IMG/VR virus record: IMGVR_UViG_3300025030_000182
Coordinates: 1 to 45,922 of that record
DNA length: 45,922 nt
Direction: 5' to 3' (one strand)
Source of the DNA: a virus
Shown here: positions 1-45,922 of the stretch, piece by piece
How positions within the stretch are numbered: position 1 is the stretch's first letter
Layout of the letters: each line of letters opens with the position of its first letter
Made by a program: the position numbers and the translations under genes
The notes under the pieces: model-generated
What the model was told of the DNA's origin: nothing
The model's input: the letters and a program-made list of their open reading frames with translations, nothing else
Database searches by the model: none

Positions 1-150
1 TCTGGACGCTTATCCAATATCTGTGGACATAAAAAATTATGCACAAAAAGATTTATAAAAAATTTAATAAATCTGGCATAAAGTCTAGCAAACTTTATGT
101 CAGAAAAAAGTTCTTTGCAAATTTAATTTGTGGCGCAAATGCGCTAATGC

Positions 151-224
151 CCAGATTTGGTCACCAGACCATTTTTTGTCAAGGGAAAATTTTTCCCTGC
201 CATTTTGACAGTGACCAAATCTGG
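151..224. repeat. Large nested inverted repeat (cruciform/hairpin)
   Basis: A perfect 14-bp inverted repeat (151-164 and 211-224; arm CCAGATTTGGTCAC) encloses two further stems: TGTCAA/TTGACA (177-182 with 205-210) and GGGAAAA/TTTTCCC (183-189 with 191-197). A small GCGC-AAAT-GCGC hairpin lies just before it (133-144). An ORF can be drawn across it (39-245), but that ORF is built from the repeat and has no ribosome site. It may be an RNA structure, a protein-binding site or an origin element. Nothing else recognisable lies in 1-366 apart from a possible weak promoter. Confidence 0.8.
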
Positions 225-279
225 TCTGATCAATCCACTTACTGAGCTATTAGGCTTTTTTAAAAATTTTAAATTTTTA

Positions 280-308
280 GTTATTAGAAGTTCAAAAAAT
301 TTTATAAT
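280..308 (+). promoter_or_regulatory. Possible promoter for the left-end genes
   Basis: A good -10 hexamer TATAAT (303-308) sits 58 bases ahead of the first credible gene. The -35 match 17 bases upstream is poor (GTTATT). In DNA this AT-rich the call is weak. Confidence 0.25.
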
Positions 309-366
309 TTACAATTTTTAGCTTATTGGGTTACCTTAAAAATTTTTATTAGGAAAAAATAGTAAA

Positions 367-711
367 ATGGGGAATAAATCAATGAAAGCTAAATCTAAAT
401 CTAACCAAAATTTAAAAAAAGTTAATATTTCAAACAAATTAGTTTGGGCATATGTTAAAAACCTTAAACCTTTTCAAGGATCAAATTTGTTTGCTGAATT
501 TAATTGTTATGGCACGTACATAGTCTATAGTTATGGATACCATTTTCCTATATTAGCCTGTATAGATAATAAATGGTTTAGTCATTTAACAAAAAGATCA
601 TGTTCAACCTCTAAACACTTAAATCTAATTTGTTTTGGCTTAACAAACATAATCAAAATCGAAAATATCTCTAAATTTAAAAAATTTTTATCTAATGGAG
701 GTAAAATTTGA
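367..711 (+). CDS. Small conserved-type phage protein (YSYG/H-x-P pattern)
   Basis: This 114-aa protein has a Lys-rich N-terminus and a core with YIVYSYGYHFP at about residues 51-61. That pattern resembles a family of small phage and plasmid proteins of unknown function (DUF8033-like, recognised from memory only). The ATG at 367 lies about 14 nt after an AGGA; a second ATG at 382 is possible. It is the first gene of the left early operon, and its stop overlaps the TTG start of the next gene, so the two are probably translationally coupled. Function unknown. Confidence 0.65.
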   Translation: MGNKSMKAKSKSNQNLKKVNISNKLVWAYVKNLKPFQGSNLFAEFNCYGTYIVYSYGYHFPILACIDNKWFSHLTKRSCSTSKHLNLICFGLTNIIKIENISKFKKFLSNGGKI

Positions 712-908
712 GCAGAAAAGAAAACTTAGCTTTACATATTAAAAACTTAGAATTTAGGGAAAATTTAGTATTAACAGAATTAACCGAAGCTTATTCAAAC
801 TATAGATTCAAAGTTTTAAGTTCTGAATACAAAGACATACGCAAAATATTAGAATTGTTACGATTAGATTTTTTAAAAGAATTTATAAGTGACTCAAATC
901 AGACTTAA
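708..908 (+). CDS. Small helical protein, TTG start
   Basis: This 66-aa, highly charged, Leu/Glu/Lys-rich protein probably forms a helical hairpin or coiled coil. The start is TTG at 708 in a TTGA overlap with the upstream stop; GGAGG at 697-701 gives 6-nt spacing, which decides this start over any ATG. No domain is recognised. Confidence 0.65.
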   Translation: MSRKENLALHIKNLEFRENLVLTELTEAYSNYRFKVLSSEYKDIRKILELLRLDFLKEFISDSNQT

Positions 909-961
909 ACCATATTTATAAAAAATTTTATTTTTTAAAACTTTTTCGAGGATCTAACCCA

Positions 962-1342
962 ATGCTAAATAAAAGTATAGATTCAAAATATTTAGATGAG
1001 ATTGTATCTCATCTTACCTTAGACTTAATCGAAGTCCAAGATTCTGTCGACTTAGACTATTATTATGAGGATCTATTAATCATAAAACTTCCCAATGATT
1101 TTAAGAAATTTTATGTGACTAAAGCCACTCCGACAAAATCAACTCGAAATGGACAAAAGCTTGAAATGTCTACTAAAAACCTAATCTATTGTCTTGAGGT
1201 AGCAATAGAAGCCTCAAATCATAAAGTAGCCATCAAACACCTGACTGAAATATTAGCTATATTTGATAAAAATTTTAATCTAAAAACTTATTTCTGGGAT
1301 AGATTGCAAAAAAGTATTTTGTTATTGCAAAAATTAATTTGA
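962..1342 (+). CDS. Hypothetical acidic early protein
   Basis: This 126-aa protein has GAGG about 10 nt before the ATG. The N-terminal half is acidic (a DLDYYYEDL run); the C-terminal half is predicted helical. There are no Cys motifs or membrane segments and no family is recognised. It lies in a row of small left-end genes separated by 50-60 nt gaps, each with its own AGGAG-like ribosome site, typical of host-takeover genes in lytic phages. That role is inferred from position only. Confidence 0.6.
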   Translation: MLNKSIDSKYLDEIVSHLTLDLIEVQDSVDLDYYYEDLLIIKLPNDFKKFYVTKATPTKSTRNGQKLEMSTKNLIYCLEVAIEASNHKVAIKHLTEILAIFDKNFNLKTYFWDRLQKSILLLQKLI

Positions 1343-1397
1343 ACTTTATTCAAAGTTTTATAAATTATTTATATATCTTTTATTAGGAGTTTTCCCA

Positions 1398-1622
1398 ATG
1401 ATTTTAGAATCAACAATTAAAAATTTATTAGAAACACATGGTTACTATCCTGTTACTAATATAGGACAAGATACTGTGTTGCTTATAAATAGTGTATATC
1501 AATCAAACGATTATCAAGAAACAAAAGAGTTTGTTTTATCGGTAATTATAACGTTCGATTGGCAAAATACAACCTATCAATGTGAAACTTTAGAGGGAAA
1601 ATTTTTATTTTGGGAAGTTTAA
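1398..1622 (+). CDS. Hypothetical small protein
   Basis: This 74-aa protein follows TTATTAGGAGTTTTCCCA and then ATG, a clear ribosome site. The C-terminal half alternates hydrophobic and polar residues like a small beta sheet (FVLSVIITFDW, then KFLFWEV). No known motif. It is part of the left-end small-gene run. Confidence 0.55.
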   Translation: MILESTIKNLLETHGYYPVTNIGQDTVLLINSVYQSNDYQETKEFVLSVIITFDWQNTTYQCETLEGKFLFWEV

Positions 1623-1651
1623 TAAAGTTTAATTAAAAAAGGGGATTAAAA

Positions 1652-1927
1652 ATGATTTCTAAACCAGCTTTAAGGTTCAAATTATTAGAATTAGTTAATG
1701 ATATTGACTACATAAAAAATGTTATTGAGACTAAAACAAAACATAGCAAATCAATGTCCTTAATTAAATTAGCTCAATGTAAAAATGAACTACTGTTAAT
1801 ATTGGCACACTTAACAGACTTTGCAGTTTGTGACAGATGCAATAAAAGAGTTAATTCAAATGAATTAATTTTTGATCCTAATTCATCTGATATAATATGC
1901 AAAGAGTGCATAGGTTTTTTAGTATAA
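1652..1927 (+). CDS. Small zinc-ribbon-like protein
   Basis: This 91-aa protein has a helical N-terminal half and a C-terminal CDRC (about residues 69-72) paired with CKEC (about 84-87), a four-Cys zinc ribbon. The ribosome site is AAGGGGATTAAAA then ATG. Its first 26 residues resemble the start of the broken downstream ORF at 1951 (MISK...LLELVNDIDYIKN against MITK...LLEELIKNIDSIKF), suggesting a tandem duplication. Function unknown; zinc binding is inferred from the Cys spacing. Confidence 0.65.
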   Translation: MISKPALRFKLLELVNDIDYIKNVIETKTKHSKSMSLIKLAQCKNELLLILAHLTDFAVCDRCNKRVNSNELIFDPNSSDIICKECIGFLV

Positions 1928-1950
1928 ATTTTTTATTAGGAGATCTCTTA

Positions 1951-2279
1951 ATGATTACCAAACAAAATGAGTTAAATTTATTAGAAGAACTTATTAAAAA
2001 CATTGATAGCATAAAATTTTTAATTGTGTAAGAGATATTGAAAAATATATAAAGGAAGGAGATTTTGATATTTTACCCAGCCTTATAGGAATATGGGCTA
2101 ATTCACATGACTTAATTTATATCGTAGGAATTTTTATTCCTACAGGCCGTTGGCAAGCAATGTTTCCTAGACAATGTGTTAGATGGAAAAGTACAGCTAC
2201 TTCAGGAAAAGGAATTTTTGATAAGGTTATAGCAGGATATACTGGAGATCCTATAAATCCTACCAGATTAAAAAATTAA
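1951..2279 (+). pseudogene. Frameshifted small gene (two overlapping frames)
   Basis: A good ribosome site (TTAGGAGATCTCTTA) precedes ATG 1951, but this frame stops at 2029-2031 after 26 codons. The -1 frame is then open to 2279 with a protein-like sequence (RDIEKYIKEGDFDILPSLIG, later GIFIPTGRWQAMF) and has no start codon of its own with a ribosome site. The simplest reading is one gene of about 108 codons broken by an indel near 2015-2030. A recoding site is less likely, because no canonical XXXYYYZ heptamer lies in the zero frame there. The N-terminus looks duplicated from the upstream gene. No family recognised. Confidence 0.5.
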
Positions 2280-2311
2280 AAATTGTTAAATAGACAAAAG
2301 GAGCTTAATAA

Positions 2312-2872
2312 ATGGACGCAATGACTGTTTTACAACATAAAAGCAAAAATCAAATTAATCACAAATTAGAAGCAAATTTAATAGAAAAATACCATCCTTT
2401 AGTCTCAAAATTATCCTTCAAGTTTGCTAAATCCTGTAATCTTTTCCAACAAGAAGATTTTTACCAAGAGGGTATAATAGCTTTGCTTGAAGCAAATAAA
2501 AAATTTGACAAATTTTTAAATACAAAGTTTTTAACATTTGCTTATATTTGTATAGAAAACTCTATGTTAAGCTTAATTCGTAATAATAAAAACAAACTTT
2601 TGGCTAAAAATGAATCTGATATTTGTAAATTAGACTTTGGTTTGGAAACACAATTTTTTTATGCTAATTGTGAAAGTTTATTAGATTGCTCAAGGATATT
2701 AGATTCTTTAGATCTCGAAGAAAAAGATTTATTAACTAAAAGATTCATCGAATCTTATACATTAAGTAATATAGCTCAAGAATTCAATCTATCCATTGAA
2801 GCAATTTCTAGAAAACTTGACAAAATTTTAGAAAAACTAAGGAGAAAATATGGCGCAAGATTGGACGGGTAA
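2312..2872 (+). CDS. Sigma-70 family RNA polymerase sigma factor
   Basis: This 186-aa protein has a region-2-like segment at about residues 25-92 (DFYQEGIIALLEANKKF, TFAYICIENSMLSLIR) and a region-4 helix-turn-helix at about 130-180 (LEEKDLLTKRFIESYTLSNI, then SIEAISRKLDKILEKLRRKY). A short linker without region 3 is typical of small alternative sigma factors. It would redirect host RNA polymerase to phage promoters. AAAAGGAG precedes the ATG. The C-terminus overlaps the next gene by 23 nt. A likely role is switching on middle or late promoters; its target motif is not proven. Confidence 0.85.
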   Translation: MDAMTVLQHKSKNQINHKLEANLIEKYHPLVSKLSFKFAKSCNLFQQEDFYQEGIIALLEANKKFDKFLNTKFLTFAYICIENSMLSLIRNNKNKLLAKNESDICKLDFGLETQFFYANCESLLDCSRILDSLDLEEKDLLTKRFIESYTLSNIAQEFNLSIEAISRKLDKILEKLRRKYGARLDG

Positions 2873-3464
2873 TAACAAAACAGTTTTTTCTATTCTTGGA
2901 GCAAATAGTCATTCTACAACTGAAAGAGCTAAAAGAGATTTTTATGCTACTTCGCCTATAGCAATACAAGAACTGTACTCTAAATATTGGCAAGAAATAG
3001 GTTTTAGTAACAATATCTGGGAGTGTGCTTGTGGTAACGGACATTTAGTTAAAGAATTGTATAGATTAAATCCTAATCTAAACATTAAAAGTTCTGATAT
3101 TATTAAAAGGGATTTTGAATGTGAAGAGATTGATTTTTTAAAAGAAAAAGCGGTTTATCCTAATATAGATATAATAACTAACCCTCCCTATATCTATGCT
3201 TTAGAATTTTGTAAAAAAGCCTTATCTTTGCTTGAACCTGGGCATAAATTAGCTTTGTTTTTAAAATTAACTTTTTTAGAAAGTTTAGGTCGCAGAAAAT
3301 TTTTTGATCTTTATCCACCTAAATATGTTCTAGTTTTTAGTAAACGCATAATAGTGGCTAAAAATGGTGACGAGAAAGAATTTGCAAAATCTAGCGCTGT
3401 GGCTTATGCTTGGTTTATTTGGGAAAAAAATTGTAACGATACTACTAAAATCAAATGGATTTAA
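2850..3464 (+). CDS. DNA N6-adenine methyltransferase-like protein (NPPY)
   Basis: This 204-aa protein has SAM-binding motif I WECACGNGHL (residues 57-66) and catalytic motif IV TNPPY (110-114). That is a small phage-type amino-methyltransferase without an obvious target-recognition domain, probably methylating adenine in phage DNA and so protecting it from host restriction. AAGGAG sits 6-7 nt before the ATG inside the sigma gene, giving tight coupling. One of three methyltransferase-like genes in the window. Confidence 0.8.
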   Translation: MAQDWTGNNKTVFSILGANSHSTTERAKRDFYATSPIAIQELYSKYWQEIGFSNNIWECACGNGHLVKELYRLNPNLNIKSSDIIKRDFECEEIDFLKEKAVYPNIDIITNPPYIYALEFCKKALSLLEPGHKLALFLKLTFLESLGRRKFFDLYPPKYVLVFSKRIIVAKNGDEKEFAKSSAVAYAWFIWEKNCNDTTKIKWI

Positions 3465-3478
3465 TTAGAGGAAAAAAT

Positions 3479-3646
3479 ATGTTAAATAAGTTAATAGATT
3501 TTTTGATAGATTTTTATTATTTTATTAGAGTTGCAATATTTTTAGCTTGTATATACCCAAGTTGCCTTCTTGTGTATTTAGTTATTAGATTTATCGGCAG
3601 TGATAAAAAAACAGCTGATTTATTTTGGCGTCAGAATTTAGGTTAG
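3479..3646 (+). CDS. Small membrane protein
   Basis: This 55-aa protein has a long hydrophobic stretch (about residues 8-40, with FLACIYPSCLLVYLVI) and a charged C-terminus. A longer version starting at 3455 overlaps the upstream gene, but GAGG at 3468-3471 favours ATG 3479. Probably an inner-membrane early protein; function unknown. Confidence 0.55.
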   Translation: MLNKLIDFLIDFYYFIRVAIFLACIYPSCLLVYLVIRFIGSDKKTADLFWRQNLG

Positions 3647-3659
3647 GAAAGGATAATTA

Positions 3660-3755
3660 ATGACATTAGCTAAATGTATACGAAAAGTTATGTTATTCAT
3701 AGCAACATTTTTTGTTAAATTATATTGTTATGTAAGATATGCAATTTTAGGTTAA
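3660..3755 (+). CDS. Tiny membrane peptide
   Basis: This 31-aa ORF follows AGGAAAGGATAATTA and has one hydrophobic segment (VMLFIATFFVKLYCYV). It is short, but the ribosome site and adjacency to another small membrane gene support it. Function unknown. Confidence 0.4.
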   Translation: MTLAKCIRKVMLFIATFFVKLYCYVRYAILG

Positions 3756-3757
3756 AA

Positions 3758-3776
3758 TTTTGTAATTTTTACAAAA
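3758..3776 (+). terminator. Hairpin at the end of the left operon
   Basis: A perfect 8-bp stem TTTTGTAA/TTACAAAA with a 3-nt loop sits directly after the tiny membrane ORF and before the next promoter. There is no following T tract, so it may be a weak terminator or 3'-end stabiliser. Confidence 0.4.
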
Positions 3777-3807
3777 CAAGAACATTAAAATATTTTTTAT
3801 TTTGTGG

Positions 3808-3836
3808 TTTAAATTTTTTGATTTTTTGCGTATAAT
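3808..3836 (+). promoter_or_regulatory. Promoter for the recombination operon
   Basis: TTTAAA (3808-3813), a 17-bp spacer and TATAAT (3831-3836). The block around the -10 matches that of the promoter at 42576-42604 at 17 of about 20 positions, including TGC just upstream and TGAT just after. The inferred transcription start (about 3843) supports starting the next gene at GTG 3899 rather than ATG 3851. Confidence 0.55.
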
Positions 3837-3898
3837 GATACATCGAAACAATGATTGATATATTCATTAAACATACCAATAATAAAGGAGACCAACAT

Positions 3899-4069
3899 GT
3901 GCCAAACGAATTGATAAATTCACCAAGCAACACAATGAAGTTTTTACAATTTAGAGTTAATAATTCTTTACATTTAGATTTAATAATTTATCAAAAAACC
4001 AAAGGTTTCAAAACAAAACAAGATTTACTTACGTATATAGTAGAAAAATTTTTAAGGGAGACTAAATAA
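3899..4069 (+). CDS. Ribbon-helix-helix-like small DNA-binding protein, GTG start
   Basis: A 56-aa product if translation starts at GTG 3899, placed 9 nt after AAAGGAG; the upstream in-frame ATG at 3851 has no ribosome site and lies almost at the transcription start. After a short tail the sequence runs beta strand (KFLQFRVN), helix (about LHLDLIIYQKTKGF), turn, helix (KQDLLTYIVEKFLRE), the order of CopG/Arc-type RHH repressors. It heads an operon immediately behind a promoter, fitting a regulator. The fold is inferred by eye, and a non-DNA-binding role is possible. Confidence 0.55.
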   Translation: MPNELINSPSNTMKFLQFRVNNSLHLDLIIYQKTKGFKTKQDLLTYIVEKFLRETK

Positions 4070-4071
4070 CA

Positions 4072-4419
4072 ATGGCTAAGAAAATTAGTTTTAAGAATGA
4101 CGGGAATATTTTAGATATTACAATTGGAGACCAGACTTTAGTTTGTGATATTGACTCTTTTCCAGAATCAGTAAAACAAAAAGCTGTAATTTTTGGCGTA
4201 AAACGAAAAATAGGTAATTCTATTATAGGTTGCGAAGATAACGAAACTATGCTTGATTCAATTCAGTCTTGTATAGAATCATTACGCTCTGGAGCATGGG
4301 TAGAGAAAACCGCAAAAACTCCGACCTTGACAAAAGCAAAGATTCAAATGGCTTTAGAATCACTCAGTGCAGAAGAAAGAGCAGCATTACTTCCATTACT
4401 TGGGAAGATAGGATTGTAA
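4072..4419 (+). CDS. Conserved-type phage protein upstream of the Cas4-like nuclease
   Basis: This 115-aa protein begins with a short beta-rich segment, then AVIFGVKRKIGNS (about residues 38-50), a helix ending SLRSGAWVEK (about 71-80), and a Leu/Ala-rich C-terminus. That is the [FH]G-[VL]-x-[QR]-K-[IL]-G-[DN] ... L-x-[ST]-G-x-W pattern seen in many phage proteins of unknown function. It looks remotely paralogous to the protein at 43776-44171. Position next to the nuclease and Sak4 genes suggests a DNA-metabolism role, not demonstrated. Confidence 0.65.
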   Translation: MAKKISFKNDGNILDITIGDQTLVCDIDSFPESVKQKAVIFGVKRKIGNSIIGCEDNETMLDSIQSCIESLRSGAWVEKTAKTPTLTKAKIQMALESLSAEERAALLPLLGKIGL

Positions 4420-4427
4420 AAATTTAG

Positions 4428-4470
4428 AATCTAAGGCAAAAGGGGTAATTAATCTGATTAGCCTTAGATT
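4428..4470 (+). other. Inverted repeat in intergenic leader
   Basis: Perfect 10-bp arms AATCTAAGGC (4428-4437) and GCCTTAGATT (4461-4470) separated by 23 nt. It directly follows the stop of the upstream gene and precedes a second, larger stem-loop. Confidence 0.65.
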
Positions 4471-4477
4471 AGCCACG

Positions 4478-4554
4478 CTAACCCTAGTCTGAATAACGGC
4501 ATAGGATTAAATATTAATCTTAAAACCTAATAGTAAGCTAGGGTTAGATTTTTT
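4478..4554 (+). terminator. Nested stem-loop with T tract
   Basis: Arms CTAACCCTAG (4478-4487) and CTAGGGTTAG (4538-4547) are perfect and are followed by a T run (4549-4554). The loop holds a second hairpin around GATTAAATATTAATC. The T tract suggests a rho-independent terminator between the RHH-like operon and the nuclease gene. The long structured loop would also suit a regulatory leader RNA. Confidence 0.55.
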
Positions 4555-4584
4555 AAAATATCTTCAATTTTATCGGGGGGTAAA

Positions 4585-5493
4585 ATGAATACTCAAACCA
4601 AAAAGCCAACTCATATTTCACTAAGCCATTCCAGTTTTACGGCTTACAAAACATGCCCTAGATTGTTTTATAACAAATATATTCTTAATCTTTATCCTAA
4701 AACACTCAACACAGATATAATTTTCGGAAGCACTGTTCATAAAATGCTTGAAGTTTATTATAATACTCACAGTGCTAAAGAATCTATTGAAGCTGGTACA
4801 ATCGAATGGAATTCTTATTTCGATAATGCTGATAAAAATAACATTACCATTACAGGCAAAAAATTTAAAACTCCCACTACAGCAATAGAATTATTTTTGT
4901 ATTATTTAAGCGATGTTACAAAAGAAACTAAAGATAATTTTACTACTATAAAATCTGAATTTAAATTAGAGGTAGATTTAACAAATGAAATATCGCTTTT
5001 AGCTATCATAGACGGAATCTGGTCTATTCAAGGAATAAATTATATTATCGAACACAAAACTACATCTTGGATAGCCTCAAAATTATTAGAATCCCAAAAG
5101 CATAGCTATCAACCTTATACTTATCTATTAGCTTTAGACATAGATAAAGCTAACACTTGGGACGTAGACAATGTTTTAGTTAATGTTTTGTCTTATTCGG
5201 CTAGAGAAAAAAAAGATTTATCTTTTGGTGTTCCTACTATAGATTGTACACGAGGAGTTATTACAGGCAATGAGCATTTATTAAAAAATACTTATAATCA
5301 ATACGTAAACTGTGGAAACGCTATTTTAGAATCTTCACATATAGATAATTTTATTCAAGATTTTTCAAATTGCATAAACAAATTTAACCGCAAATGTGAC
5401 TATTTTGATTTATGCTGGTATAATTTTAGGCATGATTTACATGAAATAGATCCACACAGAGACATTTTTAAGGAGAAATTTACCAATGAGTAA
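4585..5493 (+). CDS. Cas4/RecB-like PD-(D/E)XK exonuclease
   Basis: This 302-aa protein has an N-terminal YKTCPRLFY (Cys24), H52 in GSTVHK, D143 in IIDGIW, and an E156-H157-K158 core in IIEHKTT, the catalytic set of RecB-family nucleases. A C-terminal triad Cys263, Cys271 and Cys277 completes, with Cys24, the four-Cys iron-sulphur arrangement of Cas4/AddB. Its likely role is 5' or 3' end resection feeding the adjacent Sak4-like recombinase. A GGGGGG-containing ribosome site precedes the ATG; the 3' end overlaps the next gene by 8 nt. There is no CRISPR array nearby, so it is a phage recombination nuclease rather than part of a CRISPR system. Confidence 0.85.
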   Translation: MNTQTKKPTHISLSHSSFTAYKTCPRLFYNKYILNLYPKTLNTDIIFGSTVHKMLEVYYNTHSAKESIEAGTIEWNSYFDNADKNNITITGKKFKTPTTAIELFLYYLSDVTKETKDNFTTIKSEFKLEVDLTNEISLLAIIDGIWSIQGINYIIEHKTTSWIASKLLESQKHSYQPYTYLLALDIDKANTWDVDNVLVNVLSYSAREKKDLSFGVPTIDCTRGVITGNEHLLKNTYNQYVNCGNAILESSHIDNFIQDFSNCINKFNRKCDYFDLCWYNFRHDLHEIDPHRDIFKEKFTNE

Positions 5494-6226
5494 CGAAGTT
5501 ACAGAAACAAGAGTTCAATTTAAATCTACACGTAGTACAGCATCAGATTTAACACAAATAAATTTTTTAGTATTAGGAGCATCTGGTTCAGGTAAATCGG
5601 TTTTTGCTACATCTTTTCCTACACCAGCTTTTGTGTTCGATTTTGATCGTCAAATTGCAGTGTATCGTAATACAGATTTCGAATACGAACAGTTTGATAA
5701 TACTTTAACCGGAGCTAAAAAATATAAAGAAGTTTTAAAAACAGTTTGTAAAGACAAACATTTCAAGTCGGTTATTTTTGATAGTTTAACAACATTACAA
5801 GATTTAATGATGACATTGGCTCTGGGAACTTACTTAAAGCGTACTGACGAAACAAATCTACCTTTATGGCAAAGTCATTATCCTATGTGTAGAGCTTACA
5901 TGGATGCAGATTTAAATTTGTTAAGATCTCGACCAGGCTATAACTTAGCTACAGGTCATATTGAAACCATAAAAGATGAAATCACTGGACAAATGAGAGT
6001 CCAGCCTAGTTTAGTCGGCAAACTTGCTACAGGTATAACTAAATACTTCGGTGAATGTTATCAAACTAAACGAAGTTTAGATAAAGAAAATAAACCAAAA
6101 TTTATGCTTTTAACTCGTTCGTCAGGAATTTATGATGCCAGGTCAAACCTATCTGGAAAGGAGGGAAAAATACCACAATTAGTAGAAAATGATTTTAGTA
6201 TAATAATGAATTATTTAAAAATTTAA
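5486..6226 (+). CDS. Sak4-like RecA-fold ATPase (single-strand annealing/recombination)
   Basis: This 246-aa protein has Walker A GASGSGKS (residues 31-38), FDFD at about 51-54, and a Walker-B-like VIFDS at 96-100. Size, motif order and location between a Cas4-like nuclease and an SSB-like protein fit the phage Sak4 ATPase family, which works with SSB in annealing-based recombination. AAGGAG lies 9 nt before the ATG, within the upstream gene. Confidence 0.85.
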   Translation: MSNEVTETRVQFKSTRSTASDLTQINFLVLGASGSGKSVFATSFPTPAFVFDFDRQIAVYRNTDFEYEQFDNTLTGAKKYKEVLKTVCKDKHFKSVIFDSLTTLQDLMMTLALGTYLKRTDETNLPLWQSHYPMCRAYMDADLNLLRSRPGYNLATGHIETIKDEITGQMRVQPSLVGKLATGITKYFGECYQTKRSLDKENKPKFMLLTRSSGIYDARSNLSGKEGKIPQLVENDFSIIMNYLKI

Positions 6227-6243
6227 TTTAAGGAGTAATTTTT

Positions 6244-6750
6244 ATGCAAGATGAAATGAATGATGAAGTAGCATCACAAATGCCTGATATGGATTTTGAT
6301 TCTGAAGCTGTACCACAATTACTTGTGCCAGAAGGAAAATATAAAGGAGTTATTGCTTCTACATTTTTTAATTCTAAAATAAATGCTTTGGTTATAGCGG
6401 TAACTTTAGCTGACAATGATGACAGATTTGCTTCAGACAATGAAACACCTGTAAATGGTATGCAAATAGATTTTCTGGCATGGTTTCCTAAACCAGGCGA
6501 TGAACTTAAGCAAGCCAAAACAAAACAAAAAATGACTGTGAGGCAGCAAAAAATAACAGCATTGAAAACTTTGTTCGGGGAGTTTGGTATAATTATAAAC
6601 AAAACTGCGGATATTCAAGATAAAGTTTTAACTAATTGTGAATTAATAGGCAAAGAAGTTAGGATAGGTGTAGGTATAGATACTTACAAAGGTAAACTAG
6701 ATAACAAAACTAATTCTATTGTACCTTTTTCACATCCTGGGATAGTTTAA
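6244..6750 (+). CDS. Probable single-stranded DNA-binding protein (DUF669/SSB-like)
   Basis: This 168-aa protein has an acidic N-terminus (MQDEMNDEVASQM...), then a beta-rich region starting LLVPEGKYKGVIAS and ending in KEVRIGVGIDTYKGKL. This is the PxGxYxgxI start and terminal strand pattern of phage proteins annotated DUF669 or SSB-like that follow Sak4. It probably coats single strands and loads the annealing ATPase. Translation signal AAGGAGTAATTTTT then ATG. No canonical SSB C-terminal DDDIPF-like tail is visible. Confidence 0.65.
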   Translation: MQDEMNDEVASQMPDMDFDSEAVPQLLVPEGKYKGVIASTFFNSKINALVIAVTLADNDDRFASDNETPVNGMQIDFLAWFPKPGDELKQAKTKQKMTVRQQKITALKTLFGEFGIIINKTADIQDKVLTNCELIGKEVRIGVGIDTYKGKLDNKTNSIVPFSHPGIV

Positions 6751-6757
6751 TTTAAAC

Positions 6758-6799
6758 CTAGTTTTAGTATTATAACCCCCCTCAATAATACTAAACTAG
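6758..6799 (+). other. Strong stem-loop after the recombination operon
   Basis: CTAGTTTTAGTATTAT (6758-6773) pairs with ATAATACTAAACTAG (6785-6799) with a single bulged base and an 11-nt C-rich loop. There is no T tract, so a terminator call is uncertain. Confidence 0.65.
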
Positions 6800-6804
6800 T
6801 TAAC

Positions 6805-6874
6805 GTAGCTGAGAGTATAGGAAAGTAGAGAAAGTAAGAATACTTTTATAAACTTTTTTATACTTCTCAGTTAC
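6805..6874 (+). other. Second long stem-loop with inner hairpin
   Basis: GTAGCTGAGAGTATA (6805-6819) pairs with TATACTTCTCAGTTAC (6859-6874), allowing one G-T pair and one bulge. The loop contains AAAGTA-AGAA-TACTTT, a perfect 6-bp hairpin. With the preceding stem-loop, nearly the whole 6751-6880 gap is base-paired. Confidence 0.6.
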
Positions 6875-6893
6875 ATAAATTTTTTATATTACT
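6873..6893 (+). repeat. Copy A of the recurrent TTTATATTACT palindromic element
   Basis: ACATAAATTTTTTATATTACT, read on +, lies 10 nt upstream of the ORF at 6903. It matches the right half of the elements at 15102-15126, 20073-20097, 31999-32023 and 36064-36088, in the same orientation relative to the downstream gene. Confidence 0.45.
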
Positions 6894-6902
6894 TTGATAA
6901 AA

Positions 6903-7067
6903 ATGTTAACTTTTATACTTGACCCTAAAATTTTCAATTATATTATAATGATATTATACACTTTAAACGCTTTGCGTTGGCTTTATGAAGGCAAAATCAA
7001 CGGAGTTTGTTATTGGTTATCTGCTTTGGCTATAACAGCCACAGTAACTTTTTTATATAAACATTAA
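6903..7067 (+). CDS. Small membrane protein
   Basis: This 54-aa protein has two hydrophobic stretches (about residues 2-20 and 36-50), separated by RWLYEGKINGV. The ribosome site is weak (GATAAA), but a candidate promoter element lies just upstream and AAGGAG of the next gene overlaps its 3' end. A short LRWLY.G...YW form recurs in small phage membrane proteins. Function unknown. Confidence 0.5.
   Translation: MLTFILDPKIFNYIIMILYTLNALRWLYEGKINGVCYWLSALAITATVTFLYKH
6919..6949 (+). promoter_or_regulatory. Possible internal promoter
   Basis: TTGACC (6919-6924) with TATTAT (6941-6946, 16-bp spacer) or TATAAT (6944-6949, 19-bp spacer). It lies inside the small membrane ORF and could serve the genes from 7079 onward. 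TATAATGATA repeats the -10 context at 3831. Confidence 0.35.
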
Positions 7068-7078
7068 GGAGATTGTTG

Positions 7079-7312
7079 ATGGAAAAACTAAGAAAAGAGC
7101 CCAGTGAAGCTCAAAAGAGGGCTAGGGTTTTAAATTATACTATCTTTAGACTTAAGGGTATACAAGCACACTTAAGTAGCATTGATAAAGTTTTACGCAC
7201 CATTAATTTAAATTCCTATGAAAGAATATACTGTGATATAGATGATGTTTATGAGGAAGTTGCTACATTTTTATCTAGTATACAAGCTCTTAACAAAAAG
7301 GAGAAACTATGA
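7079..7312 (+). CDS. Small helical hypothetical protein
   Basis: This 77-aa protein has AAGGAG (7066-7071) 7 nt before ATG 7079, which beats the in-frame TTG codons at 7073 and 7076. The N-terminus is basic (MEKLRKEPSEAQKRAR); the rest is predicted alpha-helical. The stop overlaps the next start as ATGA. Unknown function. Confidence 0.6.
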   Translation: MEKLRKEPSEAQKRARVLNYTIFRLKGIQAHLSSIDKVLRTINLNSYERIYCDIDDVYEEVATFLSSIQALNKKEKL

Positions 7313-7479
7313 CTATTCTAGAATTGAAAACTAGTATAGAACGCAGGCTAGGCTTATTAACAAATCTAGATTCTGAGGCTTTTCAAATTGCAAATGTTAA
7401 TATTTTAGCTAAATGTATTAGAGAGTTAGAAAATTTTTTATATGATGAATATGGTTATAATATAGATGATTTAATATAA
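7309..7479 (+). CDS. Small helical hypothetical protein
   Basis: This 56-aa ORF starts in an ATGA overlap and is preceded by AAAAGGAG. It is a helical, amphipathic sequence (SIERRLGLLTNLDSEAF, then CIRELENFLYDEY). Coupled to its neighbours; no family recognised. Confidence 0.55.
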   Translation: MTILELKTSIERRLGLLTNLDSEAFQIANVNILAKCIRELENFLYDEYGYNIDDLI

Positions 7480-7489
7480 GGAGATAAAA

Positions 7490-7735
7490 ATGACTGATTT
7501 CGTAAAAGTAAATAAATTAATTGAGCTGTATGCACATGATTATAGGGATATGAAATTATCTCAAAAAGAAATGGCTTCATTACTTGAAGATTTTGTAAAA
7601 TCTTTGCGAGATGATATTATAAGAACTAATATAGCATGTTTGCAAAATTGTTCTGAGGAATTTAAATTAGGTTATTTATCTTGCTTTAAACACATAACCA
7701 ATAATTTAAAACTTAAAAACAAGGAAATTTGTTAA
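7490..7735 (+). CDS. Hypothetical early protein
   Basis: This 81-aa protein has a clear AAGGAG site upstream. It is predicted helical with three Cys in the C-terminal half but no zinc-ribbon spacing. It sits within a tightly packed row of small genes leading to the ParB-methyltransferase gene. Confidence 0.55.
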   Translation: MTDFVKVNKLIELYAHDYRDMKLSQKEMASLLEDFVKSLRDDIIRTNIACLQNCSEEFKLGYLSCFKHITNNLKLKNKEIC

Positions 7736-7737
7736 CC

Positions 7738-7908
7738 ATGAAAAAATTAAGAATTTGTATTGTTTGTGTTAAAGCTTTTTTATCAAAATCTATTGGGCAT
7801 AGACAATGTCCTAAATGTAAAGATAAAATAAACCAAAATGATTATTTTGTAAAACCTAGGAACAAAATCTGCCCTGAACTTAAAAGTCGTAACAAGGAGT
7901 CTATATGA
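7738..7908 (+). CDS. Small zinc-ribbon protein
   Basis: This 56-aa protein has CIVC (residues 7-10) and CPKC (24-27), a classic zinc-ribbon pair, then a basic tail. AAGGAAATTTGTTAACC precedes the ATG, and it ends in an ATGA overlap. Probably a nucleic-acid or protein adaptor; function unknown. Confidence 0.55.
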   Translation: MKKLRICIVCVKAFLSKSIGHRQCPKCKDKINQNDYFVKPRNKICPELKSRNKESI

Positions 7909-8120
7909 TAGAAGTTGATTTAGATAACATAGAAGATTTGGCTTTAATCTTAGAAGAAGCTATAAAAGAATTAAACACAGTTCCTGAAGGTCATTTGTAT
8001 GCTATACTAATGTCTTATTTTGATTTGGGTAATTTTCTAATTCTGCTAGGCTATTTACAACAGCAAAATAAAATTAAAATTTCTAATAATTTAATTACGT
8101 ATATAAACCATGATAAATAG
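7905..8120 (+). CDS. Winged-helix-like small phage protein
   Basis: This 71-aa protein is preceded by AAGGAG. The core VPEGHLYAILMSYFDLGNFL followed by a second helix and a short hairpin (KIKISNNLITYI) resembles small phage proteins with a GHLYAxLM signature that fold like a winged helix (from memory). Function unknown. It overlaps the next gene by 11 nt. Confidence 0.5.
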   Translation: MIEVDLDNIEDLALILEEAIKELNTVPEGHLYAILMSYFDLGNFLILLGYLQQQNKIKISNNLITYINHDK

Positions 8121-8376
8121 ATTTCTAAAAAATTATTTCTCTTTAGAAGATTTTAAAACCTTTTTTTTTCAACGAGATTTTGCTATAAAACAAGATTATG
8201 TTTATTGTGAGCAAAAGAAAAAAATAAAAGAAAAAAAGATTACATCAACTAACTCTGTAAAAGAATTAGAAAATTTAACAAAGTTAAGCAATATTGCGCT
8301 AATTTTAAAAAAAGCTAAATTAAACCCTAATGATTTGAAAAAATTTTACAAGGAGAATTTAAAAAATGGGAGTTGA
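8110..8376 (+). CDS. Lys-rich hypothetical protein
   Basis: This 88-aa protein overlaps both neighbours by 11 nt. It has an aromatic N-terminal third (KNYFSLEDFKTFFFQRDF), a Lys-rich middle (KKKIKEKKI) and a short C-terminal helix. No good ribosome site, so it relies on coupling. No family seen. Confidence 0.5.
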   Translation: MINRFLKNYFSLEDFKTFFFQRDFAIKQDYVYCEQKKKIKEKKITSTNSVKELENLTKLSNIALILKKAKLNPNDLKKFYKENLKNGS

Positions 8377-9676
8377 GATAGAATCAAACTCAGAAATAAT
8401 TTTACATCTTGACCCTAAGATTATTTTGGTTAGAGAAGGCTTAGAAAGATATAGAATAGACTTAACACAACTCGAAGAACTGTACAATTCAATAAAAAAA
8501 TTTGGTCAATTAGCTCCTATAATTATAACAGAAAATTATGAGCTTATAGCTGGTGGTAGACGTTTAGCGTCTTGTTTACAATATAAAGCTACCACAATAG
8601 CCTGTGTGATAAAAAAAGCTGTGTCTAACGACATACTTAGAGAAATCGAACTGGAAGAAAATATCCAAAGGCAAGGCTTTACTCCAGCCGAGTATGCTTT
8701 AGCAATCTATGACTTACACCATTTAAAATGTTCAATTTATGGCACTATCAAACCAGGACAAAAAAAATCAACAGGCTGGACAATGGAAAAAACAGCAGCG
8801 TTGATTAACAAAACCCAAGCTCATGTAACTCAACAACTTCAAATCGCTGAACGAATTAAAGAATTTCCTGCGTTGGCTAAATGTGTAACAGCTACTGAAA
8901 TAAACGCTAAAGTAAAATCTTTAGGTATTCAAATAGATAGAGCCAAAGGCTTAGTCAAATTTGAAAAAGATCATTCTGATATTTTGGACAAAATAGATAA
9001 TTTTTTGTTTTGTAAAGATTTTTCTAATTTAGATTTAGAAAATCAATCTGTTGATTTTATTTTAACAGATCCACCATACAGTATAGACATAAGTGATAAA
9101 ATTATATCTTCTACAGGTAAAACAGGAGATGATTTAGCCAGAGTTTCTTTTGTAGATAATATGCCCAGTATTATAAGAGATAAACTAGTATATAAAGCTT
9201 CGAAATTATTAAAACCTACAGGACATTTTGTAGCTTTTTGTTCTATAGAACAATTTGAAGGTTATAAATCTACATTACAATTTCATAATTTTTTAGTTTA
9301 TCCTAGGCCTTTGATTTTTACAAAAACACTTGGAACATCAAACAATCCTGATTTATACCCTTTACCTAGATATGAAATAGCAATTTTTGCTCGTATGCCA
9401 CAAGCTAGACTTGTAGAAAGTTTTATAGACATTATGTCATTGGGTCATGTTAGCAACAAACAGCATATCAACGAAAAACCTGCTGCAATTGCTAAACACC
9501 TTTGTCAAAAAATAGCCTTGCCCAATAGTTTAGTTTTGGATTTCTGCATGGGCTCAGGAAATTTACTTATTGGAGCTTTGCAAGCCAAAATGCGTATTGT
9601 AGGGTGCGACAATTCTAAACAATCTTTTGATTTAGCTCGAACAAACATAATTAATTATCTGAAAAGTTTAGTATAA
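8366..9676 (+). CDS. ParB-like N-terminal domain fused to a DNA methyltransferase
   Basis: This 436-aa protein has a ParB/Srx-type domain in residues 10-170, with AGGRRLAS (62-69) and EENIQR (98-103), then a helix-turn-helix-like stretch (TMEKTAALINKTQAHVTQQL). A methyltransferase domain follows with catalytic TDPPY (234-238) before SAM-binding DFCMGSG (392-398), the permuted beta/gamma order. It probably methylates phage DNA site-specifically. ParB-methylase fusions are known in phages and conjugative elements. AAGGAG lies 11 nt upstream. Confidence 0.85.
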   Translation: MGVEIESNSEIILHLDPKIILVREGLERYRIDLTQLEELYNSIKKFGQLAPIIITENYELIAGGRRLASCLQYKATTIACVIKKAVSNDILREIELEENIQRQGFTPAEYALAIYDLHHLKCSIYGTIKPGQKKSTGWTMEKTAALINKTQAHVTQQLQIAERIKEFPALAKCVTATEINAKVKSLGIQIDRAKGLVKFEKDHSDILDKIDNFLFCKDFSNLDLENQSVDFILTDPPYSIDISDKIISSTGKTGDDLARVSFVDNMPSIIRDKLVYKASKLLKPTGHFVAFCSIEQFEGYKSTLQFHNFLVYPRPLIFTKTLGTSNNPDLYPLPRYEIAIFARMPQARLVESFIDIMSLGHVSNKQHINEKPAAIAKHLCQKIALPNSLVLDFCMGSGNLLIGALQAKMRIVGCDNSKQSFDLARTNIINYLKSLV

Positions 9677-9686
9677 GGGAGTAATT

Positions 9687-10280
9687 ATGGCAGTTTTAAT
9701 AGCGTGTGAAGAATCTCAAGTGGTAACAAAAGCTTTTAGAAAACTAGGTATAGAAGCCTACTCCTGTGATATAGAAGCTTGTTCTGGGGGGCATCCTGAA
9801 TGGCATTTGCAACAAGATGTAATTCCTTTATTAAAAGAAAACTGGGATATAATTATTGCCTTTCCACCTTGTACCCACTTAGCCGTATCTGGAGCAGCTT
9901 CTTTTGCACAAAAACGAAAAGACGGAAGGCAACAGCAAGGTATTGATTTTTTTCTAAATTTTACAAAGGCCTGTTGTAAAAGAATCGCGATTGAAAATCC
10001 TATATCTATTATGTCAACTATCTATCGTAAACCTGATCAGATTATACAGCCTTATCAATTTGGACATCCAGAAAAGAAAGCAACTTGTTTGTGGTTGAAA
10101 GGTTTACCAAAATTAAAAGAGATCCATAATGTTTATGTGGAAATGTTGTTATTACCTAAGAATCAAAGAGAACGGATTTACTATATGCCACCGGACAAAA
10201 ATAGATCGAAGAATCGAAGTAAAACTTTTCCTGGAATTGCAGAAGCTATGGCTTCACAATGGTCTAAATTTATACTATAA
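9687..10280 (+). CDS. Cytosine-C5 methyltransferase-like protein
   Basis: This 197-aa protein starts with IACEESQVVTKAF, the degenerate SAM motif of a phage Dcm-like family. It has catalytic FPPCTHLAVSGA (59-70, Cys62) and motif VI ENP (103-105). It is short compared with full-length Dcm enzymes and lacks an obvious separate target-recognition domain, as usual for this phage group. AAGGGAG precedes the ATG. Probably a DNA-modifying enzyme; activity not assured. Confidence 0.75.
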   Translation: MAVLIACEESQVVTKAFRKLGIEAYSCDIEACSGGHPEWHLQQDVIPLLKENWDIIIAFPPCTHLAVSGAASFAQKRKDGRQQQGIDFFLNFTKACCKRIAIENPISIMSTIYRKPDQIIQPYQFGHPEKKATCLWLKGLPKLKEIHNVYVEMLLLPKNQRERIYYMPPDKNRSKNRSKTFPGIAEAMASQWSKFIL

Positions 10281-10292
10281 GAAGGAGTTTTT

Positions 10293-10550
10293 ATGCCAAA
10301 ACAAAAAACAATATCTACAATAACAATTATAGAAGAATACGATTCCTGGACATTACGTGTTCAGGATAAAGAATTTGCTCAAGCACATAAGCACAAATAT
10401 ACTGAAGACAATGTGGTTTACTTACACAAATTTAAATCTATAGAAACTGCACTTCGCTATATATTAACTTTTCCTTATCTGTGCAAAATAATTAAAAAAC
10501 ATCCTATAACTTTTAACCTAAAAGGTGTGTCTAATGAATGTACTAAGTAG
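10293..10550 (+). CDS. Hypothetical protein preceding the DNA polymerase
   Basis: This 85-aa protein has a strong AAGGAG site. It starts beta-rich (TISTITIIEEYDSWTLRVQ) and ends in a helix (ETALRYILTF). The 3' end overlaps the DNA polymerase start by 17 nt. No known family. Confidence 0.6.
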   Translation: MPKQKTISTITIIEEYDSWTLRVQDKEFAQAHKHKYTEDNVVYLHKFKSIETALRYILTFPYLCKIIKKHPITFNLKGVSNECTK

Positions 10551-12702
10551 AATAGAAAACGCTACAATAGCTATTATATCCGATTTACACGATCAAACAG
10601 GTTTATGGTTCACAAAAACCAACCTACATAATGCTAACATAAATAAAACTATATTTTTATCAGATAGAATGACTTTTGAAAGCTTGTTTTTACTACTTGA
10701 ATCTTTAAAAATTAAAAAAGTTTTGTTTTGCACAAGTAATTATATAGAAGAAATATACGGTAGTATTGAAAAACTAACTGCAATACGCGGATGCTTAATA
10801 GAATATAACAACCTTCTTTGTATGTTTACATACAGCGGAAATTTATTCAATAAACAATATGATTTAAAATCTTACCAGTATATGGACATAGTTAAATTTG
10901 GTAAGATTGAAGTTGAAAATCATAAACCTTTTAATCCTGACTTAATTTTAAATCCCAGCTATGATTATATTCTAAACTATTTAAACAATATTTTAAATTA
11001 TAATTTACCTGTAGCTTTTGATTTGGAAACCTTAGCTAAAACAAAATATCCTTTTATGCTAGGATTGAGTACAAATTTAAATCAAGCTATGGTAATACAA
11101 TTCTTAAAACAAAACAAGCCTGTTTTTACAAAATTCCAAGAAGCTAATATTTTGTTATTACTTCAACAAATTTTCAAGGATTCAGCTATTATAAAGATAG
11201 CTCATAATATGTGTTATGATTATGGAATCATGTTAGATAAATATGGATTTAGAATAAACAATTTGTTTGATACTATGATAGCATGGCATACATTAGAACC
11301 TGAAATGAAAAAGTCTTTAGGTATGGTTTCAAGTTTATTACTCAACAGGCCATCTTGGAAACATACAGCTAAAGACAATATGGCTGTTTATAATGCTTTA
11401 GATACTTTAAATACTTATGCTTTGTTTGAAGTAATGAAATTACAATTATATGATAAATATGAAAAAACCTTTAATTTACAAATGCAATCTGTAGAGCCTG
11501 TTGTTTACATGGGTTTAAAAGGTTTACTTGTAGATACTAAAAAACAACTTAAATATCAAAAACATTTGACTAGATTAGTAGGCTTAATAAAAACAAAATT
11601 ATTAGTTTTAACCAACAATCCTAAATTCAATCCCTCAAGCCCTAAACAAGTAAATGAATTATTATATAAACAATTAAATTTACCTGAACAATATAATATT
11701 AACACCAAAGGCAAAGAAGTTGTAACTTCAGACGAAAAAGCTTTGCGTAAATTACTCAAAACACATAATTTAGAGGTTTTGAAACTTTTACTTAAACATA
11801 GAAAATATTCTAAATTATTGTCAACTTATTTTAGTATAGATGTAGATTCTAACAACAGAGTTTACACTTCGTACAATATTACTGGTACGACTAGTGGGAG
11901 GTGGAGTAGTTCCGAATCTTTGATTAAACCATATGGTTCAGGTAATCTACAAAATATACCGCCTATAGCCAGAAATATTTATATAGCTTCACCAGGAAAG
12001 TATATCATTCAAGCAGATTATTCTCAAGCCGAAGCTGTTATAGTAGCATATTTAACCCAAGACGCAGACCTAATCAATGCTTTTAATAGAAGAAAAACCG
12101 ATCCTCACAATCCTAACAATGATATACATAAATTAGCAGCTAATATGATTTTTGGCACAGATATTGACAAAATAACCTATGAGCAACGTCAAGTAGCTAA
12201 AAAAGTTCGCCATGCTGTAAATTATCAAATGGGAGTGAAACTTTTAGCTTCACAACTTGATTGTCAACAATCACAGGCTAAAAAATATTGGTTAGCATTT
12301 TATGCAAACAATCCAAATTTAGCACAATGGCACAAAGACACAATTGCAATTGCGTTATCGGGTAAACCATTGATAACACCAATGGGACGTGTGAGGTATT
12401 TTAAAATAGGTCGTGAGTATGATATCAAAAAAGCATGTGTGGCGTTTATACCGCAATCAACGGTTGGTGACATGTTAAATCAAGCAGTAAACACAATGTA
12501 TTGGCAATACAATCTTGATTTATTAATGCAATTGCATGACGCCGCACATGTAGAATGTGTTTATAACAATATTGACGCGACCATACATGCAATGAAACAA
12601 GCAATGCAATTTAACGTTAATGTCAATAACCATAAAGTAATTTTGGACGTAGATTTTAAAATTGGTAAATGCTGGGGTAAAATGGAGGATTATAAACAAT
12701 GA
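10534..12702 (+). CDS. Family A DNA polymerase with 3'-5' exonuclease
   Basis: A 722-aa product from ATG 10534, preceded by AAAGG; an in-frame GTG at 10525 is less likely. The exonuclease domain (about 155-310) shows ExoI FDLET, ExoII AHNMCYDYG and ExoIII YNALDTLNTY. The polymerase domain (about 430-720) shows motif A ADYSQAE, motif B RQVAKKVRHAVNYQMG and motif C QLHDAAHVE. Two deviations stand out: motif B has NYQMG rather than the usual YG, and motif C has HDA rather than HDE, while the metal-binding Asp residues are kept. No 5'-3' exonuclease domain. It is the replicative polymerase, acting with the DUF3987 ATPase downstream. Confidence 0.95.
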   Translation: MNVLSRIENATIAIISDLHDQTGLWFTKTNLHNANINKTIFLSDRMTFESLFLLLESLKIKKVLFCTSNYIEEIYGSIEKLTAIRGCLIEYNNLLCMFTYSGNLFNKQYDLKSYQYMDIVKFGKIEVENHKPFNPDLILNPSYDYILNYLNNILNYNLPVAFDLETLAKTKYPFMLGLSTNLNQAMVIQFLKQNKPVFTKFQEANILLLLQQIFKDSAIIKIAHNMCYDYGIMLDKYGFRINNLFDTMIAWHTLEPEMKKSLGMVSSLLLNRPSWKHTAKDNMAVYNALDTLNTYALFEVMKLQLYDKYEKTFNLQMQSVEPVVYMGLKGLLVDTKKQLKYQKHLTRLVGLIKTKLLVLTNNPKFNPSSPKQVNELLYKQLNLPEQYNINTKGKEVVTSDEKALRKLLKTHNLEVLKLLLKHRKYSKLLSTYFSIDVDSNNRVYTSYNITGTTSGRWSSSESLIKPYGSGNLQNIPPIARNIYIASPGKYIIQADYSQAEAVIVAYLTQDADLINAFNRRKTDPHNPNNDIHKLAANMIFGTDIDKITYEQRQVAKKVRHAVNYQMGVKLLASQLDCQQSQAKKYWLAFYANNPNLAQWHKDTIAIALSGKPLITPMGRVRYFKIGREYDIKKACVAFIPQSTVGDMLNQAVNTMYWQYNLDLLMQLHDAAHVECVYNNIDATIHAMKQAMQFNVNVNNHKVILDVDFKIGKCWGKMEDYKQ

Positions 12703-12866
12703 AGTGTTTAAAACACAAATTTAAAACAAAACAAGAAGCCGGTAATTTTATTATACAATTTGGAAGGTCATCTAAATGTAAAGGTAATTATTGTAGGATT
12801 TATTTTTGTAATAAGTGTTTATTTTGGCATTTTACTAGAAAAGAGGAGATAATTTATGGAAGATAA
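12699..12866 (+). CDS. Small zinc-finger protein
   Basis: This 55-aa protein starts in an ATGA overlap with the polymerase. It has a basic N-terminus with KTKQEAGNF, then C-x4-C-x4-C-x2-C ending CNKCLFWHFT. This matches the basic, EA-containing, CxxCxxWHLT-type small phage proteins often near replication genes. Function unknown, probably zinc-binding. Confidence 0.6.
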   Translation: MKCLKHKFKTKQEAGNFIIQFGRSSKCKGNYCRIYFCNKCLFWHFTRKEEIIYGR

Positions 12867-13098
12867 TAGAAAATGTAGTTGCTGTGGTTGGGTAAGTACT
12901 GATTTTTATAGTGAGGATGATTTTATTTTATGTGGTATATGCTATAAAACACAAAGTAGTAATATTTTTAAGAATAATTATGTCGGTATAGATACATTAA
13001 GTTTAGCAAAAAAACTAGCTAGTCAAATTTCTTATTGTACAAATTTAATTTTAGGGGAATTAAGGCAAAAAGGGGGTGAGCATCGTTATGGAAAATAA
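12856..13098 (+). CDS. Small zinc-ribbon protein
   Basis: This 80-aa protein is preceded by AGAGGAG. CSCCGW (residues 8-13) and CGIC (26-29) make a zinc ribbon; the C-terminal half is helical. It overlaps the preceding gene by 11 nt. Function unknown. Confidence 0.6.
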   Translation: MEDNRKCSCCGWVSTDFYSEDDFILCGICYKTQSSNIFKNNYVGIDTLSLAKKLASQISYCTNLILGELRQKGGEHRYGK

Positions 13099-13441
13099 AG
13101 ATTTTGTAAAAGAAACTAACGAAAATATAAATGATATTTTAGTCAATGATGTCGCTATGCATAAAACTAACATTATTAATGTTCTTAATGAATCTACATT
13201 ATTACAGCATTTTTTAAATACTATGGTAATTCAAGAATTACAAAATAGATTATTAGTTTTTATAAAGAATAATAACTTAACACAAGCTGAAATATTATTA
13301 AATCAATGGATAAATTCATGGAAAATATCTATAGATCAATTAGCTGTAGACATGGATTTATTACCAGACGTTAAAAATCATCTTTTTGATGTTAGTAAAA
13401 AAACGTCAGTTTTGATTAGAAATTTGTTAATAGGCGAATAA
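13088..13441 (+). CDS. Hypothetical helical protein
   Basis: A 117-aa product from ATG 13088; a GTG at 13076 is also in frame but sits directly on the AGGGGG ribosome site. The sequence is mostly helical (LLQHFLNTMVIQELQNRLL and LTQAEILLNQWINSW). No motif recognised. It lies between replication genes. Confidence 0.6.
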   Translation: MENKDFVKETNENINDILVNDVAMHKTNIINVLNESTLLQHFLNTMVIQELQNRLLVFIKNNNLTQAEILLNQWINSWKISIDQLAVDMDLLPDVKNHLFDVSKKTSVLIRNLLIGE

Positions 13442-13442
13442 A

Positions 13443-13646
13443 ATGAAAAAATCTAAATGGTTAGTTAGTTATGTAGATAATTCAAAAAGTAGAATCAGTG
13501 CTTTTCCTATACCGGAAACCTGTACTGTTATATTTACAGAATCTTTAGAAGAAGCCAAAAGTTATTATGATAAGATTAAACAATCAGAATACTGTGAAAA
13601 AGCTTTTTTAACTTATATAATGGATGAGTACAATAAAGATGACTAA
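13443..13646 (+). CDS. Hypothetical small protein
   Basis: This 67-aa protein begins one base after the upstream stop, probably by re-initiation. Strand-helix-strand pattern (WLVSYVDNSKS, EEAKSYYDKI). No family recognised. Confidence 0.5.
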   Translation: MKKSKWLVSYVDNSKSRISAFPIPETCTVIFTESLEEAKSYYDKIKQSEYCEKAFLTYIMDEYNKDD

Positions 13647-13884
13647 TATGATTAAACTTAAACTTAAGCTTGTTATAATTTTTACTTGTTTTTTGCTTAG
13701 TTGGTTAATGTATTATAAAATAGAAAAATCAAGGCCTAAAACAAATAATTTACAATGGGGGACTATTTTAAATAGTCCACTTGATAATGGTAGTCCCAAA
13801 TTAATACTTGACCCACCTAGATACTACAAAGCTACAATAATTAAGCCCGGCAAAGAATATAAACTAACCCAACAACTCAATTAA
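13639..13884 (+). CDS. Single-pass membrane protein
   Basis: This 81-aa protein has one N-terminal membrane anchor (LKLVIIFTCFLLSWLMYY) flanked by Lys, then about 50 polar residues likely outside the cytoplasm. The layout is spanin-like, but nothing else supports a lysis role and the gene sits among replication genes. The start is uncertain (13624, 13639 or 13648 in frame). Confidence 0.5.
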   Translation: MTNMIKLKLKLVIIFTCFLLSWLMYYKIEKSRPKTNNLQWGTILNSPLDNGSPKLILDPPRYYKATIIKPGKEYKLTQQLN

Positions 13885-13906
13885 TCATTTTATTTTAGGC
13901 TTTTCT

Positions 13907-15100
13907 ATGGCAAGAAAACTTAGTAATTGGCTTGAGTCCTTTGAAAAATGGTTCGAAGGAACAGAAATACCGGAAATTTATGCAAAAGCTGTGGGGTTAT
14001 CAACTTTGGCTTCAGCTTTAGAAAAAAAAGTCTGGTTTATATTAGGGCGTTACAAAATTTATTGTAATCTTTATTGTGTTTTGATAGGTAAGCCAGGAAT
14101 AGGCAAAAATCAAGCTATAAATTTTGGGCATAAGTTATTACTTGCAGCAGCGCCCGATGTTAAGTTTTCTGCAGACAGTGTTTCGACTAGAGCTTTTTAT
14201 TCTGATTTAGAAGGAGCAAGTAAAATATTACATTGGAAAGACAAACAACAAGTTCACTGTTCTTTGACTGTGCTTAGTAGAGAGTTTGAAGTTTTCATAG
14301 GGGATAAAAAATCCAACAGCCAATTATTAATTAATTTAACTAACTTTTTTGATTGTGCAGATGATTCTTTTACTCATAAAACTCAACATAGCGGAAGCAA
14401 TAAAGTAGAAAATTTGTGGTTAAATATTTTAGGAGCTACTACGCCATCATCTTTAGCTAATTGTTTAAGTATAGCTGCAACAGAAGGTGGATTGACTTCA
14501 CGAATTTTATTTGTTTTTGCAGAGAAAAAACGTCAAAATATTGCTATTCCTGTATTAACACCAGAACAAAAAGATATAGAGAATAAACTTGTCCATGATT
14601 TGTTTTTGATAAATCAGATAATAAATGAGTACACTATGTCTGATGAGGCCAGAGATAATTATATCGAATATTACAAAACTTATTTAGATAATAAAATTTG
14701 TACTGATTTGAGATTTGAAGGTTGGTATTCTCGAAAAGCTTTGTTTATCAACAAATTGGCTATGATTTTTAGCATAGCAGAATCCAATAACTCTTTAATA
14801 GAATGGAGGTATTACGAACAAGCTATAAGTTATTTGGAAACTTTAGAGTTAAAAATGCATTTAGCATTTAAAGGTCTCGGTAAAACTGATATCACAGCAG
14901 ATATTGATTTTGTTTTAGAATATATCAAAACAGAAAAAACTGTTACAAAAGCTACTTTATCAGCTCAAATATGGCGAAATGTAGACTCTTCAAAAATAGA
15001 CCAAGTTTTAGAGTTATTAGTGCAATCTAAAGCTATTGCTGTAGACAATTCTAAAATTAGTCAAAATATTGTTACATATAAATTTCTTAAAATGATTTGA
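13907..15100 (+). CDS. DUF3987-type primase/helicase ATPase
   Basis: This 397-aa protein has N-terminal SNWLESFEKWFEGTEIPEIY, a phosphate-binding loop GKPGIGKN (about 62-69), a Walker-B-like SLTVLSREFEVFI segment and a C-terminal winged-helix-like region. This is the layout of phage DUF3987 replication ATPases, taken as helicase or primase-helicase. The canonical GK[ST] is GKN here. The only other replication ATPase in the window is Sak4, so this is the best replicative helicase candidate. Confidence 0.75.
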   Translation: MARKLSNWLESFEKWFEGTEIPEIYAKAVGLSTLASALEKKVWFILGRYKIYCNLYCVLIGKPGIGKNQAINFGHKLLLAAAPDVKFSADSVSTRAFYSDLEGASKILHWKDKQQVHCSLTVLSREFEVFIGDKKSNSQLLINLTNFFDCADDSFTHKTQHSGSNKVENLWLNILGATTPSSLANCLSIAATEGGLTSRILFVFAEKKRQNIAIPVLTPEQKDIENKLVHDLFLINQIINEYTMSDEARDNYIEYYKTYLDNKICTDLRFEGWYSRKALFINKLAMIFSIAESNNSLIEWRYYEQAISYLETLELKMHLAFKGLGKTDITADIDFVLEYIKTEKTVTKATLSAQIWRNVDSSKIDQVLELLVQSKAIAVDNSKISQNIVTYKFLKMI

Positions 15101-15101
15101 T

Positions 15102-15126
15102 AGTTTTATAAAAAATTTATATTACT
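15102..15126 (+). repeat. Copy B of the recurrent 25-bp palindromic element
   Basis: AGTTTTATAAAAAATTTATATTACT, read on +, is 24/25 identical to the element at 36064-36088 read on the - strand. It lies 35 nt before the higher-GC mini-operon starting at 15161, just after the DUF3987 ATPase stop. Confidence 0.6.
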
Positions 15127-15160
15127 GGGGGTAGATAGAAGGGAAAAAGATGCTAACACT

Positions 15161-15319
15161 ATGAAAAAATCGAACGAATTAAAAATACAGGGCATGAGGA
15201 AAAGACTGGTTGACTTATTGTACGAAGCCATCGAACACGGAAACAATGGCGAGACCATTTTGGCGGAGATAAGATGGCGTTTGGAAGACCTAATGACAGA
15301 GAGAAGGAGTGAGGCATGA
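15161..15319 (+). CDS. Small charged protein of the higher-GC cassette
   Basis: This 52-aa helical, Arg/Glu-rich protein uses CTG, GGC, GAG and GCG codons that are rare upstream, so it looks recently acquired. ATG 15161 overlaps a five-codon mini-ORF (MLTL, from 15150 after a GGGAAAAAG site) as ATGA, so translation may re-initiate. It ends in an ATGA overlap with the next gene. Unknown function. Confidence 0.5.
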   Translation: MKKSNELKIQGMRKRLVDLLYEAIEHGNNGETILAEIRWRLEDLMTERRSEA

Positions 15320-15486
15320 ATATTATATATACTGCGCAAGATTGTCGCAAATGCGATGAGCAGAAGGCCAGATGGGACAAAATCAACACAGAGTACGAAG
15401 AACGTCCAGGAGGTAGGCTGAAGAAATGGGTAGTACGTAATTTCCGATTATGGTGGAATGGGAGGAGGAAGCAAAGTGAATGCTGA
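15316..15486 (+). CDS. Small basic protein with CRKC motif
   Basis: This 56-aa protein starts in an ATGA overlap after AAGGAG. It has a thiol-type CRKC at residues 10-13 and a Trp/Arg-rich C-terminus. Too short for a full thioredoxin fold. Same higher-GC codon use as its neighbours. Confidence 0.5.
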   Translation: MNIIYTAQDCRKCDEQKARWDKINTEYEERPGGRLKKWVVRNFRLWWNGRRKQSEC

Positions 15487-15841
15487 ATTTTGGGGACTGG
15501 AAAGCGACAACTATCTTACATGGACAAGTATTGAGGATAGGGTCTCGGATTATCTCGAATTATGCTTGCTTGATGAAGTAGAACCTGAAAAAACATTGGT
15601 GTTGATTGGGTATGTCAGGGCTACTCCTGACATACAGAGAATAGCAGAATATACTCTGTATAAAACGACTGAGATGATGGACGAAAAATACACTGAAAAT
15701 ATATCAAACGAGATGCTGGAAAAAGATTTGGGATTGCTTAAAGCGGCAGAGAAGTTCGTGAAAGCAATTGTAGAGAAGTATGAAGTAGAAAAACTCACAC
15801 GTCTTTGCGAGAAGATTGTTCTCACGCAGGATTATATTTAA
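15476..15841 (+). CDS. Hypothetical acidic helical protein, GTG start
   Basis: The ribosome site GGGAGGAGG directly before GTG 15476 decides the start (121 aa, MNAEFWGLESDNY...); an ATG at 15458 would put that site inside the gene. Mostly helical and acidic with a C-terminal amphipathic helix. Last gene of the rightward region, facing the late operon. No family recognised. Confidence 0.55.
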   Translation: MNAEFWGLESDNYLTWTSIEDRVSDYLELCLLDEVEPEKTLVLIGYVRATPDIQRIAEYTLYKTTEMMDEKYTENISNEMLEKDLGLLKAAEKFVKAIVEKYEVEKLTRLCEKIVLTQDYI

Positions 15842-15846
15842 TTAAT

Positions 15847-15909
15847 ACCTGTATGAGGCATGGCGTTTGCCAATGGGTTCGAGTTGTTCATTCAAAACCT
15901 TATACAGGT
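15847..15909 (+). other. Stem-loop with 8-bp closing stem
   Basis: ACCTGTAT (15847-15854) pairs with ATACAGGT (15902-15909); inside is TGGC-GTTT-GCCA. A GGGTTCGAG string gives a passing tRNA look, but no T-arm or anticodon arm can be folded. Confidence 0.45.
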
Positions 15910-15920
15910 GAGTTTACAGA

Positions 15921-15952
15921 AGATTCGGGTAGGCGCACTCCTACCCGAATCT
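15921..15952. terminator. Bidirectional hairpin between convergent operons
   Basis: A perfect 13-bp stem AGATTCGGGTAGG / CCTACCCGAATCT with a 6-nt loop lies exactly between the end of the rightward genes (15841) and the end of the leftward late operon (15968). T tracts are short on both sides. Confidence 0.75.
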
Positions 15953-15967
15953 GTTTAAGATAGAACA

Positions 15968-16261
15968 TTAACTAATAAATTTTTTAAGATATAGCATAAC
16001 CATAGCATTAACTGCCGTTATACTTAGACCAAAAACAATCAATTCCTTCTTCCTCATTTTGTCAAAATTCTGCTGCATCTTTCTGTAGTCGTCAACGTCA
16101 CTATCCCGCCTAAAAAGATTATAGGCATGACAAAGCTGCTTGGACGCCTCGTCTCTGCGACTACATTCCTCAATGATTTTAGGGATATGTTTTTCAAAAC
16201 TTTTATTAACGGCTATTTCTGTGACCATTTTGAAATGCTCAATCAATTCTTCATCATTCAA
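15968..16261 (-). CDS. Tail-anchored membrane protein, last late gene
   Basis: This 97-aa protein has a charged, helical N-terminal part and one C-terminal membrane segment (LIVFGLSITAVNAMVMLYL) ending KKFIS, so it would sit in the membrane with its bulk in the cytoplasm. With the holin-like and lipoprotein genes beside it, a lysis-linked role is possible but unproven. Confidence 0.55.
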   Translation of the reverse strand: MNDEELIEHFKMVTEIAVNKSFEKHIPKIIEECSRRDEASKQLCHAYNLFRRDSDVDDYRKMQQNFDKMRKKELIVFGLSITAVNAMVMLYLKKFIS

Positions 16262-16263
16262 TC

Positions 16264-16470
16264 TTAGTCCCCTTTTGTAAATAGGCTTAGCCGTTTGTTT
16301 AAAATAGCAAGATATTTTTTCATGCTATGAAATTGAGACACCAAAAGGTTTTGCTCATCGTCTGATAATTTTTCAAAGAGTTCGTTATCATCTATAAAGA
16401 TGGATAATTTAAGCACTTTTTCTTCCAGTTCAGTTTTTTCAACTGTAATCCTATTTTTATGCTCTAACAT
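16264..16470 (-). CDS. crAss001_48-like small phage protein
   Basis: This 68-aa two-helix protein matches the pattern of a widespread small phage family: ELEEKVLKLSIFI, then LSDDEQNLLVSQFHSMKKY, then LNKRLSLF. Function of the family is unknown. One base separates it from each neighbour, so it is clearly co-translated in the late operon. Confidence 0.65.
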   Translation of the reverse strand: MLEHKNRITVEKTELEEKVLKLSIFIDDNELFEKLSDDEQNLLVSQFHSMKKYLAILNKRLSLFTKGD

Positions 16471-16471
16471 T

Positions 16472-16885
16472 TTAGGCTCCTTTTGTAGGATATGAAGTCT
16501 TTACAATCTTATTAAGATAAGGCTCAACTCCCAATGTCCCGGCTATGTTCTTAATCTGCTCTTTTGTTTTAGGATCTCCGACAATTTCAACTCCTTTGAT
16601 AACGGCAGACAAAGCATTACCGTTTTTCTTTGCCTTAACGATTGCGGTAGTTGTACTACCAAGTAACCCAAGCAACAAAACTACACCACCTATAATTATT
16701 CCAGCGCCAGGCACAAAGGTATTAACTACCGGAGCAAGCGGCATAATATATTCAGTTGATTTAGTAGTGATATCCTCCAGCACTGTTACCTCTTGCTGCG
16801 TAATAGGGTCTGTTTTCAAATCAGCCAGATTACAGCCAACAACAGATACACAAAATACAAACATTAGCATTAAAAAATACCGCAT
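16472..16885 (-). CDS. Phage-encoded lipoprotein with Gly-rich membrane segment
   Basis: A 137-aa product from ATG 16885, 8 nt after AAGGAGG; the ATG at 16891 lies too close. The N-terminus is a signal-peptidase-II sequence ending SVVGC. A second hydrophobic segment GAGIIIGGVVLLLGLLGS follows at about 62-79, then a soluble tail. It may be a lysis-associated outer or inner membrane lipoprotein, or a superinfection factor. Its place between a holin-like gene and small ORFs supports the lysis idea. Confidence 0.65.
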   Translation of the reverse strand: MRYFLMLMFVFCVSVVGCNLADLKTDPITQQEVTVLEDITTKSTEYIMPLAPVVNTFVPGAGIIIGGVVLLLGLLGSTTTAIVKAKKNGNALSAVIKGVEIVGDPKTKEQIKNIAGTLGVEPYLNKIVKTSYPTKGA

Positions 16886-16939
16886 TCTCATATCCTCCTT
16901 AAAAAGTACTCATTCGATTAATAAATCGTAAAATAGCAG

Positions 16940-17170
16940 TCATTTTTTCTCCTTGTCTAACCACCACTGCAAAACATTCTGTCCCAATCCCAAACTCAGC
17001 ACACATAGCAAAGCAGTTGTAGTAATGCTTTTCCCTGTCTCCATTAGCTCCTGCCCCAAGTTATAGTAAATCTTGCAGATAATCACTACAGCCATGATTG
17101 CCCACATAGACAAAATCATCTTGCGCGAACCTATACGATTTAAAATAGGGTGTTTATCATCGTCAACCAC
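16940..17170 (-). CDS. Holin-like two-helix membrane protein
   Basis: This 76-aa protein has a charged N-terminus, a first membrane helix (MILSMWAIMAVVIICKIYY), a short loop, a second helix (ITTTALLCVLSLGLGQNVL) and a charged WWLDKEKK tail. Size and topology fit class II holins. It lies at the end of the late operon, the usual lysis position, but no endolysin is recognisable beside it. Confidence 0.6.
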   Translation of the reverse strand: MVDDDKHPILNRIGSRKMILSMWAIMAVVIICKIYYNLGQELMETGKSITTTALLCVLSLGLGQNVLQWWLDKEKK

Positions 17171-17381
17171 TTTTCACCTCCTTTTCTCTATATCTAAACA
17201 AGGGACAGGTCTTGCAAAATTCTTCCCTACGCAAATATTTACCAACAGGATAACTGCAATCAATGCACTTTGCAGTTATAGCAGTTTGCATCATGCCTAC
17301 CATTTGCTTCAGATTATTAATCTCAATAGTTAATTCTATATCCCTGATTTTCATGGCGTGCTCCCTTATCTCTACTGGCAT
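17163..17381 (-). CDS. Coiled-coil plus zinc-finger small protein
   Basis: This 72-aa protein has an N-terminal coiled coil (about 10-36) followed by CIDC (39-42) and CKTC (56-59), a zinc site. GGAG 9 nt before ATG 17381 and AAGGGAG before ATG 17354 both make credible starts. It lies between a fibre-like gene and the holin candidate. Function unknown. Confidence 0.55.
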   Translation of the reverse strand: MPVEIREHAMKIRDIELTIEINNLKQMVGMMQTAITAKCIDCSYPVGKYLRREEFCKTCPLFRYREKEVKSG

Positions 17382-17382
17382 A

Positions 17383-18795
17383 TTATTTTAACTCCAATGC
17401 CGCAACCCTAGTCTTTAAGTTCTCAATTTCAGTTTGTTGTTTCTGGACAGCCGACCATAAAATTCCTATCAAAGCCATAGGTGAAACCCCTTGCAAATTC
17501 CCATCTTTATCATATACTTGCGCCTCTGGAGGAGCATTTTCAGCAACAATCGCATAATTGTTTTTTTGGAATTTATGAAGTTTTAACAATTCGGCTTTTT
17601 CGGCATCAACTTTTGTTGCAATTAAAACTGCCTTGTCAGGCTTGGTATCCCACAAATTGTCAATAAGCTCGTCCAGGTTTTCATCATTATTTCCTGCTAC
17701 CCCCGTATTGGCTCTGTAATCCCTCATATCTTTTTCAGATATTTTTCTAACCTGTTCACGATATTGTGCCTTTAGACCTTCTTCTATTTTTATTTCTGAC
17801 ACAAAAGGTTTGCGCTTAAAAATAGACACAGGCGAATTTCTAACTATGTCGGCAGATTGTGATTGTATTATTTCTGTAGTTTCCGTGCCAAACTCTTTGT
17901 AGTCAGAAAGACAATGCACTGTCCATGCGTCTGCAATCGGGTCTGTGGCAGAGGCTATAGGAAGGGTTAAAATGTTGCTTGGCGTAGTAGTTCCGATGCC
18001 TACGTTGCCAGATGTATCAACTGTGACCTTATATCCTTCTTCCCCTCCTCCTGCTTCTTCGTAAATATAAAATTTGTTTGTTAAACCATCTACGCAACCA
18101 ATAGACCATAATAAACTATTACTTGCATTTGCGAACCTAAATTGGGGAGTATTTGTTTGTGAAAGAACATGTCCCGCAATATGTAATTTGCTATTTGGCG
18201 TAGTAGTTCCGATGCCTACGTTGCCATTATTCATAATAATCATTTTTGTTATTGGCACAGCAAAGAGTGACCCATCGGCTGTTCTAAATTCCAATCGAGA
18301 ATCGTAAGAACCTACACCGTCCGTCATCACTATTTGTGCTCTAATATCAGAAGTTCTAAATTCCTGAACAACTCCACTATTATCGCCGGCAGCTTCTGCC
18401 TCCAGGCGAAACAATTCAGCCTCTATACCAGATGTACTCTCAGGTTTTTTAATGTGCAAATTTACAGTTTGTAATCCAGCACCGGTAAAATTAAATTTCA
18501 AAGTGCTGGCATTGTATTCTAATTTGGGAAAACTTGTACTTGATCCTGTTATATAGCCTGTAGTTCCGCCTCCAGTTACACTTTGTGTCCCAAAATAAAA
18601 TGTGTATTTATCCTCAAAAGGCTGATAAAACATAAAATCAGTAACTCTTGATCCTCTACGCAAATCTAACAAAGTGCCGCTTTGTGTTCCGTAAGCAAAT
18701 ACATTGCCTATCCAGCAAATTATCATTAAGATAAAGGTCAGAAAAATCAAAGTCAGTGTTGCTGATATTTTTAATACTTTATTTGTCTCACCCAT
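17383..18795 (-). CDS. Fibre-like protein with signal peptide and S74-like C-terminus
   Basis: This 470-aa protein starts with a Sec signal peptide (about 1-35, core LTLIFLTFILMIICWIG, then VFA-YG). The middle holds two beta-fibre repeats GNVGIGTTTP. The C-terminus (YAIVAENAPPEAQVYD, then GVSPMALIGILWSAV and a coiled coil) resembles the intramolecular chaperone of tail spikes and fibres (peptidase S74 family). Virion fibres normally have no signal peptide, so this may be a surface-exposed or secreted decoy or modifier; a fibre made from an internal start is an alternative. Higher GC than the head genes. Confidence 0.65.
   Translation of the reverse strand: MGETNKVLKISATLTLIFLTFILMIICWIGNVFAYGTQSGTLLDLRRGSRVTDFMFYQPFEDKYTFYFGTQSVTGGGTTGYITGSSTSFPKLEYNASTLKFNFTGAGLQTVNLHIKKPESTSGIEAELFRLEAEAAGDNSGVVQEFRTSDIRAQIVMTDGVGSYDSRLEFRTADGSLFAVPITKMIIMNNGNVGIGTTTPNSKLHIAGHVLSQTNTPQFRFANASNSLLWSIGCVDGLTNKFYIYEEAGGGEEGYKVTVDTSGNVGIGTTTPSNILTLPIASATDPIADAWTVHCLSDYKEFGTETTEIIQSQSADIVRNSPVSIFKRKPFVSEIKIEEGLKAQYREQVRKISEKDMRDYRANTGVAGNNDENLDELIDNLWDTKPDKAVLIATKVDAEKAELLKLHKFQKNNYAIVAENAPPEAQVYDKDGNLQGVSPMALIGILWSAVQKQQTEIENLKTRVAALELK
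17979..18226 (-). repeat. 32-bp exact direct repeat within the fibre-like gene
   Basis: The same 32 nt occur at 17979-18010 and 18195-18226 and encode the two GNVGIGTTTP units. Exact DNA identity implies recent duplication or gene conversion of the fibre repeat. Confidence 0.85.
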
Positions 18796-18806
18796 TTTAA
18801 TCTCCC

Positions 18807-19841
18807 TTATTCAATCCTATAAGAATATAATAATATATGCATATTTTGAGGCGGTATTGTAGCTGTTGAAATTACCTTAATACTACAATACTCCGTTGTC
18901 TCGTAATCTGTTTGGGCTATTTCCTCATAGTGATTTTGCGTCCCTTCGGGAATAGTAATTATTACAGGCGTTCCCAAACTTGTGTTATCTAAATACAATT
19001 CTACAACCGTATCTCCCCCTTCGCCCGTAAAATCATCCATTGTTATAATTACTGCAAAAACTTTTGATTTGACAGGAAATTTGAAATATTTTCCTATTTC
19101 TTGCCCTGCTGATAAAACACCCAAAACAGTTTTGTTAAAATCATGGCGTATTAAGTATGAACTTGTGCTGTGATAAATTATATCTATAAAGTAATTATTG
19201 CCCGCCGGTAAAACTACGTTGTTCCATTTTAATTTTATATAGTCGCCAGATTCGCATAGAGTGGTTAATGCGCTACTTTCTGCATTGTCATTTCCTGATG
19301 TTAGATTCAAGGCTAAGGCCTGGTCTACATCATTAATGCTAAAATCCAGAGTTAAACTTCCGTCTATTGTTCCATTGTCAGTATAAATTCTTATTTTATC
19401 TAATTGAACATTACTATTAAATTTAAAATATCCCCATTCGGCTAAATCTATAGGCTCGCCAACCCATTGCCTTGACATGATAAAACTATGTTCGTCAGGC
19501 GCACCGGCAGCAATAAGTTGATTGATTAGTTTTCTAAAAATCTCGTTCAGAATATAAAAACTACCTGTCATATTAGGATCAAGCAAAGGGATATCGTAGC
19601 TTAGAAAACTTGTGTATAACTCAAAAGTTTTTGCTCCGGTTGTTCCGCCATAAGGCTGTTTTAGTTTTAGTGTAGTTTCCGTGGAAGCATCTAAAACAAT
19701 GTCATATATTGTAACCTCATCATCAACCTTTATCCAATGGCCAGCTTTAACCGTTCCTATTATTGCTTGATTCAATCCTGTAATGCTTGCAATACTGGTA
19801 CTGTCTTGTGTAAATGTACCAGTACCAGTTATGATTGCCAT
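18807..19841 (-). CDS. Accessory tail/fibre protein
   Basis: This 344-aa protein is beta-rich. Its N-terminus (MAIITGTGTFTQDS... then IIGTVKAGHWIKVDDEVTIY) resembles small jellyroll or OB-like adaptor domains of phage tail-fibre-associated proteins; the remainder is a beta-sandwich-like region (WGYFKFNSNVQLDKIRI). Position between the large tip/fibre gene and the S74-like gene fits a fibre or receptor-binding accessory. Not tied to a named family. Confidence 0.5.
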   Translation of the reverse strand: MAIITGTGTFTQDSTSIASITGLNQAIIGTVKAGHWIKVDDEVTIYDIVLDASTETTLKLKQPYGGTTGAKTFELYTSFLSYDIPLLDPNMTGSFYILNEIFRKLINQLIAAGAPDEHSFIMSRQWVGEPIDLAEWGYFKFNSNVQLDKIRIYTDNGTIDGSLTLDFSINDVDQALALNLTSGNDNAESSALTTLCESGDYIKLKWNNVVLPAGNNYFIDIIYHSTSSYLIRHDFNKTVLGVLSAGQEIGKYFKFPVKSKVFAVIITMDDFTGEGGDTVVELYLDNTSLGTPVIITIPEGTQNHYEEIAQTDYETTEYCSIKVISTATIPPQNMHILLYSYRIE

Positions 19842-19844
19842 AGG

Positions 19845-20054
19845 TTATTCTCCTTTAAAATCACTAAATAAACCAAAAAATAACGCACATGCTTTTGCTT
19901 GACAGTCTGAACATAGTTTGGCAAATTCTGCAGTTCTCTCTTTTGCTGTTGCACCCAGGGAAAACATTGCACCGCAATTAGTGCAGATTTTATCTTCGCA
20001 CTGAGTAGCCTTTACTGCACTGCCAGCTTTAAATTTTACAGGGACGTTTTCCAT
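19845..20054 (-). CDS. Small zinc-ribbon protein in the fibre region
   Basis: This 69-aa protein has CTNC (about 24-27) and CSDC (about 48-51), a zinc-ribbon pair. AAAGGGG precedes the start by about 10 nt. The recurrent palindromic element lies about 20 nt upstream. Function unknown. Confidence 0.55.
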   Translation of the reverse strand: MENVPVKFKAGSAVKATQCEDKICTNCGAMFSLGATAKERTAEFAKLCSDCQAKACALFFGLFSDFKGE

Positions 20055-20072
20055 AGGCTAAATCCCCTTTAT

Positions 20073-20097
20073 AGTTATATAAAATTTTTATGTTACT
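20073..20097 (-). repeat. Copy C of the recurrent 25-bp palindromic element
   Basis: Read on -, AGTAACATAAAAATTTTATATAACT, followed by ATAAAGG and the ribosome site of the 20054 gene. Copy E is followed by the same ATAAAGG sequence. Confidence 0.55.
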
Positions 20098-20098
20098 G

Positions 20099-20257
20099 TT
20101 ATTCTTTCAATTTAGATTTTAAAATTTCTATTTCTTCTTTAAGTAGGGAATTCTCCTTGCTTAAAGAAAAAATTGCATTATTACGCTCGTACATTATTTC
20201 AATAAAAATCTGGTCTCTGTTGATTTGCTTCATTGTTATTGTTGTATTATTTTCCAT
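20099..20257 (-). CDS. Small coiled-coil protein
   Basis: A 52-aa product from ATG 20257, which overlaps the upstream stop as TAATG; AGGAGG lies about 13 nt upstream. The N-terminus MENNTTI repeats that of the upstream gene. The rest is a coiled coil (SLSKENSLLKEEIEILKSKL). Possibly a fibre chaperone; unproven. Confidence 0.5.
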   Translation of the reverse strand: MENNTTITMKQINRDQIFIEIMYERNNAIFSLSKENSLLKEEIEILKSKLKE

Positions 20258-20421
20258 TATAGAGATAATACCTCCTTCCATTGATCCCCATTATGGTCAT
20301 AAAAATTTTGTGTTAAATCGCTAAAATATATACAGCCTTTAAATGACTCTGCCGAAAAATGTTGAGACGCTTTGCCAATTATTGGTTCAGATTGTGATTT
20401 TATTGTTGTATTGTTTTCCAT
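20257..20421 (-). CDS. Small fibre-tip-like protein
   Basis: A 54-aa product from ATG 20421 (AAAGGTGATAAT upstream); an in-frame TTG at 20439 is less likely. The C-terminus GCIYFSDLTQNFYDHNGDQW resembles the very end of the large fibre (GGIYVNSASNSLHFHNGTVW), as if the fibre tip had been duplicated as a separate peptide. It could be a free tip subunit, a folding helper, or a remnant. Confidence 0.5.
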   Translation of the reverse strand: MENNTTIKSQSEPIIGKASQHFSAESFKGCIYFSDLTQNFYDHNGDQWKEVLSL

Positions 20422-20431
20422 ATTATCACCT

Positions 20432-23400
20432 TTATACAAAAGCTATAATTTTCCATACTGTCCCATTGTGGAAATGCAAACTATTACTGGCGCTATTTAC
20501 ATAAATACCACCTAAACTTCCCAATGCTGGTGCACCTCCTTGTCCATCTATAAACAAAGGCGCGTTTGTTGCATTACCTGTTGCCCTTACACCATACCCA
20601 GAACCACCATCCGATGAACCATGAACCCCTACACCCTCTGCATGTGTGTGACCATAAATAGCTGCCGTTGCACCATAATTATCTACGCTTAAACTGGGAA
20701 AGGAATCTGATTCTGTAATTATTTCTATGGCTCGATGAGGTAATCGACCACTGTCAAAATGTTTGATGATTATTACAGCATCTGGCGAAGGTTCTGAAAA
20801 TCCAATGCGGCAAACTTTCTGAATGATGCCCGAGTCATAATAAAATGAGGCCTCTTTATTTGTCGTATCCACTACAAATCTCTGCCCGCTTGCCGCAGTC
20901 TGCAAAGTACTCCCTGTAATCACACCAGCTGTAATGTTTTCAGCCGCCACACTATCGGCAACAACGCCTGTAACAGTTAAATTTCCTGCTGTATCCCAAT
21001 ATAATTTATCGCTTGCCCCCAACCATCCTGACCCATCAGCTAAAATATTTACCCTTTGTACTGCGTAGGAATCATAAGCTTTTATACCATCCGGAGTTAA
21101 TTCTACCCTATTATTACCGATACCTGTTCTTATTGTTGAGCCTACAATTAACTGCCCATTCAAAGCCCCGACCTGTATATGTGCTGCTTCAAGGAAATTA
21201 GTAGACAGCATGGAAGATGTTATGCTGTAGTTATCGCCTTCATAATCCACAATTGTTGCGTTTTGCGAAGTATCAGCATTTGCTGATACCCTTGCAATAG
21301 CAATAGCAGATTCATAGGCGGTGTCTGTAAAATAATCTCCATAATCAACAAGACTAAATTGCGTAGTGGCGGAACTCAACCAGCATAAAATCATGCTTCC
21401 CGTAACTGTTTGATAAGTTACATTGCTTATTTGATAGGATTCTACAGCATTACTTTTAATTTTTAAAGTTCCATATCCATCTCCAGGATGGTCGACAGAG
21501 TGATTTTTCCATCGAACTTGATTATATGTATTAGATTTTATTTCACCATCGAATTTAAACTTTTTGTGAGAATAGCCAAGGCTTGCATTTGTTATTCCAG
21601 TTACTTGATAACCGCTTCCAGCATCTAGCCATGAAACAACTCCTCCAAGCTTGGCTTCATTTTTACTATTATCCAATGGCATAGCCGAAACATAATAGGT
21701 TTCTCCTGTATCACCCGCAAAATAGTAAATTATCTTTCCCTCTTTAGCAGCAATCTCAGCAGTTTTGTATAATGCCCTATCGGCTTTTCCTGTTGAATCG
21801 CTTGCTGTTCCTAAAAAAGCAGATGATTTTACCGCAAACTTACAACCCCATAAATCACTTGGGGGGGTAGTAATATTTACCTCAATTTTTAGCATTTCGC
21901 TAAGTGGTGCCACATCTATCGTCGACGGCGATACGCTATCCATTACAATGCCTTCAATATCGCCTTGAATGGCTAGTGTTGTGTTTGCCGCTATCGCTGT
22001 CCAAGCACTTTCCAAACCTGATGTGTTATAAGCTTTTACCCTTGCAAAATAGGTATAACCGGTTTCAACATTAAGCAAATATTGATTCGTTGCAGTACCC
22101 GAAGCCTCGGCAGGAAATTCATCCTTGGATGTTACATAATAATTATCCCCACCAATATTTTTCACACCTGCTTGGATTTCGTAATCACTTGGGAAATCTG
22201 TATATACCAAATCAGCTTTTCCTATTCCCACAAATTGCACTTGATAATACTCAATATCTGTTTCGCCATATTGAGTATTATTGTTGTACCACTTAAACAT
22301 TAATCTGTTTAGGGTTGAACCATCATTTATATCTATCGCAGCATCTACAAGTGGCAAACTATCTAATGCGGGAGTAGATGGAGCTTCAATCTCGTTTTCG
22401 TCATCATCATCAGTCAAACCTGGTTGCGCCCATCCCCAAGCATAGTTTGATACTGCCTCAGTTTTCCCGAAAACATCAAGAGGGATAACGCCAATTAAGT
22501 ATTTATATTTAGGATCAAGCTGCTTAATTTCCTTGGTGTAATAAGCATTTGCAACATCATCATCGGTAGAATTTACATTAACCAACGACATTATCATTTC
22601 AGTATTGTTTTGTATTTCCGCCGAAATGGTAATCCTTGTTAATGTTTTGATCTTGCTTTGATATGTAGTATCAGGCTGAGACAAAGCAAATATGGCCGTT
22701 ATATAGCTTGACCCATGCGCCCATTTGCATGTATTATCTGTGATAATATAATCTTCGCCTAATTCAGCCGCTATATCCGCCGGTATTGTTGCTCCGCTTG
22801 TACCAGACTGGTAACATACGTATACAGTATTGCCATGCAAAATAACATCATTTGCAAGATATGCCTCATTTGCTAACCAATCACCAATCCTAAAATATTT
22901 TAAATAGAAATGTGTTACATCGTACTCCTTATCAGGATGTTGAAAGCTAACCTCTGCTCCTGATTTAGTATTAAGAATTGATAAAGGAATTAATGCTCTA
23001 TCACTACCCAACATTAAAGGTCTAGGATTGGTAAAAATAACCTCTTCACTAGTTCCAGATAATTGACTAAACTCATCCATAACACTGACTTTTACCCTAA
23101 TACTTGAAAAAGCCTTACCCCAGTATTGATCATAATAAGTCTGGGCATTTTTTACTTTTGTGTATACAGAATACGTTTTAGTGTTCCAGGATATTGTTCC
23201 AGCAGAATCTTCTATCAAAATTCCCTCAAACAATACTTTTGAATTTTCAATATTATCAGCAAAAGTATATGTAGCTAAAGTCTCTTTAGTATAAAAAGAA
23301 TGTGCCAAATCTGTAGATTTATTAATTTGGTTTATAATTACATTACTAGAATAATCATGCCAAATTTGAACATAGTATATAAAATTTTCTGTAGTTGTAT

Positions 23401-26400
23401 TACCTAAACTATTATCATTAGCACTAAATTGACTACCAGCTACACCAGCATAAGGTTTCCATCTAAATACAAAATTAGCTCCATACGCTTCATTACTATT
23501 ACCATTTTTACTCACTAATTCTATTCCTTGATTAGTCCAAACAGGAACTGCTTTTGTTGTTGTGTATTTCCAAATTGTAGTTGAGTTTTGATCTGGATCA
23601 TCTATACCTTCAGAATACATAGGTTGTGAGACATTTAGTGTTGAAACACTCAGTACTTGAAAATAATAAGTGGTAAAATATTCTATAGGGTATATATAGA
23701 ATACACCATCATTGTCTTTGGCTATAGTTTGATAATAGTCAAACTCTGCATCATCTCCTCGTTTTAAGTAAATTTTACTATGATCCCAATAAGGACTTTC
23801 GGGATTAGTAAAAGGAACTTTGATCCTCCAGTTTGCAGTATAATTATCTTGAAACATTTCTTCTATTATTAAATTTGAATCTATTTCTATCTCAGCAGGA
23901 GCTTCTGTCGGATCTTGTAAATCTGTATCAGCAATATCAACAATACTTAAATCTTGACCTAAATTTATTTCATCATAAGCTTCTTCAACGTACTGGTCTA
24001 ATATAGGTTGCAAAGTACAGTTATGATTTAAACCCATGCCTATAACCCAGAATAATTTTTCATTCCAGCCCATACTTTCCAAAGTAACTTTAATAACTGA
24101 GCCTATTTTAACACTAGACAAATCCTCCATAGTCTGCACAGTAACAGGTAAATTAAATCTAGCTTCGTCACGTAGAACTTTACAAAGTCTTTTAGCTCTG
24201 TCTTTATCTATAACAAAATTAAACGTAACTTCTTTTACATTCTCGAAACCATTATCTTCAGCTAAATATAAATTCTTATATTTTCTTGGGGGGTAACTTA
24301 CCCAATTCGGCTGATCATTAGCATCGTTATCAAAAAACTCTCCTCTGATTATATTAGCGGTATTGTCAACCCCATTAATAACTACTCTATAATCACCTAT
24401 AACATTGTCATCAGTTATAGCAATATCTTCAGCAATAGACGGTTTTCTAATTAAAAATCGATATTTTCCACCTTGAAAGTAGACCAACAATCTACCGCAA
24501 AAAAGAAGGGATTCTAAATTGTCAAGTACATCTACAGAAGTGTCTACAATACCATCACAAGTATATCTAGCATGTTGTCCAGAAACAGCTGTGTTTATTG
24601 TAGGTAAAGAATCTGTAAGACTAGCTGTAGGCAAAGAATCTAAAAAATAATCTGCATTTAAAGCTAACGTAGCACAGAGTTTATATGGATAAGTAGTTGA
24701 ATCATCCAAATCAGATTTTTTAGTTGGCATAGGAGGTGTTCTGTAGACTTTAATACCGTCTACTGTACTATCTTCTGAAACAGGAAAATCTGTTAACTCT
24801 ACAATTCTTTGCCCCTTTGTAATTTTTATAGCTTTAGATCTAGGAGAAGCTGTTGTGATATTACTACCTTGAGTATAAACATATTTGTATCTGTAATAAG
24901 CTTTTTTAGTAGAACCATAATAATCTAATTTTGTAGTTATTGAATTGAATACTACTTGGCTCGCAGATAATGTTGGAGCACTAGGAACATCATCGCCAGT
25001 CCAAGTATCATCATCCGACAGTAAAGATTCATCCGTTAATTCTTGAGAAGCTTTATTATCTACCCATATTACAGTAGCACCTAAATCATCATCTTTGCTA
25101 TCATACTCCATTTCTTGAACTAAATAATAATTTGTACCTTCATCTATCGAAGCATATAAGGAAACATAATCTATTTGATCAATATTACTTCCTGTAGGCA
25201 AAGTTATAGTTATTTCCATGTAACCTAATACAGTTGTAGCTGATTTAGCTATAGCTGTAGATAAAATAATCCTACGTATTGTTTCACTAACTCTACCATC
25301 GTATGTAGTATTAACAGATTTAAAACCTACTTTGTAATATCTAGTTTCTCCTACTGTCAAAGGTGTTCTACCATCTACAGCATTTACAGTAATTCTTGTC
25401 TTTGGATTTTTTACATAGTCTGTTCCTACTATCTCATCACAATAATTAGCTTCTGCTGCTAAAGAGGTATAATCCATTAAATTATTCTCAATACCTATTC
25501 CAGCTAATTTATTCTGCATATAATCAGCAGCACAAAGTGCTAAATTATTTGTATAGCCTGAAGAATTTGTTCTAGGATCATAAATATCATTCGAGCCAGT
25601 TAATTTTAAAGTAATAGTAGGCAAACCATTAGGAAATAAATCAGTGTCATATTTAAGCATAAACATTATAGAAACTATGTTTTTGCCCATACATTTATTT
25701 GTCCAATAAGTAAACTTTTTAACTACAGTATTGTAAGCAGTATTGTTAGCTTTTCCTTTACGTTGTTCTATATAAATATTACTTTTATACTTACCTTTAT
25801 AAGACCATGTTTTTTTATTATTATTCCATGTAGCTACTACCTCGTCATCAAAATAGACTTTATTAAAATGCTTAATCGAACCGATTCCTAAAGCACCAAT
25901 AATATAAATTCTGTCTTTATCATCGGGGTCAGTATCCACAAAAATTCTGTTTATACCAATTCTACATTTGCCGTAAAGTTTAGGCAAATAAGTTTCTGTT
26001 GAACTGCCGTTAGCTTGGAATTTCCTGCTTTGACCTACACCTCCAGCACCACCTTGCCTAGCTGCTATAGCCAAGCCTATCATAACAGCAGCTAAAGCTA
26101 AAGACAACCCCATTGTTACTGGAGCAAATAAAGCTCCTTTAGTTGCTGGAGCAGCCCCCATACCAGCAGTAGCTGCTGTACCAATACCAGTAGTAGCTAT
26201 ACCAGCACCCATAGCTGTTCCAGCACCTAAACCACCAGAACCTAGTATAGCTGCTGAACCTATAATTGGAGCTGCTGAACCAGCTATAGAACCTATAGCA
26301 GTACCAGATGCAGCCATTCCAACTCCAGATGCCCCAGCACCTAAACCCGCTGCTGTACTTGCACCAACAGAGCTTAATCCAGGAGTCGCAGTTCCTACTG

Positions 26401-26653
26401 GAACTATAGAAGCTATTGTGCTTGCGCCCTGACCAGGCATTGCAAAAGCTGATATTGCCTGACCAGGCATAGTCATTGAAGGAGCAACTGAAGCAGCCGA
26501 AGTAGTCTGACCTGCTAATATAGTATTGGCAAACTTTGCTGCCTGTAATCCAAATTTACCAGATTGCGCAGCTGTTTGCAAAGCCCTCATTTTGGCTTCA
26601 TCTTCTTGCTTCTTCCAGCCAGTATTAAACTCAACCTGAGCATTATTAATCAT
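20432..26653 (-). CDS. Tail tip attachment protein J-like / fibre
   Basis: This 2073-aa protein is the largest gene. Residues about 40-205 are Ala/Gly/Ser-rich and hydrophobic. Residues about 215-430 hold the J-like hub (YLPKLYGKCRIGINRIFVDT; later DPRTNSSGYTNNLALC). Multiple beta-sandwich (Fn3-like) segments follow, with a carbohydrate-binding-like WLANEAYLANDVILHGNTVY element. The C-terminus is a collagen-like or beta-helical fibre (AENITAGVITGSTLQTAASG) ending in a GGIYVNS...HNGTVWK tip. It forms the tail tip and recognises the host. The 3' third (before about 22900) is visibly richer in GC, suggesting module exchange. Confidence 0.85.
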   Translation of the reverse strand: MINNAQVEFNTGWKKQEDEAKMRALQTAAQSGKFGLQAAKFANTILAGQTTSAASVAPSMTMPGQAISAFAMPGQGASTIASIVPVGTATPGLSSVGASTAAGLGAGASGVGMAASGTAIGSIAGSAAPIIGSAAILGSGGLGAGTAMGAGIATTGIGTAATAGMGAAPATKGALFAPVTMGLSLALAAVMIGLAIAARQGGAGGVGQSRKFQANGSSTETYLPKLYGKCRIGINRIFVDTDPDDKDRIYIIGALGIGSIKHFNKVYFDDEVVATWNNNKKTWSYKGKYKSNIYIEQRKGKANNTAYNTVVKKFTYWTNKCMGKNIVSIMFMLKYDTDLFPNGLPTITLKLTGSNDIYDPRTNSSGYTNNLALCAADYMQNKLAGIGIENNLMDYTSLAAEANYCDEIVGTDYVKNPKTRITVNAVDGRTPLTVGETRYYKVGFKSVNTTYDGRVSETIRRIILSTAIAKSATTVLGYMEITITLPTGSNIDQIDYVSLYASIDEGTNYYLVQEMEYDSKDDDLGATVIWVDNKASQELTDESLLSDDDTWTGDDVPSAPTLSASQVVFNSITTKLDYYGSTKKAYYRYKYVYTQGSNITTASPRSKAIKITKGQRIVELTDFPVSEDSTVDGIKVYRTPPMPTKKSDLDDSTTYPYKLCATLALNADYFLDSLPTASLTDSLPTINTAVSGQHARYTCDGIVDTSVDVLDNLESLLFCGRLLVYFQGGKYRFLIRKPSIAEDIAITDDNVIGDYRVVINGVDNTANIIRGEFFDNDANDQPNWVSYPPRKYKNLYLAEDNGFENVKEVTFNFVIDKDRAKRLCKVLRDEARFNLPVTVQTMEDLSSVKIGSVIKVTLESMGWNEKLFWVIGMGLNHNCTLQPILDQYVEEAYDEINLGQDLSIVDIADTDLQDPTEAPAEIEIDSNLIIEEMFQDNYTANWRIKVPFTNPESPYWDHSKIYLKRGDDAEFDYYQTIAKDNDGVFYIYPIEYFTTYYFQVLSVSTLNVSQPMYSEGIDDPDQNSTTIWKYTTTKAVPVWTNQGIELVSKNGNSNEAYGANFVFRWKPYAGVAGSQFSANDNSLGNTTTENFIYYVQIWHDYSSNVIINQINKSTDLAHSFYTKETLATYTFADNIENSKVLFEGILIEDSAGTISWNTKTYSVYTKVKNAQTYYDQYWGKAFSSIRVKVSVMDEFSQLSGTSEEVIFTNPRPLMLGSDRALIPLSILNTKSGAEVSFQHPDKEYDVTHFYLKYFRIGDWLANEAYLANDVILHGNTVYVCYQSGTSGATIPADIAAELGEDYIITDNTCKWAHGSSYITAIFALSQPDTTYQSKIKTLTRITISAEIQNNTEMIMSLVNVNSTDDDVANAYYTKEIKQLDPKYKYLIGVIPLDVFGKTEAVSNYAWGWAQPGLTDDDDENEIEAPSTPALDSLPLVDAAIDINDGSTLNRLMFKWYNNNTQYGETDIEYYQVQFVGIGKADLVYTDFPSDYEIQAGVKNIGGDNYYVTSKDEFPAEASGTATNQYLLNVETGYTYFARVKAYNTSGLESAWTAIAANTTLAIQGDIEGIVMDSVSPSTIDVAPLSEMLKIEVNITTPPSDLWGCKFAVKSSAFLGTASDSTGKADRALYKTAEIAAKEGKIIYYFAGDTGETYYVSAMPLDNSKNEAKLGGVVSWLDAGSGYQVTGITNASLGYSHKKFKFDGEIKSNTYNQVRWKNHSVDHPGDGYGTLKIKSNAVESYQISNVTYQTVTGSMILCWLSSATTQFSLVDYGDYFTDTAYESAIAIARVSANADTSQNATIVDYEGDNYSITSSMLSTNFLEAAHIQVGALNGQLIVGSTIRTGIGNNRVELTPDGIKAYDSYAVQRVNILADGSGWLGASDKLYWDTAGNLTVTGVVADSVAAENITAGVITGSTLQTAASGQRFVVDTTNKEASFYYDSGIIQKVCRIGFSEPSPDAVIIIKHFDSGRLPHRAIEIITESDSFPSLSVDNYGATAAIYGHTHAEGVGVHGSSDGGSGYGVRATGNATNAPLFIDGQGGAPALGSLGGIYVNSASNSLHFHNGTVWKIIAFV

Positions 26654-27047
26654 TCATTTTCCTCAATATAACAAAATCAGATTTTAACTCTGAAATCAAT
26701 TTTAAAGTCAGTCCTTTATCTTTGTCTATATAAAAAAACTTATCATACAAAATCATTCCTATTGTATGAGGTTTTTTGTCTTTGATTATAATTAAATCTT
26801 GTGTATAGGCTAAACCAGAATCAATTTTAACATAACCAAAAGGGAGTAAAAAATTCTCTATTGTTTTAATATTTCTAAATAATTTATATGCCGTTTTATA
26901 ATCAATCCATTGTGGCGGGGTTATATGCACATTACACACGTCCAAACATTGTAACGTATATATGGCGCAATCGAATTGCCCATACACCAATTTAGTGCCT
27001 TTATGACGTGCATATAAATCAATTAACAATTGTGTATGCGATTTCAT
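26646..27047 (-). CDS. NlpC/P60-like tail assembly protein (DUF6950-like)
   Basis: This 133-aa protein has YGQFDCAIYTLQC at about 22-34, the Asp-Cys entry of NlpC/P60-like cysteine peptidase domains used in lambda K-type tail-tip proteins. It sits exactly between the tail-tip protein and J, the expected place, and overlaps both neighbours. It may cut peptidoglycan during entry or act only in tail assembly. Confidence 0.6.
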   Translation of the reverse strand: MKSHTQLLIDLYARHKGTKLVYGQFDCAIYTLQCLDVCNVHITPPQWIDYKTAYKLFRNIKTIENFLLPFGYVKIDSGLAYTQDLIIIKDKKPHTIGMILYDKFFYIDKDKGLTLKLISELKSDFVILRKMND

Positions 27048-28866
27048 ATTTTAATGGTAAAACAATACCGTAATACAAATTAATAGCTTTTAAATAATCT
27101 TTATTAATTATAGCTACAATAGCTTGTAATACTAAATCATAAATAAAATTATATATACCCATTTTATCTGAACAAGATTCTATATAATCAACATAGGATT
27201 GTTTATTTAAATTATAGCTTTTTATTAATAATTGACCGCCCTCAGTTAAACTTAAAACATTATCCCTAAAATCTCTTAGAATTTTCAACTCACTACAATC
27301 ATCTAAACCTCCAACAACTTTAAAAACTGTTGTAGCCAATAAACACATTCCACCACCACTATCTGTTTTAGTATCACCCCAAACTATAGCTTTATGTACC
27401 AAATTAGGAACTTCTTTAAAAAAATTATCATCAGGATGGATTAAATTTAAACTTTCACTGTTTGTTTGAATGCCAACTATTTTGCGCCGAGCAGATAAAA
27501 TATCCTGAATTCTGCCAGACAAAGTATCTGTTTTAGATCTGTCATCTTCGCTATACTCAGAATTAAACTCAAACCCTCCGTGCATGTAGCCTATATGCAA
27601 AACCACAGGTTTTGAAACTATTTGTCCTTCGTCTAAATATAATTTATAAGCTCTGAATAATCTACCTATGTAATTATTAGTTAAAATTAATTGCAGCACA
27701 CTTTGATCACAGGCTGAAAGTTTAATCTCTACATAATTACCTTTTAAATCTGTAGATTCATTTATAGAATCAAAGCCAAAATACCCACCTATACCTGACC
27801 AATTTCTGTGCAATTGCGAATTATTACTAGGACTAGCTACAGCAGGACTTAGTGTAACCACAGCATTGCCAGAAGAATCTGAAACTATGTTGTTTTTAGT
27901 TGTTTTTATAGTCTTTAACCATATTTGTGTATTTGCTAACAATGTAGTATTTAACAATATACCCAAGGATTTTATTTCTGTCATTACAGAACTGTTTTTA
28001 AAAGGTAAAACATAGTCAACACTTGACCAAGTATTTATTTCTAATTCTGGTATAGGAAAATAATCTAATATATAATTACAATTTTTACGAGATGATAAAA
28101 CTAACATAAAATCGCCTGATTTTAAAGCTATATTAGATTTTATCTGAAATTTAAGGTTATCAAAAGAGCTTAAATCTTTTGTAGAACTAAAATTATTCCA
28201 TGCTACAATATAACCATCTTTAATACTACTATCTACAGTAATTTTAATATTAGTATCTAATTCTTTAAGTACATCGGCAATAGTATACCAATTGTCTGTA
28301 GTTTCTGTTATATCTATAGCTGTATCTAAAATAGTAGTATCAACTGTATATTGTTGTGTAATATCACTTATATAAAAACTTTCTCCATGCCTAAAAATAA
28401 CACTGTCTTTTTCACAATTTTTTATATTTAAGCTTGTTCCAGTTTGGCCAGAAACGTTCACAGCAGGAGTTCCTAACTCAGGATTAAAAAATCTTAAATC
28501 TTGCGGAGAATCATTTATGCAAACAGTTTGACCACTAAACTCAAACTGCATAGCATACGCAAATTTAGCTACTTGGGCTTGTGTATGTGTTTTGACAGCA
28601 GAAGTTAAATCTCTAGGCGATTGTAAAAGTAATGGCAAGTCTGTTGCGATTGCTATGGTTAAAGTAGGAGTAAAAGCTAACGTAGCCTCACCAGCACTAT
28701 CAGAATCAACAGTACTCGCAATAGTATATTCTGTACTATCAGATTCAAATTTAAACTTTGTTCCTGAGATAATTACAGCATCAACACTAGGCAGCAATCC
28801 AGTCACAATAATTGAGCTTGCACCTATGCTATATCCGGGGTCTTTTATATATACCCTATAATCCAT
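27019..28866 (-). CDS. Tail tip protein with DUF2163-like region and CFI-box-like C-terminus
   Basis: This 615-aa protein has a beta-rich N-terminal half. At about residues 385-490 is a tail-hub-like region (KPVVLHIGYMHGGFEF, TLSGRIQDILSARRK) of the lambda L/DUF2163 type. Residues 503-565 hold MCLLATTVF, then ILRDFRD (529-535) and a helical end, the layout of the CFI-box found at the C-termini of bacterial surface proteins (C[FL]xAT... LRxFRD). It belongs to the tail tip complex. The C-terminal module is unexpected in a phage tail. Confidence 0.6.
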   Translation of the reverse strand: MDYRVYIKDPGYSIGASSIIVTGLLPSVDAVIISGTKFKFESDSTEYTIASTVDSDSAGEATLAFTPTLTIAIATDLPLLLQSPRDLTSAVKTHTQAQVAKFAYAMQFEFSGQTVCINDSPQDLRFFNPELGTPAVNVSGQTGTSLNIKNCEKDSVIFRHGESFYISDITQQYTVDTTILDTAIDITETTDNWYTIADVLKELDTNIKITVDSSIKDGYIVAWNNFSSTKDLSSFDNLKFQIKSNIALKSGDFMLVLSSRKNCNYILDYFPIPELEINTWSSVDYVLPFKNSSVMTEIKSLGILLNTTLLANTQIWLKTIKTTKNNIVSDSSGNAVVTLSPAVASPSNNSQLHRNWSGIGGYFGFDSINESTDLKGNYVEIKLSACDQSVLQLILTNNYIGRLFRAYKLYLDEGQIVSKPVVLHIGYMHGGFEFNSEYSEDDRSKTDTLSGRIQDILSARRKIVGIQTNSESLNLIHPDDNFFKEVPNLVHKAIVWGDTKTDSGGGMCLLATTVFKVVGGLDDCSELKILRDFRDNVLSLTEGGQLLIKSYNLNKQSYVDYIESCSDKMGIYNFIYDLVLQAIVAIINKDYLKAINLYYGIVLPLKYEIAYTIVN

Positions 28867-29486
28867 TAATTAGCTTCCCTATATTTAATAATTAAACCAT
28901 TATAAATATCTGACATGTATTGTTTAGCTGAAGCCATAGGAAATTGAGGCTCATCTGCAATTACTGCTCGTATTGTAACATTGTTAGCTGTAATAACAGC
29001 AGAAGCACCAGGTGATTTACCTGCAATTATATCAGGAAATATTGTTAATGTAGACAATCCTGTGCCATCACTATTTGCATCAGTCAAAATATGAAAAACA
29101 TTGTGCAAGCCTGCTATTCTTATAATATCACCAGCTTTAAGAATTCCTGTTATATTAAAAGTCCAGCCTGAAGTATTTAAACTCGAACCAGTTTGAGAAG
29201 CTGTTGTAACTATAGGCGAACCTGTAGCAATGCCCTTGGGCGTAGACCTATGGGGATGCGTTATCTCAAACACAGTTTGAGTCATCCATAAATAATTTAC
29301 ATAGTCAAAAAATTCCCTAACTTCTTGCTCATCTCCATCATGATGGTCGTAGACTTCAGTCCAAATCAATCCTCTGTCTATGGATGTACGAGCTTGAAGT
29401 TTACCTGTTCTACCCCAGCTTAAATAACCCGAAGGCTGCTTTGGAAAACTAGCTTCTGTTGGATCTAATCTATTAAAAGTAGTCAT
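28866..29486 (-). CDS. Distal tail / minor tail protein
   Basis: This 206-aa beta-rich protein directly follows the tape measure gene. Features such as SGYLSWGRTGKLQARTSIDR and the order tape measure, this gene, L-like gene, K-like gene, J match a lambda M/Dit-type minor tail protein. It shares its stop/start boundary with its neighbours. Identity rests mainly on gene order. Confidence 0.6.
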   Translation of the reverse strand: MTTFNRLDPTEASFPKQPSGYLSWGRTGKLQARTSIDRGLIWTEVYDHHDGDEQEVREFFDYVNYLWMTQTVFEITHPHRSTPKGIATGSPIVTTASQTGSSLNTSGWTFNITGILKAGDIIRIAGLHNVFHILTDANSDGTGLSTLTIFPDIIAGKSPGASAVITANNVTIRAVIADEPQFPMASAKQYMSDIYNGLIIKYREAN

Positions 29487-31310
29487 TTAACCCCGTCTTA
29501 TTCTATCAGAAAGGTGTTTAGATTTGTTGATCTCATCTACTAATTGCGAAGCAATAACTTTTGAGTTCCTGGACAATACTTTAGTAGCATCTGCTCCGTC
29601 TAACGCACTTACTTTAGTATTTACGTTTATATTATATGTGTTTGAGGACATAGAACCAAGAGAAGAGCCACCTCCTGAGCCCATTTTAGATATAGCATTG
29701 GTTAAATCACTACCCCCACTTGTAGTACCTAAAGTACTCCCCTTACCTATATTAGCTTTGCTTGCACCTAAACCACCTAGGGAACTCACAATACTGTCTA
29801 AACCCTTAGTTAAGGATTTACCTAAAGATGACTCTATTAAAGCTGTAGCTATAGCATTACCTAAAATATCTGTAATACTTCGTCCTATGCCCCTGAAAAA
29901 ATTCAAAACTAACTCAGACAAACTTTTAGCTTGATCTCCTGCAAAGACATTGTATAAAGCATCTGAAATGCTAGAACTCATTCCATGAGTTAATTTACTT
30001 TGAATTGCTTCGATTTGTTTTTCTGCATCTTTATCAACTTCAGGTTTAACTACATCAGGTGGTTTTGTACCTATGCTGCCAGCTTTAATTTGGGATATTA
30101 ATGTAGTCATAGACTTACCAAATCCTTCATATAAACCTTCTATTGCAGCCGCATCTGCATAATGTTGTTCCATAACCTGAACAGGGGATTTTCCTGCTTC
30201 TGGAAATACTAACTTACCGGTAGCTGGATCATAATAAGTTCCCCATATAGGATTTGATTGTTTTCCTATAGCTTTTAATAACTCAGACCAAGTTTTAAAC
30301 CCTAAAATAGTTAGTGCTATCTGCTCTAACAATTTAGCAAACATTGCTAAAACAGTAGGCAATAGATCAATAATGGCTTCTAAAGGTTCTGCTAATCCAG
30401 CACCTAACTCAATTTTAAAATTTGTCCAGAGAATATTTAATTTTTCTAATTTCCTACTTGTGTCATTTTCTAATTGTGCTAGTGCTTTTATATAAGGCTG
30501 ACCTTCACTAACTACCCAGTCATGTAAAGCTAATCTTCGCTGAGCATTATTTAATTTATCTACTGTTGTGTTATATTTAGTAGCAAATTTTTCTAAGGAA
30601 ATACCAAAATTCTGCGTAGCTCCCATATTATCTAATAACTGATTACGCATAAATCGTAACCCTTCTGCAGTACCACTAACAGCTTGACCTATAGTCAAAC
30701 CACTCTGCCTTATTACAGATGACATAACTTCTATAGCTTCTGCCATCTTATCTATCTGAGTTGTATTATATTCAGCAGCATATAAGTCTTTTATTACAGC
30801 AGCAGAATCTACAGCTGCAATTAAAGCTCTTTTTTGTGATCTTTCTATCAAAGCATTAGCTTGGGCTACACTAGCTCCTGCTTGAATTGCGGCTATCTGT
30901 GCTCCATGCACAGCTCGTTCAAATTCAGCAAAAGATTTTATCGCAGATCCTGGTAAAGACATTAACTTAAACAAAGCTTGCATTTTCATAGAACCTATGA
31001 AATACAAATCAATTAATTCTGCTTTAAATGATAATATACCAAATTTTAAACTATTCAAACTATTCAATGCTGTAAGTGTGGTACCTGACCATACAGTAAA
31101 CATTTGAGCAGCTTGTGCAGCTGGCCTACTTAAACCAGACATTGATCCACCAAGTCTACTTACGCCAGTATCAAATCCAGCAAAGCTTTCTTTAGACTTT
31201 TTAGCTGTAAAACCTAAAGCCTCTAACTGAGATTTTAATTTCTGCAACTCAGCCGAATCTTTAAGTTTGACTTGAATATCTAAAATATGTTTACTTGTAC
31301 TATCCGCCAA
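29487..31310 (-). CDS. Tape measure protein
   Basis: This 607-aa protein has an N-terminal VKLKDSAELQKLKSQLEALG, long Ala-rich helices, two hydrophobic segments (about 75-125, 310-340) and a Gly/Ser-rich C-terminal part with INVNTKVSALDG. It lies directly after the frameshifted chaperones. At about 0.15 nm per residue it predicts a tail near 90 nm, short for a siphovirus. It sets tail length and is ejected with DNA. Confidence 0.85.
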   Translation of the reverse strand: MADSTSKHILDIQVKLKDSAELQKLKSQLEALGFTAKKSKESFAGFDTGVSRLGGSMSGLSRPAAQAAQMFTVWSGTTLTALNSLNSLKFGILSFKAELIDLYFIGSMKMQALFKLMSLPGSAIKSFAEFERAVHGAQIAAIQAGASVAQANALIERSQKRALIAAVDSAAVIKDLYAAEYNTTQIDKMAEAIEVMSSVIRQSGLTIGQAVSGTAEGLRFMRNQLLDNMGATQNFGISLEKFATKYNTTVDKLNNAQRRLALHDWVVSEGQPYIKALAQLENDTSRKLEKLNILWTNFKIELGAGLAEPLEAIIDLLPTVLAMFAKLLEQIALTILGFKTWSELLKAIGKQSNPIWGTYYDPATGKLVFPEAGKSPVQVMEQHYADAAAIEGLYEGFGKSMTTLISQIKAGSIGTKPPDVVKPEVDKDAEKQIEAIQSKLTHGMSSSISDALYNVFAGDQAKSLSELVLNFFRGIGRSITDILGNAIATALIESSLGKSLTKGLDSIVSSLGGLGASKANIGKGSTLGTTSGGSDLTNAISKMGSGGGSSLGSMSSNTYNINVNTKVSALDGADATKVLSRNSKVIASQLVDEINKSKHLSDRIRRG

Positions 31311-31311
31311 A

Positions 31312-31707
31312 TTATTTACCCTCAGTTAATACTGATTTATTACACTCAAAGCAAAAACCCTGTCCTATTTTTAAACATGCCATACATGATTCTATCTCGG
31401 TACGTTTTTGAGCTAATTCTGAATGCTCACCCTGAATAATCTGCGAAATTATTTGATTATTTATATAATCTTTATAACAAAAAGGGATAAATTTAAAACT
31501 GTCAAAAATGTCAATAGTAGTTAAAACCAACTCTCGTTTTGTTATATCACCTTTAGTAAGTAAATATATAATCAAATCAAACTCAGTACTAAAAACTCTA
31601 TCTAACAAAAATATCAAATAACGTTTTTCATAGGCTATTCTTGCTTTGTTCCTGTTAGGGATATCAACTGCATTATCTTTTGAAGCAGGCCTGAATTGGT
31701 TGTAAAA
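31312..31707 (-). CDS. Tail assembly chaperone, T part made by -1 frameshift
   Basis: The frame is open from the slippery site (31704-31713) to 31312 and adds 131 residues to the first 96 residues of the upstream ORF, giving a 227-aa GT-like fusion. Downstream of the slip it reads YNQFRPASKDNAVDIPNRNK and ends with CMAC...CFEC, a zinc-ribbon-like tail. The only internal start, TTG 31617, has no ribosome site, so frameshifting is the better explanation. Confidence 0.75.
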   Translation of the reverse strand, partial: FYNQFRPASKDNAVDIPNRNKARIAYEKRYLIFLLDRVFSTEFDLIIYLLTKGDITKRELVLTTIDIFDSFKFIPFCYKDYINNQIISQIIQGEHSELAQKRTEIESCMACLKIGQGFCFECNKSVLTEGK

Positions 31708-31994
31708 AAATTTTGGAAAATATCATAGCCTTGTTCAAAAGTCAAATCTTCTTCCAATGCTAACATTAACTCAGCATACTCAGTTTCGTTTAAAGCTTTT
31801 CCTTGAAAAGTAGCCAAATTAGCAATCAAAAACAAGCCTTGATCTTGACACATTGATATTAAAATTTCGTCTGCTGTGTCAGGGTTATCTATACAGGCTT
31901 TAACTATTTTTTTCACAGTGGGAAAAATATTCAAAGCTTGTTTCCAGGTCAATTTGTCAAAATTGTAAAGCTTTTCTCGTAATGATAAATTCAT
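31635..31994 (-). CDS. Tail assembly chaperone (lambda G-like)
   Basis: This 119-aa acidic helical protein sits between the tail tube and tape measure genes, the conserved chaperone position. Near its end it carries a tandem slippery sequence (CAA AAT TTT TTT ACA, codons 94-98) allowing -1 frameshifting to the longer product. It should bind the tape measure during tail assembly. It has an ATG start with the palindromic element a few nt upstream, but no strong AGGAG. Confidence 0.75.
   Translation of the reverse strand: MNLSLREKLYNFDKLTWKQALNIFPTVKKIVKACIDNPDTADEILISMCQDQGLFLIANLATFQGKALNETEYAELMLALEEDLTFEQGYDIFQNFFTTNSGLLQKIMQLISLTGTKQE
31704..31713 (-). promoter_or_regulatory. Slippery sequence for -1 ribosomal frameshift
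   Basis: Read on -, A-AAT-TTT-TTT in the G frame contains two overlapping canonical heptamers (AAATTTT and TTTTTTT). Both allow tandem -1 slippage into the T frame, which stays open to 31312. Confidence 0.8.
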
Positions 31995-31998
31995 AATC

Positions 31999-32023
31999 AG
32001 TAATATAAAAATTTTATATTACT
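31999..32023. repeat. Copy D, a perfect 25-nt palindrome
   Basis: AGTAATATAAAA-A-TTTTATATTACT has perfect 12-bp arms. It lies between the tail tube gene and the chaperone G gene and is the most symmetrical copy of the recurrent element. Confidence 0.8.
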
Positions 32024-32033
32024 ACTCCTTTCT

Positions 32034-33119
32034 CTATAATCTCGGAGGCTCATTTCGAGCCAGAATAACTTTAAATGTGCTTGCTTCAGAACTAGAAGAA
32101 TAAAAACCTGTAAAGTTGTAAGTAACATAAATCCCTGTTGGTCGGGTTACTTGTGGTGAATTCCTAGCAAACATTAATTCAGGTAATTGAAAAGTTATAT
32201 ATTCATCTCCAGGAGTACCATCACCTGCACCCCGAATAAACTTAAACTGCATAGCTTTTACAGTTCCAGATGAAATATCCGCTGCTAAACTTAACGTATC
32301 TGCAGTAAACATAAACGTAGCCGATCCATCTACCATAACAACACCTTCAGGCAAGGATTTGCGAATACCAGCTCCTCCTAGAACTCGCACATCTTCGTCC
32401 ATAGGATTTGATATCGTAAAAGACAATTCACTTATCAAAGCATTTGCAGACGCAGTTCCTATTGTAGCACCAAGCAATACCTGTGCCGGTAACAACTCAA
32501 AACTATCCCAAGCTTCATGCGCAAAAGCTTTGTCATAAAGTACGTTAGTATTCATACTTGTAGCAGCAGGTGTTTCGTTTGCGCAAAGAATATCTGCTGT
32601 AGCCAACACTGCGCCTTCCCTAGGCACTGTTATAGCTAATTTAGAAATTCTACACCCTGTATATTGCCAGTATTTGTTACCAGAACTAAACGAACCAAAT
32701 CGTTTTTCCAGTGAAAAACTTGTGGGCAAATCACCAACACTAAACGTATGTACATATGGAGCTGTTCCAACTGTAGCACTATTTTCAGCTATAGAAGCAG
32801 CTATTGAATCTACAGTAGCTCTTACTCCCAAAGCATTTGCCCATAGCCAATATTGATGAGGATTTATTTCTAAAACTAAGTTACCTCCAGCGTTAATATT
32901 CCCTCTAGTAGGCTTACGAGCATTTCTGCTTGATGTAATAACTTCAGAACTAATTAAATTCTGTTCTGCTTTGAGCGATTCTGATCTATAAGGAACTTCA
33001 ATAGCTAACCTATCAGCACCAAACGCTGTTCCTGAAGGGCTAGTCGTACCAGCTAACTGATTAAAATTATCCTCCATAGCCACATAAATACTTGTTCTTG
33101 ATCCTGTAGCTTGTGTCAT
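32034..33119 (-). CDS. Major tail (tube) protein
   Basis: This 361-aa protein starts MTQATGSRTSIYVAMEDNFN and has beta-rich modules such as YRSESLKAEQNLISSEVITS, typical of a long siphovirus tube subunit family. Gene order (tail terminator before it, chaperones after it) supports the call. It overlaps the upstream gene by 4 nt. Confidence 0.8.
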   Translation of the reverse strand: MTQATGSRTSIYVAMEDNFNQLAGTTSPSGTAFGADRLAIEVPYRSESLKAEQNLISSEVITSSRNARKPTRGNINAGGNLVLEINPHQYWLWANALGVRATVDSIAASIAENSATVGTAPYVHTFSVGDLPTSFSLEKRFGSFSSGNKYWQYTGCRISKLAITVPREGAVLATADILCANETPAATSMNTNVLYDKAFAHEAWDSFELLPAQVLLGATIGTASANALISELSFTISNPMDEDVRVLGGAGIRKSLPEGVVMVDGSATFMFTADTLSLAADISSGTVKAMQFKFIRGAGDGTPGDEYITFQLPELMFARNSPQVTRPTGIYVTYNFTGFYSSSSEASTFKVILARNEPPRL

Positions 33120-33571
33120 GTTGACCTCTCCTTAACTGTCAAAGTTAATACAATATGATTACATACTCTATTACCAAAAGCTTCTATATCAATACTGTCT
33201 ACTTGAATAAAATCATGGTAAAAGCATGTTGAATTTAAATCTGGTTTTGCTGCAAAAGCTGATTCAATGGCAGTAATTAATGTTGAGGCTTGAGTTTCAG
33301 AACTGTCTGTTAAACCTAACCAACCTTCAAGTTTATATTTGTAAGTTTTTTCTCGTTGATTGCCTATTCCCAAAACGACCTGTTCTGTAGTCTGGCTCTC
33401 CATATAAATAAACCAAACTCGTGATATACTTACACCACTAATAACAGTCTTGACCAAATCAGTATATTTGGATTCTGATCTTATCTCTCTAGCATAGTCA
33501 TAAACATTGCCTATGTTTGTCACATCAGACAATATTGTTTTAATCTCTGCTCTTATAGTCAATTCAGCCAT
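33116..33571 (-). CDS. Tail terminator / completion protein
   Basis: This 151-aa alpha/beta protein (RVWFIYMESQTTEQVV, KYKLEGWLGL) lies between the HK97 gp10-like gene and the tail tube gene, the usual place of the lambda U-like terminator. Sequence identity to a named family is not visible to me; the call rests on size, fold pattern and order. Confidence 0.6.
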   Translation of the reverse strand: MAELTIRAEIKTILSDVTNIGNVYDYAREIRSESKYTDLVKTVISGVSISRVWFIYMESQTTEQVVLGIGNQREKTYKYKLEGWLGLTDSSETQASTLITAIESAFAAKPDLNSTCFYHDFIQVDSIDIEAFGNRVCNHIVLTLTVKERST

Positions 33572-34065
33572 TATCCCATCATCCTCCTATGAAATTCTTT
33601 CATAGCTAAAGTTATTGCTAATTGTATTTTAGGCAAGGCTTCAGCTTCTGCTTTTTCTGTAATACCTAATCCTGGTTTTGAAGTCGAAGCTATATAATTT
33701 GCAAGCTTACTTACACTTGCTTTAGATGTAACTTTTCCTTTGCGTCTCATCCAAGCAATTAGTTTATCTCTAGGATAAACAGTCCTTTGCATTCCTGCAA
33801 CTCGACCCTTATCTAAAACATGAAAATATTTCTTGGCTGTTCCTGTGGAAAATACTTTAATATTAAAACTATCTGTTCCTCGAATTAAACTTCCTTGAAT
33901 AGAGTCTCTTGTAGCTCCAGATGATTTAGGTGTAAATTTTTTAACTGAATCTGTAGCTGTTTTTACAGACTTTTGCATTGTTTTACGAACTTCTCCTATA
34001 AGTTTTTCTTTAACACTCGTAACCCAATTTTTAGAAATCTTAAACTCTATATCAATTATAGCCAT
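33571..34065 (-). CDS. HK97 gp10-like head-tail/tail completion protein
   Basis: This 164-aa protein has VKKFTPKSSGATRDSIQ (about 41-57), FHVLDKGRVAG and a basic C-terminal helix, the Px[ksd]TGxLRxS plus aromatic-x-LexG pattern of HK97 gp10-like proteins. Its start and stop share single bases with both neighbours, giving tight coupling. Confidence 0.75.
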   Translation of the reverse strand: MAIIDIEFKISKNWVTSVKEKLIGEVRKTMQKSVKTATDSVKKFTPKSSGATRDSIQGSLIRGTDSFNIKVFSTGTAKKYFHVLDKGRVAGMQRTVYPRDKLIAWMRRKGKVTSKASVSKLANYIASTSKPGLGITEKAEAEALPKIQLAITLAMKEFHRRMMG

Positions 34066-34943
34066 TAGCGTGTTCTGTTATATAATCTACTATGAGTTAA
34101 TCTTCCTTGACCTAAAGGATAATCTCGGTTTTTATTTATTACTGTAAAATAACTACTTGCTCCGTTGTCTGCAATACCCAGAAATCTATTATATTTGCGT
34201 TCGAGTTCCATAGCTCTGTCTTTGATTATTTTAGCTGAATCCTGTGACTCAAACGTTACATTTGAAATACTACTATCATAGCCTTTAGACACTATAATAG
34301 CTAATTGGTACAACGCAATCGAAGCTACTTTATATATAAAAATCTCTTCATAACGAAGCGGTATTTCTAAAATTGAACGAGCTACTGTGTATTCTACATT
34401 ATAATATTCTGTTGTAGGCAAAGTTAAATTTATTAATCTTAAATATGTACCTACACTGTTTGTATAAATATCAAACAAATCCCTAGCCAAATAACAAGCT
34501 GGAACTTTATCAATAGGATACTCTAAATTTTCTATAACTGAAAAATCTGTGTCAAAAGTAGATAATGTTGTTGAAATTAAATAATCTTTTGCAGCATTGC
34601 CTGTAACTTTACTCACAACTATCTTAGGCACATGATAGCTAAAATCTGTCAAAGCTATCAAAATAGCCCTGTCAACATCATCTGAATCCTCAGTCCAAGT
34701 TACTGTACCATCAACTACAGTTGAGCCTGCTTGTGTAGGAAACGTAGGAGCTGTTCCACCGGATGTTCCTGCTGTAGTACATTTATACGTTCTACCTAAC
34801 ATAGACGTAGGTTTTACATAGTCATTTAGAGAATATGCTGTTGTAACTGCCCATATTGTAGGAACATACAAGCTCAACAAACTCGTATCATCTCTAATCC
34901 ATCGCAAAGCCCTTGTTCTTATATCTAAATGTGTAGAAGCCAT
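34065..34943 (-). CDS. Head-tail connector with carbohydrate-binding-like insert
   Basis: This 292-aa protein first shows helices (IRTRALRWIRDDTSLLSLY), then a WAVTTAYSLNDYVKPTSMLG ... YKCTTAGTSGGTAPTFPT module at about 31-85. That is the W-x-x-x-x-x-Y-x-x-x-D-x-V ... Y-x-C pattern of small chitin-binding-like domains common in phage virion proteins. A connector-like remainder follows. Position after the capsid genes suggests a head completion or adaptor protein; the inserted module may decorate the neck. Confidence 0.6.
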   Translation of the reverse strand: MASTHLDIRTRALRWIRDDTSLLSLYVPTIWAVTTAYSLNDYVKPTSMLGRTYKCTTAGTSGGTAPTFPTQAGSTVVDGTVTWTEDSDDVDRAILIALTDFSYHVPKIVVSKVTGNAAKDYLISTTLSTFDTDFSVIENLEYPIDKVPACYLARDLFDIYTNSVGTYLRLINLTLPTTEYYNVEYTVARSILEIPLRYEEIFIYKVASIALYQLAIIVSKGYDSSISNVTFESQDSAKIIKDRAMELERKYNRFLGIADNGASSYFTVINKNRDYPLGQGRLTHSRLYNRTR

Positions 34944-35013
34944 TGTTTAAATTCTTCATAAAAATTATGCAGAAGGAAGTTATTTTCCTCCCTTCTGCAT
35001 AGATTAATTTTAA

Positions 35014-35382
35014 TTAAAAAGCGTAATTACCTGTATGTCTGTCTTTTAACTCAGATACTTTGCTTTTATTCCAATTTGAAACTCTACTATAATAACCAAC
35101 AATTCGAGTAATTCCTTCAAGATTGATACTTTTTCTTGTCACCAAACTTTTAACTACGTCTTCAACAGGATTAGTCAAAATAGTATTTATCTCAATTAAA
35201 CTTGCATCTTGGTATCTGTCATCCAAAACCTTAATACAATCTGATTCTATTTCCTTACCTTCATAAAAACTTCCTGCAAGTATCACACCATCTATAGTTA
35301 AAAAATCATTTTTTGCCAATTCAATCTCAAAATCACTTAACTTTACACTGATTTTTTCTTCTATTTCCAAATCTAAGAGCAT
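35014..35382 (-). CDS. Small protein with NrdD-like glycyl-radical motif
   Basis: This 122-aa protein has a C-terminal ITRIVGYYSRVSNWNKSKVS (91-110) followed by ELKDR. It resembles the C-terminal glycyl-radical segment of anaerobic ribonucleotide reductase NrdD (RxxGY...N.GK..E...R), with Gly96 at the radical position. The N-terminal part is acidic and unrecognised, and NrdD's preceding zinc-binding Cys pairs are absent. It is placed between capsid and connector genes. It could be a radical-domain donor or a structural protein with a borrowed motif. Confidence 0.5.
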   Translation of the reverse strand: MLLDLEIEEKISVKLSDFEIELAKNDFLTIDGVILAGSFYEGKEIESDCIKVLDDRYQDASLIEINTILTNPVEDVVKSLVTRKSINLEGITRIVGYYSRVSNWNKSKVSELKDRHTGNYAF

Positions 35383-35419
35383 TCACTACCCCCTATGATA
35401 AATTTAAAATTTAAAAATC

Positions 35420-35512
35420 TTATTTTTTCTTAAACTTAGAATCAGGCTTTGGTTTTTCCTTTGACTGTTTTTGTTTATTACTGTTATCAAAATTCTTTTT
35501 ATCTTTGGGCAT
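35420..35512 (-). CDS. Tiny Lys-rich peptide
   Basis: This 30-aa ORF (MPKDKKNFDNSNKQKQSKEK...) follows a strong AAGGAG site in the late operon. It has 12 Lys and no hydrophobic segment. It may bind nucleic acid, or it may be a translation relay. Short, hence modest confidence. Confidence 0.45.
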   Translation of the reverse strand: MPKDKKNFDNSNKQKQSKEKPKPDSKFKKK

Positions 35513-35529
35513 TGTTATAACTCCTTAAA

Positions 35530-36045
35530 CTATTTTCTTTGAACTTGCAAAGCAATTTGTAAATTTCTCCAGCCAGTGCTTTCTGCTGCTGTCATACTAC
35601 CGTAGCGATTAATTACTAGTGTACTAGATTTATCTAAAACCTTATCTGTAAACGCAAATGTATAAGGCGAAGAAGCTGTGCCCATAGCCAATACTGAAGT
35701 TAGCATTGAAGTCAATGTAGTTGTACCTGTGGGACTTTCTAGTAAATCCACAATAACTGTATCACTGACAGCTCCAAAAGTTTCAGTTCCTATCCTAGCA
35801 GTACCAGATAAAATTCTATATCCTCCAGGAGCTACAAAACCACCTACATATTTTTCTGCTGTAGTACTACCTGTAACTGTAAGATTTATACCAGTCATAT
35901 CATAATTCAAAACAATAGTCTCAATTCCAGGCAAAGTCTGAGCGTATGTACTTGGAGCAGAATATCCCGAATCAACTACCTCACCAAAAGCGGTACTGCA
36001 ACTAATTAAAGCTGCAGTACCTAAAACCAATAATTTTTTAAACAT
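35530..36045 (-). CDS. Exported beta-rich protein next to the capsid gene
   Basis: This 171-aa protein begins with a clear Sec signal (KKLLVLGTAALISCSTAFG), also readable as a lipobox with LISC (Cys16). The mature part is Thr/Ser/Gly-rich and beta-stranded (GGFVAPGGYRILSGTARIG). The position just after the capsid gene would suit a decoration protein, yet a signal peptide would send it out of the cytoplasm. AAAGGAG precedes the ATG. Alternatives: the leader is not cleaved, or this is a cargo gene acting on the host envelope. Confidence 0.65.
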   Translation of the reverse strand: MFKKLLVLGTAALISCSTAFGEVVDSGYSAPSTYAQTLPGIETIVLNYDMTGINLTVTGSTTAEKYVGGFVAPGGYRILSGTARIGTETFGAVSDTVIVDLLESPTGTTTLTSMLTSVLAMGTASSPYTFAFTDKVLDKSSTLVINRYGSMTAAESTGWRNLQIALQVQRK

Positions 36046-36063
36046 TGTTTTATACTCCTTTAT

Positions 36064-36088
36064 AGTAATATAAATTTTTTATAAATCT
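36064..36088 (-). repeat. Copy E of the recurrent 25-bp palindromic element
   Basis: Read on -, AGATTTATAAAAAATTTATATTACT, then ATAAAGGAG and the start of the exported-protein gene. It is 24/25 identical to copy B at 15102-15126. Confidence 0.6.
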
Positions 36089-36097
36089 TTAAAAGCC

Positions 36098-37990
36098 TTA
36101 ACCAGCCACAGTCTCACGATAGAAAGGTCTGTAATCTGTAATTACCCCACCATAAACATGACGCAATTTCCAAGTAATAATATCATTGCTAAACACAGAA
36201 CCAACTGTAGGTGCTGACTGTAACCACATTTCAGGCTCGATTTTACCATCCAAGAAACCTATTTCCAAACCAGGCCACATGCTTGGATCTGCTACCGCAT
36301 ACCAATCTGTAGCATCAGTCCAATGCATAACAGTAATGTTCGAATATGACTGATCTCTTACAAAATCAGGAGATTGCGGAGTAAAATCACCCCTACCTGA
36401 TGCTACAATAGCAGCCCATACTGTTGCTTCCAAATCAATAGGATTAAGAATTATCTTAGGAAATATACCAAGAACCTCACTTGTATCTTTCTCAGTCTGC
36501 TTCATCATAGCAGTTCTAACCACAGCTAACTCTGCGGCTGAAAACGCCGTTGTTCCTAAATTACTATGTGTAGCAGCATGAAACAAAACTACATTGTCAT
36601 AAATAGCAGCATTTGTAGTAAAAAAATCAAACACAAATTTATAAAGCGTTCTGGCTGCTGCAACACCCATACGCTTAGGAATTCTACGAATAGCATTAAT
36701 ATCATCATTCTTTATCATTTCAAACGTGACATTCTCAGTGTAACCACGTTTGCTTACACTAAATGTAGCTTCTTCGTCTGTAGGGCTTGTAGCTGCTGTA
36801 TAAGGTGCAGATTCTAACACAGTTGGTAAATCTCCATAGCCGCCAAATCTAACTCTATGCTGAGTCTTAAAATCTGGAACTGTGGTAATTTCACAAACTT
36901 TATTCCAGTCTCTATTCCAATGACTCTGTGACCATTCTTTAAGCATTTTGCGATTTAAAGTCTCGCCCAAAACATTAGCAAAACTTGTTGAATCCAACGA
37001 AGCTGTCAATCTAGAACAATTTTTAACCAATCCAGTAATAGCATTATCACCTGTAAAGTTTACATAAGCTGCTTTAATGCTATGAATCTTACCATCCATC
37101 AAATCATCAAACATTTTTATTCTATTATCCATATCATCAGCTAAAATTCGTACACTTCCTAAATCCTTAACTGTCTGGGCTTGAATAATATCTAAATATT
37201 GTTTTTCAATCTGAATAGCTTGATCCAATATTTTCTCATCAATAGCTTTTCCTGCAAACTGGGCTTTTAATTTTGCATTTGCAACTTCAGGTAATTTTGC
37301 AGCTTGTAATTTTGTTTCTAACAATAACTGCGTATTACCTATTTTAGCTTTTTCAAGTTCTATTGCAAAAGAAGCGTGTAAAGTAGCTAAATCTGTTTCA
37401 CGCTGAACTTTTTCCTTCTCTGCTCTTATATATGCAGTAGCATCTGTATTAGCACTAGCTACCAGTTTCATAAACTTACCATCAGCAGCCGGAGTATGTA
37501 CTATATCCACAGCAGCTTTAACAATACTCAAAACTTTTCTAGTGCCATCAGGCAAAATTTCTTCCTGGCCTAAACAATCGACAGACAAACCTATTAATTC
37601 AGGATTATCTTTAAACGAGGATTGTAAAATATCTCGAATTACATTACCTGATCCAGACTGAACCAAGTTTAACTTACCTACCAAAGCATCTTCAGTAGCC
37701 TGAACATTGCTTAACCATCCTGCAATTTGTTTCACAGATTTATCACTCTGCGTATGCTGCGAATCATCCAGCAAAAACACTTTTGCCCCTTCAAACAATT
37801 TCAAAGCACTTTGCAAAACTTCCTTAGTCCAAACACGCTTGTTTTTATCCTGACCATATTTAATTATTCTAACATCCCAAACATAGCCTTTTTTATCTAC
37901 CTCTGCAGATTGCAAAATACAATCTATTTTTAAATTCTCACCATTTATAACTTCATTAGCTTGAAGTCTACTAAACAATCTTTTGGACAT
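36098..37990 (-). CDS. Prohead protease - scaffold - major capsid fusion
   Basis: A 630-aa product from ATG 37990, after GGAGCTGATA; the reading frame can be extended upstream without a ribosome site. Residues 1-180 form a prohead-protease-like domain with His79 (DDSQHTQS), Ser136 (IGLSVDCLG) and Asp162 (AAVDIVHTPA). Residues about 185-300 are a charged coiled coil, like a scaffold. Residues about 330-630 look like a HK97/Mu gpT-type major capsid (KRGYTENVTFEMIKNDD, ending ITDYRPFYRETVAG). Normally these are two or three genes. Maturation would require self-cleavage. Confidence 0.75.
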   Translation of the reverse strand: MSKRLFSRLQANEVINGENLKIDCILQSAEVDKKGYVWDVRIIKYGQDKNKRVWTKEVLQSALKLFEGAKVFLLDDSQHTQSDKSVKQIAGWLSNVQATEDALVGKLNLVQSGSGNVIRDILQSSFKDNPELIGLSVDCLGQEEILPDGTRKVLSIVKAAVDIVHTPAADGKFMKLVASANTDATAYIRAEKEKVQRETDLATLHASFAIELEKAKIGNTQLLLETKLQAAKLPEVANAKLKAQFAGKAIDEKILDQAIQIEKQYLDIIQAQTVKDLGSVRILADDMDNRIKMFDDLMDGKIHSIKAAYVNFTGDNAITGLVKNCSRLTASLDSTSFANVLGETLNRKMLKEWSQSHWNRDWNKVCEITTVPDFKTQHRVRFGGYGDLPTVLESAPYTAATSPTDEEATFSVSKRGYTENVTFEMIKNDDINAIRRIPKRMGVAAARTLYKFVFDFFTTNAAIYDNVVLFHAATHSNLGTTAFSAAELAVVRTAMMKQTEKDTSEVLGIFPKIILNPIDLEATVWAAIVASGRGDFTPQSPDFVRDQSYSNITVMHWTDATDWYAVADPSMWPGLEIGFLDGKIEPEMWLQSAPTVGSVFSNDIITWKLRHVYGGVITDYRPFYRETVAG

Positions 37991-38261
37991 TATCAGCTCC
38001 TTTCGGTAAAATAGTTCCAACACCAATTTTAGCATCCTTTACTTCAATAACATGTTTTTTGGCATCTTTAGTTACTACAACAATATAAGTTTTTTCGTTT
38101 TCAGTTTTAACTATAGCATTTAAAATATCATTTTTGGTTAGCTGCCTAGTTTCCATTCTGAATCTTATTTTACCAGATTCTTCATCTAAATCTTGCTTTA
38201 CATCTTTATACTTCAGACCATTTAACATTACCTCACTTACAAAATCAAACTTATCCTTCAT
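37971..38261 (-). CDS. Small protein between portal and protease
   Basis: A 96-aa product from ATG 38261, with TTTAGGAG 9 nt upstream; the longer frame from a TTG at 38288 overlaps the portal and is less likely. It is charged, with beta-hairpin-like repeats (KTYIVVVTKDAKKHVIEVKD). Overlaps the capsid fusion start by 20 nt. Possibly a head assembly factor; not recognised. Confidence 0.6.
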   Translation of the reverse strand: MKDKFDFVSEVMLNGLKYKDVKQDLDEESGKIRFRMETRQLTKNDILNAIVKTENEKTYIVVVTKDAKKHVIEVKDAKIGVGTILPKGADNVQKIV

Positions 38262-38280
38262 TACTAAATCTCCTAAAAAT

Positions 38281-39567
38281 TTATTCAACTCCTAATTGTT
38301 TAAAAATATTATTAAATAATACAGACAATTTACTATCATCTATCCAATCTTGTTGCGATATTACAGCCAAACCATCAGCTATATTTTTTATAACTGCTCC
38401 CAGCGTAGCTATATCTTTCATAGTAGCAAAATTTGTTATGTCCGAGTTTTTAAGAACTTCTGGATTATATTTCAATACACCAGCTAAATGAATAGAAGCT
38501 AAATCAAACAATATTTTCTTAACCAATTTTTGCCTACGATTAAACAACTTAAACGCTGGTAAAGTCATTTCTTGACTTGTAGCTTTGTTTATATCTCCAG
38601 CACTGCCATACCAATGTGCAGGATAACCAAAGCTTCCTAAAATATGATTTCGCAACACTAAAGCAATCTTTTCTAAATCCGGAGCATTAACATCAGGCGA
38701 ATGTGCTTTAACTTCTATATTATCACTATGACCATAAGCACCGTTAGATTGTCTTACTGAACCTACAAACTTTCTTGTTTCTGCTTCAATTATTGAAGCA
38801 TTTGTACCTTTAAAAACTAAATCCCAAACTATTAAATTAACCTCAATCCATTTTTCAGCATGGTTATAAATTAATTCCTCATAAATATCTATCCAGTCAG
38901 CAACAGTTAAAAAATCTGATCTTCCCCGAGGAGAATTTGTAACTGAGTTAATATTATAATATAAACATTCTCCAGAATTAAAAGAATTTCTTAAATTCTG
39001 CGCTTTTGTAGAAATAACTGCTTTTGGATCTAAATATAGTTTATATTTTTTAGGCTGTTTTCCGGGTTCAGATTTTAAAATTATACCTATTTTAATGCGA
39101 CAATTATCTGGATCGGTAATTACATCAGCTACAATTTGCGGATCAATATAACCTAATCTCAAAGTACCTGTGTTTTCAGATATAAACACAGGCAAATACA
39201 ATTCACCGAAAATTCCTAATTCTTCAATAAATTGCTCAAAATCTAATTCTAAATTATTTACAGGATCATTCCAGAAACTTTTCAAAGAAGCTAAAATATT
39301 TTCGTCTTTACTTACATAAGGAAATTCGGTAGGAATAACAAAACTTGTTCTTAAATTTGACAACCATTTAGTCAAAGGCGATCTTTCCCAAAGAAAAAAT
39401 GCTATCTTAAACATTCGTTCTTGAGAGATCTCATCTAAATTTCTACTTGGGGTAGAACTAGTTAATTTACTAAACCCTTCTACCTCAGCATAGTATGAAT
39501 CGAGTTCCGTCGATGCCTGAAGTTTCTTGGTTGTTGTAACGAGAATCTTTTTGGTTTTTCCTGACAT
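38281..39567 (-). CDS. Portal protein
   Basis: This 428-aa protein has typical portal features: an early WERSPLTKWLSNL helix, a wing region (FGELYLPVFISENTGTLRLG) and the clip/stem region SPRGRSDFLTVADWIDIYEE followed by long helices. Gene order TerS-TerL-portal-protease confirms it. The start lies inside TerL with an 88-nt overlap and no strong ribosome site; no other Met occurs until residue 52. It forms the DNA entry ring. Confidence 0.85.
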   Translation of the reverse strand: MSGKTKKILVTTTKKLQASTELDSYYAEVEGFSKLTSSTPSRNLDEISQERMFKIAFFLWERSPLTKWLSNLRTSFVIPTEFPYVSKDENILASLKSFWNDPVNNLELDFEQFIEELGIFGELYLPVFISENTGTLRLGYIDPQIVADVITDPDNCRIKIGIILKSEPGKQPKKYKLYLDPKAVISTKAQNLRNSFNSGECLYYNINSVTNSPRGRSDFLTVADWIDIYEELIYNHAEKWIEVNLIVWDLVFKGTNASIIEAETRKFVGSVRQSNGAYGHSDNIEVKAHSPDVNAPDLEKIALVLRNHILGSFGYPAHWYGSAGDINKATSQEMTLPAFKLFNRRQKLVKKILFDLASIHLAGVLKYNPEVLKNSDITNFATMKDIATLGAVIKNIADGLAVISQQDWIDDSKLSVLFNNIFKQLGVE

Positions 39568-40898
39568 AATGCAAAACTCGAAGCTAAAGTTTCGTCAAGC
39601 TTACTTGACTGAGATAATTCTGTTAATTTTAATATTTTATCGCGAATTACTTCATCTGCTGTAGTGTTTTGGTCGTTTAAATTTGAGCCTTTGGCAAAAT
39701 AACTAGCTGTATTTCCGTTTAACATATAACTATAAACTGCATAACGCAAAGCATCACAGCAATGATCATTTTCTTTTAAAGGTGCATCAATTCCTAACAT
39801 TTGTTTGCCTTCGTCCCAAATATAAGACGAAGTTAATTCTTCTCTTAGCGTGACACATCTATTTAAAATCTTTAATCTACCAGTCATAAACAAACTAGCA
39901 ACTGATCGAATACCATTTATAACATCATTGTTAGCTTCTCTTATAGTACAAACACAAGAATTAACTAATTCTTGCTTAAGCGAAACTGCCGATTTATCTA
40001 AATAAACTCCATTAATATGAATATTTCTAGTAAAAATTTTATACTCATTTACAAATTCATAATCTGTTTTTTGTACCTGTGTTGATCTAGCATCATAAAC
40101 GTATTCGTCAACTACATATAAACAATCTTTATAAACATAAATCAATAAAAACGTAGTTACAGAAGCTGTACCATAATCTGCTCCTATGATTATATTCATA
40201 GGTCTTTCTTTAGGCAACTCATCAACGAAATTATCCTCGTTGACCATATCATAGATTAAACCATCAGCCAACACCCACTCACCTAAAAACATTCTTCTAA
40301 AAAACAATCCTGTCAAAGACATTTTTAAATTTTCTTTAAACTCATTTGTCAATGATGGGTTATCTTCTATAGTAAATCTTTGCACATAAGCATTACGGGG
40401 TGTATTTTTTATAAAAGTTTTATATATATAATGAAACGGTGAATCCGGATTTGTTGTAGCAAACCATTTAGCTCCCGGAACAGACAATCTTGTAGGAATC
40501 ATATCCAAAGTTGTTTTAGGATGTAAAGTTAACTCATCACTATAACAACCACCAAACGTAGCACCACGAATTTTTCGCTCTGCTTTGGCATCTGTAGCTC
40601 CTACAGTGTAGATAACTTTACCACCGGGGATTTTTAATTCCCCGTCTGTAGAATTATACTTACAATAATTTATACCAATTAAATCTATAACATCATCCAA
40701 AACATTACGCTTTAATGTAGCTTTACTATGCCCAGTCATTAAAAATTTGTCATAATCTGTTGTATATACATGATTTATCCAGATTTGATTTGCGATCCAG
40801 GTTTTCCCTGACCTTACCGCACCATGCAATAAATTAAAAAATTTATTACAATTTCTAATCGCTTTCGACTGAGCTGGAGCATATTCCGGTAGAAACAT
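39480..40898 (-). CDS. terL: Terminase large subunit
   Basis: This 472-aa protein has Walker A GAVRSGKT (residues 26-33), Walker B with catalytic Glu in GCYSDE (117-122) and coupling motif TTNPDSP (about 148-154). The RNase-H-like nuclease is marked by GADYGTA (about 237-243) and HCCDALRY near 380. It is the packaging motor and headful or cos-cutting nuclease. The C-terminal 29 residues overlap the portal gene in another frame. The 5' end overlaps TerS by 44 nt. Confidence 0.9.
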   Translation of the reverse strand: MFLPEYAPAQSKAIRNCNKFFNLLHGAVRSGKTWIANQIWINHVYTTDYDKFLMTGHSKATLKRNVLDDVIDLIGINYCKYNSTDGELKIPGGKVIYTVGATDAKAERKIRGATFGGCYSDELTLHPKTTLDMIPTRLSVPGAKWFATTNPDSPFHYIYKTFIKNTPRNAYVQRFTIEDNPSLTNEFKENLKMSLTGLFFRRMFLGEWVLADGLIYDMVNEDNFVDELPKERPMNIIIGADYGTASVTTFLLIYVYKDCLYVVDEYVYDARSTQVQKTDYEFVNEYKIFTRNIHINGVYLDKSAVSLKQELVNSCVCTIREANNDVINGIRSVASLFMTGRLKILNRCVTLREELTSSYIWDEGKQMLGIDAPLKENDHCCDALRYAVYSYMLNGNTASYFAKGSNLNDQNTTADEVIRDKILKLTELSQSSKLDETLASSFALCQEKPKRFSLQQPRNFRHRRNSIHTMLR

Positions 40899-41304
40899 TT
40901 TCTATTGTCATATCCTTAAATTTTGCCAACATAAAGTTTAATTTTTCAGAAACATTATTTTCTGTATCAGACTTTGTACTAAACTTTCCCTTACTATAAA
41001 CATTTAACAACTTCCATAATAAATTATTATCCCCAGCCATTGCTTCGGCAAAGACTTTATTTTCTAAAGCTTCTGTCAATAACTCAGATTTAACAGTTTG
41101 GATTTTATTCAACAAATCAATTAAATTTTTATCGGCTTCTACATAATCTTTTAAAATAACATAGCTTACTTGCAAAAATTTTGCTGTTGCAGCTAACATA
41201 CCACTGTTTTGCCATAAAGCTTCTATAACAATCTTGTCACTTAAGTCAATTTTATTGCCACTGTGGAAATTCTCAACTATATTTACTATATTCGCAATAC
41301 TCAT
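40855..41304 (-). CDS. terS: Terminase small subunit
   Basis: This 149-aa protein lies directly upstream of TerL. It has an N-terminal helix-turn-helix-like segment (GMLAATAKFLQVSYVILKDY, about 35-54), a central coiled oligomerisation region and an acidic C-terminus. It recognises the packaging site and regulates TerL. First gene of the late operon, about 60 nt after a good sigma-70-like promoter. No strong AGGAG, but AT-rich palindromic DNA is immediately upstream. Confidence 0.75.
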   Translation of the reverse strand: MSIANIVNIVENFHSGNKIDLSDKIVIEALWQNSGMLAATAKFLQVSYVILKDYVEADKNLIDLLNKIQTVKSELLTEALENKVFAEAMAGDNNLLWKLLNVYSKGKFSTKSDTENNVSEKLNFMLAKFKDMTIENVSTGICSSSVESD

Positions 41305-41330
41305 AGATATATAAAATTTTTATATAATTC
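41305..41330 (-). repeat. Related AT-rich palindrome upstream of terS (copy F)
   Basis: Read on -, GAATTATATAAAAATTTTATATATCT, directly followed by the terS ATG. It shares the ATATAAAAATTTTATAT core with copy D, but its flanks differ. Confidence 0.4.
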
Positions 41331-41373
41331 AACAAACTTATTTTTCAACGAAAAAACTTTTTTTACCTTATAC

Positions 41374-41402
41374 ATTATATGGGAAATACCCAAACTATTC
41401 AA
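41374..41402 (-). promoter_or_regulatory. Late operon promoter
   Basis: Read on -, TTGAAT (41402-41397), 17-bp spacer, TATAAT (41379-41374). Transcription would start near 41367, about 60 nt before terS. The spacer holds GGGTATTTCCC, a small palindrome that could bind a regulator. Confidence 0.6.
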
Positions 41403-41463
41403 CCTAATAAAAATAAAATTTCTAAATGGTTTATATATCTTAAAAATGTGCTTTGTATAGATT

Positions 41464-42157
41464 TATAAAAATTTTTATGATTTGCGAAGGCGGGTAAATT
41501 TTTAGTTTACATTTTTATGCAAATACAAATACAACTACAACTGCATTTGCAATAGATATATAAAGGTTTTTATATAAGTAATTAAAATAAGTTAGAGTGA
41601 GATAGCTTAATATTAATCCCTCTTGCAGATAATTTGCTAGGGGTATTGCAAATGCTATTGCAAATGCTATTGTATTTAATTTGCATATGCAAATGGTTTG
41701 TATATGCGTAGCATATATTTTGCATATATTTTGCACATGCAAATTACCTTGCAAGTGGCTTAGAATAAGGGTTAGGCTTCGCATATAAGGCAAGGTGTCC
41801 CTAATATGCATTGTATATACATTGTGTATACAGATAACTAGGGACACCTATGCTTACGCATATACATATGCTTACGCATATACATTAACTAGGGATTTTG
41901 TATATGCATATGTATATGTATGAAGCATGGTATATGCTACGCATATGCGTAAGCATAAGCATAAGCATTGCATCCAAAATTGACCCATACGCCTTGTGTA
42001 TTGCTTGCAATGGTAGTTGAATATGCTTTGCATATCAAAGCCTTAAATGGGTCGGTTTTAGATGCTTACGCAAGGTGTATAGATTAAATAGGTTATAATA
42101 AAGTATATGCCCAAGCATACAGCAAAGCATGTGCCAGAAAAGTGTATAAAAAATCCC
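41464..42157. repeat. Repeat-dense non-coding region rich in GCATATGC-type elements
   Basis: No credible gene. The block contains an exact 18-bp tandem pair (41849-41866, 41867-41884; unit TATGCTTACGCATATACA), TAACTAGGGA twice (41835-41844, 41886-41895), an 11-bp inverted repeat AGGTGTCCCTA/TAGGGACACCT (41793-41803, 41839-41849), and a 15/18 matching inverted pair (41971-41988, 42047-42064). Many ATGCATAT steps recur. It joins the phased array to its right. Probably a replication origin or control region. Confidence 0.65.
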
Positions 42158-42649
42158 CTTATTCAAGTATTCTTATTCAGTCTTATTTAGTCAGATTCTA
42201 TTTTTTAAAAATATTTTTTATTTTTTTGATTCTGTTTGATTCAATAACGTTTTTGTGTCCTAAACACAGATAACTCCAATACTTATGATTTTTTCATATA
42301 GGTTTATTCAGTCTTATTCAGTTTTATTCAATCTTATTCTATTTTGCTTTTTTTGTACTTATATATGTATATATATATATTAAATATAACAGAATAAGAA
42401 AAGGGATTTTAGTACGAAAAACTGAATCTGACGAAATAAGACTAAATCTGACGAAATAAAACTGAATCTGGTTAAATCATACTAAATCATACTAAATCAT
42501 ACTGAATCATACTAAATAAGTCAGCATTAATTATTACTAAAATTAACTGAATTTAACTAAATCTAATTTTATCGATTGAAATTTAACCATTTTCTGCATA
42601 TAATGATGTACTGAATCTGACAGAATGCGGAAGAATTTGACTAAATCTA
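42158..42649. repeat. Bidirectional phased 10-bp repeat array
   Basis: Left half, in reverse orientation (CTTATTCAGT type): 42158-42167, 42172-42201 (3 units), 42225-42244 (2 units), 42303-42342 (4 units). A TA-rich core follows at 42352-42385. Right half, in forward orientation (ACTRAATCWK / ACTAAATAAG type): 42389-42398, ten uninterrupted units at 42421-42520, three at 42536-42565, four at 42610-42649. Period is exactly 10 bp within blocks. No spacers, so not CRISPR. Best read as an array of protein-binding sites, such as an origin, centromere or operator. Confidence 0.85.
42576..42604 (+). promoter_or_regulatory. Promoter for the 42728 gene, embedded in the repeat array
   Basis: TTGAAA (42576-42581), 17-bp spacer, TATAAT (42599-42604). 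The -10 context (TTTTCTGCATATAATGAT) matches that at 3831. The expected start near 42611 coincides with the first of four 10-bp repeat units, so a bound array protein would repress it. Confidence 0.6.
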
Positions 42650-42727
42650 CTTATACGAAAAAAGTCATAAGTAGTGTTTTTCGGCCACATGTCTAATTAA
42701 GTTAACCCTAATTTAGGAGAAAAAACC

Positions 42728-43486
42728 ATGTCGCAAACACCTGATCAGCGCAAATGCAAAAAAAGTATATACGCAAAATATTACTATGCTCAAAACAAAG
42801 ATAAAATCCAAGCACGCAATCGTAAGCGCTATGCACAAAATCCAGAAAAAGTTAAAGAAATTGCAAAAAAATCTTATGCTAAATGCATGGGCAAAGCAGT
42901 GCCGAAGGCATGTAATAAACAAATAAAATTATCCTGGAATGACATTTGTCCTAATGGCATGGGCATGAATATATACAAAACTTGGATCGATTGCAAAATG
43001 GCAGGTAAACATTTAAAGGGCAAAGGATGTGATAATTGTAACAAAGATTTGAGAAGTTTTCTGGATGAGACAAATCCTTTACCGCCATTTTATGGCTATT
43101 TGCCTAAAGATGCTTCACCTGGTGAAGGTTCTTTGCTTTGCAAAGAATGCTTGGATAAAATAATCGAAACAGAACAAAAAGATTTATCGCCTTTTGAAAA
43201 AATCAAAGCAAATTTAGACAAAGAAAAGTCATTACAAAGTAATGATGAAATATGGGAAAGGTCGAATAAAACTCACAAAGAATTTTTAGGACAACCACCT
43301 GAACTGCAAGACGTTTTGGACTATACAGAAACTCAAATAAATGAGATGTCTGTAAAGGAATATATAGCATATGTGACACCTATTGTAACATTACGCTATA
43401 CTGATCCTGAGATGCCTAGCGAGATAAAAAATAAATTTATCGCTAGTGAAATTAAACTACTTTGCCAGACAAAATATCCTGATTGA
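42728..43486 (+). CDS. Basic, zinc-finger-containing protein
   Basis: This 252-aa protein is preceded by TTTAGGAG. Its N-terminal 50 residues are very basic with repeating aromatics (YAKYYYAQNKDKIQARNRKR), as seen at the start of phage HNH-type or DNA-binding proteins. A CDNC (about 101-104) and CKEC (about 138-141) pair would hold zinc, though no catalytic HNH His cluster is seen. The C-terminal half is acidic and helical. It is the only rightward gene on this side and lies beside the repeat array, so it may be the array-binding protein (inference). Confidence 0.65.
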   Translation: MSQTPDQRKCKKSIYAKYYYAQNKDKIQARNRKRYAQNPEKVKEIAKKSYAKCMGKAVPKACNKQIKLSWNDICPNGMGMNIYKTWIDCKMAGKHLKGKGCDNCNKDLRSFLDETNPLPPFYGYLPKDASPGEGSLLCKECLDKIIETEQKDLSPFEKIKANLDKEKSLQSNDEIWERSNKTHKEFLGQPPELQDVLDYTETQINEMSVKEYIAYVTPIVTLRYTDPEMPSEIKNKFIASEIKLLCQTKYPD

Positions 43487-43504
43487 TAAATCAATCAACA
43501 AAAA

Positions 43505-43549
43505 ATTCTTGCAGATGTAAATAAATCACATCTGCAAGAATAATTTTTT
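43505..43549. terminator. Bidirectional rho-independent terminator
   Basis: A perfect 14-bp stem ATTCTTGCAGATGT / ACATCTGCAAGAAT with a 9-nt loop is flanked by A6 on the left and T6 on the right. It terminates both the rightward 42728 gene and the leftward small-gene cluster. Confidence 0.9.
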
Positions 43550-43556
43550 GTAAAAC

Positions 43557-43739
43557 TCAATTCCAGTCTTTTTTTAAAAGTTTGAAAAATATATTTTCTA
43601 ATTCACTAAGATCCTTCTTATCTAAAAATTTAAATATATTCGGAAAATTATCTACGAATTTTCTCACATTGCTGATTTTCCAATGCGCAACCAATTCGCA
43701 ACTCCATAAAGCGATATTCCGTAATTCTTTTTTAGTCAT
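43557..43739 (-). CDS. Small hypothetical protein
   Basis: This 60-aa predicted-helical protein (KKELRNIALWSCELVAHWKI) is preceded by AAAGGATTAGCAAA. Last gene of the right-end leftward cluster. No family recognised. Confidence 0.55.
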   Translation of the reverse strand: MTKKELRNIALWSCELVAHWKISNVRKFVDNFPNIFKFLDKKDLSELENIFFKLLKKDWN

Positions 43740-43775
43740 TTTGCTAATCCTTTATTTAAAAAATAAAATTTATTT

Positions 43776-44171
43776 TTACAAACTTTTGGCTTTTGCAAGC
43801 AGTGCTAAAAGAGCATTTTTGTCAATCCCACTGGATTCGGCAACAAGCAAAAGCTTTGCTTCAAGTCCCGAACTAGATTTTTTTTGCTTTTCTAAGGTTA
43901 AAGATCCCATTTTGAAATCGGCAATCAAACTTTCTATGCCGGACAAATTTTTACCATTATCGGCTAAATACTGTTTGACTCCATACCAGAGTAAAAATCT
44001 CTGTGTGTCGACATGTATATCGGAAAGTAATCCTGTCGCAAATTCACCTGTGTTTATAAAATGAATTTCGTATCTACCTTGTGCAGACGTCGAATCAATC
44101 TCAAATTTACGAGATCTAGGACGCTTTGATTCTGTTTCATTTACTTCAAGATCTTCTTTTAAAATAGTCAT
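43776..44171 (-). CDS. Phage protein related to the 4072 gene
   Basis: This 131-aa protein has an N-terminal basic stretch (SKRPRSRKFEI), then LLWYGVKQYLADNGKNLSGI (about 63-82), a DFKMGSLTLEK step and a Leu/Ala-rich end (ALLALLAKAKSL). The layout matches the protein at 4072-4419 (GVK...G, then G-x-W/L-x-x-EK, then ALL.LL), suggesting two diverged members of one phage family. AAAGGATTG precedes the ATG. Function unknown. Confidence 0.6.
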   Translation of the reverse strand: MTILKEDLEVNETESKRPRSRKFEIDSTSAQGRYEIHFINTGEFATGLLSDIHVDTQRFLLWYGVKQYLADNGKNLSGIESLIADFKMGSLTLEKQKKSSSGLEAKLLLVAESSGIDKNALLALLAKAKSL

Positions 44172-44195
44172 TTTTTCAATCCTTTATAAAAAATT

Positions 44196-44368
44196 TTAAA
44201 TAAAATAAATTTTATAGTATTCTAGTGTATCTATGCAGCCATTATCTTTTTGATATTGTATAACAATACAATTATCTGATTCCCATATACAAATTAATTT
44301 TGCAAATTGTATTGTTTTGACCATATCACCTGATATAGTTTTTTGTGCAATTCCATTTTTTGTAGCAT
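44196..44368 (-). pseudogene. Gene interrupted at an A6 run (indel or slippage)
   Basis: GGGGG-TTAAAA-ATG (44368) gives a normal start, but that frame ends after 24 codons. Re-reading one A of the A6 run (44356-44361) joins it to an open frame to 44196, giving a 57-aa protein MLQKNGIAQKTISGDMVKTI...YKIYFI. The second frame looks protein-like but has only a crowded internal ATG at 44324. Could be a true frameshift, polymerase slippage, or a sequencing or assembly error in a homopolymer. Confidence 0.5.
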
Positions 44369-44370
44369 TT

Positions 44371-44502
44371 TTAACCCCCTTTTAACGGAAAAAAACTAAA
44401 CACATTACCTATACACCACAGACATAATCCTATGGCTAAACAAATTCCTAATTCGACCAAAAGTTTTTTTGGAAAAATGCTTTGACTTCTTCGTAACCCC
44501 AA
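44371..44502 (-). CDS. Tiny membrane protein, TTG start
   Basis: A 43-aa product from TTG 44502, preceded by AGGGGGATAAGAA. Basic N-terminus, then one membrane segment (VELGICLAIGLCLWCIGNVF). Ends just before the ribosome site of the next gene. Function unknown. Confidence 0.45.
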   Translation of the reverse strand: MGLRRSQSIFPKKLLVELGICLAIGLCLWCIGNVFSFFPLKGG

Positions 44503-44513
44503 TTCTTATCCCC

Positions 44514-44672
44514 CTATTGAAAAATTTGAAAAATATCCACAGTAATAAATTTTATCCCAAAAATTAAAATTACAATTACAATAATCATTGATAATAAAAA
44601 TTTGAAAATTTGAGTTACATACAGTCCGGACTTGTCTGATTTGCCATCTTTATCACTATTTACTATTTTCAT
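44514..44672 (-). CDS. Small membrane protein
   Basis: This 52-aa protein has a polar, Lys-rich N-terminus then a strong membrane segment (FLLSMIIVIVILIFGIKFI). Starts within the upstream gene after AAAAGGAAATCGAAA. Function unknown. Confidence 0.55.
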   Translation of the reverse strand: MKIVNSDKDGKSDKSGLYVTQIFKFLLSMIIVIVILIFGIKFITVDIFQIFQ

Positions 44673-44835
44673 TTTCGATTTCCTTTTCTTTCCAAGATTT
44701 AATTTTATGCAAAAATAAAATAAGGTCTAATATTTTATCGGTAGTGCTTATTTCACAGAACCAATAGATACTTAAAAATAAGTCCCACTCTAAGTTTTTT
44801 TCTTGCGCCAGTTTAAAAAGTTCTTTTCTTTGCAT
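44656..44835 (-). CDS. Small helical protein
   Basis: A 59-aa product from ATG 44835 (AAAGG 8 nt upstream); an in-frame TTG at 44853 is less likely. Aromatic helical core (WDLFLSIYWFCEIS), charged tail. Unknown function; overlaps the next gene by 17 nt. Confidence 0.5.
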   Translation of the reverse strand: MQRKELFKLAQEKNLEWDLFLSIYWFCEISTTDKILDLILFLHKIKSWKEKEIENENSK

Positions 44836-44836
44836 T

Positions 44837-45028
44837 TTATATACCTTTGTCAAAATTTTTTATAATTTCATCAAATAAATTTAAATAATTTATTTCTTTT
44901 TGTAGTATTAAGTAATCGCTATGCCATTGGCAAAGTGAATCTTTGCATACTCCATCAAATAAATCCAATTCGCAAAGCGAATCTAATTTTATACCATCTT
45001 TTTTACAATTTGTAATTTTTAATTTCAT
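44837..45028 (-). CDS. Small Cys-containing protein
   Basis: This 63-aa protein has four Cys (positions 8, 19, 28, 33) around a CELDLFDGVCKDSLCQWHSD segment. GVCKDSLCQ recalls the GNICVDSSCV of the upstream 45227 gene, so the two may be diverged duplicates. Ribosome site GGAAGATTATAAA. Unknown function. Confidence 0.5.
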   Translation of the reverse strand: MKLKITNCKKDGIKLDSLCELDLFDGVCKDSLCQWHSDYLILQKEINYLNLFDEIIKNFDKGI

Positions 45029-45029
45029 T

Positions 45030-45227
45030 TTATAATCTTCCTTTCTTCGCTGATTTTAAAAGAGCCTGATGCTCTAAATTTCCGGCAGATTGATAGTTTA
45101 CGCACGAACTATCTACGCATATATTGCCCAAATGGGTAAACAGGCAATATCGATTTTGCGCCACCGGTTTTTGGCAATTTACAATTATCAAAAACCTGTC
45201 TTTAATCAATTCTTTTAATTCTTTCAT
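45030..45227 (-). CDS. Small Cys-containing protein
   Basis: This 65-aa protein is preceded by AAAGGAG. C18, C28, C37 and C42 in a NRYCLFTHLGNICVDSSCV context suggest a small metal- or disulphide-stabilised unit similar to that of the adjacent 45028 gene. Unknown function. Confidence 0.5.
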   Translation of the reverse strand: MKELKELIKDRFLIIVNCQKPVAQNRYCLFTHLGNICVDSSCVNYQSAGNLEHQALLKSAKKGRL

Positions 45228-45251
45228 TTTTTACTCCTTTTTTTAAAATTT

Positions 45252-45413
45252 TTATTTTCTAATTTTCGCTGGGATAGACTCAACTAAATCTATCCCAATA
45301 CACTCATTTTTTCTATGCCATGCCCATTCTCGGGCAATTGCAGACTTTGACACTTCCCCATCGCTGTCTATAACATTAATGTTACAGACTTTACATTTTT
45401 CTACTCTATCCAT
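45252..45413 (-). CDS. Small zinc-finger-like protein
   Basis: This 53-aa protein has CKVC at residues 7-10 followed by WHRKNEC (H34, C38), a possible Cys2-His-Cys site. AAGGGGAAAAA precedes the ATG. Fits the other zinc-type mini-genes in this cluster. Unknown function. Confidence 0.5.
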   Translation of the reverse strand: MDRVEKCKVCNINVIDSDGEVSKSAIAREWAWHRKNECIGIDLVESIPAKIRK

Positions 45414-45515
45414 TTTTTCCCCTTTTCTAAAAATTTAAATTACTAAACTAAACTTATATACACATTATACTGCATTTTTAGCTAATTACAAGTAAATAAT
45501 AAAATAATTTTTTAA

Positions 45516-45683
45516 TTAATTTTTTATAGGTAAATTCACTAATTTACAGCTAAAACCATAGCGTGTGCTATGAGTACAATAATGAAGCAAATTTTTGCTC
45601 GCCTTGTCGAACACTACTTTTGCAAAAATACAGTCTTTGTAAAGACTGACACTATACAAATCACACCCCTTTTTTAAACTCAT
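45516..45683 (-). CDS. First gene of the right-end leftward operon
   Basis: A 55-aa product from ATG 45683 (AAGGAAGAAGAAAAGAAA upstream); the in-frame TTG at 45740 lies inside the operator-like palindrome and is unlikely. Beta-rich with four Cys (LYSVSLYKDCIFAKVVFD). Unknown function. Confidence 0.5.
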   Translation of the reverse strand: MSLKKGCDLYSVSLYKDCIFAKVVFDKASKNLLHYCTHSTRYGFSCKLVNLPIKN

Positions 45684-45726
45684 TTTCTTTTCTTCTTCCT
45701 TTTCAAAAATTTTAATATCATCTATC

Positions 45727-45743
45727 ACTTTGCAAAGCAAAGT
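45727..45743. promoter_or_regulatory. Operator-like palindrome after the early promoter
   Basis: ACTTTGC-AAA-GCAAAGT, perfect 7-bp arms, lies about 10-27 nt downstream of the expected leftward start. A repressor bound there, or an RNA hairpin, could control the cluster. Confidence 0.5.
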
Positions 45744-45760
45744 ATAATCAACATGTCAAT

Positions 45761-45788
45761 AGTATAACACATTTTTTTAATTTGTCAA
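45761..45788 (-). promoter_or_regulatory. Strong leftward early promoter
   Basis: Read on -, TTGACA (45788-45783), 16-bp spacer, extended -10 TGT-TATACT (45766-45761). A second TTGACA follows at 45759-45754. This is the most consensus-like promoter in the window and should be read by host sigma-70 at once after entry. Confidence 0.75.
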
Positions 45789-45855
45789 GGATTTTTTAAT
45801 AAAAAAATAAAATAATTTTTTACCTGTTTTACTTATAGTTATATAATTTAATTTT

Positions 45856-45916
45856 CGGCGCAAGCCGTAATGTTTGAGTCTGTGTCTGGTAATATGCGTA
45901 TATATATATATATATA
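45856..45916. repeat. GCAA-loop hairpin and (TA)9 tract at the right edge
   Basis: CGGC-GCAA-GCCG (45856-45867) forms a GNRA-loop hairpin. A (TA)9 tract at 45899-45916 closes the window. If the genome is circular or circularly permuted, these lie in the divergent gap between the right-end and left-end early operons. Confidence 0.5.
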
Positions 45917-45922
45917 ATAATG

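Follow-up and report, generated by a model that had tools for sequence, protein, structure and literature searches.

A two-armed array of 10-bp units about a TA-rich core in a siphovirus-like genome: a candidate replication origin with an autoregulatory operator

The 45,922-base IMG/VR virus record IMGVR_UViG_3300025030_000182, which was analysed at its full length and is called the window below, carries an array of 10-bp units that reverses its orientation at a TA-rich core, reaches a sigma-70-like promoter sequence and recurs with the same layout, but with its units replaced wholesale, in a sister phage. On comparison of the two sequences the layout is conserved and the apparent binding specificity is switched across both arms and the operator. 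We give about even chances to the reading that this part of a tailed-phage genome unites an iteron-type replication origin with an autoregulatory operator, origin activity and the identity of the binder being what we infer from the sequences.

The window genome is siphovirus-like. Its rightward early genes encode a sigma factor, methyltransferases, an exonuclease, a Sak4-like protein, a ParB-methylase fusion, a family A polymerase and a DUF3987 primase/helicase (gene at 13907–15100, away from the array); PolA, primase/helicase, Sak4-like protein and exonuclease are thus all encoded in the same genome. The late genes form a leftward operon that begins with the presumed small terminase gene (start 41304; the TerS label was given by position, without a family match) and extends to the tail genes. 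The 1.4 kb that separate this presumed terminase gene from ORF 42728, a lone rightward ORF, contain no plausible gene; their right half, at 42158–42663, holds the array, about 850 bp from the start of the late operon. No tRNA or Rfam elements were found, and GC skew is confounded with gene direction in this genome. Among the late genes, 36098–38035 encodes a fused head protease/major capsid-like protein, whose closest named relative belongs to Microcystis phage Mae-JY22 (36% identity). The parts of the region are as follows (units located by motif scan; strand given where assigned).

42142–42152: boundary motif GTGTATAAAAA at the left edge, inside the conserved patch 42118–42152
42173–42202, minus: outer left block of 3 units (GACTGAATAA, GACTAAATAA, AATAGAATCT) at 10-bp spacing
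42227–42246, minus: left block of 2 units (AACAGAATCA, TATTGAATCA)
42281–42288: ACTTATGA, left half of an inverted pair with 42665–42672, sole copy on this strand of the window
42304–42343, minus: inner left block of 4 units in 10-bp register, adjoining the core
42346–42387: TA-rich core, 88% A+T, ACTTATATATGTATATATATATA, candidate melting site
42388–42397, plus: first good forward unit, AACAGAATAA, bordering the core
42420–42519, plus: uninterrupted run of ten forward units, all in exact 10-bp register
42545–42564, plus: two forward units upstream of the promoter
42576–42604, plus: sigma-70-like promoter TTGAAA-17-TATAAT for ORF 42728, 11 of 12 consensus matches
42609–42648, plus: promoter-proximal block of 2 strong and 2 weak units, proposed operator
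42665–42672: TCATAAGT, right half of the inverted pair with 42281–42288
42728–43486, plus: ORF 42728, 252 aa, proposed unit-binding protein

A sequence-only reading of this DNA had described about 27 degenerate 10-bp units and expected a 10-bp peak in autocorrelation that shuffled DNA would lack. Both expectations were borne out. Self-match at lag 10 is 0.504 within 42158–42663 (z = 8.1 against order-2 Markov shuffles), and the largest value reached by 2000 shuffles at any lag was 0.423. For the whole 45.9-kb record the top five 300-bp windows at lag 10 all fall within the array region, its 10-bp periodicity being the strongest in the window. The iterated motif model converges on NACTRAATNN and recovers 27 units, with sequences of the ACTGAATAA/ACTAAATCT type. 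Ten of them, at 42173–42343, lie on the minus strand and all are left of the TA core, while 17, at 42378–42663, lie on the plus strand and all are right of it, the first and the last of these with weak scores; the permutation probability of such a perfect split is about 2e-7. Tandem unit pairs scoring at least 14 bits number 12 forward and 6 reverse in the array and none in the other 45.4 kb. The 10-bp array is therefore real and unique in the genome, and the opposite pointing of its left units, as initially described, is complete. The ten contiguous units first placed at 42421–42520 are indeed in exact register, one base to the left, and the last block, said to sit on the start of a promoter, follows the sigma-70-like promoter just downstream of its −10 box and covers the expected transcription start; its two weak units fit in the same register.

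The suggestion that all sites share one face of the DNA holds inside each block and fails across blocks. Clear units are grouped in blocks of 3, 2, 4, 1, 10, 2 and 4, and because the block starts (42173, 42227, 42304, 42388, 42420, 42545 and 42609) have no single common register, a common face can be spoken of only within a block. Even there a 10.0-bp unit is shorter than the 10.5-bp helical turn, and over ten units the lag adds up to almost half a turn if the DNA is neither overwound nor wrapped. The array also shows 20-bp and 10-bp sub-periods and mirror-image copies of blocks between its arms, among them a 31-nt inverted match (87%) between the region of the 42173–42202 block and 42417–42447.

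Near relatives were sought with terminase, capsid, the N-terminal domain and conserved DNA as queries. Three contigs were found in IMG/VR, one near-identical to the window and two of a sister lineage (L053, the same contig as L011, and L012), and none among the GTDB contigs, phages or plasmids searched; the collections searched hold two independent sequence variants of the array. The adjoining late genes of the sister share 88% DNA identity with the window, and of 14 late proteins compared 13 have 81–97% identity. The remaining one (33571–34065, 59% identical, with neighbours at 93–95%) is an unusually fast-evolving virion-region protein. No conserved gene crosses the array region in the relatives, and the intergenic DNA aligns well only in islands: 42023–42059, 42118–42152 (91% identical to L011 amid largely unalignable surroundings), the TA core (patch 42332–42411, 78% identical to L012) and the −10 region of the promoter. 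Common to both phages are the TA-rich element with ACTTATATAT, the sequence AGAATAAGA at the first good forward unit and the promoter segment CATATAATGAT, kept in L053 at 13802.

The same arrangement, which had been proposed as something to look for in related phages, is present in the sister, where arms, core, promoter, promoter-proximal units and inverted pair are all kept. Lag 10 is again the best period (z = 5.1). Eight reverse units lie left of the core and nine strong forward units right of it, with two extra weak hits, one of which is reversed, so that orientation in L053 also flips at the TA core with one weak unit excepted. T-rich flanks on the left switch to A-rich flanks on the right at the core in both phages, five promoter-proximal units (13815–13864) occupy in L053 the place of the block at 42609–42648, and the 8-mers ACTTATGA and TCATAAGT occur as an inverted pair once per phage sequence at matching places (13457 and 13870 in L053). 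The units themselves are replaced: the sister has GACACAATAA/GACGTAGTAA/GAGATTGTAA and kin instead of those of the window phage. Scored with their own models the two sets average 11.0 and 12.3 bits, and with the model of the other phage −1.6 and −1.0 bits. The replacement is seen alike in the left arm, the right arm and the promoter block, as expected if one sequence-specific protein reads them all; the same layout with different units is, on these two sequences, what would be expected either for one reader with changed specificity or for a module exchanged as a whole. In L053 the inverted copy from arm to arm extends over 48 nt at 90%. Inverted copying of this kind can spread a new unit mechanically and may be how the switch happened; it gives no account of the persisting register, orientation, core and promoter placement.

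Other repeats were observed in the neighbouring intergenic DNA. Upstream of the late operon, 41644–42071 is dense in palindromic and tandem motifs (TTTGCATATGCAAA, GCTTACGCATATACAT twice, TATTGCAAATGC twice), and similar repeats, expanded differently, occupy about 12815–13320 of L053. An inverted repeat GGTGTCCCTA...TAGGGACACC of the window (41794–41803 and 41839–41848) is kept in L053 at 12874 and 12957, where its arms have changed to TAGGGACAAC...GTTGTCCCT in a seemingly compensatory manner. The island 42023–42059, containing ATATCAAAGCCTTAAATGGGTCG, is near-identical amid the poorly alignable intergenic DNA of both phages. A link to GANTC methylation was rejected, with 7 sites in the window array and 1 in that of the sister.

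Wider searches brought no further array of this kind. When collections were scanned for TCTTA in 10-bp register, the inspected loci among the matches listed were, L053 excepted, direct minisatellites or palindromes and not bidirectional arrays. Distant capsid relatives (32–47% identity) have no 10-bp array at the loci examined; near the end of one such contig lies an eight-base minisatellite GAAGATGA (L141:5580–5690). At a contig end (L016:13213–13438) another 10-bp unit, TCTTACCTGT/TCTTACCTAT, is repeated more than 20 times head to tail, in a single orientation. Desulfofustis phage LS06-2018-MD01 shares the replication module with the window phage, and its strongest tandem repeat, the 17-bp GGATAAGATTATTACCA (L136:41336–41603), is intergenic beside terminase genes at an equivalent map position, with short T-rich/A-rich inverted repeats upstream of a lone forward gene. 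This phage is not used as support for the array because the bidirectional motif stands there only at the edge of the shuffles and the late genes are non-homologous.

Two binders had been proposed, and one of them is favoured by the present data. ORF 42728 is most likely the reader of the units and the best candidate: it lies next to the array, units are present on its own promoter, and the basic N-terminus of its product has diverged between the phages. Residues 1–61 contain 18 K/R against 4 D/E; the basic N-terminus with Y-x-x-N repeats is followed by C101xxC104 and C138xxC141, and residues 1–56 are 48% identical to the L053 homologue, which makes this the most diverged protein segment compared. 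DNA binding by ORF 42728 is presumed, since the databases return for it only a weak match to phrog_17714, of unknown function. No recognised initiator domain or other known domain was found in it, by sequence it is not an RHH protein, and its structure model is of low confidence (mean pLDDT 51). The other proposed binder, the RHH-like ORF 3851–4069, did not gain ground: searches of Pfam, PHROGs and PDB gave no match for it, its model, of low confidence, shows helices only and no N-terminal strand, and the early region of the sister phage, sought for its comparison, was not found. The models of both proteins were too poor to serve as fold-search queries. For a distant protein (L217) with an N-terminal module like that of ORF 42728 a GIY-YIG nuclease identity was considered and dropped, being without Pfam support.

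Based on these observations one can assume that a DNA-binding protein of the phage, most likely encoded by ORF 42728, would read one 10-bp unit at a time and assemble cooperatively on both oppositely directed arms. Arms loaded in this way would strain and open the TA-rich core, where the DUF3987-family primase/helicase and the family A DNA polymerase of the phage could then enter both ways, and the same protein on the promoter units would limit its own synthesis. We infer a single reader for every unit, its identity with ORF 42728, melting of the core and a start of replication at this site. Several points speak against an origin: the helicase/primase gene is elsewhere in the genome and not beside the array, ORF 42728 has neither a recognised initiator domain nor a confident model, and inverted copying between arms could homogenise units without selection for binding. 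A bolder version, possible and distinctly tentative, is that this is a phage origin of a new type, with 10-bp iteron arms about a TA core and a unit specificity exchangeable wholesale between sister phages. Its reader would then belong to an initiator family not described before (basic Y-x-x-N repeat and double CxxC), and heterotypic replication/exclusion groups would result.

Of the initial proposals, an origin, a partition site or a self-regulating operator, the combination of origin and operator agrees best with the data and is strongly backed by the sister, which keeps the layout with other units; the other explanations have to be weighed against it. That the array is an operator or nucleoprotein switch only, bound by an autorepressor that shuts off ORF 42728 and perhaps also the late operon to the left, and plays no part in replication initiation, we consider rather unlikely. 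Units that directly follow the −10 box of a conserved promoter, and a late operon starting 850 bp leftward, agree with it; even so, 27 units over 490 bp, mostly far from the promoter, together with a core of 88% A+T exceed the needs of a simple operator, and the arms oppose each other about the core, not about the promoter. Minisatellite drift, in which slippage and inverted template switching re-amplify any unit and leave the array mostly non-functional, would suit the sub-periods, the mirror-image block copies and the unrelated units of the two phages, yet slippage leaves unexplained their shared 10-bp register, orientation rule, core, promoter position and promoter-proximal units, and we regard it as improbable.

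Repeats are frequent in terminase recognition sites, and the presumed small terminase gene starts only 850 bp from the array, at 41304, so a packaging site (pac or cos region) bound by the small terminase deserves mention. It is disfavoured because unit conservation does not track this protein: the presumed TerS is 93% identical between the phages (92–93% for presumed TerS and TerL) and the units are completely different and unrelated. A symmetric array, moreover, gives no packaging direction, and we believe this explanation to be highly improbable. The partition site of a plasmid-kept phage, a centromere-like element wrapped by a ParR-like protein, is very unlikely as well. It recalls ParR of pB171 and R1, which bind 10-bp and 11-bp repeats, and a ParR–parC specificity in which close plasmids differ and which determines incompatibility (PMC9426499), as well as a split parC that flanks its promoter (PMC5016525). 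Against it, parC repeats are direct and the arms here are inverted, the sequence of ORF 42728 is not that of an RHH protein, and no ParM, ParA, TubZ or integrase match was obtained among the window proteins tested; for ParA, ParM and TubZ these included the large ORFs, some ORFs were compared with a single library, and of the small ORFs only a part was covered.

In unit length and tandem register the window array is nearer to ParR/parC partition loci (10 bp in pB171, 11 bp in R1) than to origins of PICI; these loci have one protein site per repeat, a split around an autoregulated promoter and a partner specificity that differs between close replicons (PMC9426499, PMC5016525). Unlike the direct 10–20 bp tandem repeats of parC, the 10-bp units here are tandem within arms that are mutually inverted about a TA core, and neither ParM among the proteins tested nor a recognisable RHH ParR accompanies them. 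Phage iteron origins (lambda ori with O, and the replisome-organizer origins of TP901-1 and Tuc2009) are likewise repeat-rich and read by a phage DNA-binding organizer, and a cloned origin confers the PER phenotype (PMC8965321). The origins of TP901-1 and Tuc2009 sit inside the organizer gene and have direct repeats, whereas the window array is bidirectional and upstream of its candidate gene. The lambda O/replisome-organizer type has an adjacent gene for an origin-binding protein; the gene adjacent to the window array, ORF 42728, has a basic N-terminus that diverges along with the units and no known domain.

The overall plan is that of origins of PICI, in which two iteron sets flank an AT-rich region (PMC6092414) and are read by a cognate Rep protein (PMC6092414; PMC7581432), that of SaPI appearing bound to the iterons as two hexamers (PMC7581432). 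The 10 reverse and 17 forward units about the TA core, and the same layout in L053, correspond to this plan, and an origin opened at the TA core with autoregulation by ORF 42728 is therefore the favoured reading. PICI and SaPI origins lie directly 3′ of the rep gene for the initiator helicase, whereas the window array lies between the presumed TerS gene and ORF 42728, which is not a known Rep helicase; with no rep helicase gene ahead of it, the array as tested falls outside the PICI origin family. It differs also in the 10-bp unit in exact tandem register and in belonging to a 46-kb tailed phage with its own polymerase. A matching origin-like layout in a tailed phage would widen the known picture of such origins, and the sister pair, with one layout and switched units, is a natural experiment on which protein reads the array: swaps of units or proteins between the sisters would bear on this and on whether replication or exclusion groups arise once specificity changes.
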